Source: a virus. Taken from it: 42,465 nucleotides of DNA. The DNA lies in IMG/VR virus record IMGVR_UViG_3300028920_000015, positions 1 through 42,465 of that record, one strand, 5' to 3'. The translations under genes were made by a program, and so were the position numbers. Shown here piece by piece: positions 1 to 42,465 of this stretch (positions are counted from its first letter, which is position 1; every line of letters starts with the position of its first letter). The notes beneath the pieces are model-generated. The model was not told where the DNA came from, searched no databases, and saw only the letters and a program-made list of their open reading frames with translations.

Positions 1-127
1 TCGCCTCCTCTCCTCAATGGGATAGTGTTCCGCCCTTACTCAGTCCTTGATTGTTGCCAGCAGGTCGCATTTTGGGAAGTCCGCTTTGCTCCAGTCCTTC
101 AATGCTGAAAACTCGACCTTGCCCGCT
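1..127. repeat. Terminal direct repeat, left copy (contig overlap)
   Basis: The first 127 bases are identical to the last 127. The repeat covers the end of the gene at 40-489 and the leader of the gene at 42109-42333. The length 127 equals a common largest assembly word size, so this is best read as the overlap left when a circular or circularly permuted genome is assembled. Confidence 0.95.
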
Positions 128-489
128 TTTATCTTCTTAAGCATTGCCCGTGCCTCTCTGCCTGTCTCGAAGTATTCGAAGCCGTCAGCGTTTTTGTCGG
201 GTGATACTGCATAAATTGTGCCTGCGTCCCTCTTGTTCAATAGCATAAATCGAAGGGTAAACTTGCGAGGGGTCTCGTCGTTCATCTTCTCCGATGTAAT
301 GAAAAAGCCTCTTTTGTTCCTTTTGTCGATATACACGGCGTCGAGTAGACGGCTATTAAAACCGCGCATTGTGTCGCGGTCGAAGAAATGCCCGCCCCTG
401 AATTCGTTGACCTTCCGCAAGTCGTCCGCCGTCTCAATGTTGAAGTCCTGCCTGTATTGGTGCGTTTTCTTTGCCAATGTAATTCTCAT
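40..489 (-). CDS. Early phage protein of unknown function (149 aa)
   Basis: Start chosen at the ATG at 489, eight bases after an AAAGGAGG ribosome binding site; the longer in-frame reading crosses two leader hairpins and is unlikely to be translated. A central HFFDRDTMRGFNSRLLD stretch and an adjacent FFITSEK segment resemble a small uncharacterised protein often found in early regions of phages. No catalytic motif or membrane segment is visible. It is the first gene downstream of hammerhead ribozyme A, so it would be carried on the 3' cleavage product. Family resemblance is from memory of the motif; function is unknown. Confidence 0.8.
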   Translation of the reverse strand: MRITLAKKTHQYRQDFNIETADDLRKVNEFRGGHFFDRDTMRGFNSRLLDAVYIDKRNKRGFFITSEKMNDETPRKFTLRFMLLNKRDAGTIYAVSPDKNADGFEYFETGREARAMLKKIKAGKVEFSALKDWSKADFPKCDLLATIKD

Positions 490-517
490 AGTGTCCGCCT
501 CCTTTTGTTTGATGTTC

Positions 518-535
518 TGCGGGACTTTGCCCGCA
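518..535 (-). other. Leader hairpin before gene 40-489
   Basis: TGCGGG (518-523) pairs with CCCGCA (530-535) around a six-base loop. It is the second of two hairpins between ribozyme A and the start at 489. It may set distance or limit access to the ribosome binding site. Confidence 0.55.
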
Positions 536-540
536 ATGTT

Positions 541-562
541 CCCGCCTTTTGTCGTTGGCGGG
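541..562 (-). other. Repeated leader hairpin, copy 1
   Basis: CCCGCC (541-546) pairs with GGCGGG (557-562). On the minus strand the ten-base loop reads AACGACAAAA. The same stem and loop recur at 1717-1736, and the loop sequence recurs in altered form at 1505-1522. In each case it lies in the leader of a small minus-strand gene. An unused AAAGGAGG lies just upstream (577-585), suggesting a gene has been lost between ribozyme A and this hairpin. Confidence 0.55.
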
Positions 563-596
563 GTCTTGCTGTCCTGCCTCCTTTCCTTCAATGTCT

Positions 597-691
597 GCCC
601 TCATCAGTTACGGCTTGACCGTAAGACTAGCGGAGAATTTGCGGGCTTGCTCTTGTTGAGCGTTGCGGTCTCATCTCCGCTAGTTTCGGGC
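597..691 (-). ncRNA. Type II hammerhead ribozyme A
   Basis: Read on the minus strand from 691: GCCC (stem II 3' strand), GAAA, an 11-bp stem III (626-636 with 674-684, loop of 37 nt), GUC at 627-625, stem I UUACGG/CCGUAA with a five-base loop (608-624), core CUGAUGA (607-601), then GGGC (600-597), which closes stem II with GCCC. All invariant hammerhead core nucleotides are present in the circular order of a type II (stem II open) ribozyme. Cleavage is predicted between 625 and 624. It begins three bases after the stop codon of the gene ending at 695 and lies upstream of the gene at 40-489. Confidence 0.93.
646..662. repeat. 17-bp repeat shared with gene 41668-41865, copy 1
   Basis: The 17 bases at 646-662, inside the long stem III loop of ribozyme A, are identical to 41740-41756 within a coding gene on the same strand. 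The segment can itself form a GCTC/GAGC mini-hairpin, which extends stem III. Confidence 0.6.
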
Positions 692-694
692 TGT

Positions 695-1096
695 TTATAC
701 TTCTATTTCCAACTCCTGCGCAATCTGTCGGGCTGTCTCTTCGAAGCCGAGCCAAGCCCTAAAGGTCTTGTGGTCAATGCCTTTGTGGTCTCCGTGAGGT
801 TGGACAGGCTCGCCCATTGATTCCTCAAGTTCTTCTATTAATTCCTCGATTGCGTCATAGTGCTTGTCATAGAACGCCTGACAATCGCCTGTATATATCA
901 ACTCCCCGACAGTCCCCGCAATACAGCCTCCCTGCATTAAGTCGCTTATCCAGTCCGCTCCGTTGTCGTAGTCGTCGACACGGTCGCGCCAGTGGTCTGC
1001 TACGTGTGCTTTTAATTCTGTGTCGGCGTTGTCGCTGATTTCTTGCAGTTTCTTCTTTAGTTCTTCGTTCTTTGTCTTGTCTGCGGTGTTGTTCAT
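695..1096 (-). CDS. Acidic early protein of unknown function (133 aa)
   Basis: Start at the ATG at 1096 after AAGGAGGCGGGGACT; six residues of upstream reading frame lack a binding site. The protein has a charged, helix-rich N-terminus (KNEELKKKLQEIS), an acidic middle with several Asp and Glu clusters, and ends in ELEIEV. No known fold is recognised. Its stop codon lies three bases before hammerhead ribozyme A, so a terminating ribosome would cover part of the ribozyme, and its mRNA would gain a 3' hairpin (stem III) after cleavage. Such acidic small proteins are common among host-modulating early phage products, but that role here is only a guess. Confidence 0.8.
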   Translation of the reverse strand: MNNTADKTKNEELKKKLQEISDNADTELKAHVADHWRDRVDDYDNGADWISDLMQGGCIAGTVGELIYTGDCQAFYDKHYDAIEELIEELEESMGEPVQPHGDHKGIDHKTFRAWLGFEETARQIAQELEIEV

Positions 1097-1110
1097 AGTC
1101 CCCGCCTCCT

Positions 1111-1287
1111 TCAATTGATTTGTAGGTCGTTCCCGTCAATGAGATACGCCGTGCCTTTCTCGTCCCATACTTTATAAAGCCCGTTCTTGACCTCGTAGCC
1201 GTAAGCCTGCGCCCGTGGGTTGCCTGTCTCCTGTCTGATTGCTTCGGTCAATGCCTGCTGTGTCTCTTCGTGTATTCCGTGTGTCAT
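1111..1287 (-). CDS. Small early protein (58 aa)
   Basis: ATG at 1287 follows AAAGGAGGCGGACACT, the same ribosome binding module as in front of the gene at 40-489. The product is MTHGIHEETQQALTEAI at its N-terminus, then a YGYEVKNGLYKVWDEKGTAYLI segment that looks like a small beta sheet. No motif is recognised. It is the gene directly downstream of hammerhead ribozyme B, with about 56 nt of leader left after cleavage. Confidence 0.8.
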   Translation of the reverse strand: MTHGIHEETQQALTEAIRQETGNPRAQAYGYEVKNGLYKVWDEKGTAYLIDGNDLQIN

Positions 1288-1315
1288 AGTGTCCGCCTCC
1301 TTTCGTTCAATGTCT

Positions 1316-1370
1316 GACCTCGTCAGTTGACGCCTCACGTCAAGACCCCGCAACGTGCGGGGTTTCGGTC
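1316..1370 (-). ncRNA. Type II hammerhead ribozyme B (minimal)
   Basis: Read on the minus strand from 1370: GACC (stem II 3' strand), GAAA, stem III ACCCCGCA/UGCGGGGU (1345-1352 with 1356-1363, three-base loop), GUC at 1346-1344, stem I UUGACG/CGUCAA with a five-base loop (1327-1343), core CUGACGA (1326-1320), then GGUC (1319-1316), which pairs with GACC. It is a complete 55-nt type II hammerhead. Predicted cleavage is between 1344 and 1343. The first G of stem II is also the last base of the TAG stop codon of the upstream 40-residue gene. Confidence 0.93.
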
Positions 1371-1492
1371 TATTTCTTTGTGGGTGTGTTGGTGGTCTTG
1401 TGCTTCCTCTGTGCGTCATATACTTCCTTGACAAAATAGCCGTTGCCCTTCTTCCTGTCTTCTAGTTTCTTTGCGTATTTGCTCTTATTCAC
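1370..1492 (-). CDS. Basic 40-aa early protein
   Basis: A GTG start at 1492 follows AAAAGGAGG with seven-base spacing. The predicted product is very basic: MNKSKYAKKLEDRKKGNGYF, then VKEVYDAQRKHKTTNTPTKK. The tight fit between neighbours, the good binding site and the in-frame stop at 1370-1372 support a real gene. The stop codon overlaps stem II of hammerhead ribozyme B by one base. The charge suggests nucleic-acid binding, but there is no direct evidence. Confidence 0.7.
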   Translation of the reverse strand: MNKSKYAKKLEDRKKGNGYFVKEVYDAQRKHKTTNTPTKK

Positions 1493-1504
1493 AATAAAGC
1501 CTCC

Positions 1505-1522
1505 TTTTGTCGCTGGCGCGAC
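1505..1522 (-). other. Repeated leader hairpin, diverged copy 3
   Basis: TTTTGTCGCTGGCG (1505-1518) resembles the hairpin loops at 541-562 and 1717-1736. Here the stem has shifted to GTCGC/GCGAC (1509-1513 with 1518-1522). It lies immediately upstream of the binding site of the 40-residue gene. Confidence 0.45.
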
Positions 1523-1528
1523 GTGGTT

Positions 1529-1696
1529 TTAGTCTTCCTCAATGCTCGACACTTCCCCAATGCGTATCTGTTGCGCTTCGTCGTCCTGCGGTTTCTTCCC
1601 TCTGATGTCATACTTCAATATTGAGGGGTTGAGCGTTGCGGGGTAGATGTTGCTAACGTTCTGTATCTCCTCGCCGTTGAACGTTATTATTGTCAC
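1529..1696 (-). CDS. Small acidic early protein (55 aa)
   Basis: Start taken as the GTG at 1696 after AAGGAGGCGAGACT; the longer reading frame upstream runs through a leader hairpin. The product begins MTIITFNGEEIQNVSN and ends with an acidic tail (GEVSSIEED). No domain is recognised. A copy of the repeated CCGCC/GGCGG leader hairpin lies just before its binding site. Confidence 0.7.
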   Translation of the reverse strand: MTIITFNGEEIQNVSNIYPATLNPSILKYDIRGKKPQDDEAQQIRIGEVSSIEED

Positions 1697-1716
1697 AGTC
1701 TCGCCTCCTTGAATTT

Positions 1717-1736
1717 CCGCCTTTTGTCGTTGGCGG
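1717..1736 (-). other. Repeated leader hairpin, copy 2
   Basis: CCGCC (1717-1721) pairs with GGCGG (1732-1736). The ten-base loop reads AACGACAAAA on the minus strand, identical to the copy at 541-562. It ends about 20 bases upstream of the GTG at 1696, between two closely spaced genes. Confidence 0.55.
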
Positions 1737-1739
1737 GTT

Positions 1740-1940
1740 TTATTTTTCGAGTTTGTCGCTCCCGTAGTTCTTGCCGTTGACTGATACGTCAAAGGCTGTC
1801 AGGTTTGGGAAGTATTCCATTACAGTCTCCGCAATGTCTGATTCTGTCGGGTTGAGTTGCTCGAGCCTGTCGCCGTTTATGGCAATGTCAAAGGTCTTTC
1901 CTCCTACAACTACCTTGATTTTTACGTCTTTGTTTTCCAT
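1740..1940 (-). CDS. Small early protein (66 aa)
   Basis: ATG at 1940 after GGAAAGGAGGCACAGGCT. The sequence starts MENKDVKIKVVVGGKTFDIA and contains VSVNGKNYGSDKLEK at its end, a pattern suggestive of a compact beta-rich or ubiquitin-like fold. It is the first gene after the 1.3 kb gene-free region. A short upstream reading frame of 14 codons (ATG near 1967) overlaps its start and could act as a leader peptide. Function unknown. Confidence 0.75.
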   Translation of the reverse strand: MENKDVKIKVVVGGKTFDIAINGDRLEQLNPTESDIAETVMEYFPNLTAFDVSVNGKNYGSDKLEK

Positions 1941-2351
1941 AGCCTGTGCCTCCTTTCCGTTTGCATTTTTTGTGCCGTCCTCCTTATATAAAGCAAAACC
2001 CGTGCCACTCTTCGACCCTTGAAAACAAAGGCGTTTTATTGTCCTGCTTCCGTAAATGTCCCTTGCTGTTGTTCCCTTTGGGACATTATTCTATTTACTG
2101 CCTTAAAAGACAGGGCAAAAAAAGTGTGCCGATTTAAGACCCGAACGGGACAAAGGCGCTTTCGGAAACCTGTGGAAAAGCGAGGTTTCTTGTCAGGTTT
2201 GCGGGGTTTTACGTCGCATAATGTTTGACGCAATGCAAAGGGACACGGGACAGGGACGGAGACGGTCGAGCGTTGCGGTGATGTCCTGCGGGTTGTGGTG
2301 TGGTCGGTCGTTGCGTGGGGTGTGTCGTGTCGTTGTCTGTCTGCCGTTTGT

Positions 2352-2381
2352 GAGGCGTTACCTGAACAGAGTAAACGCCTC
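2352..2381. other. Strong hairpin in gene-free region
   Basis: GAGGCGTTAC (2352-2361) pairs with GTAAACGCCTC (2371-2381) over ten base pairs with one bulged A and a nine-base loop. There is no T run on either side, so it is not a typical terminator. Confidence 0.6.
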
Positions 2382-2505
2382 CCAAACTGGACAGGGGAAA
2401 GACGGAGGCGAGGGCAGGAGTGCAGGGAATAGGCGCAATGCTACACTATCACAACGCCGTCAGGCTTCCTTGCTCTTGCTCTAGGTAGTAGAGGAGACAG
2501 AGGAC

Positions 2506-2517
2506 AGGCTCGAGCCT
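2506..2517. repeat. 12-bp perfect palindrome
   Basis: AGGCTCGAGCCT is its own reverse complement. It follows a five-bp hairpin CTCTA/TAGAG at 2479-2493. It could be a protein-binding dyad. Confidence 0.5.
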
Positions 2518-2957
2518 TTGCGTCGTGCCGTTCCGCTTCTGCCTGTCCTTGCTGTTGTTCACCTACTGCACGTATAAAACAACGGGAAGCGAAACCAACG
2601 AAAGCAGAGACAGGACGTATCTATGGGAACGACCTTCAAGGCTTGTGTTCGCCCCTTTGTCGTCAAATGCTATGCCTTCCCGTCCCGTTCTGCCTGTGTT
2701 TCGTGCAGTTGCGCCCCGTTTGTCCAACGACGCATAATGATTCATATGTTAACAAGAATAAATGCCTGTATTTGCTGGCGCTTTTTCGCTTGATTTTGCC
2801 CTATCCGTCCCGAAATGCGCCCCCCTCCGTCGTTTGCCGAGACCCCCACGGCTGACCCCCTCCACCCCGCCCTTTCCCCCCGAAACCTATGGTCTTGGTG
2901 TGGGCAAAATTTTTTTCCTATGTGGGAGCGTGAAAGGCAGCAGTGGCAAGCCGAAAT

Positions 2958-2980
2958 GCGGAAGCCCCGCCGTTTTTTTT
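2958..2980 (+). terminator. Possible intrinsic terminator in gene-free region
   Basis: GCGG (2958-2961) and CCGC (2967-2970) form a short stem followed by eight T (2973-2980). The stem is only four base pairs and no plus-strand gene lies upstream, so this is weak. Confidence 0.3.
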
Positions 2981-3105
2981 GAGTGGAGTGTAAGTCCCCC
3001 TATGCTGAAAAAATCGCGCGGAAAGACAAAGGAAAGGACCATAAGAGAGATAGGTGTTCTGCGCGTGTGCGCCCCCGCGTTTTTTTGGGGTTATTTGGTG
3101 TGCGT

Positions 3106-3233
3106 GAGGTATCGATAAGAGGAGGATATCACGTCAAGGCCTACAGTATGGGTGACAGCCTTGCGGATCATATTTAACGAGGTGGCATAACCCCGACCCA
3201 TTTCCGACGGGAACTCCCGCGCGCGATACCCTC
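3106..3233. other. Nested multi-helix element
   Basis: An outer helix GGTATCG (3108-3114) with CGATACC (3224-3230) encloses a second helix ATGGGT (3148-3153) with ACCCAT (3196-3201) and a small hairpin CGGG-AACT-CCCG (3208-3219). The element lies just 3' of the minus-strand gene ending at 3241. The arrangement looks like a structured RNA on one of the two strands; no known riboswitch or ribozyme class was recognised. Confidence 0.45.
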
Positions 3234-3240
3234 CTGAAGA

Positions 3241-3513
3241 TTATAAGGATTTAGCGAAATTGGTCTTAAACTGCTTGACGGCCTCGTCGATTGTAGCGCC
3301 GTGGCCGACTACCCAATCGTCGTCCGTAACCTGCTTGGCTACGGCAAACGTGCCGCCGTCTTCCTCCTGACAAACAATGACTGAGTCTATCAGGGTAGGG
3401 ATTTTGACTGTGAGTCGGGTCTTGCAGAGGGTCTTGAATTTGGCTTCCTCAAGGCCCGCGACGGGCAGGTTAATCTGCCTGCCGAGATTGATTGTTGCTC
3501 CTGCTCCTTGCAT
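3241..3513 (-). CDS. HicB-like small protein (90 aa)
   Basis: ATG at 3513 after AAAGGAGGTGTTATCAAT. Residues about 50-88 (GGTFAVAKQVTDDDWVVGHG, then a TIDEAVKQFKTNF helix) follow the strand-strand-helix pattern of HicB-like partial RNase H folds, in which a small sheet is followed by an alternating helix. No HicA-type toxin lies next to it, so a toxin-antitoxin role is not supported here; a solitary phage anti-toxin or regulator is possible. The fold call is by pattern only. Downstream lies the structured element at 3106-3233. Confidence 0.7.
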   Translation of the reverse strand: MQGAGATINLGRQINLPVAGLEEAKFKTLCKTRLTVKIPTLIDSVIVCQEEDGGTFAVAKQVTDDDWVVGHGATIDEAVKQFKTNFAKSL

Positions 3514-3563
3514 ATTGATAACACCTCCTTTCGTTATTTTTTCATATTATTTATGAAATTAGA

Positions 3564-3779
3564 CTATTCAGGGTTTTTGCTTGCAGGAATGGTTTCGAGA
3601 GGCTTTGCCTCGTAGACTGTGATGTCTGTCCTTATTGCGCCCTTTTTAGCCCAATTTATAGCGTCATTGATGTTATCGACTCCAAAGATCATACGGAGCA
3701 ATGGGACGTCTTGGGCCATGTCTGTAAGCCATATGTCTTCATCTAGTGGCCCTTTAGTTGATATTCTGATGAATTTCAT
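3564..3779 (-). CDS. Small early protein (71 aa)
   Basis: Start at the ATG at 3779 after GAGAGGAGGCGCAA; it overlaps the stop of the upstream gene by four bases, which suggests translational coupling. The product (MKFIRISTKGPLDEDIW...) has no recognised motif. A short hydrophobic patch (VPLLRMIFGV) lies mid-protein but is too short for a confident membrane segment. Confidence 0.75.
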   Translation of the reverse strand: MKFIRISTKGPLDEDIWLTDMAQDVPLLRMIFGVDNINDAINWAKKGAIRTDITVYEAKPLETIPASKNPE

Positions 3780-4171
3780 TTGCGCCTCCTCTCCTTCTTC
3801 TCCTGCAATTCTCTGAGTCTCTCCCATTCAGGAACTCTTTCCTCGGGAGCAATGCTCATAAAGTGTCCTATCATTGAATCGTGGACAGGCCTTGTATATC
3901 CTGCCTTTTTTGCTGCTTCTTCTGAATCAAATTTCTTTATATCTCCTTCATCATTCATTTTTGGCCTCCTCCTGAGATTATCATATTCCTTTCTTGATAT
4001 GTGGAACATCCATTGAAACATATCAACTTTCCCGAGGCTTTTCATACGGGGGACTATCTTTACAACGTGCCTGCAGCCCTGTGTTGTCCCGAAGACATTG
4101 GGGGTCTTGCAGAAGGGACAGACTGCTCGGGGCTTCTTGGTATTGCGGTATTTGGTCAGGTAGCGCCTCAT
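3776..4171 (-). CDS. Zinc-binding early protein (131 aa)
   Basis: ATG at 4171. A CPFC motif near residue 18 followed by a later Cys-Arg-His (about residue 33-35) suggests an N-terminal zinc knuckle. The rest is charged, with a basic helical C-terminus (LRELQEKKERRRK). Start and stop overlap both neighbours by four bases, typical of coupled early phage genes. Likely binds nucleic acid or a host protein, but this is inference. Confidence 0.75.
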   Translation of the reverse strand: MRRYLTKYRNTKKPRAVCPFCKTPNVFGTTQGCRHVVKIVPRMKSLGKVDMFQWMFHISRKEYDNLRRRPKMNDEGDIKKFDSEEAAKKAGYTRPVHDSMIGHFMSIAPEERVPEWERLRELQEKKERRRK

Positions 4172-4431
4172 ATCAGATTCCTCCTTCTCCTGTGCTTGTA
4201 GTGTAGGTATTCAGCGTAATAAAGAGGGACATTGAGCCTTTCGGCAATACGCTTTGACTTGTGCAATAGCCTCCATACAGCCATTACGCCGCTTCTTCTA
4301 TGAGGAGTTATCATTCTAATTTTGCCGTCCTTGAGACTGTTGTATATCTCATACAGGTATTCTGATGTGCTTGGCTCCAGTCCTTCGTAAAGTAGCCTTG
4401 AAAACTCCTGAAACGACAGGCCCTGTCTCAT
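4168..4431 (-). CDS. Basic early protein (87 aa)
   Basis: ATG at 4431 overlaps the stop of the upstream gene. The protein is helix-rich, starting MRQGLSFQEFSRLLYEGLEP and ending in a strongly basic tail (HYKHRRRRNLI). Not recognised. The tail and size would fit a DNA- or RNA-binding adaptor. Confidence 0.75.
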   Translation of the reverse strand: MRQGLSFQEFSRLLYEGLEPSTSEYLYEIYNSLKDGKIRMITPHRRSGVMAVWRLLHKSKRIAERLNVPLYYAEYLHYKHRRRRNLI

Positions 4432-4763
4432 TCTACCACTCTCAACGGGGGCTTATCAGACTGGAATGTAACGATTACATTGGGCTTATCGAACATTATC
4501 TTCATTGGATTCTTGGACTGGATTGTTCCAAATGACCCCGCTTTGAGTTCCTCACCGCAGGTCTCCACTGTCTCAATGCCCTTATTCTTGCTGACAGGCA
4601 GGTCAAAATTGACTATCAGGTCTTGGGTTAATACGACCTTCCTTCCCTTTTCCCACGGCTCTAATTCGGGCATTTTATTGATCATCTTTTCTATACAGGC
4701 AGGACAATCAGGCAAAAACCCTGAATGTGATTGCCCGCAGGTCTTACATATTTTATCTCCCAT
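4428..4763 (-). CDS. Zinc-ribbon early protein (111 aa)
   Basis: Start at the ATG at 4763, preceded by GGGAGAGTGAGTAAT; a GTG nine bases upstream is also in frame. Two CxxC motifs at the N-terminus (CKTC and CPAC, about residues 5-26) form a typical zinc ribbon, followed by a beta-rich C-terminal part. The GAGAGTGAGTAATATG start context is repeated before the small gene at 4817-4912. Likely a nucleic-acid-binding or protein-binding early factor. Confidence 0.75.
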   Translation of the reverse strand: MGDKICKTCGQSHSGFLPDCPACIEKMINKMPELEPWEKGRKVVLTQDLIVNFDLPVSKNKGIETVETCGEELKAGSFGTIQSKNPMKIMFDKPNVIVTFQSDKPPLRVVE

Positions 4764-4792
4764 ATTACTCACTCTCCCTATGTATTAGTTCG

Positions 4793-4811
4793 GCAGGACG
4801 TAATGTCCTGC
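4793..4811. other. 7-bp perfect hairpin after the 31-aa gene
   Basis: GCAGGAC (4793-4799) pairs with GTCCTGC (4805-4811). It is followed on the plus strand by TCTTTTTATTT, so it would work as an intrinsic terminator only for plus-strand transcription. On the minus strand it lies five bases after a stop codon and may protect or separate messages. Confidence 0.6.
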
Positions 4812-4816
4812 TCTTT

Positions 4817-4912
4817 TTATTTAGGTTGATTTTTTGTGCCTTTGTTTCCTTTACCTTTCCCAGAGCCATCTTTTCTTCTTGTTCCTCCACAACTTCCTTT
4901 TCCTCTTGCCAT
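4817..4912 (-). CDS. Small basic glycine-rich protein (31 aa)
   Basis: ATG at 4912 with AAAGGAGG eight bases upstream. The product, MARGKGSCGGTRRKDGSGKG followed by KGNKGTKNQPK, is Gly/Lys-rich and probably disordered, like short phage proteins that bind nucleic acids. An earlier in-frame start (ATG at 4936, behind a second binding site copied from the neighbouring gene) would add eight residues. The perfect hairpin at 4793-4811 follows the stop codon. Confidence 0.65.
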   Translation of the reverse strand: MARGKGSCGGTRRKDGSGKGKGNKGTKNQPK

Positions 4913-4960
4913 TTGCATCACCTCCTTTATATCCATATTACTCACTCTCCTTATCCCTGA

Positions 4961-5317
4961 TTATGCTTCTAATCTTGATGACCAGTATGGGTCAATCATC
5001 AATTTCATTGCTCCTATCCCCGCGAAAGAGGTCTCCTTCGTTACTTCAATGGGGTCAGCCGAATATATCTTTAGGAATTTTGCTCGCGCTCTGCAGTTGT
5101 CATTGCAGTATTTTGGGCGTGGCCCGACCTTTCTTTTTGGTTTGGGTAGGAGTTTTCTGCATTCAGGATTGCAGCAATGAGTTGGTGTGTTTGGGTATCT
5201 CTTTCGGCCGATCATAATGTCATTGCATTTCTTTGAACAATACTTCTTTAATTTGTCCCTTTTTGTCAACACTGTGAATGTGTTGTTACATTCGGGTCTT
5301 GCGCACTTTTGTTTCAT
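4961..5317 (-). CDS. Two-zinc-ribbon protein (118 aa)
   Basis: ATG at 5317 after CACGGAGGTATGTT. The protein carries two similar Cys-rich units: C-x3-C near residue 5 with YCSKKC, and CCNPEC with YCNDNC about residues 48-75. Each has the spacing of a small zinc finger seen in phage and plasmid proteins related to FCS/zinc-ribbon DNA binding. The C-terminus is less structured. The leader is long and folded (see 5338-5437), so expression may be controlled at RNA level. Confidence 0.8.
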   Translation of the reverse strand: MKQKCARPECNNTFTVLTKRDKLKKYCSKKCNDIMIGRKRYPNTPTHCCNPECRKLLPKPKRKVGPRPKYCNDNCRARAKFLKIYSADPIEVTKETSFAGIGAMKLMIDPYWSSRLEA

Positions 5318-5337
5318 AACATACCTCCGTGATTTTT

Positions 5338-5437
5338 ACAGGGCGAGTGGCTAGCCCGCCCTGCTCTAAGAAAGGAGGGCCGTCCTACGTTTACAGGCAT
5401 TGTTGGGGCGGAAGCCCCGAAAGGACGGACGGCCTTG
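5338..5437 (-). promoter_or_regulatory. Structured 5' leader of gene 4961-5317
   Basis: Between the stop at 5438 and the start at 5317 lie two strong structures. GGCCGTCC (5381-5388) pairs with GGACGGCC near 5425-5433 and encloses a GGGGC-GGAA-GCCCC type hairpin. A second hairpin, CAGGGCG/CGCCCTG (about 5338-5362), has a loop containing the self-complementary GGCTAGCC. The first may end the upstream message; the second could dimerise through its loop. Confidence 0.5.
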
Positions 5438-5848
5438 TCAGTTAGGGCCAGCAATCCCTAACCGTTTTTTGAGTTCAAACCAGCCCTCGTAAGCATTGAG
5501 AGTGTGGACGTTTTTTCCGTGTCCGCAGGTAAAGAACAGAGACTCAAGGCTGAGAACGTGTTCTTCAAGGGTTATAGTTCCTTCAGGATTTTTCATATTC
5601 ATCACTGCTGTCGATATTACCTTGAATGAATCTGTCTTCTCGAGAGGTGCGTCCTTGAGAGTCTGAGATGTAAATCCGAGGACAAGAAACTTCGCAATGA
5701 GAATATCATTGGGTGCTTCATTGCAGGGTGTCTTGAGAATGCGGTCTTTCTGCCGTGGTGATAGGGTTTTTGACATAGTAGCCTCCTTTCTAATTTTTAG
5801 TTCTTTGTAATACAGTGCTGTTGGGAAATGTGCTGTAGCGAGTTCCAT
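5438..5848 (-). CDS. First minus-strand early gene, two possible starts (136 or 112 aa)
   Basis: Two in-frame ATGs each have a good binding site: 5848 (AAGGAGAGAGGCT) and 5776 (AAAGGAGGCTACT). The shorter form starts MSKTLSPRQKDRILK. The protein includes GTITLEEHVLSLESLFFTCG and ends in KKRLGIAGPN. No family recognised. It is directly under the minus-strand promoter beside the origin, so it is the first gene expressed from this side. The 24 extra residues of the long form may be a regulated or leader extension. Confidence 0.75.
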   Translation of the reverse strand: MELATAHFPTALYYKELKIRKEATMSKTLSPRQKDRILKTPCNEAPNDILIAKFLVLGFTSQTLKDAPLEKTDSFKVISTAVMNMKNPEGTITLEEHVLSLESLFFTCGHGKNVHTLNAYEGWFELKKRLGIAGPN

Positions 5849-5865
5849 AGCCTCTCTCCTTTCCG

Positions 5866-5895
5866 CGTATACAGTTATAGCAAAATGTGTGTCAA
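5866..5895 (-). promoter_or_regulatory. Sigma70-type promoter for the early block
   Basis: On the minus strand, TTGACA (5895-5890) and TATACG (5871-5866) are 18 bases apart. It points at the gene starting at 5848. A terminator-like structure at 5904-5943 lies just upstream and would insulate it. Confidence 0.7.
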
Positions 5896-5903
5896 AAGTC
5901 AAG

Positions 5904-5943
5904 AAAAAAAATAAGCGCCCGAGCATTTGACTGCCCGAGCGCT
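5904..5943 (-). terminator. Intrinsic terminator between origin and early promoter
   Basis: On the minus strand AGCGC (5943-5939) and GCGCT (5918-5914) close an imperfect stem with an inner GCA/TGC pairing, followed by TATTTTTTTT. It would stop minus-strand transcription coming out of the origin before the promoter at 5866-5895. Confidence 0.55.
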
Positions 5944-5989
5944 AAGGGAAAATATAATACGTTGGAGCATTGGGTATTTAAATTATAGC

Positions 5990-6190
5990 ATAGCATTGGC
6001 GTTTGTAAAGAAAAAAAAGAAAAGTAACAAAAGAAAAAAAAGAAACACCTTGTATTAATACAAAAGACTGTAGTTGTTGTATTGTGGATAATGTGGATAA
6101 GTGGTATAAAACCTTATAAAATAAGCGGAAGTTATACACAATGCCTATGTGGATAACTTGTGGATAGATGTGGATAATGTGCATATGTGG
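5990..6190. other. Putative DnaA-dependent replication origin
   Basis: Six 9-mers match or nearly match the DnaA box (TTATCCACA on either strand): 6083-6091, 6092-6100, 6132-6140 (opposite orientation), 6148-6156, 6159-6167 and 6169-6177. The last three are spaced 10-11 bases apart, on the same helix face. An A-rich tract (about 6007-6052) adjoins and could be the unwinding element. The site lies between divergent early and late units, as origins often do. With the DnaC-like and initiator genes present, host DnaA recruitment is plausible. Confidence 0.8.
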
Positions 6191-6200
6191 TATTACCGTG

Positions 6201-6230
6201 TTGACAAAACCCCTATAGATAGTATATAAT
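6201..6230 (+). promoter_or_regulatory. Sigma70-type promoter for the late block
   Basis: TTGACA (6201-6206) and TATAAT (6225-6230) are separated by 18 bases, just downstream of the DnaA boxes and 27 bases before the first late gene. Both hexamers are consensus. Confidence 0.85.
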
Positions 6231-6256
6231 CTACAAAACTGGAAGGAGGCATTTCA

Positions 6257-6874
6257 TTGGCGATTATCTCATCTGAGGAAATATCAGAATTAAGAAGGAT
6301 ATCAACACATAAAGAATTCCCCGTATACTTAATGGCGTATGAATGCGTAAAGGACAATCTTCGCGGCGAGGAAGCAATAGAAACCATAAACAAGGATATG
6401 CCCGAGAACGAAAAAATCACAAAGGACTACTACGAGTCAATGCTTCGGGGCTTCAGAGAAAAATCTCCTGTATTGCGCGCGGGCCGTGAAAACAAGAGCG
6501 ATAATACTCTCAGTAGATACAAGTCGAAAATAAGAATGATACTTGATAATATCACCGAAGACAAAGTGAAGAAGGCTTCTCTGAAGGATATGTTTGTTGG
6601 CTTGGGAATACTTGATGACAAGGTCATTAGAAGAGAGGGCAAGCCTACCGCCACTTTTGGAATTACGGGTAAAGTAACAAAAGAGGTTACGAACAAAGTA
6701 ACTATTGAAATTGACGATCTCCGCAGGGATATTAAAATGCTTACTGATGTTGCGAAAGAACACGGTATTAAAGTTCCTACTCAAGAAGACATTATTCAAA
6801 AGATGAAAGATAACAATGAAGTTCTTGAGGCGGAATATTCAATGGTGGGAAATGAAGAAGAAGATTCAGACTAA
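6257..6874 (+). CDS. terS: Probable terminase small subunit (205 aa)
   Basis: TTG start at 6257, seven bases after GGAAGGAGG. Position directly before the large terminase gene, a helical N-terminal half (EEISELRRISTHKEFPVYL, EAIETINKDMP) and a charged coiled C-terminal half fit a small terminase that recognises phage DNA and feeds it to the large subunit. No direct motif proves the assignment. It is the first gene behind the promoter at 6201-6230, and its 3' end overlaps the next gene. Confidence 0.7.
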   Translation: MAIISSEEISELRRISTHKEFPVYLMAYECVKDNLRGEEAIETINKDMPENEKITKDYYESMLRGFREKSPVLRAGRENKSDNTLSRYKSKIRMILDNITEDKVKKASLKDMFVGLGILDDKVIRREGKPTATFGITGKVTKEVTNKVTIEIDDLRRDIKMLTDVAKEHGIKVPTQEDIIQKMKDNNEVLEAEYSMVGNEEEDSD

Positions 6875-8579
6875 GCGCAATCCTATATTCAAGAAGGACG
6901 GCAGCGTCCACTTGGGTAATTTTCATAAAGCATACCAAAATGCACTGTATCGTCTTACTCGAATGCAAGAGCGTCTTATTCATATTGAGGCCGACCAAGA
7001 TGTATACAAAATGGCGCTGATGATTGGCTTCAGGGACTTGTATGAGCCTCTGCACAGGCCCTTCTGCGACTTCCTTATGGACGCGACAAAGAAAAAAAAG
7101 TTGTGGCTTATGCCTCGAAAACACTTCAAGACTACTATCGGGAACTTGTCATATGTATTATGGCGAATTGTTCGCAATCCTAAGATAAAAATCCTTTTGT
7201 TTTCATCAAAGAGAGACCTTGCCCGAGATTTTCTTTCAGGAATAAAGTCTGTAATGGAGACCAATCCCAACTTCAGAGCGCGTTTTGGAGACTATGTGGG
7301 TAAAAAAGTATGGAATAAAGACGCAATACTTGTGAAGCCCGCCGAGGAAGTTCAGATTGACAACGTGTATACAGTAGAAACGGCGGGAGTGGACGAGGCT
7401 GTTACTTCAAAACACTATGACCTTGTGTTGTTTGATGATATTGTGTCCATTAAGAACTACAAAAAGCAGGAAGCACGTCTTAAAGTAGAGGAAAAATACG
7501 ACGAAGCCGTGGACAATTTGCTTAAAGACGGGGGAGAGGTGGTTGTTCTTGGGACAAGGTGGCACTTTGACGACCTGTATTCAAAGATAATCCGTGAAGA
7601 TAACGTTCAAAACGGCGGAGAGTTCCATTGTGTAGTAAGAGAGGTGTCAGAAGGCTACACAGACCGAGACCATTGGTGGACAGGCAAGTTGATATTTCCG
7701 ACGGCGGGCAGAAATATGGAGGATTATAAGCGAATGGAATCAAAAAAGCCCTATTTGTTTTGGTCGAACTATATGAACTGGCCGAGAATGACAAAAGGCA
7801 AACCGCTCAATCCTGAATTGATACAATATTACGGGGATTATTTTGAAGGCGAGATAGATTGGTCGAAAGCGCGGGAATGGGGACAGTTGACAGACCCCGC
7901 AGGCGAGAAGGGTGAGTATAATTGCTCGACTTCGTCTGTTCAGTTCTGCCGATACGGAAGGCACGTCATTATCACAAGGCTTTTTAAGGACAGGCTCGAG
8001 ACAGATGAGATACTTGACAAGAGTATGGATATGTTGAGTGAAGCCCCGAGGATCACCGACTGGCGTATTGAGGACGGAGGTGGCGGGCATTCGCATTTGA
8101 TAAATTATGCAAAGAACAAGTTGGCTGCTCAGATAAAACGACGAGACCCTGACAAGAAAAGGCTCAGTCCAAACATTGAGATAGACAAGGTCAGGCCCGA
8201 GAACAGAGACAAGGACGACAGGATAAAACAATTAGGGCCATATATCAAGGACGGAACGTTTCTTTTCCCTGATGAATGTTGGGATATGCAGGAAGACGGC
8301 GAGAAGCGGGATATGATGAAGATGTTTATTGCCGAAATGGACGAGTTCCCGCTTGGTGCAAACAAGGACTTGCTCGATATTGTGGCCTACATTCTTGATT
8401 TCTATGGCTGGTATGATTATGATTATTTTGACGAATCAGAAGTTGACAATGATAGTAAAAAGTCTTATAATACAGATAAGATAAAAGAAGGCAAAATGAA
8501 GGAAGGAGAGCCGTATTATGAATCACGCGGGGAGGAAATTAGAGACCGAGACTTAGAGGAGGTGATTACTCTTGACTAA
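6852..8579 (+). CDS. terL: Terminase large subunit (575 aa)
   Basis: Packages DNA into the prohead using an N-terminal ATPase and a C-terminal nuclease. A Walker A-like PRKHFKTT lies near residues 88-95, a Walker B-like LVLFDD near 191-196, and a motif III-type LGTRWHFDD follows. The C-terminal nuclease half carries acidic clusters, including TDPAGEKGEY, WRIEDGGGGH and LLDIVAYILDF. An ATG at 6816 is in frame and adds 12 residues, but those look like the small-subunit 3' end read in another frame; 6852 gives a normal basic N-terminus. The last eight bases overlap the next gene. Confidence 0.9.
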   Translation: MKKKIQTKRNPIFKKDGSVHLGNFHKAYQNALYRLTRMQERLIHIEADQDVYKMALMIGFRDLYEPLHRPFCDFLMDATKKKKLWLMPRKHFKTTIGNLSYVLWRIVRNPKIKILLFSSKRDLARDFLSGIKSVMETNPNFRARFGDYVGKKVWNKDAILVKPAEEVQIDNVYTVETAGVDEAVTSKHYDLVLFDDIVSIKNYKKQEARLKVEEKYDEAVDNLLKDGGEVVVLGTRWHFDDLYSKIIREDNVQNGGEFHCVVREVSEGYTDRDHWWTGKLIFPTAGRNMEDYKRMESKKPYLFWSNYMNWPRMTKGKPLNPELIQYYGDYFEGEIDWSKAREWGQLTDPAGEKGEYNCSTSSVQFCRYGRHVIITRLFKDRLETDEILDKSMDMLSEAPRITDWRIEDGGGGHSHLINYAKNKLAAQIKRRDPDKKRLSPNIEIDKVRPENRDKDDRIKQLGPYIKDGTFLFPDECWDMQEDGEKRDMMKMFIAEMDEFPLGANKDLLDIVAYILDFYGWYDYDYFDESEVDNDSKKSYNTDKIKEGKMKEGEPYYESRGEEIRDRDLEEVITLD

Positions 8580-8901
8580 TGTTTTGATTCTTTTAATAAG
8601 CGCAATCGCAATAGTTATTGTGGTTGTGTTTTTTGTATTTTATATAAAGTGGCTACAGGCGAAGCACGACGCAAGAATTTCTGAAAACCTTGAACTCATT
8701 AACAAACTCACAAATGACATAAAGGATATGTCTAAGAATATGACCGACCGAGTTATGTCATTCAGCGAAAAGGCGTATGAAAGATTCAAGGATAGTGAAG
8801 CAGACTCAGTCTATACTCCTTCACAGGATATTCCTGCAGGAGATGAAGAAGGAATAGATGAAGAGTTTGATAAGAAGTCAAACACAGTAAAGACTATTTA
8901 G
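8572..8901 (+). CDS. Single-pass membrane protein (109 aa)
   Basis: TTG start at 8572 after GAGGAGGTGATTACTC, overlapping the terminase stop. An N-terminal membrane span (about residues 4-26, VLILLISAIAIVIVVVFFVF) is followed by a coiled cytoplasmic or periplasmic segment with NDIKDMSKNMTDRV and an acidic tail. It resembles small membrane proteins found among late genes of many phages; no specific role is known. Confidence 0.8.
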   Translation: MTNVLILLISAIAIVIVVVFFVFYIKWLQAKHDARISENLELINKLTNDIKDMSKNMTDRVMSFSEKAYERFKDSEADSVYTPSQDIPAGDEEGIDEEFDKKSNTVKTI

Positions 8902-8911
8902 GAGGATAAAA

Positions 8912-9082
8912 ATGGGCGAAGACAAAAAGCAGGACAGCCAGTATAACAAATACGAGGAAGGCAAGAAGCCGAGTGTGTTCCAAAGAATATTTGGGATAAA
9001 AGAAAAGGGACTTATCAATAAAGCAAAGTCAGGTCTCGCGAAGAAGAGACAAATGGAAGAAGATACCTTAAAACAAATGTGA
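8912..9082 (+). CDS. Small basic protein (56 aa)
   Basis: ATG at 8912 preceded by GGAGGATAAAA. The product (MGEDKKQDSQYNKYEEGKKP at its start) is hydrophilic and lysine-rich, with a short VFQRIFGI patch. It fills the gap between two well supported genes, with ten bases to the next start. Function unknown. Confidence 0.75.
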   Translation: MGEDKKQDSQYNKYEEGKKPSVFQRIFGIKEKGLINKAKSGLAKKRQMEEDTLKQM

Positions 9083-9091
9083 GGTGTTTCA

Positions 9092-9553
9092 ATGAAAAGA
9101 CTTACGTTCAATTTTTTTCTGACAATGTTTATCATTATCTGTGCGGTGGTTTCAATCAGGGCTGAGAACTGTTGTGTTGACTATGACAGGGATTGCTGCT
9201 TTGAACTTGAAGCAACGTATGAGAAGTATTACGAAATGAAGGCTAAGGCAAAAGAATGCGGGACACTTGACTGCAAACTCGGTTTTATGAGCGAGGCAGT
9301 TGAACTTACTGAGAATTTAAAAAGGAGCGATCTTACCGCGTGGGCGTTTTTTAATATGGCAATTTACAGCATTACGGCATACTGGTCATCTCAGTCTGAA
9401 ATTGATTTAGACAAGGCTGTTCTATATATAACAAGAGCGGAACGGTCGGCAAGCAATCTATCTGAGGCGCAAAAGAATTTAAAATCAAGCGAAGGTCTCA
9501 ATGAGAAAATATTTAAGAATAAAAAAATAATATTAAGGGAGTATAACAAGTGA
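9092..9553 (+). CDS. Secreted cysteine-containing protein (153 aa)
   Basis: ATG at 9092. A clear signal peptide (basic MKR, a hydrophobic stretch to about residue 20, then SIRA-EN as likely cleavage site) precedes a mature part with six or more Cys (NCCVDYDRDCCFE, KECGTLDC), likely disulphide-bonded in the periplasm, and a helical region that may be TPR-like. An exported protein of this kind is unusual in a morphogenesis operon. It is the first of four consecutive exported proteins. Confidence 0.8.
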   Translation: MKRLTFNFFLTMFIIICAVVSIRAENCCVDYDRDCCFELEATYEKYYEMKAKAKECGTLDCKLGFMSEAVELTENLKRSDLTAWAFFNMAIYSITAYWSSQSEIDLDKAVLYITRAERSASNLSEAQKNLKSSEGLNEKIFKNKKIILREYNK

Positions 9554-10026
9554 GAAAAATCATTGTAGCGTTTTTTGTTTTTGTGCTATGCTCGGGCGCT
9601 TTGATTGTAAAAGAGCCTATCACAGAAATATCAGACGACGTCAATGTGGTTGTTGTTGTAAAAGACATTCCACTCAAAAAATACAAGAACACGGTCTCTC
9701 CTATTCTTCCCTCTATTGTAAAAGGGGTAAGGCTCAGTCATAAAACAATTTATGATAATGATACGCCTCAGTTGGCAAATACCGCCTCTGTTTTTTTTAC
9801 TGTCGAAAGAACTATGCTGAAGACGTTCCTTACGGCATTGAGAAATAGCGGGATAGAAGTGGTCGAGGTTGTTCTTGATGAAGAGTCCGTTGATCTTAAA
9901 ACCGTGTCGGCAGAAGTGAAAGATGAACTCACTGACGGGATAAGCCCGATAGAAATGAAAGCGAAGTATAAGGATTATGATAATTACAAAACATTGATTT
10001 ATAAAAAGACGGCAGGTGAACAATGA
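9550..10026 (+). CDS. Secreted protein of unknown function (158 aa)
   Basis: GTG start at 9550, overlapping the previous stop. The N-terminus (MRKIIVAFFVFVLCSGALIV) is a signal peptide or lipoprotein-like leader; a Cys at residue 14 follows VFVL, but the lipobox is imperfect. The mature region alternates beta strands and a helix (VFFTVERTMLKTFLTALRNSG). Coupled by four-base overlaps to both neighbours. Function unknown; probably periplasmic. Confidence 0.8.
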   Translation: MRKIIVAFFVFVLCSGALIVKEPITEISDDVNVVVVVKDIPLKKYKNTVSPILPSIVKGVRLSHKTIYDNDTPQLANTASVFFTVERTMLKTFLTALRNSGIEVVEVVLDEESVDLKTVSAEVKDELTDGISPIEMKAKYKDYDNYKTLIYKKTAGEQ

Positions 10027-10712
10027 AAAGAATAATACTTGTTGTGCTTGCAGTTTTCTTATACACAGCATTGTATTCTGTCCAAATAAACAACAGGCTT
10101 GAATTTGAAGAAAATCTTACGGACTCGGGGTCAGCAAGCACGGACTGGAGCAACGCGGGGTCTCTTGCATATAGTTCCTCAATATATAAATATGGCTCTT
10201 TTTCTGCTGATTTTACAAGCACGGCTCTTGTTTATAGCGACGCAAATATTCAGGAAACATATAAGACTGCTCAAGTATTTCTTTATTGGCCTACGGGACA
10301 CTCAATGACACACAACGTTCCTATATGCACGGCAGCAAAAACAAGTCTTGGAGGCTGGTTTATACAGATATATCAAAACAATATTTACTTTGAATGTTAT
10401 AACAATAGAACAACAGGGGCTATTGCTGGACCTTCTTTTGATACTTGGGAAAGATATAATTGTGTAAATAACTCAGACGGCAACGCATATTTTTACAGAG
10501 ACGGCGCAGAAATAGGAAGTTGCGTTTCTGACGGTGCTTGGGGCAATGATACATTTTCAGTATACGCAGGATATTATCAGCCGACAGGAAGTCTTGTTTT
10601 TAATGGATATATGGATAGACTCATTCTTTCGACTGAAGAATATAGCGACGAGATTACGCTGTCAACGGCAAACAATCAAACGACGTTCCCGTTTAGGCTT
10701 GTGGGACATTAA
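10023..10712 (+). CDS. Secreted LamG/concanavalin-like protein (229 aa)
   Basis: ATG at 10023. A signal peptide (MKRIILVVLAVFLYTALYS) leads into a jelly-roll style domain: NNRLEFEENLTDSGSAST near the start, alternating strands, and FSVYAGYYQPTGSLVFNGYM followed by DRLILSTEEYS near the end, the pattern of LamG/laminin-G-like domains (the final strand typically reads G.iDdlriy). Such domains bind carbohydrate or protein at surfaces. Here it would be exported to the envelope of the infected cell or incorporated in the virion. Family call is by pattern. Confidence 0.8.
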   Translation: MKRIILVVLAVFLYTALYSVQINNRLEFEENLTDSGSASTDWSNAGSLAYSSSIYKYGSFSADFTSTALVYSDANIQETYKTAQVFLYWPTGHSMTHNVPICTAAKTSLGGWFIQIYQNNIYFECYNNRTTGAIAGPSFDTWERYNCVNNSDGNAYFYRDGAEIGSCVSDGAWGNDTFSVYAGYYQPTGSLVFNGYMDRLILSTEEYSDEITLSTANNQTTFPFRLVGH

Positions 10713-10726
10713 AGGAGGAATGAAAA

Positions 10727-11110
10727 ATGAAAAGACTATTTTTTGTTATTGTTTTTGTGGTAGTAGTTGTTGGCTTATACGCAGGGAACAGGACAGTAGA
10801 TGTTCTCGGTGCAGGCGGGCAGGTTATTTCTACGGAAAGGGCAAAGTTAAAGGGCCTTTTTCTTGCGGGGGATTTTGACGGAGATTTTTCTTCCGAGACG
10901 GTGTATCATTTTTACGATTGCACAGCGACGGCAGACATAGGAACTGCAACGCATTTAAGAAGCATAACGATAGGCGCTAACACCGATCCTATAGGAATGT
11001 TATATTTCGCTGTGGGCGAAGGCGCGGGCTTGTATTTTTCCAACGGGATTTGCGTTATGGCAGACGACGGGACAACAACTGCCAACGCTATTGCAGAAGT
11101 GGGTAGATAA
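10727..11110 (+). CDS. Secreted beta-rich protein (127 aa)
   Basis: ATG at 10727 after AAAGGAGGAATGAAAA. The signal peptide (MKRLFFVIVFVVVVVGLYAG) is followed by a Gly/Thr/Ala-rich, probably all-beta mature part (HLRSITIGANTDPIGMLYFA). The tail ends in a beta strand and a short linker. It resembles small decoration- or head-fibre-like domains in composition, but the leader argues for export. It precedes the portal gene by 14 bases. Confidence 0.8.
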   Translation: MKRLFFVIVFVVVVVGLYAGNRTVDVLGAGGQVISTERAKLKGLFLAGDFDGDFSSETVYHFYDCTATADIGTATHLRSITIGANTDPIGMLYFAVGEGAGLYFSNGICVMADDGTTTANAIAEVGR

Positions 11111-11124
11111 AAGAAGGAGATATT

Positions 11125-13227
11125 ATGAATCCAAATATTAAGTTCAACAAAAAGGAACTTATTGAAGAGATTAAGCGCAAGTGGGCCGACGGGAAGGCAG
11201 CCCGTGGAACGCGAGAAGCCGAAATGCTTATTAATTACTTGTCCTACAAAAAGTCGGACAAGGTTTTCTATTTATCTGAGAACAATGATGTTAAAGAGAT
11301 AAGCATTACGCAGTTGCGCAAACTCGAGGAAATGAAAACAAACAGAATATTTCCTGTTGTGCGTAGAATGGACAATCAGATTGAGGCCCGCAGGCCATTG
11401 TTTAGGGCCAATGTCAGAGATTATACAGTCAAAGATTTTGACGCAAGGATTCAGCAGGCCATTGCGGTCAATAAATATGAGGAATGGGAAGACAATGGAA
11501 TACTTGATGAACTCAGAATATGGTATATCACTACAGGGAACTGGTGTTTAAAACAGTATTTTAATAACAAGAAGGGCAAGACAGTTCAGTTGCACAGTCT
11601 TGGGGAGGAAATAAAAGAAGGGACAATAGAAGAAGATGTTGTTCCTATATTCGAGATAGTGTTTGATAAGTCAGTTACGAATTCATTGCGTTCAAATTGG
11701 GCGATACAGAGGATTATCATACCTAAGAAAAGATCAAAAGAAATATTTAAGAAGGACATTCAGACAATCAGGATCGAAGGGGACTATTCAATCGATTATA
11801 ATACTGGCAACTATTTTATTAAAGGTGAGGAATACTGTATTGTTTACGAACTATATATGACCCCTAACGAGCAATACAAGAAGGGCTTGTTTGTGCAGAC
11901 AGACCTTAAAGAGATTCTTGACATTGACGACAATCCTGCGCCAAAACACAGGCTTCCTTTTATTCATTCAAAGGCTCTTGAACTTACTGAAGTTGTTGGA
12001 GACACGCCAGTATCTTATGCAAGACCTTCAATGAAAGAACTTAATCTGAGACACGTTCAGCACGGCAGACATATTAAAGCATTCGGCAAACCAATACTTG
12101 CAATAGACAGGAGAAGCAAGTTTGACGAGGCAAAGTTCGGGACTGATAAAGTTACGGTAGTAAAGCAAAATTTAAAGGAAGGTAGAATCCCTCAGTATAT
12201 AATGCCTGCTGAATTTTCGAGGGGCTTCTATGAACATATGGCAATGCTGAGAGGGCAGATAGATGACATTACTGGAACTCAGGGCCTCGGAGAAGTGGGA
12301 AAAAGAACTTCGGCAATGAGTCTTGCTATACAAAAAGAGTTCTATGACTCCGACAATGCTCAGATTGTAAAGAGATTTTACAGGGGCATTGCGCACGCTC
12401 TTAATATGCACTTGGATTACGTAAAGGAAAGACACACCGAGGAGCGAGAGATTGAGTATTTTGATGACGAAGATTATCTTTATACAAAGTATATTGGCAG
12501 CAGGCTGAAAAAAGGCATTAAGGTTAAACTCGTAACATTGTTTGGGTTGTCTGACAATCCTATAATCAGGCAACAGCAGGTAGAAAAAATGATGGCTCTC
12601 GGGCTTGTGGGTAAAAGCAAGGCCCTTGACCTTATGCAGTTTGGAGATGTGAACAGAGGATATAATCCTGAAATGGAGGATAAGATAAGGGCCTGTATGG
12701 AGAATGACGCAATGACGCACGACGATATGGAGTGTATTGTTGATATGTATGAGAATCATTTGACGCACATTAAAAAGCACAGGCAGAGATTAAGGAAGGG
12801 CGATATGTTTATTCACCCTAAGTATACCAAGCCCAACGATAGAAATAAAATTGTTGCACGGAGAATAAGACTATACGGGCATATTGAAAAGCACTGGATT
12901 GCAATAGGGGAATTGATAAATCAGAACTTAATGCAGGCTGCAATGATTTTGAGTTTTGAGACAATGGGAGAAATGGAGTGGGCCGTATTTCAGCAGGCAC
13001 TTAGCCAGTTGAATCAGAAGGCCATTGATGAGGAAAACGCAAACGCGAAAGTGGAAGGGAGACAGCCAAGAGACCTTTCAAAGACAAACGTTTCTAAAAT
13101 GGCTCAGGGGCTTGGAGGCATTTCGCCGTCTACTGCAGCGCTAAAGAACTTACAAGCAATGACAAACAGCAATATTGTGAATGATATGGCAGGACAGAAT
13201 ACAGGTGAAAACATTGTGGCACAATAA
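11125..13227 (+). CDS. Portal protein (700 aa)
   Basis: The portal ring sits at one head vertex, is where DNA enters and connects to the tail. Size, position between terminase and scaffold/capsid, and sequence pattern support this: an N-terminal helical wing, IFPVVRRMDNQIEARRP near residues 70-90 (a typical portal segment), a stem-like ITGTQGLGEVGKRTSAMS region near 390, and a long helical C-terminal part. At 700 residues it falls in the size range of P22-like podovirus portals with an extended barrel. RBS GAAGGAGATATT lies before the ATG. Confidence 0.85.
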   Translation: MNPNIKFNKKELIEEIKRKWADGKAARGTREAEMLINYLSYKKSDKVFYLSENNDVKEISITQLRKLEEMKTNRIFPVVRRMDNQIEARRPLFRANVRDYTVKDFDARIQQAIAVNKYEEWEDNGILDELRIWYITTGNWCLKQYFNNKKGKTVQLHSLGEEIKEGTIEEDVVPIFEIVFDKSVTNSLRSNWAIQRIIIPKKRSKEIFKKDIQTIRIEGDYSIDYNTGNYFIKGEEYCIVYELYMTPNEQYKKGLFVQTDLKEILDIDDNPAPKHRLPFIHSKALELTEVVGDTPVSYARPSMKELNLRHVQHGRHIKAFGKPILAIDRRSKFDEAKFGTDKVTVVKQNLKEGRIPQYIMPAEFSRGFYEHMAMLRGQIDDITGTQGLGEVGKRTSAMSLAIQKEFYDSDNAQIVKRFYRGIAHALNMHLDYVKERHTEEREIEYFDDEDYLYTKYIGSRLKKGIKVKLVTLFGLSDNPIIRQQQVEKMMALGLVGKSKALDLMQFGDVNRGYNPEMEDKIRACMENDAMTHDDMECIVDMYENHLTHIKKHRQRLRKGDMFIHPKYTKPNDRNKIVARRIRLYGHIEKHWIAIGELINQNLMQAAMILSFETMGEMEWAVFQQALSQLNQKAIDEENANAKVEGRQPRDLSKTNVSKMAQGLGGISPSTAALKNLQAMTNSNIVNDMAGQNTGENIVAQ

Positions 13228-13240
13228 AATGAGGGGTCGC

Positions 13241-13267
13241 TGTGTGATCACACAAACAAATTTGTTT
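13241..13267. promoter_or_regulatory. Two adjoining 14-bp palindromes
   Basis: TGTGTGATCACACA (13241-13254) and AAACAAATTTGTTT (13254-13267) are each perfect palindromes sharing one base. They lie between the portal stop and the next start. They could be operator dyads or a paired hairpin with the T-rich tail acting as a weak terminator. Confidence 0.6.
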
Positions 13268-13288
13268 TTCTTACGGAGGTGATTTAAG

Positions 13289-13726
13289 GTGAAGAAAAGT
13301 ATTTTAGTAATACTGGCGGTTTCAATCGCAATGCTTGTTTTGGCGTTCACATCTTCAGAGCAGAAACTCAGTTACACGCATGATGATGACGCGGCGGGTG
13401 TTGGGAGCGAGTTGCAGACCATTGTTGCAGGCGCAACAGACAGGGAATACGACGTATACAAGATATATATACAGTGTTCGGCAGGAACAAATACTGTGTA
13501 TATAGTTTCAGCGCCTAATACGTGGAACGCGACAGCCGCTAACTACGTAACAAAAAGACCAGTTCCAGTGGCAGACACAACGCTAATCGAGGTTGATATG
13601 TCAGTTCCAATGACAGCAGGAAAGAAGCACGTGCATTACTCACCTACGAAGTTTGCTGACGGAATTACAATCGATTTCAACGGCAACACAGGGTGGGCTT
13701 CAGTTTATTATCAGAGAGTAAAATAA
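13289..13726 (+). CDS. Exported beta-rich protein (145 aa)
   Basis: GTG start at 13289 after GGAGGTGATTTAAG. A signal peptide or membrane anchor (KKSILVILAVSIAMLVLAF) precedes a mature beta-rich domain containing YDVYKIYIQCSAGTNTVYIV and ending in WASVYYQRVK. The mature part resembles small virion decoration-like domains in composition, but an N-terminal export signal is unexpected for such a protein. It is the fifth exported protein in this section. The double palindrome precedes it. Confidence 0.8.
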   Translation: MKKSILVILAVSIAMLVLAFTSSEQKLSYTHDDDAAGVGSELQTIVAGATDREYDVYKIYIQCSAGTNTVYIVSAPNTWNATAANYVTKRPVPVADTTLIEVDMSVPMTAGKKHVHYSPTKFADGITIDFNGNTGWASVYYQRVK

Positions 13727-13764
13727 GTGTATAGCGTCCCCTCAAAAAAAATAGGAGCGTAAAA

Positions 13765-14115
13765 ATGGCAGGATTAGAAGAAAAGGTTACAGACGAGTTT
13801 GACGAATTCAGGTTTCAGAGTTGGTATAAAAAGATTGCTGAGACCTTCGGGCTTAATGTAGACCCTGATGACCCTGAGCATTTTTACGACTATAGGGCTG
13901 CTTACAAGTCAGGCGAAGGGCCTGACCAGTTTGGTAAGTGGCCTTCAAAATATAAGAAGCAAGGACATAAAGACCAGTTTATGAAAATCGCAGGCAAGTG
14001 GATAGACACAATAACTGGCAAGGCTTTAAGTCAAGAACAAATAGCGAGGCTGAAAGAGTTCGGCAGGATTACTACGGACGAACAGGAAGCCCGCATAAAA
14101 GGAGAGAATGAATGA
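13765..14115 (+). CDS. Conserved phage structural-region protein (116 aa)
   Basis: ATG at 13765. Residues about 29-60 (VDPDDPEHFYDYRAAYKSG, then a GKWPSKYKKQGHKD segment) and DTITGKAL form a motif seen next to portal or head genes in many unrelated phages (a DP..DPRH-YDYRAA..SG...WPS..K..GH pattern). The function of that family is not known to me. The last four bases overlap the next gene. Confidence 0.8.
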   Translation: MAGLEEKVTDEFDEFRFQSWYKKIAETFGLNVDPDDPEHFYDYRAAYKSGEGPDQFGKWPSKYKKQGHKDQFMKIAGKWIDTITGKALSQEQIARLKEFGRITTDEQEARIKGENE

Positions 14116-14447
14116 GCAAAAAATTAACCTTAGCAATCCCTGACAACATTGACCTTGACAAACTTGGAGACAAGGTTGTCATAAAACTCAAGCGCAATGA
14201 CAAGGGCGCTTTGACACTGGTAGGGGTAGAAGGGGAGAAGAATGAAGATAAGGAAGACAAGGAAAAAGAGAATGAGGAGGAACAAGAAGAAGAAGGCAAT
14301 GATGAAGAAGAAAAAGGAAAGACGCAGAAGGTCGGAATAGAAGAAGCAATAAATGACGACTTCAGTAAATACAAAGGGGAAAAGGAAGAAGAAGCAAAAG
14401 CAAGAGAGAAGGAAGAGAAGGAAAAGGAAGCCGAAGGAAGCAAGTAG
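14112..14447 (+). CDS. Glu/Lys-rich protein (111 aa)
   Basis: ATG at 14112, overlapping the previous stop. A folded-looking N-terminal half (MSKKLTLAIPDNIDLDKLGD, then a VVIKLKRNDKG strand) is followed by an extremely acidic, repetitive low-complexity tail. Such tails occur in scaffold-associated and decoration proteins. Directly upstream of a strong internal promoter. Confidence 0.75.
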   Translation: MSKKLTLAIPDNIDLDKLGDKVVIKLKRNDKGALTLVGVEGEKNEDKEDKEKENEEEQEEEGNDEEEKGKTQKVGIEEAINDDFSKYKGEKEEEAKAREKEEKEKEAEGSK

Positions 14448-14476
14448 TTGACAGCATAGATACACTATACTATAAT
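14448..14476 (+). promoter_or_regulatory. Perfect-consensus sigma70 promoter for scaffold and capsid
   Basis: TTGACA (14448-14453), a 17-base spacer and TATAAT (14471-14476), 20 bases before the scaffold start. Both hexamers and the spacer are ideal. It would add transcription of scaffold and capsid on top of the late read-through. Confidence 0.88.
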
Positions 14477-14495
14477 TAAAAAAAGGCGGTGTCAA

Positions 14496-15218
14496 ATGGT
14501 TGATAAAAACGAGGAAGGCAAAGATAAAGGCAAGAGCGCAGAGGACGTAAACAATGACGACAATAAGAACAATGACGGCGGAGAAGATGAAGGGGAAGAC
14601 ATACCTCTCGGCGAAGAGTTTTTCAGCAAGACTGACAAAATAAGCGGTAAAAAAGGCGCTTTGACATACGAGGAAACGCAGGCACTTATAGACGCCGAGA
14701 TAGAGAAAAGAGAGAAGGAAGCAAAAGGTGAAGGCGGAGACGACAAAGACAAGGAAGATAAAGATAAAAACGCTAGCCCAAATTCCGAAGGTGGTAAGGA
14801 CGACCCAAAAGGAAAGAAGTCAGAGCCTACACCTGAAGAACAGGCAGAGGCCAATAAAAAAGCCGAGGCGTTTGCGAGATACACTGACAAGGTATCTCAG
14901 ATTACTTCTCTTTACAAGGCTACAAAGGACGTTGACATTGACGATTCTGAGGTTATGGAGAGGACGCAGAAACTTGCAAAGGCAGGAGAAAAGATAGACC
15001 TCAAGACTGTCGACAAAATTTGTGCTGAAATTTACAAAGAGAAGAAGGAAGAAGCAATAGAAAAAGAAAAGAAATACAAGGAGTCAAAAGGCGGTGGCGC
15101 GCCTCTTTCCCGAGACCGTTCAGTAGTAGATGACGGGAGGGGAGGAAATGAAAAGCCTGTTAATATCAACGAGCAGGACGTGTTCGCTGATTTCAATAAC
15201 TTCAGAAACTCAAAATAA
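14496..15218 (+). CDS. Probable scaffolding protein (240 aa)
   Basis: ATG at 14496. Located directly before the major capsid gene. The sequence is highly charged and low in hydrophobics, with a disordered acidic N-terminal half and a helical C-terminal half (EEQAEANKKAEAFARYTDKV, KEKKEEAIEKEKKYKES), as in scaffold proteins that guide prohead assembly and leave before packaging. It ends with a short DVFADFNNFRNSK tail that could bind coat. No protease gene was seen. Confidence 0.75.
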   Translation: MVDKNEEGKDKGKSAEDVNNDDNKNNDGGEDEGEDIPLGEEFFSKTDKISGKKGALTYEETQALIDAEIEKREKEAKGEGGDDKDKEDKDKNASPNSEGGKDDPKGKKSEPTPEEQAEANKKAEAFARYTDKVSQITSLYKATKDVDIDDSEVMERTQKLAKAGEKIDLKTVDKICAEIYKEKKEEAIEKEKKYKESKGGGAPLSRDRSVVDDGRGGNEKPVNINEQDVFADFNNFRNSK

Positions 15219-15234
15219 CAGGAGGTAAAGAAAA

Positions 15235-16461
15235 ATGGCAGTAGATCAGACAGTCATAAACGAATACATTAAGGACAGACTGGAAGGTGGCGTAAACAAT
15301 CTGATGTGGACAGGGAACTATTTCCTTAACCGCTTCAGGTCAAACAACATAAAGGTCAATCCTGCGAACTACACAACGAAGTTAAAAGCAAGGGTTGGCG
15401 CTAATCAGGGTGTTGCACAGACAACAGTTGTGCCGCGCTCGGGCAAGACCAAGACCATAGATAAGCAGATTGCAATGAAGAAAACCTACGCATTTCTTGA
15501 GGTTGACGGGGACGCAGTTGCTTATGCTCCGAATGACCTTGAGGCAGCCTTTATGAGTGCGGTAGCAGGTGAAACTGCTTCTCTAATGGACACAATCAAC
15601 AGGAACTATGAAGTAGCATTCTTCGGAAAGGGCGACGGTGTCAGGGCTACCATTGAGTCAGTTGCAGGTGGCCCTCCTATCACAAGTATCGTTCTTGCCG
15701 AGCCTGTGAATATGGACTGGTTTGAATTGAATCAGATCATTGACACCTACAACTACACAAACGACGCTCACAGGACAAGATACGAAGTAACAGCAATAAA
15801 CTCATCTACAAGGACGCTCACAGTTACAGAAATAACAAGCACGTCTGACCCCGTCGCTGACGATTTTGTTACAAACCAGAGGGAGTTGGATAACTGTTTT
15901 ATGGGCTTCCTCGGATTCTGCGACGACGGGACAGAACTCGCAACTCTGCACAACATTGACTCTTCGACGTATGAACTGTGGAGAGCAAAGGTTGATGAGA
16001 ACGGCGGGACAAACAGGGCCATTGATTCAGATATGCTGGACAAGGCTATCATATGGTGCAACAGGAGTGGCGGTTGCGATATGGTAACCACGACAGAAGA
16101 TTTAATGCTTTCGATTGCAAACCTGATTAACGCTAACAGGACGTGGGTAAATGTTACCGACCTTAAAGGCGGGTTTCAGGGACTTTCGTGGGCTGGAAGA
16201 GAAGTGTATGCAGATATGTATGCTAAACTGCATAACGTGTTCTTTTCGAATTCAAGTAAGATAGAGATAAGACAAATGGTAGGAACTCAGAACAATGTCT
16301 TCGGTGCAATGAAGTGGGACACAATGGGAACAGGAAAGGACTACTTCACAAGGGTTTTAACTGAAGGCACGGTCGAGAACTATCAGGGTCTTATCAGGGC
16401 CGACTTTGCAGTTGTAACAACAGACAGGAAAGCACACTCAAGGATTGGCGACGTAGAGTAA
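15235..16461 (+). CDS. Major capsid protein (408 aa)
   Basis: ATG at 15235 after AGGAGGTAAAGAAAA. Length, order after scaffold and internal pattern fit an HK97-fold coat protein: an N-terminal arm, a beta-rich segment with KARVGANQGVAQTTVV, an acidic helical spine (DLEAAFMSAVAGETASLMDT), and a late domain with WAGREVYADMYAKLHNVFF. Expressed from the promoter at 14448-14476 and followed by a strong terminator at 16481-16520. This is a likely client for the phage-encoded chaperonin, though that is inference. Confidence 0.85.
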   Translation: MAVDQTVINEYIKDRLEGGVNNLMWTGNYFLNRFRSNNIKVNPANYTTKLKARVGANQGVAQTTVVPRSGKTKTIDKQIAMKKTYAFLEVDGDAVAYAPNDLEAAFMSAVAGETASLMDTINRNYEVAFFGKGDGVRATIESVAGGPPITSIVLAEPVNMDWFELNQIIDTYNYTNDAHRTRYEVTAINSSTRTLTVTEITSTSDPVADDFVTNQRELDNCFMGFLGFCDDGTELATLHNIDSSTYELWRAKVDENGGTNRAIDSDMLDKAIIWCNRSGGCDMVTTTEDLMLSIANLINANRTWVNVTDLKGGFQGLSWAGREVYADMYAKLHNVFFSNSSKIEIRQMVGTQNNVFGAMKWDTMGTGKDYFTRVLTEGTVENYQGLIRADFAVVTTDRKAHSRIGDVE

Positions 16462-16480
16462 TACGCGTCTGAAATACAAG

Positions 16481-16520
16481 AGAGCGGAGGCCCTGTAATA
16501 TAGGTCTCCGCTCTTTTTTT
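16481..16520 (+). terminator. Intrinsic terminator after capsid gene
   Basis: AGAGCGGAGGCC (16481-16492) pairs with GGTCTCCGCTCT (16503-16514) over twelve base pairs including one G-T, with a ten-base loop and a run of seven T (16514-16520). With the upstream promoter it defines a separately boosted scaffold-capsid unit. Confidence 0.9.
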
Positions 16521-16532
16521 AGGAGGAATGTG

Positions 16533-16730
16533 ATGAGTGAAGAAGACTTACAGGACGAAGTAACAGGAGCAATGTCAAACAATGAGCATTTAAGACAGAG
16601 TGCAAAAATGAGATTCGAAGCAGACACGCCCGAGGATTTTAAAAAATACAGGGACGTAAAACGAGGAAGGAAGTCCTCGGTAGATATGGGAGGAAACGAT
16701 AATGGGCCTGACTTCAACATCAATCCTTAA
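16533..16730 (+). CDS. Small acidic protein (65 aa)
   Basis: ATG at 16533 behind AGGAGGAATGTG; a GTG one codon upstream is too close. The product is hydrophilic (MSEEDLQDEVTGAMSNNEHL at its start) and ends in GPDFNINP. It lies after the capsid terminator and overlaps the adaptor gene by 29 bases. Possibly a head-completion accessory; unknown. Confidence 0.7.
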   Translation: MSEEDLQDEVTGAMSNNEHLRQSAKMRFEADTPEDFKKYRDVKRGRKSSVDMGGNDNGPDFNINP

Positions 16731-17355
16731 CAACATAAAGGCTGCGCTTAATTTTAATCCGCAGTTTGACGACGCTGAAATATTACCCTTGATAAACAAG
16801 GCTATACGCAGGCTTGCAATAAGAACTGACTTTGCAAAAGAAATATACCGCGTTCAGATAACCGACACTTCTGTTTTTAACTATGTTCTTGATGACACAA
16901 AGGCCTCAAGGATTCTTGGTGTATGGTATGGACAGGAAGATATTTCAACATTGCAGCAGATACGGGAGGGATATCAGAAATTAAATAAGACAGACCGTAG
17001 GAATCTTGGCATTATGAATTCTGCAGGATATTGGGAAGTTCCAGTAACAAACAATTCAGTTCCCTATCACAAAGAGATAAGGCTTACGTTTACCCCTACT
17101 GCAAACTACTGGCTTGTTTTCGAGTATACAACGTGGGAAGAAATACCCGATACTGCATATGACACAGAAACAGATTTGAATCTTTATATCCCTGAAGATA
17201 TTCACGATATGGTTGAAGAGTGGGTTGTCGGACAGTTGAAACTCAGGGACAGAGACAATACTGCGGGTGTGCATTTAAGGCAATACAGAGATGACGAAAA
17301 AGATTTGTCAGATATTCATCAATCAGAAGTATCTCACATTGATTGTGATGATTAA
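16702..17355 (+). CDS. Head-tail adaptor (217 aa)
   Basis: ATG at 16702 after GGGAGGAAACGATA. A helical N-terminal part (ILPLINKAIRRLAIRTDFAK) and a beta domain (KEIRLTFTPTANYWLVFEYT), then helices, match the layout of podovirus adaptor proteins that bind beneath the portal (for example P22 gp4 or T7 gp11-type). Its position between capsid and the nozzle gene supports this. No enzymatic motif is visible. Confidence 0.65.
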   Translation: MGLTSTSILNNIKAALNFNPQFDDAEILPLINKAIRRLAIRTDFAKEIYRVQITDTSVFNYVLDDTKASRILGVWYGQEDISTLQQIREGYQKLNKTDRRNLGIMNSAGYWEVPVTNNSVPYHKEIRLTFTPTANYWLVFEYTTWEEIPDTAYDTETDLNLYIPEDIHDMVEEWVVGQLKLRDRDNTAGVHLRQYRDDEKDLSDIHQSEVSHIDCDD

Positions 17356-17373
17356 AAAACAGGAGGTGTAGGA

Positions 17374-17850
17374 ATGGGAAGGCAGGAAAAAGTTGTTGAA
17401 ACGGTTGAAATGAAAATTGTTCAGCCCGTGAGGAGAAACATTAAGACAGGTGAAACAATCAAGGACGCATTGCCGAAGCAGATCAAGTGCTTTGGGAAAG
17501 TAGTGGAAGACGAGGTAAAACTTGGCAAGGTTATTCAGGTAACAAAGGAAGAGGCTTCAGTTCTTGGTAATAAACCTTATCTTCAGCAGGTTGTTGCAAC
17601 TGCTGAGGAAAGACAGGAAATGGAAGAAGCAAAGGCGAAGAAGGAAGAGGAAGAGAAGAAGGCGGTAGAGGAGAAGAGGAAAAAGGAAGAAGAGAAGATC
17701 AGAAAGGAAATGGAGAAAACTGTTGGTGCTAAACTTGAGAAGGATATCAGGGAGAAACTTGAGAAGGATATGAGGGAAAAGATTGAGAAGGAAACAAGGG
17801 AAAAGATTGAGAAGGAAATGAAGGAAAAAGCAGATAAGAATGAAAAATAA
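17374..17850 (+). CDS. Coiled-coil protein with internal repeats (158 aa)
   Basis: ATG at 17374 after AGGAGGTGTAGG. The N-terminal 75 residues look folded (MKIVQPVRRNIKTGETIKD). From about residue 85 on there is an uninterrupted charged helix, ending in several near-repeats of an eight-residue unit such as EKIEKEMR (encoded at about 17730-17840 by similar DNA repeats). It may form a long rod in the neck, or be non-structural. Repeat number could vary between relatives. Confidence 0.8.
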   Translation: MGRQEKVVETVEMKIVQPVRRNIKTGETIKDALPKQIKCFGKVVEDEVKLGKVIQVTKEEASVLGNKPYLQQVVATAEERQEMEEAKAKKEEEEKKAVEEKRKKEEEKIRKEMEKTVGAKLEKDIREKLEKDMREKIEKETREKIEKEMKEKADKNEK

Positions 17851-17868
17851 ATAACGGAGGGAATAAGG

Positions 17869-20616
17869 TTGACTACACCTTATTTTAATCCTGAAGACAC
17901 AATACAGCGCACAGACCTTCGTGAAAAAGCGGGGCTTTTTAAGGGCGGGTTGGATTTGAGAAACCCGCCCGAAGCCATAGGTGATTCATTCAGCCCTGAA
18001 TTATGGAATGTGAAGTTCACTAAGCGTGATTCAGTTCGCCCAAGAGGTCTTCCAGTAAAGAAGTTTGATACCCCTATAGATGTAAAGGGGGCGTTTTCAT
18101 TTGTAGACGCCAATAACGTTGGGTGGCTTGTCATTACCGACAATGTTGATGTGTATATATCAGACGACCTTTTTGCTACAAGCACAAAAATAAATGGAGC
18201 AAACACACATAATAGCGCATACAAATTAAGGTTTGCCTATATGAATGGAAGTCTTTATGGAACGAATGGCGTTGATCCTGTGTTCCAGTATGTAATAAGC
18301 ACTTCAACTTTTAATATGCTGGATATTGCAGGAGGTCATTCTGAAGATGTTCCTCTTGGCAGGCATATAGCAACTCACAATGGAATGCTTATTCTTGCCA
18401 ATACCACTGCGAATCCTAATGCAATATATTATTCCCGCAAAAGCGACGAGACATTATTCACTCACCCTGTTACTACAAATACACAGGTCATATTTGCTCA
18501 CGCCGAGGCAGGTGGAATCATAAACGGATTAAAGTCATTTAAGGAAAGGTTGATAATTCCTTTTCAGAAGTCGACATTCGTATTGCACGGTTGGGACGAG
18601 AATGAATTCAGGCTCGAGAACATATCTGAGAATATTGGCTGCGGCAATGCTGAAAGCATTCAGGAGGTTATACCTGACGAGACAAGCAAACAAACTGCAG
18701 GAGTTGTATGGATAGGCTCGGACGGGAATTTCTACAAGACAGACACTAATGACATATGGCCTATCGGCGACGCGATTGAAGAGGGATTAAAAGGAAAGGT
18801 TATGCAGATATTTACGTATCAGGAAGAGCGAGGCGTAATAAAGAAGACAGGGACGTATAAGTTTTCTGACGGGACTTTTGGAGAGTATTTCTCGCCCGAC
18901 GTAGATGACGTGAATAACGAGCCTGATTTCAGCCACGGGTATTTATATACTGATGACGACGGACAGGGGCTTGTAAGAAATGGGTTGTTCTCTGACGGAC
19001 TTAATAAGTGGACGGCCAGCAATCAGTGGCATAATAGAGTCGGGCCATATATAACTACATTCACTAATTGGCATATAGATAGTGGGAGGGCTGTAACAAA
19101 TACGCTCCATAGTGATTCTAAGCATTTATATGGAAGGGCAAACAAGATTGCTATTGAGGTGAGAAGCGCTCACGACGACAGTCTGCTTTCAACGATAGAA
19201 TATGCGGCCAACTCAAGCGATACTATATTTCTTCCCTCAATAAATTTCTTGGGTGTTGGGGGATATCTTCTAGACAGACAGACATATGCTATCAATACGT
19301 CCGTTTCTTCTTCGTATACCAGTTGGACGGGCTTAACTATTGCGGAACTTGAATACAAGAAGGTATATTTTAGATTGAAAGTTCACAGACAGATTTTGTA
19401 TTATGCTGCAGGGACAATAATAAACAAAGGTTATGGCGGATATGCCTACATTGATTCCGACCCATTCTATTGCGCAGGCAATCAGATAAAAGCGGATTTT
19501 GTTATATACTCATCTGATTACAAGACCGACAATATAGGTGTTGACAAAGTTTATGGTGCTAAGACATTCAATCAGGACACTGCAGATAAATATGAGTCTG
19601 CCGAGATTGACCTCCCTACGTTTTCAAAGTGGGGTGTTTTTGATTCCAAGTATACAAATAATAAAACCACTGGAAGCGTTTCTTATGAGTATAGGATATA
19701 TAATGCTGGTTGGGGAGCGTGGACGTCAATAGATATTGGAGACCTTATAACTGGTGCTGTGGGGGCAAGCAAGAAAATTCAATTCAGGGTTTGGGTGGAC
19801 GGGGTTACAGATTCTTATGAGGCACAAGACATTATGTATGTAGAGTATATTGCGTTTGAATACTTTAAAACTATTACAGACTTGCCGCCTACGGACTCTG
19901 ATATATGCAGTCTTTTTTATGACGGATATTATAAATGTGCAATGTCAGTTCACGAAATGGGGAACTTCTCGGGAGAGAACAATGTGAACTGGATTCTTGA
20001 CGAGTTCAATGGTGTCCCGAGGTGGAGCAGGTGGGATTTAAAGATAAGGGCAATGGTGCTGTATGGCAATAAGCCTTTGTATTTTGAGGTTGATGAAGGA
20101 TTCATACTTGATGAAGATAAATTTGTGATGAATGCAGGGGAATCTTTTTACGATAACCTTATGGGCTTTATGTATAAAACAAAGGCCTTTGATTTTGGAG
20201 TTACAGAAATGCTCAAGTGGTTTAAGTATTTTATAATTGACGTCAAGGCCGTGAAAGATAACATTGACCCTGATGTATTATTTGAAGTTCACATTGACGA
20301 TAAATATGCGGGGTCATTTTATTCTGAGGATATGGCTGGCAATTCAAGGATCGCGAAACTTAATGTGTATGAAGAGATATTCAATGAGAGAGAGCCTGAA
20401 AGACACGTCGAAGGGACAACAGATTACGAGACAAAGGTAATTGGTTACGGCAATAGAATACAGTTCTACTATCTATTCTGCAACGGAGACAGCGCAATAG
20501 CAGACTTTGAACTTAACTCATATGAAATACTTAATACTGTGTTATTTTGGGAAGTCAAAGATTATGCCGTGCTTCCAATAAAGAAGACGACAAAGAAACT
20601 CAGGAGTAGCGACTAA
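17869..20616 (+). CDS. Tail nozzle with inserted carbohydrate-binding-like domain (915 aa)
   Basis: TTG start at 17869 after ACGGAGGGAATAAGG. The first 350 residues and the last 250 show the repeating short-strand pattern of the beta-propeller nozzle of podoviruses (P22 gp10 / T7 gp12 type), including LKSFKERLIIPFQKSTFVLH and GVVWIGSDGNFYKTDTNDIW. Between about residues 365 and 660 lies a distinct section beginning NGLFSDGLNKWTASN and rich in aromatic strands, the pattern of carbohydrate-binding beta sandwiches. No separate tail fibre gene was found, so this insert may provide receptor contact. Confidence 0.75.
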   Translation: MTTPYFNPEDTIQRTDLREKAGLFKGGLDLRNPPEAIGDSFSPELWNVKFTKRDSVRPRGLPVKKFDTPIDVKGAFSFVDANNVGWLVITDNVDVYISDDLFATSTKINGANTHNSAYKLRFAYMNGSLYGTNGVDPVFQYVISTSTFNMLDIAGGHSEDVPLGRHIATHNGMLILANTTANPNAIYYSRKSDETLFTHPVTTNTQVIFAHAEAGGIINGLKSFKERLIIPFQKSTFVLHGWDENEFRLENISENIGCGNAESIQEVIPDETSKQTAGVVWIGSDGNFYKTDTNDIWPIGDAIEEGLKGKVMQIFTYQEERGVIKKTGTYKFSDGTFGEYFSPDVDDVNNEPDFSHGYLYTDDDGQGLVRNGLFSDGLNKWTASNQWHNRVGPYITTFTNWHIDSGRAVTNTLHSDSKHLYGRANKIAIEVRSAHDDSLLSTIEYAANSSDTIFLPSINFLGVGGYLLDRQTYAINTSVSSSYTSWTGLTIAELEYKKVYFRLKVHRQILYYAAGTIINKGYGGYAYIDSDPFYCAGNQIKADFVIYSSDYKTDNIGVDKVYGAKTFNQDTADKYESAEIDLPTFSKWGVFDSKYTNNKTTGSVSYEYRIYNAGWGAWTSIDIGDLITGAVGASKKIQFRVWVDGVTDSYEAQDIMYVEYIAFEYFKTITDLPPTDSDICSLFYDGYYKCAMSVHEMGNFSGENNVNWILDEFNGVPRWSRWDLKIRAMVLYGNKPLYFEVDEGFILDEDKFVMNAGESFYDNLMGFMYKTKAFDFGVTEMLKWFKYFIIDVKAVKDNIDPDVLFEVHIDDKYAGSFYSEDMAGNSRIAKLNVYEEIFNEREPERHVEGTTDYETKVIGYGNRIQFYYLFCNGDSAIADFELNSYEILNTVLFWEVKDYAVLPIKKTTKKLRSSD

Positions 20617-20819
20617 TGGTAGAACAAAATATCAAGGTAACTGAAATTAAAAAACTTAATAAGCCTACACTCGTTGAAGTTCCAGTAGGCAGCGCAATAA
20701 CAAATGCTTGGGGAGTAGAAGGACAGATGTGTGTGTTTGACGATAAGAACGTTCCTGCCTATAGGTTGGGCGTAAAGATAAATGGCAAGTGGCACGTCGT
20801 AAATTTAACTACAATATAG
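20616..20819 (+). CDS. Small late protein (67 aa)
   Basis: ATG at 20616 overlaps the TAA of the nozzle gene by one base. The product is beta-rich (PTLVEVPVGSAITNAWGVEG, VPAYRLGVKINGKW) and has no recognised motif. Placement suggests a tail accessory. Confidence 0.75.
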   Translation: MVEQNIKVTEIKKLNKPTLVEVPVGSAITNAWGVEGQMCVFDDKNVPAYRLGVKINGKWHVVNLTTI

Positions 20820-20830
20820 GAGGTTTTGTT

Positions 20831-21334
20831 ATGACTAATGGATTTGAAAACATTGACCCGAGGGTTTCTGCAATATATAACCCGCTTTTTGAAGAAGGAA
20901 AGAAGGACATAATTGGACAGAGAGATATTGCAATGGAGAGCATTTTTAAGAATCTCGAGAAGAGAGGAATGACTTCGAGCAATCTTCTTCCTGATTCGCT
21001 TACGAGTTTGTTTACTCAGAGCGGTGAGGCAATCTCGGGACTAAGGGCAAAACTTGGCTCTGAGGCAGGAGGTATTTCGCTTACGCTTGATGAAATGAAA
21101 AGGCAGGAAAAACTTACGAAGGATTGGGCTTTGCTTAATCAGGCAATTAAGTTTATATCACCTGTCATTACTGGTGTTACTGGTGGAATTGGAACAAAGA
21201 TCGCCCGTGGAATGCTTGGGTCTGAGGGTGGCGGAGTAGATACGGATATGCTCGGGGACATATTCTCGAGTGATGATTATAACGTCGGAGGAACTGATGA
21301 CTTCGGCGAATTTCTTGACTTATACGGAGGCTAA
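20831..21334 (+). CDS. Probable ejection or internal virion protein (167 aa)
   Basis: Start chosen at the ATG at 20831 behind AGGAGGTTTTGTT. The protein is helical early (RDIAMESIFKNLEKRGM), contains a Gly-rich hydrophobic stretch (FISPVITGVTGGIGTKIARG), and ends acidic. Its place after the nozzle and before two larger helical proteins fits the first of the three podovirus ejection proteins, which leave the head ahead of DNA. No homology can be shown from the sequence alone. Confidence 0.6.
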   Translation: MTNGFENIDPRVSAIYNPLFEEGKKDIIGQRDIAMESIFKNLEKRGMTSSNLLPDSLTSLFTQSGEAISGLRAKLGSEAGGISLTLDEMKRQEKLTKDWALLNQAIKFISPVITGVTGGIGTKIARGMLGSEGGGVDTDMLGDIFSSDDYNVGGTDDFGEFLDLYGG

Positions 21335-21336
21335 AA

Positions 21337-22539
21337 ATGGCAAACATAAATCTTAATCCTTCAGGGGCTTCAGGGAATTTATCAAATATTGCTTCGGCAA
21401 TGATGTCGACAATACAGATAGGCGACCCTGTGGCCCGTGCAACACAGATGAAGTTGCAGGACGAGTCCCTCTTTGCTCAGAAGGGGTTGTTTTCTCCAAT
21501 AGGAGTGGTGAAGAATGTCCTCGGCAATGTGTCAGATGAAAAGATAAAGGAGTGGAGAACACACGCATTACAGGATATTGACAAACTTCCGCCAGCAATA
21601 GCGTATACATTGTTCGGAGATATGTATGCACACCTGCTTGATTATGACGCGAGACAGTTGGCAATGAGGGTTTCTGCTGCAACTAGTGGCGCGCAGGAAG
21701 AAAAGGAAGCCGAGAAATATTTTGCCGAGCAGAGAAAACAGGGCGGAGAAGATATCAGGAAGAGGATAGGCGTTCCTGAAGGCCTTATTCCTGAAAAGAA
21801 AAAACTACTAGGTATAGAATCAAAAGAGCAGGAGCAAGCCTACAATAATTATGCTGCAAGTTTTAAGAATCTCACAGGGACAAAACTCATTGACTCTAAA
21901 GCAGATAGGATAAAGAATACAATTTTTGTGAACTATGACAGGCTCGCAGAACTTGTAAATGAAAGAGATAAGACAAAGGACGCAGGTAAAAAGTCAGAAC
22001 TCAATATGGAGATAGACAGACTGTTAAAGATGACGAGGGTGCAAAAGGAACTTCTTCAGAGGAGCGCAAAAAAATCTTATATATCAGGCAATACGGGGGA
22101 GTTTCTTAAATCGCAGAGAGACCTTCTTGGCGGAATGGACGTAATGGAAGATTATATTATGAAGGGGTATGAATACAGGCCTGAAGAAATGAATCAGGTT
22201 GTTGTTGAACTTGTTGATAGAGCAAAGGCAGTAGGCGAAGAAAACATTAAAAATAATTATGATAAAATCATTAACGAGTATGGCACGGCCTCGAGTGGCG
22301 CTGAGGCAATATTCAGGTCAATAGGGCAGTTTGGTTTTGGTGGGTTGGTGCAGGGAACGGGAGCAGATGTTCTTGGAAGCAAGCCTTCAAAGTGGCTTGA
22401 AGGAAGGGTTGTTTCAGCATTGACTGATTCAATGATGAGCAGGGACTCGAGGGTGAAGACTTCTCCTGTTCCGCAGCCTGTAGATTACAGCGATATATTT
22501 GGGACGCCGACATATACCCCGACAATTGAAAAACCTTAA
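21337..22539 (+). CDS. Probable ejection protein (400 aa)
   Basis: ATG at 21337. Mostly helical and charged, with few Cys or aromatic clusters. The N-terminal 90 residues are less charged; the central part has long helices (KYFAEQRKQGGEDIRKRIG, DRIKNTIFVNYDRLAELVNE); a Gly-rich stretch (FGFGGLVQGTGADVLG) sits near 330. Order and composition fit a middle ejection protein between the 167- and 1730-residue proteins. Function inferred from position. Confidence 0.6.
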   Translation: MANINLNPSGASGNLSNIASAMMSTIQIGDPVARATQMKLQDESLFAQKGLFSPIGVVKNVLGNVSDEKIKEWRTHALQDIDKLPPAIAYTLFGDMYAHLLDYDARQLAMRVSAATSGAQEEKEAEKYFAEQRKQGGEDIRKRIGVPEGLIPEKKKLLGIESKEQEQAYNNYAASFKNLTGTKLIDSKADRIKNTIFVNYDRLAELVNERDKTKDAGKKSELNMEIDRLLKMTRVQKELLQRSAKKSYISGNTGEFLKSQRDLLGGMDVMEDYIMKGYEYRPEEMNQVVVELVDRAKAVGEENIKNNYDKIINEYGTASSGAEAIFRSIGQFGFGGLVQGTGADVLGSKPSKWLEGRVVSALTDSMMSRDSRVKTSPVPQPVDYSDIFGTPTYTPTIEKP

Positions 22540-22550
22540 AGGAGACAAAA

Positions 22551-25500
22551 ATGCCAGTTTATACTTCATTGAGCAAGTTAAATAAACAAGAGGGTGAACT
22601 TCAGGATTTAATGAAGAAGTATATGCCTGCCCGAGATAGAGCAGTTGGTGTTGGAGACGCTCAGATATATCAGGCTCTTGGCTTCAATGAAGGTGCTGAT
22701 CCTTCCGTGTTGAAGAAATATGAACAGATTGCGACAATGGAAGAAGAAATTCCCGAGTGGTTTATAACCGACCCTGATGAGATGAAAGCGAATCTCGGGA
22801 CAATGGCAAGACTTGGCGGGCAGTTTGCATACACTTTCTTGAAGGGCTTTGCTGAAATGGGTAAGGCAACAGTGTCTCCTACAACAGCAAAAGAGATGAA
22901 ATACAAACAAATGAAAGACCTTATATCACAGTATCACGCAACGAAAGACCCATATGAACTCAGACAAATAGTTGCACAAATGGAATCAGTAAGCCCCTAT
23001 CTTACAAGCAGACACCTTGCACATATGTCCTCATTGTTTCAGGGACTTCTTATTGGCGTAGGTGCAGGCTCAAAGATGTTTAAAAACATAAAGGAAGTTA
23101 TGAAACAGAAAAAACTTTTTGCAGCAACAGAGGGCGAGGCTCTTTGGGGCAACTGGCTGAAAGAGGCCAAGAAGCAGTTTAAAGGGAAAGATAAAATTCC
23201 AGTAGGTGTTCACCCGAAACATTTTGTGAGACAGGCTGAAATAGCCCTTGACCCGTGGGTTTGGTCAATGGGTGTAGGGCTTGCGACAAGGAACATTGAC
23301 GACATTCAGGATAAAGGGCTGAAGCAGGTAGTAATGAATGTGGCAAATGACCCTATGGGGACGCTTGCATTATTTGGTTTAAGCACAAGAGGAATGAGAA
23401 CTTTTAAAAATATGCAGGACAAATTCAAAGACAGGCCTCGGGAAAGGCAAATATCATCTGAGACTCAAGAGATAGTTTCCGAGGCCATTGCAGAAATAGA
23501 AAAGGGTAGATATTCAGAAGTGAAACCAGAAACATATAATGAACTCGGAACACTAAGGAATGAAGTTCTTGCAAAGATGAGTGATAAATATAATGAAATG
23601 TCTAAGAAGGGGATTGCTCTTGATAACGAGGTAGGACAGAAGATGAGCGATATTATTGCGGGGACAAAAAGAATAGAGACACTTATGGAAATTAAGAACT
23701 TGATTGATACGCGTCCCGAAATGATTGACGCTGTATTAAAAGGCGATAAGAGGGCAATGAAGCAGATGTGGTTTGCACGCCCTAATCCCGAGACAAAGTA
23801 TATGTTCAATCCTGAGAAGAGGTCGTTTAACGAACTCATTGAGTCTGTTGGCCGAGAAGTAAAAGACAGAGGAGAAAAGAATGAATTCATTGCGCAGTTT
23901 TTAGATAAAGAAGGGGCTAAGAGAATGGCTGCCTTTGAAGAAGGTATGAAGGATATCTACGATAGATACACAAAGAATGATGTGAATCTACCCATTGACG
24001 AGTTTCTCAATGCGCTAGACCACTCAAGAGAAGAGGCTGTAAATTATGTTACAGGGAAACACCCTTCGTTGAAGACAGTCTTTGACCCGTTTAATAATGA
24101 ACTGGCTAGGGATATGGCTGAGTTCAAGGCTGATATTTCAAAGGACGTAATGCCTAAGAGCGTAAAGGAACTTGAGGCTTCGAAACTTCCTGATGAAATG
24201 TTCGGCAAAACAAAAGAGGAAATATTGCAGGAAGCAACAGAGAAGGCTTTAGCAAGAGAGCCTAAGTTTCAGGATAAAGCCTTCTTGTCTGTTCGAGACC
24301 TGACAGATGATATCAAGTATGCCATTGAGGAAATATTTATGTCTCAGGCCGACAAGGTGAAAGGCATAACGCCCGTGGTAAAGAAAATGCTTATGAAACA
24401 GTTGGCTCAGGAAATGAAGGAAATGTCAAAGGGCGCAAAGAATCCAACAGAGTTTATCAATAATCTTTATAAATATACTAAGGACGTGTTTGAAGACAAG
24501 ATGTCTATTATTGGAATGAAGCCGTCTGCTTGGAATAAAATGGCTAAACTTTACGAGGAAGGTAAATTGAGCGAGGTTGATTTTGCATTGGCTGTAAATA
24601 TGATGAGGGAGTTTGACCTTAATCCCAAGTCGCCGCTCAGGGCTTCAGGCTTTAAAACAAATATGGACGGGATAATAGAGAACACTCCAAGAGAATCCCT
24701 CCCTGCAGTATTCAAGTTTATGAATGAGATCAATGAGGAAATACTTACAAACAGAAAAGGCAGGTCAAGACAGACGGCCAAGATGATAGAACTTGAAATG
24801 ATGAGGCAGAAACTCGAGGAAGCAAAAGAGATACCCGCTCAAATCAAAGGTGAGATAACAAAGTTTTGGGGAAAACTTGACGAGAACTACAGGAAAGAAT
24901 TGATGACAAAGGCAGAAGAATTCGAGAAGACACTGAAGGACAGGTTTGTTCTTGAGTGGGGTGAAGCAGGCAGGGAAAGGAAGTTTGATTTTAAGAACGA
25001 AGGTGATTTTCACTCTTGGCTGTCAGATATAATGTCAATGGATAAATTCAAGGAAGAAGGATCGTTGAAGCCCGCTCTTATTGATATGCTTCAGAAACCG
25101 ATTGAAAAGATATCCGATAATACAGGGCCATTGTTTCTCATTAAAACCCTTGATAAAAGGAACGAAGTTCTTAAATCTCTCGGTATGGACTTTGTTCAGA
25201 AGTATGTTGCAGGAGTGGAACTTCACATACGGCCAGTCATAAAAGACCATATGCTAAAAATTCAGGACGCACAAAAGATTTCAGAGAAATTCAGGAAGAA
25301 GGGCAAGAGGGTAGACCAAGTTCTGATACGAGATTTTATGGAAGGCTTTGAGCCTGAGTCGAAACTTAATACTGTAGAGAAGGGCATTGCCCGAAGACTG
25401 CAGTCCATTCTCAAGCATTGGGAAAAATACAAAGAGATATTCCCTCACTTCAACGCAATTAAAAACTATATGCGTCATCAAGTAGTAGAAGGGTATTTCA

Positions 25501-27743
25501 GAAATTGGTTTGCAATGTCTACCGATATGATACCCAAGTGGCTCAATGGTATGAAAGAAGCCGAGAAGTCTTGGAATAAAAGCAGGAAGAACTTCGAGGT
25601 CGAGGCTGCGAAACTAGAGAGAAGGAAAGGAATGAGTGGTGCGGAAAAGGAAAGAGAACTTCAAAAACTCAAAGAGGATATTGAGTTTACTGAAAAAAGA
25701 TTCATATATTATGAAACAGCAAAACAGGAACACCTTAATAACATAGAGAGAACTCTTGCTGAGGCTCTTGATAACAATAAGATAAGGCAGTCTGAGTATG
25801 ACATTGCCGTAAAACAATTAAGGGAGAATGGCAGGGTAGAGGGGAAGGAACTCACAGAAATAATAGAGAGGCTTGACGAAGCCCCTTATTATGTAAGGAA
25901 TCGTATCAGCGCGGGGACTGAGCCAATTATGGATATGGCCGAGCATTACGCCTACGGTATTCTAAGAGACGCAGGATTCCCCGTAAACAGAATGAACAAC
26001 TTATCACCTGCGTCTGCACTTATGATGTCATTGAAGCAGATGAAAAAGTTCCGTGGAGGCAAAGATAATATACCTGCTTATTATGACAGGGGCGCAATGG
26101 TAGACTGGATAGGACAGTTTATGAGGGGTTACTCGGAAGGTAAGATGAGCGCCAATAGAATGAATGTGCTGAGACATATATTCGAATATGATAAACTGCA
26201 GAAGAGTCTTAAAGATGTTCTTCCGTTTATGTCTGAAAAGAAGATTGATACTTCAATTCTTAACAGAACACAGAACACAATGAAGGCTTACAAGGCCTAT
26301 GATCCAATGCAGGAAGTTCTTATGTATCTTGAGCAGACTGATAGAGGGATTACTTGGAATCCCATTGCAAAGATACTTAATACAATGAAGGATTACATTG
26401 AGGGCAATCCTGACCTGAAGATAAAAGGTGCTTCGAAGCAGGTGTCTGCTTATCTTGATGACGTAATAACAGACCTTGTTGGCCGAGAAACAAAGAGCGA
26501 CGTAGCATTTAAGGGTCTTATACTTGGTGGACATATTCCTGTATTCAGCGACTTGATTATTAAGTGGTCTGCAAAGGGAAAAGGAATCAGGAATCCTGAA
26601 GTATACAGAATGGGGAATCAGGTTTTTGTTAAAGGCGAGGTTTTTGAGCCTCATCTTCAGAAGGTAATTAAGGTTGAAGGTGTGCGCGCTGAGGATATGC
26701 TCCCTAAAAGAATGGTGAATAAAACAATAGAGACTGCAAAACTTCTTTCCTATATGGCTTCACTTGGATTGTCTCCGAGAAGTTCCCTTCTCAACTTAAC
26801 ACAGACGCTGTCTGCAATGAGCGTAGAGCAGAAGTCCACGTTCTTCGGCCTTGTTCCAAAACTTGAGACAATAAATAATGCAATGAAAGGATATCATAAG
26901 ACAATTAAGGAGGCAATGAATCCAAAGGAGTTTAAAGAACTTCACAGAGCAGGCCTGCTTGATCAGACATTGAGGGTTTCCACGGAAGGAATGCTTGAAT
27001 CTTCACAGGGCTTACTTTCGAAAGGGGCTAAAATTGCCCTCTTTAATATGACAGCGACAGAATATCTTAACCGAGTTGGTATGTTTGAATACTTTAAACT
27101 GATGAATAAAGATGTGTTCAAGGCAATGAATCTCAGCGAGAAAATGGTTGAAGTTCTTGCAAGAGATTTTTCGGACAAATATAATTTTAGGGTAGACGCA
27201 CTGAATCAGCCGAACTTCCTTAGAGGTGCGGGCGGTAAAGTTCTTGGTCATTTGTCAACGTTTGCTTATCATCAAGCACGTATGTTCGGGAAAGAAATGA
27301 AGAAAACAATTACCGCTCTTCCTGATTATACGGGCAAGTTAAAAAATACGTTATCAAAACTAGGTAAGGGAGATTGGGAAGGATTCAAAAAATCATTTGA
27401 CAATCTTAACAACACTCAGAGAATGGGTGCGCTAAGATATATAATGGCTACAATGATTACTGTTTACGGAATGCAGTCTATACTTGGATTCAGCATAGGA
27501 ACTGTTATGTGGAATCGTTCACTGAATATGCCTCTTATAAAGAATCCTCTTATGGAATCAATGACAGATATCATTGACGCGCTCACTGGCGAGAAGCCAT
27601 TTAAGAAAACAATGGTTGGCGTTGTTGAAAACTTCTCGCCTCTCAATGTATTGAGGAAGAAGGTGGGTAAGGCAGCAGAGTCCTCAGACCTGAGATATCT
27701 CATTTCAAACACAAAAGAAGTTGTCGACAAGGCTGGAGGTTGA
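22551..27743 (+). CDS. Giant internal virion protein (1730 aa)
   Basis: The largest gene. Almost entirely helical, with long charged segments (KLERRKGMSGAEKERELQKL) and a hydrophobic stretch near the C-terminus (about residues 1635-1665, MATMITVYGMQSILGFSIGT). It resembles in size and layout the large ejected virion proteins of podoviruses (T7 gp16 type), which form a channel across the envelope. No clear transglycosylase catalytic motif was seen, unlike T7 gp16. ATG at 22551 after AAAGGAGACAAAA. Confidence 0.7.
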   Translation: MPVYTSLSKLNKQEGELQDLMKKYMPARDRAVGVGDAQIYQALGFNEGADPSVLKKYEQIATMEEEIPEWFITDPDEMKANLGTMARLGGQFAYTFLKGFAEMGKATVSPTTAKEMKYKQMKDLISQYHATKDPYELRQIVAQMESVSPYLTSRHLAHMSSLFQGLLIGVGAGSKMFKNIKEVMKQKKLFAATEGEALWGNWLKEAKKQFKGKDKIPVGVHPKHFVRQAEIALDPWVWSMGVGLATRNIDDIQDKGLKQVVMNVANDPMGTLALFGLSTRGMRTFKNMQDKFKDRPRERQISSETQEIVSEAIAEIEKGRYSEVKPETYNELGTLRNEVLAKMSDKYNEMSKKGIALDNEVGQKMSDIIAGTKRIETLMEIKNLIDTRPEMIDAVLKGDKRAMKQMWFARPNPETKYMFNPEKRSFNELIESVGREVKDRGEKNEFIAQFLDKEGAKRMAAFEEGMKDIYDRYTKNDVNLPIDEFLNALDHSREEAVNYVTGKHPSLKTVFDPFNNELARDMAEFKADISKDVMPKSVKELEASKLPDEMFGKTKEEILQEATEKALAREPKFQDKAFLSVRDLTDDIKYAIEEIFMSQADKVKGITPVVKKMLMKQLAQEMKEMSKGAKNPTEFINNLYKYTKDVFEDKMSIIGMKPSAWNKMAKLYEEGKLSEVDFALAVNMMREFDLNPKSPLRASGFKTNMDGIIENTPRESLPAVFKFMNEINEEILTNRKGRSRQTAKMIELEMMRQKLEEAKEIPAQIKGEITKFWGKLDENYRKELMTKAEEFEKTLKDRFVLEWGEAGRERKFDFKNEGDFHSWLSDIMSMDKFKEEGSLKPALIDMLQKPIEKISDNTGPLFLIKTLDKRNEVLKSLGMDFVQKYVAGVELHIRPVIKDHMLKIQDAQKISEKFRKKGKRVDQVLIRDFMEGFEPESKLNTVEKGIARRLQSILKHWEKYKEIFPHFNAIKNYMRHQVVEGYFRNWFAMSTDMIPKWLNGMKEAEKSWNKSRKNFEVEAAKLERRKGMSGAEKERELQKLKEDIEFTEKRFIYYETAKQEHLNNIERTLAEALDNNKIRQSEYDIAVKQLRENGRVEGKELTEIIERLDEAPYYVRNRISAGTEPIMDMAEHYAYGILRDAGFPVNRMNNLSPASALMMSLKQMKKFRGGKDNIPAYYDRGAMVDWIGQFMRGYSEGKMSANRMNVLRHIFEYDKLQKSLKDVLPFMSEKKIDTSILNRTQNTMKAYKAYDPMQEVLMYLEQTDRGITWNPIAKILNTMKDYIEGNPDLKIKGASKQVSAYLDDVITDLVGRETKSDVAFKGLILGGHIPVFSDLIIKWSAKGKGIRNPEVYRMGNQVFVKGEVFEPHLQKVIKVEGVRAEDMLPKRMVNKTIETAKLLSYMASLGLSPRSSLLNLTQTLSAMSVEQKSTFFGLVPKLETINNAMKGYHKTIKEAMNPKEFKELHRAGLLDQTLRVSTEGMLESSQGLLSKGAKIALFNMTATEYLNRVGMFEYFKLMNKDVFKAMNLSEKMVEVLARDFSDKYNFRVDALNQPNFLRGAGGKVLGHLSTFAYHQARMFGKEMKKTITALPDYTGKLKNTLSKLGKGDWEGFKKSFDNLNNTQRMGALRYIMATMITVYGMQSILGFSIGTVMWNRSLNMPLIKNPLMESMTDIIDALTGEKPFKKTMVGVVENFSPLNVLRKKVGKAAESSDLRYLISNTKEVVDKAGG

Positions 27744-27744
27744 T

Positions 27745-28230
27745 ATGACACCCGAACAGGAAGCACAGTTATTTGGAAGTCTTGGTTATATCAAAGGGAA
27801 GGTTGAACAGATTGATGAAATGAAACAGGATATGAGCCTCATTGCCCCGCTCACTCAGGACGTAAGACAACTTACTAATAATTACAAGATTCTTAAATCC
27901 GTAGTAAATCCCAATGGCGACCCTGAGAAAAGTATGCCCGTAAGGATTGGCAGGATTGAGGATAAACTCGAGGCTGTTAAAACTGCACAAGAGAATTGTC
28001 CTGCCTTGAAGAAGATGAAACCAAAAGAAAAAAAGAAATTGCTTCATCAGTTTTTTGACTTGTTCCGAACTAAAAAAGGCTGGATCACTCTTGGCATTGG
28101 CGGAGGGTCGCTTTCTTTGGGTGGAGTTCTTGTAGTGTATTTGCATAAGTTTATTACTTGGATTATACAAATGCTTGAAGTGATAAACGAGGTATTAAAA
28201 TACGCAATGGATTCAGGAGTAATACAATGA
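27745..28230 (+). CDS. Membrane protein, holin candidate (161 aa)
   Basis: Start at ATG 27745 after GGAGGTTGAT. A helical N-terminal part precedes a basic KKMKPKEKKKLL stretch and a Gly-rich hydrophobic region (about residues 112-145, ITLGIGGGSLSLGGVLVVYL and FITWIIQMLEV), one or two membrane spans near the C-terminus. It directly precedes and overlaps the endolysin gene, so a holin or lysis-timing role is likely. The large soluble N-terminal domain is atypical for a holin. Confidence 0.7.
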   Translation: MTPEQEAQLFGSLGYIKGKVEQIDEMKQDMSLIAPLTQDVRQLTNNYKILKSVVNPNGDPEKSMPVRIGRIEDKLEAVKTAQENCPALKKMKPKEKKKLLHQFFDLFRTKKGWITLGIGGGSLSLGGVLVVYLHKFITWIIQMLEVINEVLKYAMDSGVIQ

Positions 28231-28793
28231 GGGCTGATTTTGATATAGCATTCAAGAGAATGTCTCCGTGGGAATGGCGCAAGGGCAAAGAGTATACTAA
28301 TCACCCGAAGGATAAGGGTGGCCCTACAAAATACGGGATAACCGAGAAGGTTGCACGAAAGGAAGGCTATGAGGGATATATGAAAGACCTGCCTCTTGAC
28401 TTTGCAAAAATCATTTATAAGAAGAAGTATTGGAATAATTGGAGGCTCGGAGAAATAGTTTGTCAGGAGATTGCTGACCAGTTATTTCAGGCAGCGGTCA
28501 ATCAGGGAGTTCCTTTATGGAAGAAATATCTGCAGAGGACTTGCAATATGCTTAGTATATATGATGTTGGAACTATTGCTGTTGACGGTGTGATTGGGCC
28601 AATAACCATAAACGCTCTCAATACTATAATTCTTAATCACGGTTACATTGCATTGTCGCACGTGATATATGTTAAACAAGATGACAGGTATGATAAGATT
28701 GTAGAGCGAAGCCCTTCTCAGAAGTGGGCGCGCAAAGGGTGGAAGAATAGAACGAAGGCATTTCTTATAACAACTAAAAATGGAAGGGGGTGA
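28227..28793 (+). CDS. Endolysin, GH108-type muramidase (188 aa)
   Basis: Cuts the glycan strands of peptidoglycan at lysis. The N-terminal GKEYTNHPKDKGGPTKYGIT (residues 20-39) matches the characteristic N-P-x-D-x-G-G-x-T-x-Y-G-I-T signature of GH108 lysozymes, and the C-terminal half (VDGVIGPITINALN) matches the associated peptidoglycan-binding region. Oddity: the usual catalytic E-G-G-Y is here G-K-E-Y, so the acidic residue is shifted (Glu16 or Glu22 may take its role). Start overlaps the previous stop by four bases. Confidence 0.88.
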   Translation: MRADFDIAFKRMSPWEWRKGKEYTNHPKDKGGPTKYGITEKVARKEGYEGYMKDLPLDFAKIIYKKKYWNNWRLGEIVCQEIADQLFQAAVNQGVPLWKKYLQRTCNMLSIYDVGTIAVDGVIGPITINALNTIILNHGYIALSHVIYVKQDDRYDKIVERSPSQKWARKGWKNRTKAFLITTKNGRG

Positions 28794-28797
28794 GACA

Positions 28798-29046
28798 ATG
28801 AAGGGGAAAAGGAAGTTTGTTATGACGATAATCACGTGTTCTTTTGCATTGCTCGGGCTTGCTGTGTTGGGTTTTATATTCAAGGATTCTACGTCTACCG
28901 TGGCCGTGCAGTTGTATCTTGTTTTCTGTCTTACTTGTGTTGGCGGCCTTACTGCTTTTGTGAGTGGTAACGCGTTTGAGCATTATACAAAAATGAAGTC
29001 AGGAGTGTCAACTAATGTGGAAAAAAATAACAGAATGGGTTATTAA
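28798..29046 (+). CDS. Two-span membrane protein, second holin candidate (82 aa)
   Basis: Start at the ATG at 28798 after AAGGGGGTGAGACA. Two hydrophobic segments (about residues 8-28 and 37-58) separated by a short polar turn (FKDSTSTVAV) and a basic N-terminus give class II holin topology. It lies between endolysin and a spanin-like gene, the usual place for a lysis gene. Overlaps the next gene by 32 bases. Confidence 0.75.
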   Translation: MKGKRKFVMTIITCSFALLGLAVLGFIFKDSTSTVAVQLYLVFCLTCVGGLTAFVSGNAFEHYTKMKSGVSTNVEKNNRMGY

Positions 29047-29518
29047 AAATAAAGGGACGACAGCAGTTATTGTCGTCCTTGTTCCTATTGTGGCCTCGGT
29101 TGTCATTGGCTTCTATGATTACAGGAAGAGATATTTTGCTTCTCAGGAGACCATTGCGGCCTACGAGAATCAGGTGGAAGAACTCGAGCAGAGGATAGTT
29201 CAATTGACGGAGAGAAGAATTGAAAGCAAAACAGAGTTCTTTTACGACAAGGAAGGCAAGATAGAGAAGAAGGTCGTAACCGAAGGCATTGATGAGAAAA
29301 GCAAAACAGACACGAAGACAAACAGGAATACCGAAGTTGTGTTTCCATATAAGCATAAATTATTTCTTGCAGGCCTTGAATATGATTTTGGTTGGGAAGA
29401 ATATTACGTGAAGGCGGGTATTTGTTTACACGACACAGTCAATGTCGAAGTGGGCTATCCTATAAATCTCAAGGTGAAGAAGTTCAGGCTGAGGGTTGGA
29501 CTGTCTGTGAGGTTTTAG
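29015..29518 (+). CDS. Spanin-like protein with outer-membrane-type C-terminus (167 aa)
   Basis: One N-terminal span (about residues 15-35, TTAVIVVLVPIVASVVIGF) is followed by a periplasmic coiled coil (YENQVEELEQRIVQLTERRI) as in inner-membrane spanins. The C-terminal 55 residues are instead amphipathic beta strands (LEYDFGWEEYYVKAGICLHD, FRLRVGLSVRF) and end in Phe, as outer-membrane beta proteins do. A single protein reaching both membranes is suggested. No separate outer-membrane lipoprotein spanin is seen. Its stop overlaps the end of the convergent early operon by four bases, with no terminator between. Confidence 0.65.
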   Translation: MWKKITEWVIKNKGTTAVIVVLVPIVASVVIGFYDYRKRYFASQETIAAYENQVEELEQRIVQLTERRIESKTEFFYDKEGKIEKKVVTEGIDEKSKTDTKTNRNTEVVFPYKHKLFLAGLEYDFGWEEYYVKAGICLHDTVNVEVGYPINLKVKKFRLRVGLSVRF

Positions 29519-29775
29519 TTCGGGGAAAACCAGTAACTTTTAAAAAAGAAAACCGTAAGGTATCTTTGGAGTCTTTTTGCACTATGAACTGGAAGAACAA
29601 GTTGCGAATCATTACACACAATAACAAGACGTCCGAATCTGTCCTTCACAAATCTCCTGATGTTCTCAGGAATAAATGTGTAGGACAGATTCTTTCGTCT
29701 ATCCAAAACAATAAACTCTCCCTGACGTGCATACGGTAGCACAAGGTCTCTTTTTACAGACAGGTCGAGTATCAT
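29515..29775 (-). CDS. Last gene of the early operon (86 aa)
   Basis: ATG at 29775 after AAGGAGGAGTAAA, immediately after the stop of the 31-residue membrane protein. The product has alternating strands and basic patches (MILDLSVKRDLVLPYARQGE, RRKNLSYTFIPENIRRFVKD). Not recognised. It meets the late operon tail to tail. Confidence 0.7.
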   Translation of the reverse strand: MILDLSVKRDLVLPYARQGEFIVLDRRKNLSYTFIPENIRRFVKDRFGRLVIVCNDSQLVLPVHSAKRLQRYLTVFFFKSYWFSPN

Positions 29776-29776
29776 T

Positions 29777-29872
29777 TTACTCCTCCTTGCACCATTTTAT
29801 AATTTTATTTAATACTTTCCCCTTATTAAATATAACATCAATTAATAACCAAAATATTAAAAGTATTTCCAT
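29777..29872 (-). CDS. Tiny membrane protein (31 aa)
   Basis: ATG at 29872 after AAGGAGGAGTGAA. The product MEILLIFWLLIDVIFNKGKV followed by LNKIIKWCKEE has one hydrophobic N-terminal span and a basic, amphipathic tail. It is exactly fitted between two genes with a repeated binding site (GGAGGAGTRAAATG). Possibly a small membrane effector, for example against superinfection. Confidence 0.65.
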   Translation of the reverse strand: MEILLIFWLLIDVIFNKGKVLNKIIKWCKEE

Positions 29873-29873
29873 T

Positions 29874-30077
29874 TCACTCCTCCTTATGTTTTTTGTATCT
29901 CTTCTTCCAAAAGTGTCTGGCAAGAAGAAATACTGCTGCTCCCAATAGCAGATTGTTTACAAATAAATATTGGAGTACAATGGGAAACCAGTTGTCAACG
30001 TCTACCAGTAGACCGCAAAGCATATCAATTTTTTCAGATAGTTCGTAGATTGCCTCTGTTTCCAATTCATTTGTCAT
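29874..30077 (-). CDS. Small membrane protein (67 aa)
   Basis: ATG at 30077 after GGAGGGGGCA, overlapping the previous gene. An acidic N-terminal helix is followed by a membrane span (about residues 31-53, FPIVLQYLFVNNLLLGAAVF) and a very basic tail (KKRYKKHKEE), which predicts an N-out, C-in orientation. No family recognised. Confidence 0.7.
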   Translation of the reverse strand: MTNELETEAIYELSEKIDMLCGLLVDVDNWFPIVLQYLFVNNLLLGAAVFLLARHFWKKRYKKHKEE

Positions 30078-30888
30078 TGCCCCCTCCTGATTCCGCAAGT
30101 CCCTGCCTTTTTTTGACGAGATTCGTGATACTGTCTTTCCACTTGATCTTCGGCAGGTGCTTGGCCGTGTCATAGAATTCAAGACAAGCATACATTGATT
30201 GGAAGTTCTGCAGGCGTTTGATTTCGTCGGCATACTTGTCCTTGTCAATGATTCTTTGTGTCGGGTGATTGAGCCTTCCAAACCAAATATCGTTGCTTAT
30301 ATGGGGCAGGAGCGCGTCATAGAGCCTGCGTCCTGTCTCAGCATAGGATTCTGAGGTCGGAAGGAGTGGCTCGGCACTCACAGATGTATTGATTCCGTGC
30401 CTGTGAGCGTGTTCTAGGCACTCAATTCGCTCCCGAGGGGTAGACGCCCCGCGCTCCCAAAACTTCATAATCTCGGGGTCGAGAGAGCCTATTGAGAATC
30501 TAACCATTGACTGCTCTGGTGGGTATTCGAGTAGCACTTTGACGACATTTACAATGCACTCCATTTGAGGTTTACTGACAATGAGTATATTATTGCCAGC
30601 GTCGAGAATGCGCTTAATGAGGTAGAGGCTTGCGTCAAGATAATGTGGCGTGATATCGTGCTGAGTAGGGAACATAATTACGCCATTGATCTTCGGCTGT
30701 TCCTTTTCTAACCACGAATCGACAATGCTTTCTTCTGTCCACTTCTCAGGTGGCTTTGTCCTCCAACGGACACAGGCATTGAATCGAGCGTAGCAATAGA
30801 TACAGTCATTGCTGCAGCCCGATCCTATGTTGCGTCCTTGCTCGGCCCATTCCTTTGTTCCTCTTCCTTTGCGGTTATTGTTGAACAT
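30067..30888 (-). CDS. Radical-SAM protein of phage Gp37/Gp68 or photolyase-like type (273 aa)
   Basis: Binds a [4Fe-4S] cluster and S-adenosylmethionine. C25-x3-C29-x2-C32 (GSGCSNDCIYCYAR) is the radical-SAM cluster motif, followed by FPTQHDITPHYLD and a TIM-barrel-like strand-helix series with SIGSLDPEIMKFWERGAST, typical of the spore photoproduct lyase-related proteins found in phages (Gp37/Gp68-like). The exact reaction of the phage members is not known to me; DNA or nucleotide modification or repair is likely. Start at 30888 after GAGGTGAAGCA. Confidence 0.85.
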   Translation of the reverse strand: MFNNNRKGRGTKEWAEQGRNIGSGCSNDCIYCYARFNACVRWRTKPPEKWTEESIVDSWLEKEQPKINGVIMFPTQHDITPHYLDASLYLIKRILDAGNNILIVSKPQMECIVNVVKVLLEYPPEQSMVRFSIGSLDPEIMKFWERGASTPRERIECLEHAHRHGINTSVSAEPLLPTSESYAETGRRLYDALLPHISNDIWFGRLNHPTQRIIDKDKYADEIKRLQNFQSMYACLEFYDTAKHLPKIKWKDSITNLVKKRQGLAESGGGNDK

Positions 30889-30892
30889 TGCT

Positions 30893-31156
30893 TCACCTCA
30901 GTATTTTTTTGACTGACTTCCTGATTTCAGAAATTTTCATTGTGTCGCGTTCAATCCTTGATATCTGTTCTTTTATTGGGTCGAAGTATATGCGTATCTG
31001 ATTATTGTTTCGCTTATATTCTTCGAGTAAGCCTCTGAAGAATTCAGATACATTCTTCCCTTCCTTCTTTGCAAATTCTTCGGCGTCCTTTTTTTCTTCT
31101 CTATTGACCCTGATGAGTATCTTCTTTTCTTTTTTCTTTTTACCTTTTTCTCTCAT
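30893..31156 (-). CDS. Ribbon-helix-helix DNA-binding protein (87 aa)
   Basis: A basic N-terminus, then one strand (KKILIRVN), helix (REEKKDAEEFAKKEG) and helix (NVSEFFRGLLEEYKR) give the ribbon-helix-helix layout of Arc/MetJ/CopG-type repressors. The C-terminal half is a coiled helix that could dimerise. It sits between the DnaC-like and radical-SAM genes. A role in repressing early promoters or in replication control is plausible. Confidence 0.7.
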   Translation of the reverse strand: MREKGKKKKEKKILIRVNREEKKDAEEFAKKEGKNVSEFFRGLLEEYKRNNNQIRIYFDPIKEQISRIERDTMKISEIRKSVKKILR

Positions 31157-31158
31157 TG

Positions 31159-31713
31159 CTATTCCTCCTTCTGCCTGTAAGATTTCCAGTTGAAGTGAAT
31201 GAACTGCGCTTCACTTGTTATCCTGTCTCCTGCAGGCTTACCAATGAACTGCAAAAATTGGTCTCTTGATAGATTTGTAATAAATATTGTCTGCTTGTTA
31301 TGTTCCATTCGAGTATCAACAATCTCGAATAGAAGTTCTCTTTCAAAGTCTGTGTTATATCCTTTGCCTATTTCCTCAATGACAAGGACGTCAGGTGCGT
31401 AGTAGTGTTCAATAATCTGTCGCTCCTTAGAGAAGTCTGCTCTTACGTCAATGCCAATGTATCTGAACTTAACAATTTCAAAGGACACTCCTTTCTTGTA
31501 TCTGTCCTGTAGTAACGCGGTAGACAAGTGAGTCTTGCCAGTCCCTACGTCTCCGTAGAATACAAGCCACGAAGTAGGGAAGGACTGCAGGAACTCTTTG
31601 ATTTGTTTCTGCTTCGGTGTCTCTGCTTCGTAGGTGTCGAATGTCATTGCGCGTCTTCGAGGCGAGAGGTCAATCGGTTTCTGTTCGATTGTGATTCTTA
31701 TGGAGTTTTCCAT
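31159..31713 (-). CDS. DnaC/IstB-type helicase-loader ATPase (184 aa)
   Basis: AAA+ ATPase that would load the host replicative helicase. Walker A GDVGTGKT is at residues 54-61, Walker B DVLVIEEIG at 108-116, a sensor-type TIFITNLS follows, and GDRI carries the likely arginine finger. It is shorter at the N-terminus than E. coli DnaC. Paired with the upstream initiator-like gene, it supports replication by capture of the host helicase, since the phage has no helicase of its own. Confidence 0.85.
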   Translation of the reverse strand: MENSIRITIEQKPIDLSPRRRAMTFDTYEAETPKQKQIKEFLQSFPTSWLVFYGDVGTGKTHLSTALLQDRYKKGVSFEIVKFRYIGIDVRADFSKERQIIEHYYAPDVLVIEEIGKGYNTDFERELLFEIVDTRMEHNKQTIFITNLSRDQFLQFIGKPAGDRITSEAQFIHFNWKSYRQKEE

Positions 31714-31714
31714 T

Positions 31715-32392
31715 TTATAACTCCTTCACATTGAAGCCAGTGTCTTTGGCTTTCTTTTCGAATCTCTTGTTCTGCTCTCGTATGTCGTCAGCCTCGACAA
31801 TGAGTTTGTTGTAATGCTTCCTGAGTTTCTGCGGGGAAAGAATGTTCTTTGTCCAACAGAAACCATTCGACTTATACATAAGAGGCAATGCTTTGATGAC
31901 CCTGTCTATTTCATCATACGGCAGGTTATCATTTTTCAGCATTAAGTCGAACACCTTGATCCACGTCTGAGTCTTCGGTTTCAGTTTAATGAATTTATTC
32001 TGAACTTCGCAGAATGTCAGATATAGATTGGTTGCCTCCTTCGAGGTCGTTACGGTCTTAACTTTCTTGACCTTCTGAACTTCGTCAGGTGAAATGAAAG
32101 CAGGGCGTATGGCCACGGTGTCATCTTCAGCGCTGAAGTAGATGTGAATTATCCCTGCTTCGCTGAGGGCCTGAAGAACTTTGAGGGGGTCTTTGCCAAA
32201 CTCCTCCTGCTTCATTATGCACGTTTTGAATCCGTGCTTCTTGAATGTTCCTTCTACGTTCTCGAAGGTTTCGAGCAATGTCTTTGGGTCGACTCCTGCT
32301 TCCCTGCAGAGTGCATAGAGCGAGGCAATGTTGGTCGGGGTCAATGTCTCATACCACTTGAGATAATCCTGAATGGTGTTTGATGTATACAT
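31715..32392 (-). CDS. DnaD/O-like replication initiator (225 aa)
   Basis: A helical N-terminal part resembling a winged-helix region, a linker, and a C-terminal helical domain (LPYDEIDRVIKALPLMYKS, then WTKNILSPQKLRKHYNKL) like the DnaD/phage replisome-organiser C-terminus, which usually reads F-W...I-L-S-P..L-R-K-H-F. It lies two bases upstream of the DnaC-like gene, the normal order for initiator and loader. It likely binds the phage origin or DnaA and recruits the loader. Confidence 0.75.
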   Translation of the reverse strand: MYTSNTIQDYLKWYETLTPTNIASLYALCREAGVDPKTLLETFENVEGTFKKHGFKTCIMKQEEFGKDPLKVLQALSEAGIIHIYFSAEDDTVAIRPAFISPDEVQKVKKVKTVTTSKEATNLYLTFCEVQNKFIKLKPKTQTWIKVFDLMLKNDNLPYDEIDRVIKALPLMYKSNGFCWTKNILSPQKLRKHYNKLIVEADDIREQNKRFEKKAKDTGFNVKEL

Positions 32393-32394
32393 TG

Positions 32395-32673
32395 CTACTC
32401 CTCCTTGATTTTTGCAATGAGTTCCTTCTCTCTCAATGCAATGATGTCATAGGACTCCTTCTCGATTGAGCCTATCCGTTTTCCTGAGTATTTGTGAGCA
32501 AGGACGGTGTCTCCTTTGCTTGCCTTCTTCACTTTTCCTCCGATAGATAAAACGTCAGCCTTCAGGAAGTTGTCCATATAGGTATTGACGACAATGAATT
32601 TACTGTCGAGTTCTTCCTTCTTCTTTGCATACTTAACTAACAGCACGTCTCCGATTGCGATTAAGTTTTCCAT
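32395..32673 (-). CDS. GroES-like co-chaperonin B (92 aa)
   Basis: Caps a GroEL ring. A GroES-like core: the opening strand (IAIGDVLLVKYAKK) in place of the usual R-P-L-H-D-R-V-L-V, a flexible loop with the tripeptide IVV (SKFIVVNTY) at the place of the IVL that contacts GroEL, a GDTVLAHKYSG strand pair and a final YDIIALREKELIAKI. Length is normal for GroES. It directly follows the phage GroEL gene with ten bases between. It is diverged from co-chaperonin A (34480-34761). Confidence 0.7.
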   Translation of the reverse strand: MENLIAIGDVLLVKYAKKKEELDSKFIVVNTYMDNFLKADVLSIGGKVKKASKGDTVLAHKYSGKRIGSIEKESYDIIALREKELIAKIKEE

Positions 32674-32683
32674 TGCTCCTCCT

Positions 32684-34318
32684 TTACATTTGTGGCATTG
32701 CGAGTATTGTTGGTTTCTCTTCAGGTATGTTCGTGATGAACGCTTCCGTGGTGAGTAGCATTGAGGCGATTGAGGCTGCGTTCTGCAGGGCTGTCCTTGT
32801 TACTTTCACAGGGTCAATGATCCCCGCCTTGAACATATCCTTAACCTCTCCGTCGTTTGCGTCGTAGCCGAGAGTGTTGCTCATCTTTTCTTTAAGCAGG
32901 GCTTTCATTTCACCTGCGTCTCCGCCTGCATTTGTAACTACCTGCTCGAAAGGTTTTGATATTGCTTGCCTTACAATGTCTACGCCGACGTGTTCTTCTT
33001 TTGTGGCAAAAATATTTGTGTCGACGCAATGAATTGCTTTCAGCAGAGCAATGCCTCCGCCTGCTACAATGCCTTCTTCTACCGCACATTTCGTAGCATT
33101 GAGGGCGTCTTCAATTCTCATACGCTTCTCTCTCATCTCTGTTTCTGTCGTTGCTCCTGCGTGTATTACGGCAACGCCTCCTGTCAGTTTAGCAAGGCGC
33201 TCTTTCAATTTCTCTTTTCTGAAGTCATCTTCCTCTTCCTTCAGGAGTCCTCTGATTGCTTCAATGCGTTCAATGATTTTCTTCTTATCTCCCTTGCCGC
33301 CTATGATTGTTGTTTTGTCAGCCGACACTACTACCTTTTCGGCAATGCCGAGGTGAGTAATGTCTGCTTCCTTCAGGCCTGTTCCTGCAGCGCGCAATGT
33401 GATTCCGCGCTTGTCGTCAATGACTGTTCCGCCTGTAACAACAGCAATGTCCTCAAGAACTTCCTGTCTGATATCTGAGAATTCAGGAGACCTGACAGTA
33501 ACACAGGAGATATTGCCTTTGACTGCATTGACTATGAGGGTCTGTAGTGCGTCTCCGTCTACAGTGTCAGCAATCAGAACAAAAGGCTTGTTGCTTTCCT
33601 GTGTTATTTTGTTTATTATCGGCATTACTTCCTTCGGATTGGTGATTGTCTTGTCTGTTATTACAATGTAGGGGTTGTCCAGTTCCACTGTCATATTCGG
33701 ATTTGTAGAAAAATAAGGGGAATGATATCCCTTATCGAACTGTAGTCCTTCTACACAATTCAGAATGGTGTATTGTGTTTTGGACTCCTGCACGGTAACA
33801 ACTCCGTCCTTGCCTGTCTTTTCAATGGCTTCAGAGATGATGTCTCCTATCTCTCTGTCATTGTTGGCCGAGATAGAGGCGACCTGCTTGGTCATCTCAG
33901 CGTCATCTACTGGCTTTGCAATGGTTTTTAGATACGCGACGATTGAATCTACGGCTTTTTGTATGCCTCTCTTGATTGGCATAGGGTTTGCTCCCGCAGA
34001 GATTATCTTGCGTCCTTCATTGTATATTGCCTGAGCGAGAATGACAGCAGTTGTAGTCCCGTCTCCTGCAATGTCATTGGTTTTCCTTGCTGCTTCCTTT
34101 ATTAACTGAGCGCCAAGTCTTTCGAAGGGGTCTTCGAGCGTAACTTCCTGCGCAATGGTAACTCCGTCGTTGGTGATTGTCGGGTAGGGTAGGGCAGTCT
34201 CAAAGATTACATTGCGTCCCTTCGCTCCGAGTGTGAGTTTCACTGTGTTGGCGATCTTGTCAATGCCTGCCTGTATCTTCTTGTGGCCTTCTTCAGAGTT
34301 GAGTAGATTCTTATACAT
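32684..34318 (-). CDS. groEL: Phage-encoded GroEL chaperonin (544 aa)
   Basis: A full-length group I chaperonin. The ATP site is intact: TNDGVTIAQE, DIAGDGTTTAVILAQ and the catalytic Asp in IEDALNATKCAVEEG, with EGIVAGGGIALL following. Apical substrate-binding residues are largely kept (KGYHSPYF; DALQTLIVNAVKG). The Gly-Gly-Met tail of bacterial GroEL is missing; it ends TILAMPQM. It would fold phage proteins such as the coat in a closed chamber. Genes for two different GroES-like lids flank it, an arrangement I do not know from other phages. Start at ATG 34318 overlaps the upstream gene. Confidence 0.97.
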   Translation of the reverse strand: MYKNLLNSEEGHKKIQAGIDKIANTVKLTLGAKGRNVIFETALPYPTITNDGVTIAQEVTLEDPFERLGAQLIKEAARKTNDIAGDGTTTAVILAQAIYNEGRKIISAGANPMPIKRGIQKAVDSIVAYLKTIAKPVDDAEMTKQVASISANNDREIGDIISEAIEKTGKDGVVTVQESKTQYTILNCVEGLQFDKGYHSPYFSTNPNMTVELDNPYIVITDKTITNPKEVMPIINKITQESNKPFVLIADTVDGDALQTLIVNAVKGNISCVTVRSPEFSDIRQEVLEDIAVVTGGTVIDDKRGITLRAAGTGLKEADITHLGIAEKVVVSADKTTIIGGKGDKKKIIERIEAIRGLLKEEEDDFRKEKLKERLAKLTGGVAVIHAGATTETEMREKRMRIEDALNATKCAVEEGIVAGGGIALLKAIHCVDTNIFATKEEHVGVDIVRQAISKPFEQVVTNAGGDAGEMKALLKEKMSNTLGYDANDGEVKDMFKAGIIDPVKVTRTALQNAASIASMLLTTEAFITNIPEEKPTILAMPQM

Positions 34319-34499
34319 TCTTTTCCTCCTGTTTGAGTAGTGAGTAGACTTTCTTCAGGGCTTTTTTCTTGTCGTCCTTGAGAGAAATGTAGAATCTTAT
34401 CAATGCCCTGAATGACTTGACGAGATTCTCGAGCAGGTATGCGTATACCTGTGCTTGCCTGAGCCTCTTGCCTGTGAGTTTACTGCTTTTTTTCTTCAT
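34311..34499 (-). CDS. Small basic helical protein (62 aa)
   Basis: ATG at 34499 inside the end of co-chaperonin A. Very basic and helical (SSKLTGKRLRQAQVYAYLLE, KDDKKKALKKVYSLLKQEEK). It lies between the first co-chaperonin and GroEL with overlaps to both, so it may be translated in fixed ratio with them. Function unknown; a chaperonin-associated role is only suggested by position. Confidence 0.7.
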   Translation of the reverse strand: MKKKSSKLTGKRLRQAQVYAYLLENLVKSFRALIRFYISLKDDKKKALKKVYSLLKQEEKNV

Positions 34500-34761
34500 T
34501 GTTGTTCTCCTTACAGAGTATTTTGTCGGCAGGAATGATTACCAGTTCCTTGCCGTCAATTTCGAACATTGTTTCAGTTGTTTTCTCAAAGTGAATGATG
34601 TCCCCGCCATTGATTTCTTTTACTTCGGAAGGGTCAAAAGCGCAGACCTTCCCTCTTTGTGTCTTGAGTTTGTCCTCGGGAACATAGAACTTTCCTTTCG
34701 CTTCTTCCTCGTAGAGAGGCTCTACGAGAACATTGTCATAGAGCGGTAGTATCGTCGTCAT
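34480..34761 (-). CDS. groES: GroES-like co-chaperonin A (93 aa)
   Basis: The clearer GroES: ILPLYDNVLVEPLYEEEAKG opens like the usual R-P-L-H-D-R-V-L-V, a mobile loop GKFYVPEDKLKTQRGKV follows with the contact tripeptide replaced by F-Y-V, then GGDIIHFEKTTETMFEIDGK and ELVIIPADKILC complete the beta barrel. It is encoded upstream of GroEL. Its loop differs from that of co-chaperonin B, so the two may bind phage and host GroEL differently or form mixed rings. Confidence 0.85.
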   Translation of the reverse strand: MTTILPLYDNVLVEPLYEEEAKGKFYVPEDKLKTQRGKVCAFDPSEVKEINGGDIIHFEKTTETMFEIDGKELVIIPADKILCKENNNEEKKQ

Positions 34762-35065
34762 CTTTTTCCTCCTCTCCTTCGGTGTCAGTCATCAGTTTAT
34801 TGATGACCTTATGCTCGAGCATTTTACGGTGTCTTGCCTTAATGAGCAACTCCCGTAACTCAGGGTAGTCTTCACAAAAAAATGTTTCGACTCCTCTTCT
34901 GTGAACTCCCTCATCTCCCGTGTGGTGTAGATGACACAGTGGTATAAGATTATCAGGGTGGTCGCTCCCGCCTGCCTTTCTGCTTACAATGTGATGTAGG
35001 GTGTGAGTCTTCCTGAGACACACCTTACACCGATAAAACTTTTTATAGTTTATTTGCTCAACCAT
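34736..35065 (-). CDS. HNH endonuclease (109 aa)
   Basis: A small HNH nuclease: C13-x2-C16 and C44-x2-H47 make the zinc site, with His24-His25, Asn39 and His48 as the likely catalytic beta-beta-alpha residues (THTLHHIVSRKAGG, DNLIPLCHLHH). Small phage HNH proteins cut DNA in packaging or recombination, or as homing enzymes. It is tightly overlapped with neighbours, so it is not a free-standing homing insert by context. The acidic C-terminal tail is unusual. Confidence 0.85.
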   Translation of the reverse strand: MVEQINYKKFYRCKVCLRKTHTLHHIVSRKAGGSDHPDNLIPLCHLHHTGDEGVHRRGVETFFCEDYPELRELLIKARHRKMLEHKVINKLMTDTEGEEEKDDDDTTAL

Positions 35066-36242
35066 TGGTGAGTGCCTTATAGGATAGTTTGAATTTCTTC
35101 TTTGTTTCTCCTACAGGCAAGTCAATACCAAGTGCTTTGGCCTCCTTCTTTACTGGCTTGACTATTGCCGTCAATGTTTCAACGGCCTTGTCATAGTCTC
35201 TGAACTTTTCAAGAGCGTGTTCGAATTCTGCGGCATACTGAGGATTGGATTCTTCGAACTTGTCCTTGAGATTCTTCAGGGCAATGATTACTGATTCAAA
35301 GTCAGGTAGTATCATCTCGAACATTGCCTTGTTATCTACTTCGCTTGCGTCTTCCTCGGTCATCTTGTAACGATAGCCGTCCTCTTCGAAGGCGTCGCCC
35401 TCAATGACGTCGAACTTGTCTTCTACGGGTTTCCTGCATTCTCCCGCCTTAGCCTTCCAGTATTTCTCTCTGTCTTTGCAAGACCCGTAGGTCTTGTTTG
35501 GCAGGTCATCTTTTGCCCCGCAAGTAGACAGCATAGGACAGAATCCGCAATACTGGTTTATCTTGTAAGGGAAGTCTGTGGCATTGACGCATTCAGACAC
35601 CTTCTTATTGAGGGTCTCTTCGAAGTTCTGATTCTCCCAATCCACTAATTCGTGGCCTCCGTATCTCCAAAACCAAACACCTATCTTGATTCTTAGATTC
35701 GGAATGTCTTTGTATATCTTGCTTATGAGATAAGCATAGATATTTAACTGAAGATCCGCCTCGATTTCTGCAGCGTCAATGGTCTGCCTTGATGTTTTGT
35801 AGTCAAGGATTACTACTGTTCCGTCGTCGTGGAAGTGAAGGTTGTCAAGAGTTCCGACAAGTGGTGCTTCAGGTGTGTCAGCGTGGAGTTTCTTTTCGAC
35901 GTCATCTCTTCCGAAGTCCTGAGCCTGCAGGTATTCTGCGACCCTTACGAGACGCCAGTATTCTTTTTCAGGCTCAAGGAATTCATAGTCCCCTTTGATT
36001 TCATTAAACCATTCCTGAATTTCATTGGGGTCTGTGTCCCTCTTGTTGCCCTCCTCGTCCAGTATTACCTCAAGGCTGAGGCGCTGAATGAGGTTGTGAA
36101 TCTTCCTGCCGTATTCGAGGGCCTGATTGTCGGGCCTCTCCTTGCCGTCTATATAGATGTATTTGTAGAGAGCAGGGCATTGCAGGAACTTGCTGATACG
36201 TGTGAATGAAAGTTCAGTTGTTGCTGAGTTCTTGTCTGTCAT
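35058..36242 (-). CDS. Cas4/AddB-like Fe-S PD-(D/E)XK nuclease (394 aa)
   Basis: A RecB-family exonuclease. Motifs in order: S-F-T-R-I-S-K-F-L-Q-C near residue 11-22, His49 (GRKIHNLI), Asp133 (GTLDN), Asp147 and Lys149 (ILDYKTS), and Q165 (QLNIYAYL). Cys22 with C232-x2-C235-x5-C241 gives the four-Cys iron-sulphur signature of Cas4/AddB-type nucleases. In phages such nucleases process ends for annealing recombination. The putative annealing protein and accessory protein encoded upstream support this. Confidence 0.88.
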   Translation of the reverse strand: MTDKNSATTELSFTRISKFLQCPALYKYIYIDGKERPDNQALEYGRKIHNLIQRLSLEVILDEEGNKRDTDPNEIQEWFNEIKGDYEFLEPEKEYWRLVRVAEYLQAQDFGRDDVEKKLHADTPEAPLVGTLDNLHFHDDGTVVILDYKTSRQTIDAAEIEADLQLNIYAYLISKIYKDIPNLRIKIGVWFWRYGGHELVDWENQNFEETLNKKVSECVNATDFPYKINQYCGFCPMLSTCGAKDDLPNKTYGSCKDREKYWKAKAGECRKPVEDKFDVIEGDAFEEDGYRYKMTEEDASEVDNKAMFEMILPDFESVIIALKNLKDKFEESNPQYAAEFEHALEKFRDYDKAVETLTAIVKPVKKEAKALGIDLPVGETKKKFKLSYKALTNG

Positions 36243-36588
36243 CTTTTTTACCTCCCATTAGATTTACGACATTGAACTGTCTTGCTTGATTTTGCATAAG
36301 CATTATCCAGTCTTTGTAGATTATCTGTGCCATATTCCTGAACATTTCCTTCTCTTCGGGTAGTAATTTGTAGTCAATTATCTGTTGAAGTTTAGAATTG
36401 AGCCTCAGATTGCTGAGATACTTGCCCTCATCAATGAGTTTTTTTTGTTCTTCCTTGAAGATGTCCATTAAGACATTCGCAAGCCTTGACCCGCTTGAGT
36501 CTGAGATTGTGGCCAGTCTCTTTGCAAACTCATAGACGTTTAATACCTGTGAGTCAATCGGTTTCTGTTTCTTTTCTTCTTCCTCCAT
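36214..36588 (-). CDS. Helical early protein (124 aa)
   Basis: Start at the ATG at 36588 after AAAAGGAGGAAGCA. Mostly helical (SQVLNVYEFAKRLATISDSS, LVDIFKEEQ-type segments) with a charged N-terminus. Not recognised. It lies between a membrane protein and the Fe-S nuclease in the recombination section, overlapping the nuclease by 29 bases. Confidence 0.7.
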   Translation of the reverse strand: MEEEEKKQKPIDSQVLNVYEFAKRLATISDSSGSRLANVLMDIFKEEQKKLIDEGKYLSNLRLNSKLQQIIDYKLLPEEKEMFRNMAQIIYKDWIMLMQNQARQFNVVNLMGGKKDDRQELSNN

Positions 36589-36838
36589 TGCTTCCTCCTT
36601 TTGGTGTAATAGTTTTACTTTCATAAAATGGCACTACCAGTTTTTCTTTTATTACGGAGAAACCTTTTGCAAAGCCGTCTTTAAATCCTATTGCATATGC
36701 CGTGTTGCATTCTACTTCAAGGTCTGTTTGGTATTCCTTGTAACAAAGGGAGAATCCTACAAAGTGTCCTATAAAAAAGAGCAGGACGCACGTGAGTATA
36801 ATCCCTAAGCAGATGAGTGTAACTTTGCTTCGTCTCAA
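36554..36838 (-). CDS. Single-pass membrane protein (94 aa)
   Basis: TTG start at 36838 after AAGGAGGCGATACCA. One N-terminal span (about residues 7-30, VTLICLGIILTCVLLFFIGH) followed by a soluble part with NTAYAIGFKDGFAKGFSVIK. It overlaps the next gene by 35 bases. A membrane protein in the recombination cluster may anchor a complex or be unrelated; unknown. Confidence 0.65.
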   Translation of the reverse strand: MRRSKVTLICLGIILTCVLLFFIGHFVGFSLCYKEYQTDLEVECNTAYAIGFKDGFAKGFSVIKEKLVVPFYESKTITPKGGSNGGRRKETETD

Positions 36839-36851
36839 TGGTATCGCCTCC

Positions 36852-37535
36852 TTATCTTGACCTGAGTTGGTCGTCCTGATATATCCTTACCCCTGCAATT
36901 TCCCTTGTCCCGTTTTTGATTGCCTGCTTTATTGCGGCGTCGTCGATCTTCAGGAAGGGTCTCGGAACTTTTAAAGGCTCAATGACTTCGTGTTTCCATA
37001 CCTTGACAATAGTTGTAGTAGACCCTGCTCCTCTTGTCGTCTGTTTAATGTCAATGGGTCTCTCGGCTATTGCCTCCTGCTTCTTCTCAATTTTCTCTGC
37101 TTCTGCGAGTTTCTCTTCGTCATTGCGCTCCGCCGCTTCCTGCAGTTTCTTCTGCTTCTCTTCTTCGAGTTTCTTCTGCGCCTCTTCCCTGCGCTTGCGC
37201 TCCTCTTCTTCCTGAATCCTGCGCTGTTCCTTCTGATACGCAATGATTTTACCCGAGAGAATGTCCCTTATCTCCTCGGCGACCCGTTTCTTTGAGTTGA
37301 ATTTCTCATTGGTCTCCTTGATTGCTTTGTTAAAGGGCCTGATAATCTCAAGGCGTGTGTTGTCAATGGCCTTGATAAAGTCTTTGATTGTCTTCAGTGA
37401 ATCGCCTGCCTTGTTGAGAGTGTCAATGTCGACAATCTCCTTGCTCTCGACTACCTTCCTGTAGTCGACAATCTGTGTTTCAATCTTGCTGAGTTTCTGT
37501 TCTTCTGCTGAAATGTGTTCAGTATTTCCTCCCAT
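36852..37535 (-). CDS. Coiled-coil accessory protein of recombination (227 aa)
   Basis: ATG at 37535, overlapping the stop of the upstream gene by one base. The first 100 residues are helical, the middle is a long charged coiled coil rich in Glu, Lys and Arg, and the last 50 residues contain PRPFLKIDDAAIKQAIKNGT and REIAGVRIYQD, a C-terminal motif common in phage proteins encoded next to single-strand annealing recombinases. A helper for the protein at 37535-38662 is likely; the precise role is unknown. Confidence 0.75.
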   Translation of the reverse strand: MGGNTEHISAEEQKLSKIETQIVDYRKVVESKEIVDIDTLNKAGDSLKTIKDFIKAIDNTRLEIIRPFNKAIKETNEKFNSKKRVAEEIRDILSGKIIAYQKEQRRIQEEEERKRREEAQKKLEEEKQKKLQEAAERNDEEKLAEAEKIEKKQEAIAERPIDIKQTTRGAGSTTTIVKVWKHEVIEPLKVPRPFLKIDDAAIKQAIKNGTREIAGVRIYQDDQLRSR

Positions 37536-38662
37536 TATATTTTCTCCTTTCCTACAAATGCCTCGACAATGACATTGATTTCCTTCCTGTCGGCAGATGT
37601 AAGGTTGATTTCAGGGAACATTGCCTTGCTCTCCTGATAGAATACTGCGAATGTCCAGTCCTTTCCTTTTTTCAATGTCTCCCATATGTAGCCGTATGCT
37701 TCCTGCAGGTTATTGAATTCTTTCGGCTTGCCTTTTGTCGTAGCAGGAGCGTCGATCGACGTGGCTACAATCTTTCTGAGTTCCTCAATGTTTAACTGGT
37801 CTTTTGTCCTCCCGTTTAAGACCTTATTCATTAACGGAACTTTGCCCTGCTCGATTATCTGCTTGAAAAGTTTTGCCTTTTCCTTAGCCGTGTCGTCCAC
37901 TTTTGTCGTGGTTCTCTTCTTAATGTCTCCGTGGTCATCAATGACACCTTTGACATTGTGCTGTTTGACAGACCCCTTATTGATTTTATCCTCAATCATC
38001 ATTGCGACAAGGTCGGCAGGTATCAACCTGAGTTTTGCATTCCTTGAAGCCTTGATTCCGCCCTGCTCGAAGGCGAATTGATTGTCCTTCATATAGGTCT
38101 TGTTCGTCTTCTTGCCGTTCTCCCATACATAACACTTCATCTGTTTGTCCTGCTTCTTGAATCCTTCAGCCGTGTCGAGCAACACTTCTTTGCCCGCTCC
38201 GTCCACTGCGAAACGTCCCGCCTTTGCCTTGAACATATAGGAGGTTTCGTTTTCGGTATGACTGGATTCAATATCTCTGATGACTATACCCTTGCGGGCA
38301 ATGACCTGACACGTTACGTCTACTCCTGCCTTTGACAGCCCTGTTACTTGCTTACCACTGGAGTCTTTGAAAGAGTATACATATTTCTCGAGCGTTTTCT
38401 TTTGCGTCAGTTCGTCCTTGATAATATTGTCGTCGTAGGTGTCCATTAAGGCGAAGACATTGCCTTCTTCGATTTCAAGTTCCTCGGGCTTGTCTATTTT
38501 AGCAATAGAGACGCCTTCCGAGTGAGCCTTTTTTGTGGTGTCTTCGGTTACTGCCAGTCTGTGCTGTTTAATATGTTCCTCAATGAGCGTTCTCTTCTCT
38601 TCCTCTGTGAGTTCAGGCTTGCGTCTGAATAGGCTTGCAATCCATTTGAAGAATCGTATCAT
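37535..38662 (-). CDS. Putative single-strand annealing recombinase (375 aa)
   Basis: ATG at 38662. Features resemble phage annealing proteins with the Rad52/ERF-like layout: a core with YVYSFKDSSGKQVTGLSKAG and VTCQVIARKGIVIRDIESS, a C-terminal helix region with GGIKASRNAKLRLIPADL, and a long tail. Its location next to the coiled-coil accessory gene and the Cas4-like nuclease fits a recombination module. The family cannot be named with certainty from sequence; a distinct recombination-associated protein is an alternative. Confidence 0.6.
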   Translation of the reverse strand: MIRFFKWIASLFRRKPELTEEEKRTLIEEHIKQHRLAVTEDTTKKAHSEGVSIAKIDKPEELEIEEGNVFALMDTYDDNIIKDELTQKKTLEKYVYSFKDSSGKQVTGLSKAGVDVTCQVIARKGIVIRDIESSHTENETSYMFKAKAGRFAVDGAGKEVLLDTAEGFKKQDKQMKCYVWENGKKTNKTYMKDNQFAFEQGGIKASRNAKLRLIPADLVAMMIEDKINKGSVKQHNVKGVIDDHGDIKKRTTTKVDDTAKEKAKLFKQIIEQGKVPLMNKVLNGRTKDQLNIEELRKIVATSIDAPATTKGKPKEFNNLQEAYGYIWETLKKGKDWTFAVFYQESKAMFPEINLTSADRKEINVIVEAFVGKEKI

Positions 38663-39075
38663 TTTTTACCCTCCTTGCTCAGTTGTTCCTCGCAGATTTT
38701 GGCATAGTCGTTTATTGTTTGACTATGCGCTTGCTTTACAAAGTTTAAGAATCTGCGAATGGTTATTTTGCCTCTTGATTTTAAGTATAGGGAGTGGATT
38801 TTTTTGAAGTTGTGTTTTATGTAGGCATTGCCGTAAGCATTTCGTTCTTCCCTGTTGCATTCTCCTATTATTTTGCTGAGATACTTTGAGATATCTGTCT
38901 CTTTGTTTTCGACAAAGCCAACAAACTCTCTTGCGGTCTCTCCTCTAGTGAGCGTAGCATTGAAGTCGTCCACGATTGATTTTACAAATGCCTCAGCCTC
39001 TTCGTTTTTGGGTATTTCAAATTTCTCTTCCCATTCCGCAGTTTTGTTTTTGATTTTTGCTCTTACTATTCTCAT
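38659..39075 (-). CDS. Early protein of unknown function (138 aa)
   Basis: ATG at 39075 after AAGGAGCAGGCT. An N-terminal beta pair (MRIVRAKIKNKTAEWEEKFE) leads into a helical body (NEEAEAFVKSIVDDFNATLT) and a basic second half (KITIRRFLNFVKQAH). Not recognised. It ends four bases into the recombinase gene, suggesting coupled translation. Confidence 0.75.
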   Translation of the reverse strand: MRIVRAKIKNKTAEWEEKFEIPKNEEAEAFVKSIVDDFNATLTRGETAREFVGFVENKETDISKYLSKIIGECNREERNAYGNAYIKHNFKKIHSLYLKSRGKITIRRFLNFVKQAHSQTINDYAKICEEQLSKEGKK

Positions 39076-39089
39076 AGCCTGCTCCTTTC

Positions 39090-39320
39090 TTACTCAATGA
39101 TGAGTGTGTATTTGATTGTTGTAGATAGCCAGTCGTAAAGCCCGAACAGGATAATCGAGACTACAATAATCTCAATTATATATTTTGCGTAGACCCGTTT
39201 GTCATTGGTTGCATTGACTACCATTGAGAGCCTGTGTCCAGCCAATACACAATACAAGACAATCACACCTGCTGTCAGTTCCTTGAAGATAAAGTGTAGA
39301 GTGTGCATAATGAATTCCAT
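39090..39320 (-). CDS. Two-span membrane protein (76 aa)
   Basis: Start chosen at the ATG at 39320 (eight bases from GGAGG) rather than the ATG at 39326 (two bases). Two hydrophobic segments, FKELTAGVIVLYCVLAGHRL and KYIIEIIVVSIILFGLYDWL, flank a polar loop. It is the first gene after the promoter at 39355-39383, so it is likely well expressed early. It may act at the host membrane, for example in exclusion. Confidence 0.75.
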   Translation of the reverse strand: MEFIMHTLHFIFKELTAGVIVLYCVLAGHRLSMVVNATNDKRVYAKYIIEIIVVSIILFGLYDWLSTTIKYTLIIE

Positions 39321-39354
39321 AGCCATTGCCTCCTTTCTTTTTGTAAGGACTATA

Positions 39355-39383
39355 AGTATACTAAAATTGTGTTAGTCTGTCAA
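39355..39383 (-). promoter_or_regulatory. Strong sigma70-type promoter inside the early block
   Basis: On the minus strand, TTGACA (39383-39378) and TATACT (39360-39355) are separated by 17 bases. It drives the genes from 39320 leftward through recombination, chaperonin and replication functions. It lies in one of the few gaps (39321-39388) in this strand's gene block. Confidence 0.88.
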
Positions 39384-39388
39384 GTCCA

Positions 39389-39778
39389 CTATCTGCTTTC
39401 AAGCAATTCCCATAGGTCGCACAGCACTTTTTTTTCCTCCTTGTCCTCAGTTTTGATGATTATTTCTATGTTTTCTTTGGTCTTGATGTGAAAGTGAATC
39501 ACGGCACTCTCTGTATTCGGGTAGTCCCTGAAAAATGTGAAGAGTTCGTAGTCCCGTATCTGCGCAATGTCAATGGTGATTCCATTGAACACAAAGGGCA
39601 GGTCGCTCTTGAAAACAGCCTCGCTCTTCGGCAGGTCAATGGTGTCGGGGTTTCCTGAGACCTGTTTTGCGCCTTTTATTTCTACAATTTTTGTTACTCT
39701 GACGTGTTTGCCGTCAACGAATTCAAGATTGAAGCCTTCGTCGAGATACTTTTGCAGTAAAGGATTCGTGCGTTTCAT
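39389..39778 (-). CDS. Early protein of unknown function (129 aa)
   Basis: ATG at 39778, overlapping the upstream stop by four bases. A beta-rich protein (FNLEFVDGKHVRVTKIVEIK, SAVIHFHIKTKENIEIIIKT) with a charged C-terminus. Last gene before the internal promoter. Not recognised. Confidence 0.75.
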   Translation of the reverse strand: MKRTNPLLQKYLDEGFNLEFVDGKHVRVTKIVEIKGAKQVSGNPDTIDLPKSEAVFKSDLPFVFNGITIDIAQIRDYELFTFFRDYPNTESAVIHFHIKTKENIEIIIKTEDKEEKKVLCDLWELLESR

Positions 39779-40104
39779 TTGATAACCTCCTCAATGTATT
39801 GGATTGCGCTCCTGTATTTATTCAGTAGTTCATTGAACAGGGTCGCAAGTCCCGAAGCGTAGTCGTGGTCATTCAGCCCCTTGATTTCGTCGTGAGTCTT
39901 GCCTATTACTTTGATTGTGTGCGTGGCGTTCTCGAGTAGATTCAGCCCCGCCATTCTGTCAATGGTCTTGTTGCGCTGGTCGACAATGATTGCCTTCTTG
40001 CTTGCTTCGTTCTTGATTCCCGCAACGGCAATCAGCAGTCTTACTCCGTCGTTGGCGTGGTAGTGCTTCAAAACTTCTGCTTTCTCTTTGTTTGTTAAGT
40101 CCAT
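39775..40104 (-). CDS. Early protein of unknown function (109 aa)
   Basis: ATG at 40104 after GAGGTGTAACA. Predominantly helical (KEKAEVLKHYHANDGVRLLI, SGLATLFNELLNKYRSAIQY). No family recognised. Upstream neighbour is the HTH protein; overlap with the downstream gene is four bases. Confidence 0.75.
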   Translation of the reverse strand: MDLTNKEKAEVLKHYHANDGVRLLIAVAGIKNEASKKAIIVDQRNKTIDRMAGLNLLENATHTIKVIGKTHDEIKGLNDHDYASGLATLFNELLNKYRSAIQYIEEVIK

Positions 40105-40106
40105 TG

Positions 40107-40436
40107 TTACACCTCCTCAATTTTTATTTTGTTTTCCTTGAATAACTTATGCTTGTATCTTCCTGTATTTCTCATTGCTTCTACGTGTCTTTTATGGTTG
40201 TAGCAGGCTTTCCACCCGCCTCTTGCCTGAAAGTTTTCTTTGTTTCTTTCGAGCCTTTCAGGAAAGACCGTAAACTGTATCAGCCTACGACTAACCTTAT
40301 ACATTCTTGTTATTTGTCTTATTGCCACTCCTTCCTTGTGTAATTTTCTGATAGTGTTCTTGTCTTCTTCCGTTAGTTTTATGCGCCTGTCGAATTCCGT
40401 CTTTTCTATCTTTGCCTTTCTGCTCTTGTATGGCAT
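40107..40436 (-). CDS. HTH protein of a conserved phage family (109 aa)
   Basis: ATG at 40436. Residues about 17-60 form a helix-turn-helix of the resolvase/transposase-N type: KLTEEDKNTIRKLHKEGV, IRQITRMYKVSRRLIQFTV and FPERLE. The downstream part is basic (RHVEAMRNTGRYKHKLFK). The same pattern is frequent in early regions of phages and likely binds DNA. Role unknown; a transcription switch is possible. Confidence 0.8.
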   Translation of the reverse strand: MPYKSRKAKIEKTEFDRRIKLTEEDKNTIRKLHKEGVAIRQITRMYKVSRRLIQFTVFPERLERNKENFQARGGWKACYNHKRHVEAMRNTGRYKHKLFKENKIKIEEV

Positions 40437-40440
40437 TGTT

Positions 40441-40863
40441 TTATACCTCGTCTATTTTGTAGACCTGCAGATTCTCGTCCTTGAATGCCTCAGCCATTGG
40501 CTTGTTGAACTTCTCAAATACTTCAATGGCATTGTCCTTGTCTGTTGCGTCGACAAAGTCAAGTATCTGAGCGTTTTCAATGTCGCTCCCGTCAGGCGCT
40601 TGAGTGTGTCCACCGCAGGTTGCAATGATATATCTGTTAAGCATTGTCGGTTTCTCCCTGAATCCTTTTTCTCTGACCTCTCTCCTGTAGGTTTCAGCCT
40701 TCTCAATTTCCTCGGGTGTTGCAAGCCTCAGTGCTTCCGCGTTCTTCCATAGGCGGAATGATGAGTCAATGCCTTTGATACAGCAGGCTTCTCCGTCCGT
40801 CCCTTCTACTTCAAACACTCCTCCTTCATAGAACACCTTCTTGCCTAAGAATTCATTTCCCAT
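40441..40863 (-). CDS. Early protein of unknown function (140 aa)
   Basis: ATG at 40863 within the end of the preceding gene. It starts with an SH3-like stretch (KVFYEGGVFEVEGTDGEACC), then a basic helix, and a second half with TCGGHTQAPDGSDIENAQIL. Two or three modules of unknown role. Confidence 0.75.
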   Translation of the reverse strand: MGNEFLGKKVFYEGGVFEVEGTDGEACCIKGIDSSFRLWKNAEALRLATPEEIEKAETYRREVREKGFREKPTMLNRYIIATCGGHTQAPDGSDIENAQILDFVDATDKDNAIEVFEKFNKPMAEAFKDENLQVYKIDEV

Positions 40864-41014
40864 TGTCGTTCACCTCTTTCTCCACTATTGCGTGGATTTT
40901 TGTGTAGAGTGTATCGTCCCATTCGCTGTCGGGGTCAATCTGATACTGCTCTCGCAGGTAGTCCATTACTGCATTTGTGATGTTGTCAATCTTTTCAATG
41001 TTTTCATTTGCCAT
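40853..41014 (-). CDS. Small early protein (53 aa)
   Basis: ATG at 41014, stop at 40853-40855. The product MANENIEKIDNITNAVMDYL continues REQYQIDPDSEWDD and ends VEKEVNDNGK. It is a short, acidic, helical protein. Its start lies inside the end of the upstream gene and its stop overlaps the next start, so it fills the space with no gap, which strongly supports reality. Confidence 0.75.
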   Translation of the reverse strand: MANENIEKIDNITNAVMDYLREQYQIDPDSEWDDTLYTKIHAIVEKEVNDNGK

Positions 41015-41270
41015 TGTTCCTTACCTCCTTGCGAATTATTTCATACATTCCGTCTGTGATTCCCTCAATGAAAGCCTGCACGAGTTCGATTGTCTCTTCC
41101 ATTTCGTCAATCTCGGCACTGCCCTCTTTGATATGTTCGAGCCTGCAATGTAATACTTCTGCGACCTGCCAGTGTCCGACTTCTTTCATTTCTCCGTCCT
41201 CGTCCTCTTCCATTTTCTTCCAGTTGTCCCATTCGATTGCTTCAATAAAATGCTGTAGTGTTTTCTTCAT
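41004..41270 (-). CDS. Acidic early protein (88 aa)
   Basis: ATG at 41270 within the end of the preceding gene. A helical, acidic product (IEWDNWKKMEEDEDGEMKEV, EMEETIELVQAFIEGITDGM). Not recognised. It could mimic nucleic acid by charge, but there is no direct support. Confidence 0.75.
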   Translation of the reverse strand: MKKTLQHFIEAIEWDNWKKMEEDEDGEMKEVGHWQVAEVLHCRLEHIKEGSAEIDEMEETIELVQAFIEGITDGMYEIIRKEVRNNGK

Positions 41271-41542
41271 TTTTTCTTCCTCCTCTCAGGTGGCGTGTTA
41301 TACTTTTTGAGTCCATTGTGCTTTTCATAGAGCATTGAGAGTGTCTCCTTGCTGGCGTCGAGTTCCTTGACTATCCACTTGCCTCGGGTTTTCTGCCCGC
41401 TCTTGATTGCGGTCTCGATTACACGGTATCTCGCATAGAGCGAGCGGGTCAATGCCTTGAGATGTTCGAGACTTTTGATGTTGTCCATTTGCTCCTTTGT
41501 CGTGAGATTGCCGTAGTCCGTGATAGTGATGTTGATTTCCAT
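41267..41542 (-). CDS. Early protein (91 aa)
   Basis: Start taken at the ATG at 41542, eight bases from GGAGG; the ATG at 41548 is too close to its binding site. The product opens MEINITITDYGNLTTKEQMD and then is helical and basic, ending PPERRKKK. Unknown. Confidence 0.75.
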   Translation of the reverse strand: MEINITITDYGNLTTKEQMDNIKSLEHLKALTRSLYARYRVIETAIKSGQKTRGKWIVKELDASKETLSMLYEKHNGLKKYNTPPERRKKK

Positions 41543-41554
41543 TGTCATTGCCTC

Positions 41555-41671
41555 CTATTCTTCAGATTCTTCAATGTCCTGATAGTAGGTGTTTGTTATT
41601 TCGCCGTCAATCTCTTCCGCCTTCTCTTCGTTCTTTTTCAGTTTGATTTCCTTGGCGTTTTGCTTTTTCAT
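41555..41671 (-). CDS. Very small charged protein (38 aa)
   Basis: ATG at 41671 after AGAAGGAGGGATTTACT. The product MKKQNAKEIKLKKNEEKAEE followed by IDGEITNTYYQDIEESEE has a basic start and an acidic end. Its start overlaps the stop of the upstream gene by four bases. Function unknown. Confidence 0.7.
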   Translation of the reverse strand: MKKQNAKEIKLKKNEEKAEEIDGEITNTYYQDIEESEE

Positions 41672-41865
41672 AGTAAATCCCTCCTTCTGATTGGTTTTAA
41701 CTGCTCTTTCAGGTAATAAGCCCCTCGTTCGCTCTTGCCCTTGCTCTTGTTGAGCGGGAAGAATACAAAATACACATACGCTCCGACAATTCCCCGCCAG
41801 TCCTCGCAATGCAAGAATCTTGCATACTGCCCGTTGTCTGTCCTTACTCGCTGTCCGTATTTCAT
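41668..41865 (-). CDS. Early protein with 17-bp match to ribozyme A (65 aa)
   Basis: ATG at 41865 after AAGGAGGCGGGACGCA. A beta-like first half (YGQRVRTDNGQYARFLHCED) with one Cys, an aromatic VYFVFFPL segment, and a basic tail. Residues PLNKSK are encoded by the 17 bases shared with ribozyme A (41740-41756). Unknown. Confidence 0.75.
   Translation of the reverse strand: MKYGQRVRTDNGQYARFLHCEDWRGIVGAYVYFVFFPLNKSKGKSERGAYYLKEQLKPIRRRDLL
41740..41756. repeat. 17-bp repeat shared with ribozyme A, copy 2
   Basis: Identical to 646-662. Here it encodes PLNKSK in the 65-residue protein at 41668-41865. The match may record insertion of coding sequence into the ribozyme loop, or may be chance. Confidence 0.6.
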
Positions 41866-42092
41866 TGCGTCCCGCCTCCTTTTGTCATTGATTTCAGCAG
41901 GGCAGGGAGTGAATACACTACGCCATAATACTTTTCTGCTTCCCCGTCCCGCTCGAGTGTTACGTCTGCCGTCGCTGTGTCTCCGTCGATTCGGACATTG
42001 TCGGCAATGATATTGCCTCCCGATAGCCTGTGCAGTCCGTTCTTGTAGAGTTCCGATATTTCTATTGCGCCTTTTGTCTCTGCAATGGTCAT
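41862..42092 (-). CDS. Early protein of unknown function (76 aa)
   Basis: ATG at 42092 after GGAGGCGGAAATT. A helix (ISELYKNGLHRLSGG), then strands (DNVRIDGDTATADVTLERDG, KYYGVVYSLPALL). Not recognised. Overlaps the next gene by four bases. Confidence 0.75.
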   Translation of the reverse strand: MTIAETKGAIEISELYKNGLHRLSGGNIIADNVRIDGDTATADVTLERDGEAEKYYGVVYSLPALLKSMTKGGGTQ

Positions 42093-42108
42093 AATTTCCG
42101 CCTCCTCT

Positions 42109-42333
42109 CTAATGGTCTTGTATTACTTCAATGGTTGACTTGCTCCAAAGTTTCTGAAGAGCCTTAAAGACAATGTATGTTTTCAACTTCCCTTTTATCT
42201 TTACGCTTTCTGCACGCTCTCCCTTTCTGTTGATTCGGTAGATGTAAAAAGTGCCGTTATACTTTAGCCCTTTTGTCGCTGTAACTTGCAGATATTCTGC
42301 ATATTCCTTGCTTGACATTTTCAAATATTGCAA
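42109..42333 (-). CDS. Early protein of unknown function (74 aa)
   Basis: Probable TTG start at 42333 after GGAGGCGAGACCA; an ATG at 42318 is an alternative. The product (MQYLKMSSKEYAEYLQVTAT) has a helix and then a small sheet (YNGTFYIYRINRKG). In the circle this gene follows directly after the gene at 40-489. Confidence 0.7.
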   Translation of the reverse strand: MQYLKMSSKEYAEYLQVTATKGLKYNGTFYIYRINRKGERAESVKIKGKLKTYIVFKALQKLWSKSTIEVIQDH

Positions 42334-42338
42334 TGGTC

Positions 42339-42465
42339 TCGCCTCCTCTCCTCAATGGGATAGTGTTCCGCCCTTACTCAGTCCTTGATTGTTGCCAGCA
42401 GGTCGCATTTTGGGAAGTCCGCTTTGCTCCAGTCCTTCAATGCTGAAAACTCGACCTTGCCCGCT
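42339..42465. repeat. Terminal direct repeat, right copy (contig overlap)
   Basis: This is an exact copy of 1-127. Joining the ends gives a 42,338 bp circle in which the minus-strand gene 40-489 is followed directly by the gene at 42109-42333, with a normal gap of about 44 bases carrying a ribosome binding site. The operon is therefore continuous across the join. Confidence 0.95.

Follow-up and report, generated by a model that had tools for sequence, protein, structure and literature searches.

In the window, by which we mean the whole stretch of 42,465 nucleotides that was analysed, two type II hammerhead ribozymes lie on the minus strand and bracket two ORFs of that strand. Upstream of ribozyme 1 (1315-1371, core 1316-1370) is a 40-aa ORF with a GTG start (1370-1492), for which a Pfam search returned no match and whose UAG stop (1372-1370) overlaps the ribozyme. 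Behind it come a leader (1295-1315) that reads AGACATTGAACGAAAGGAGGC and contains the Shine-Dalgarno (SD) sequence for the ATG at 1287, then the two bracketed ORFs: one of 58 aa (1111-1287; sequence and Pfam search) and one of 133 aa that encodes a DUF7222 (PF23864) protein (695-1096; Pfam, E 1.6e-22). Ribozyme 2 (596-692, core 597-691) is followed by a duplicate of the leader (576-596; AGACATTGAAGGAAAGGAGGC) and by a gene for a DUF7447 (PF24239) protein of 149 aa (40-489; Pfam, E 2.8e-16). Rfam scans of the whole window gave no further ribozyme class.

As read on the minus strand, ribozyme 1 is made of three perfect helices around a complete type II core. Stem II pairs GACC (1370-1367) with GGUC (1319-1316). 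The GAA of the core (1366-1364) leads into stem III (1345-1363), whose 8 bp (1363-1356 with 1352-1345) are closed by a CGU loop; after the GUC, with C17 at 1344, stem I (1327-1343) has 6 bp and a UGAGG loop, a seventh pair (U-G) being possible, and CUGACGA (1326-1320) completes the core. The functional unit takes in A1371 and A1315, the conserved A residues that flank stem II. The MFE fold of the 57-nt element is the three-way hammerhead (-25.3 kcal/mol); once the element is extended by six bases, to 63 nt, a CUGAC/GUCAG hairpin competes within about 0.3 kcal/mol. At the (3,5,5)-bp level, the type II core with its helices occurs twice in the window vs not once in 300 whole windows (42 kb each) randomised under a dinucleotide model. 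As sequence and structure, the hammerhead at minus 1370-1316 is confirmed. The type II assignment on the minus strand and the core elements proposed in an earlier note on this DNA hold, both on the sequence as read and on a score of 64.5 bits with the covariance model R1 described below. The A15.1-U16.1 and G10.1-C11.1 pairs that it listed are formed, and its cleavage position, between C1344 and U1343, is retained as a prediction. It had also placed the ribozyme exactly between a stop codon and the next ribosome-binding site. The ribosome-binding site does follow, but the last base of the upstream UAG is shared with stem II, if the GTG ORF is real. According to fold predictions, cleavage at this site would barely alter the accessibility of the SD (from 0.85 to 0.90).

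The earlier note described a lone ribozyme, correctly located at 1370-1316, and overlooked the second complete copy, which a scan with a descriptor of the type II core and its helices revealed at minus 691-597. In ribozyme 2, stem II has 4 bp (GCCC/GGGC), stem III has 11 bp and a 37-nt loop, stem I has 6 bp (UUACGG/CCGUAA) and a UCAAG loop, and the core reads CUGAUGA. The MFE fold is again the hammerhead; cleavage is predicted between C625 and U624. The ribozyme begins 3 nt behind its upstream stop codon. The two copies have a common core, and stems I, II and III all differ between them via compensatory changes. Their 3' leader is also common, as AGACATTGAA or, in full, AGACATTGAA[C/G]GAAAGGAGGC. 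Behind ribozyme 2 no start codon lies near this leader, so its SD is of no obvious service to the directly following gene, and the next gene downstream has its own SD at about 500. The sequence at 576-596 may represent the remnant of a duplicated leader, or point to a lost small ORF.

Both copies contain CUGANGA, GAA, the A15.1-U16.1 and G10.1-C11.1 pairs, a position 17 other than G (H17) and three helices. Both also have the type II topology, with stems I and III closed by loops and stem II open to the flanking RNA. Another reading takes the locus for a mere hairpin (a terminator or an mRNA-stabilising stem) or for an inactive hammerhead-like relic. Stem III with a T-rich stretch indeed scores terminator-like on the plus strand (1343-1365), but the genes around it run on the minus strand, where no T run is present; the GC-rich hairpin followed by a U run that defines an intrinsic terminator is absent from the gene strand. 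The core bases are all intact in both copies, the stems covary between the copies and conservation is position-specific in 228 relatives. We therefore consider that a hairpin or a relic has hardly any chance of being the right explanation.

A search with the Rfam type II model had been suggested as a check, a score under the family threshold counting against the ribozyme. At site 1, RF02276 gives 31.1 bits (E 1.2e-4 on 301 nt, 3.8e-6 in the record search), formally below its gathering cut-off of 37 bits, and at site 2 it gives 13.1 bits, also below. For site 1 this shortfall is no refutation because RF02276 models a stem II of 2 bp and a 3' tail of another kind: the Rfam model describes the pseudoknotted form, and its alignment to ribozyme 1 inserts two bases, which fits a 4-bp stem II. 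The comparison with R1, a covariance model made from 70 diverse viral and prophage copies without the window sequence, indicates that RF02276 is the wrong yardstick. R1 assigns 64.5 bits to ribozyme 1 with E 3.3e-15, and 39.6 bits to ribozyme 2 in a partial alignment (593-650) that makes no use of the true 5' half, which lies beyond the 37-nt loop. In 20 loci R1 found 58 convincing matches and only 3 of them reach the Rfam cut-off; annotation with RF02276 at this cut-off thus overlooks most such ribozymes in this test set. Among the 70 copies, 99.6% of the paired cells hold standard pairs, and in 13 of the 16 pairs both partners have changed; the three invariant ones (two on the core side of stem III, and G10.1-C11.1) were fixed by the query. 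The covariation score is 0.88, vs 0.19 for shuffled and at most 0.14 for slid alignments, and the share of paired cells likewise far exceeds that in both controls.

The relatives were collected with a pattern derived from the two window copies, CGAAAC N8-38 GTC N6 TNANG N6 CTGANGAG. A first, looser pattern had been discarded: its matches were mostly due to chance, with paired copies in 4 of 120 loci. With a 6-bp stem I the pattern matches at least 120 stretches of IMG/VR, vs 6 with a 7-bp and 2 with a 5-bp stem I, and a stricter version matches 96 stretches among 84,980 prokaryote genomes, from many phyla. Paired hammerheads number 155 in 110 viral loci (among the matches listed) and 122 in 94 genome loci; in an earlier run of the hammerhead scan the shuffled control gave 1 in 2.24 Mb. 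Several features that the query did not set are conserved. Stem II has exactly 4 bp in 147 of the 155 viral copies among the matches listed, and 227 of the 228 unique copies have an A directly 5' of stem II (position -1), vs a background of 26% A. On its 3' side stem II is directly followed by an A in 104 of 135 viral copies (again among the matches listed), and of the 138 viral copies that were inspected first, 129 have a G-C pair closing the loop of stem I. The conservation of the UNANG loop is not independent evidence because the motif is part of the search pattern; loop variants with one extra base were nevertheless found, though not asked for. The qualifier "minimal" used in the earlier note does not suit ribozyme 1: its periphery is conserved too, with the UNANG loop, a stem II of 4 bp and an A at each open end, and these features correspond to the loop 1/loop 2 contact known from fast natural hammerheads. 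Pairing between loop I and the 3' tail, as in a pseudoknot, is no better in the variant copies than in a shuffled control. In the window, 3 loop/tail pairs are possible at site 1 and 4 at site 2 with G-U included, i.e. below or at the about 4 bp that would count as a pseudoknot, and we do not class either copy as pseudoknotted. The variant is accordingly defined by a 6-bp stem I whose 5-nt loop reads UNANG, an open 4-bp stem II, an A at -1 and the lack of a pseudoknot, and both window copies fit this definition. Judged from these sequences, it is widespread and sharply defined, and mostly unrecognised by the Rfam model.

Type III hammerheads of the sTRSV and CChMVd kind also have a 6-bp stem I and a 4-bp stem II. 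The likeness extends to the bases for the tertiary contact, a U on the 5' side of loop 1 and an A on the 3' side of loop 2 (PMC3185496). In contrast, stem II is open here, two flanking bases stand for "loop 2" and there is no role in rolling-circle replication. The prophage and phage type II hammerheads of Perreault et al. 2011 (PMC3088659; RF02276) are closer: they have the same core, the same permutation with stem II open, a clustering at gene borders in phage DNA and a proposed function in transcript processing. In the published consensus, loop I forms a pseudoknot with the 3' tail and stem II often has 2 bp, whereas the window variant has a 4-bp stem II, no pseudoknot and an Rfam score below the cut-off. 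Type-SGC permuted hammerheads (PMC10085705) and the pseudoknot hammerhead (PMC11300833) have the same core in variant topologies, their core strands being connected differently from those of the window ribozymes. By their sequence features, then, the window ribozymes are built, and would work, like a type II hammerhead, of a kind known as such since 2011, yet they score below the cut-off of the curated Rfam family and lack the pseudoknot that characterises it.

The position relative to genes is strongly constrained. In 76% of 226 copies an open frame ends at a stop codon no more than 6 nt from where the ribozyme begins, vs 15% for antisense and 8% for random positions, and an ATG with an SD lies at most 60 nt downstream in 63% of them, vs 2% and 10% respectively. 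The commonest offset (47 of 226), to which site 1 belongs, is a stop codon that shares one base with stem II. These positions would suit a cleavage gated by translation: a ribosome terminating at the overlapping UAG would cover stem II and the GAAA, so that the RNA would fold and cut only when the upstream ORF is unread, as a regulatory switch and not as constitutive punctuation. But tight packing at gene borders accounts for these positions as well, and site 2 begins 3 nt past its stop; we hold this gating to be rather improbable. Multiple copies (from 2 to 11) are present in 20 of 50 viral records, and within every record they occupy one strand only. In four bacterial genomes, 3.7 to 9.1 Mb in size, the model search gives 1 to 3 copies apiece, all of them on a single contig of the genome concerned.

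Some arrays deserve mention in their own right. One record (G001:2572-7562) has eleven copies within 5 kb, on one strand and at short intervals. Phycicoccus jejuensis and Streptomyces iakyrus (strain NRRL ISP-5482) carry the same array of three ribozymes with identical spacing (1209 nt between two of the copies), which suggests a mobile element recently shared by two actinobacterial genera. Many Gastranaerophilales MAGs (nine loci) have two copies about 360 nt apart, apparently belonging to a common prophage family.

Our preferred reading, which we consider probable, is that the two window ribozymes are cis-acting self-cleaving type II hammerheads that split a polycistronic phage mRNA at gene borders into end-capped units. 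The minus-strand transcript would be cut at 1344/1343 and at 625/624, and a middle unit of 719 nt carrying the 58-aa and DUF7222 ORFs would be released. At each site the upstream product would end with stem III and a 2',3'-cyclic phosphate, and the downstream product would begin with a 5'-OH and stem I, directly before the ribosome-binding site. Since stem II is open and the cut falls between two closed hairpins, both products would keep a terminal hairpin. From this topology we infer that the hairpins could protect the ends; the end-capping argument is our own deduction, and the passages of PMC3088659 and of other literature used here do not state it. The UNANG loop of stem I may dock on the open end of the 4-bp stem II, with its U contacting the A at -1. 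Such docking would reproduce the loop 1/loop 2 contact of types I and III with neither a loop 2 nor a pseudoknot. In natural hammerheads the known tertiary contact joins a 5' pyrimidine of loop 1 with a 3' purine of loop 2 (PMC3185496); by analogy, the U of the UNANG loop would take the first of these positions and the A at -1 the second, in a loop 2 that has been cut open, and the contact presumably forms here as well. Regarding activity, PMC3088659 reports in vitro cleavage by clustered type II hammerheads of the phage kind and cleavage in E. coli by a triple from A. tumefaciens, and the splitting of messages by hammerhead arrays was already proposed there in 2011. What hammerheads do in bacteria and phages is still called an open question (PMC6155905).

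The 719-nt segment bracketed by two copies, with ends that would be 5'-OH and 2',3'-cyclic phosphate, could also be understood differently: the two ribozymes would excise an RNA, and ligation, whether by the ribozyme itself or by a ligase, would turn it into a circular or spliced message. A hybrid stem II formed between neighbouring copies elsewhere is fully pairable in 60 of 72 cases. This compatibility is explained by recent duplication: 54 of these neighbours are identical, and the hybrid stem would be compatible in only 6 of the remaining 18, near the random expectation of about 37%. In the window itself the hybrid stem II has a C-U mismatch and 3 of 4 pairs. Perreault et al. sought circular or spliced products and report none (PMC3088659). 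Circularisation here is unlikely, and we grant this reading very little weight.

It is conceivable, and we propose it tentatively, that a geometry-locked type II subclass, hitherto not separated and largely invisible to Rfam, punctuates the operons of very diverse phages at stop codons, the open-stem-II topology having been selected since each cut gives both fragments a terminal hairpin. The variant is set apart from the published consensus; the UNANG/4-bp form may already be listed in the supplement of PMC3088659, where tertiary contacts are sorted by type. With a variant that has a simple pattern, several copies per genome, a strict placement at stop codons and predicted product ends, the idea of processing and protection becomes directly testable.

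No close relatives of the virus were found via a 700-aa virion-region protein, the terminase, the GroEL-like protein or the shared tail; the single match to this tail is a chance match inside a coding region. DUF7222 and DUF7447 were beside ribozymes in none of 50 records of other viruses, in a search run without a positive control, and the DUF7447 region of Streptomyces phage Navo showed no ribozyme. Bacteroides phage BS-TP1, considered as a cultured-phage anchor, was rejected: its weak R1 match (14934-14981) is without stem I and is not a hammerhead.

Elsewhere in the window, a second repeated intergenic element, the hairpin CCGCCAACGACAAAAGGCGG, is present on the minus strand at 539-562, 1714-1737 and 1497-1520, in the leaders of neighbouring small genes; two copies are near-identical and one has decayed into an SD. 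Several TTATCCACA repeats, DnaA-box-like by eye, lie at 6080-6200 beside a perfect TTGACA-18-TATAAT on the plus strand, and this region upstream of the terminase gene is a candidate replication origin. The virus also encodes a GroEL-like chaperonin (32684-34318), with at most 49% identity to any phage record, and a radical SAM protein (30067-30888) that matches spore photoproduct lyase weakly, with a score under the cut-off.
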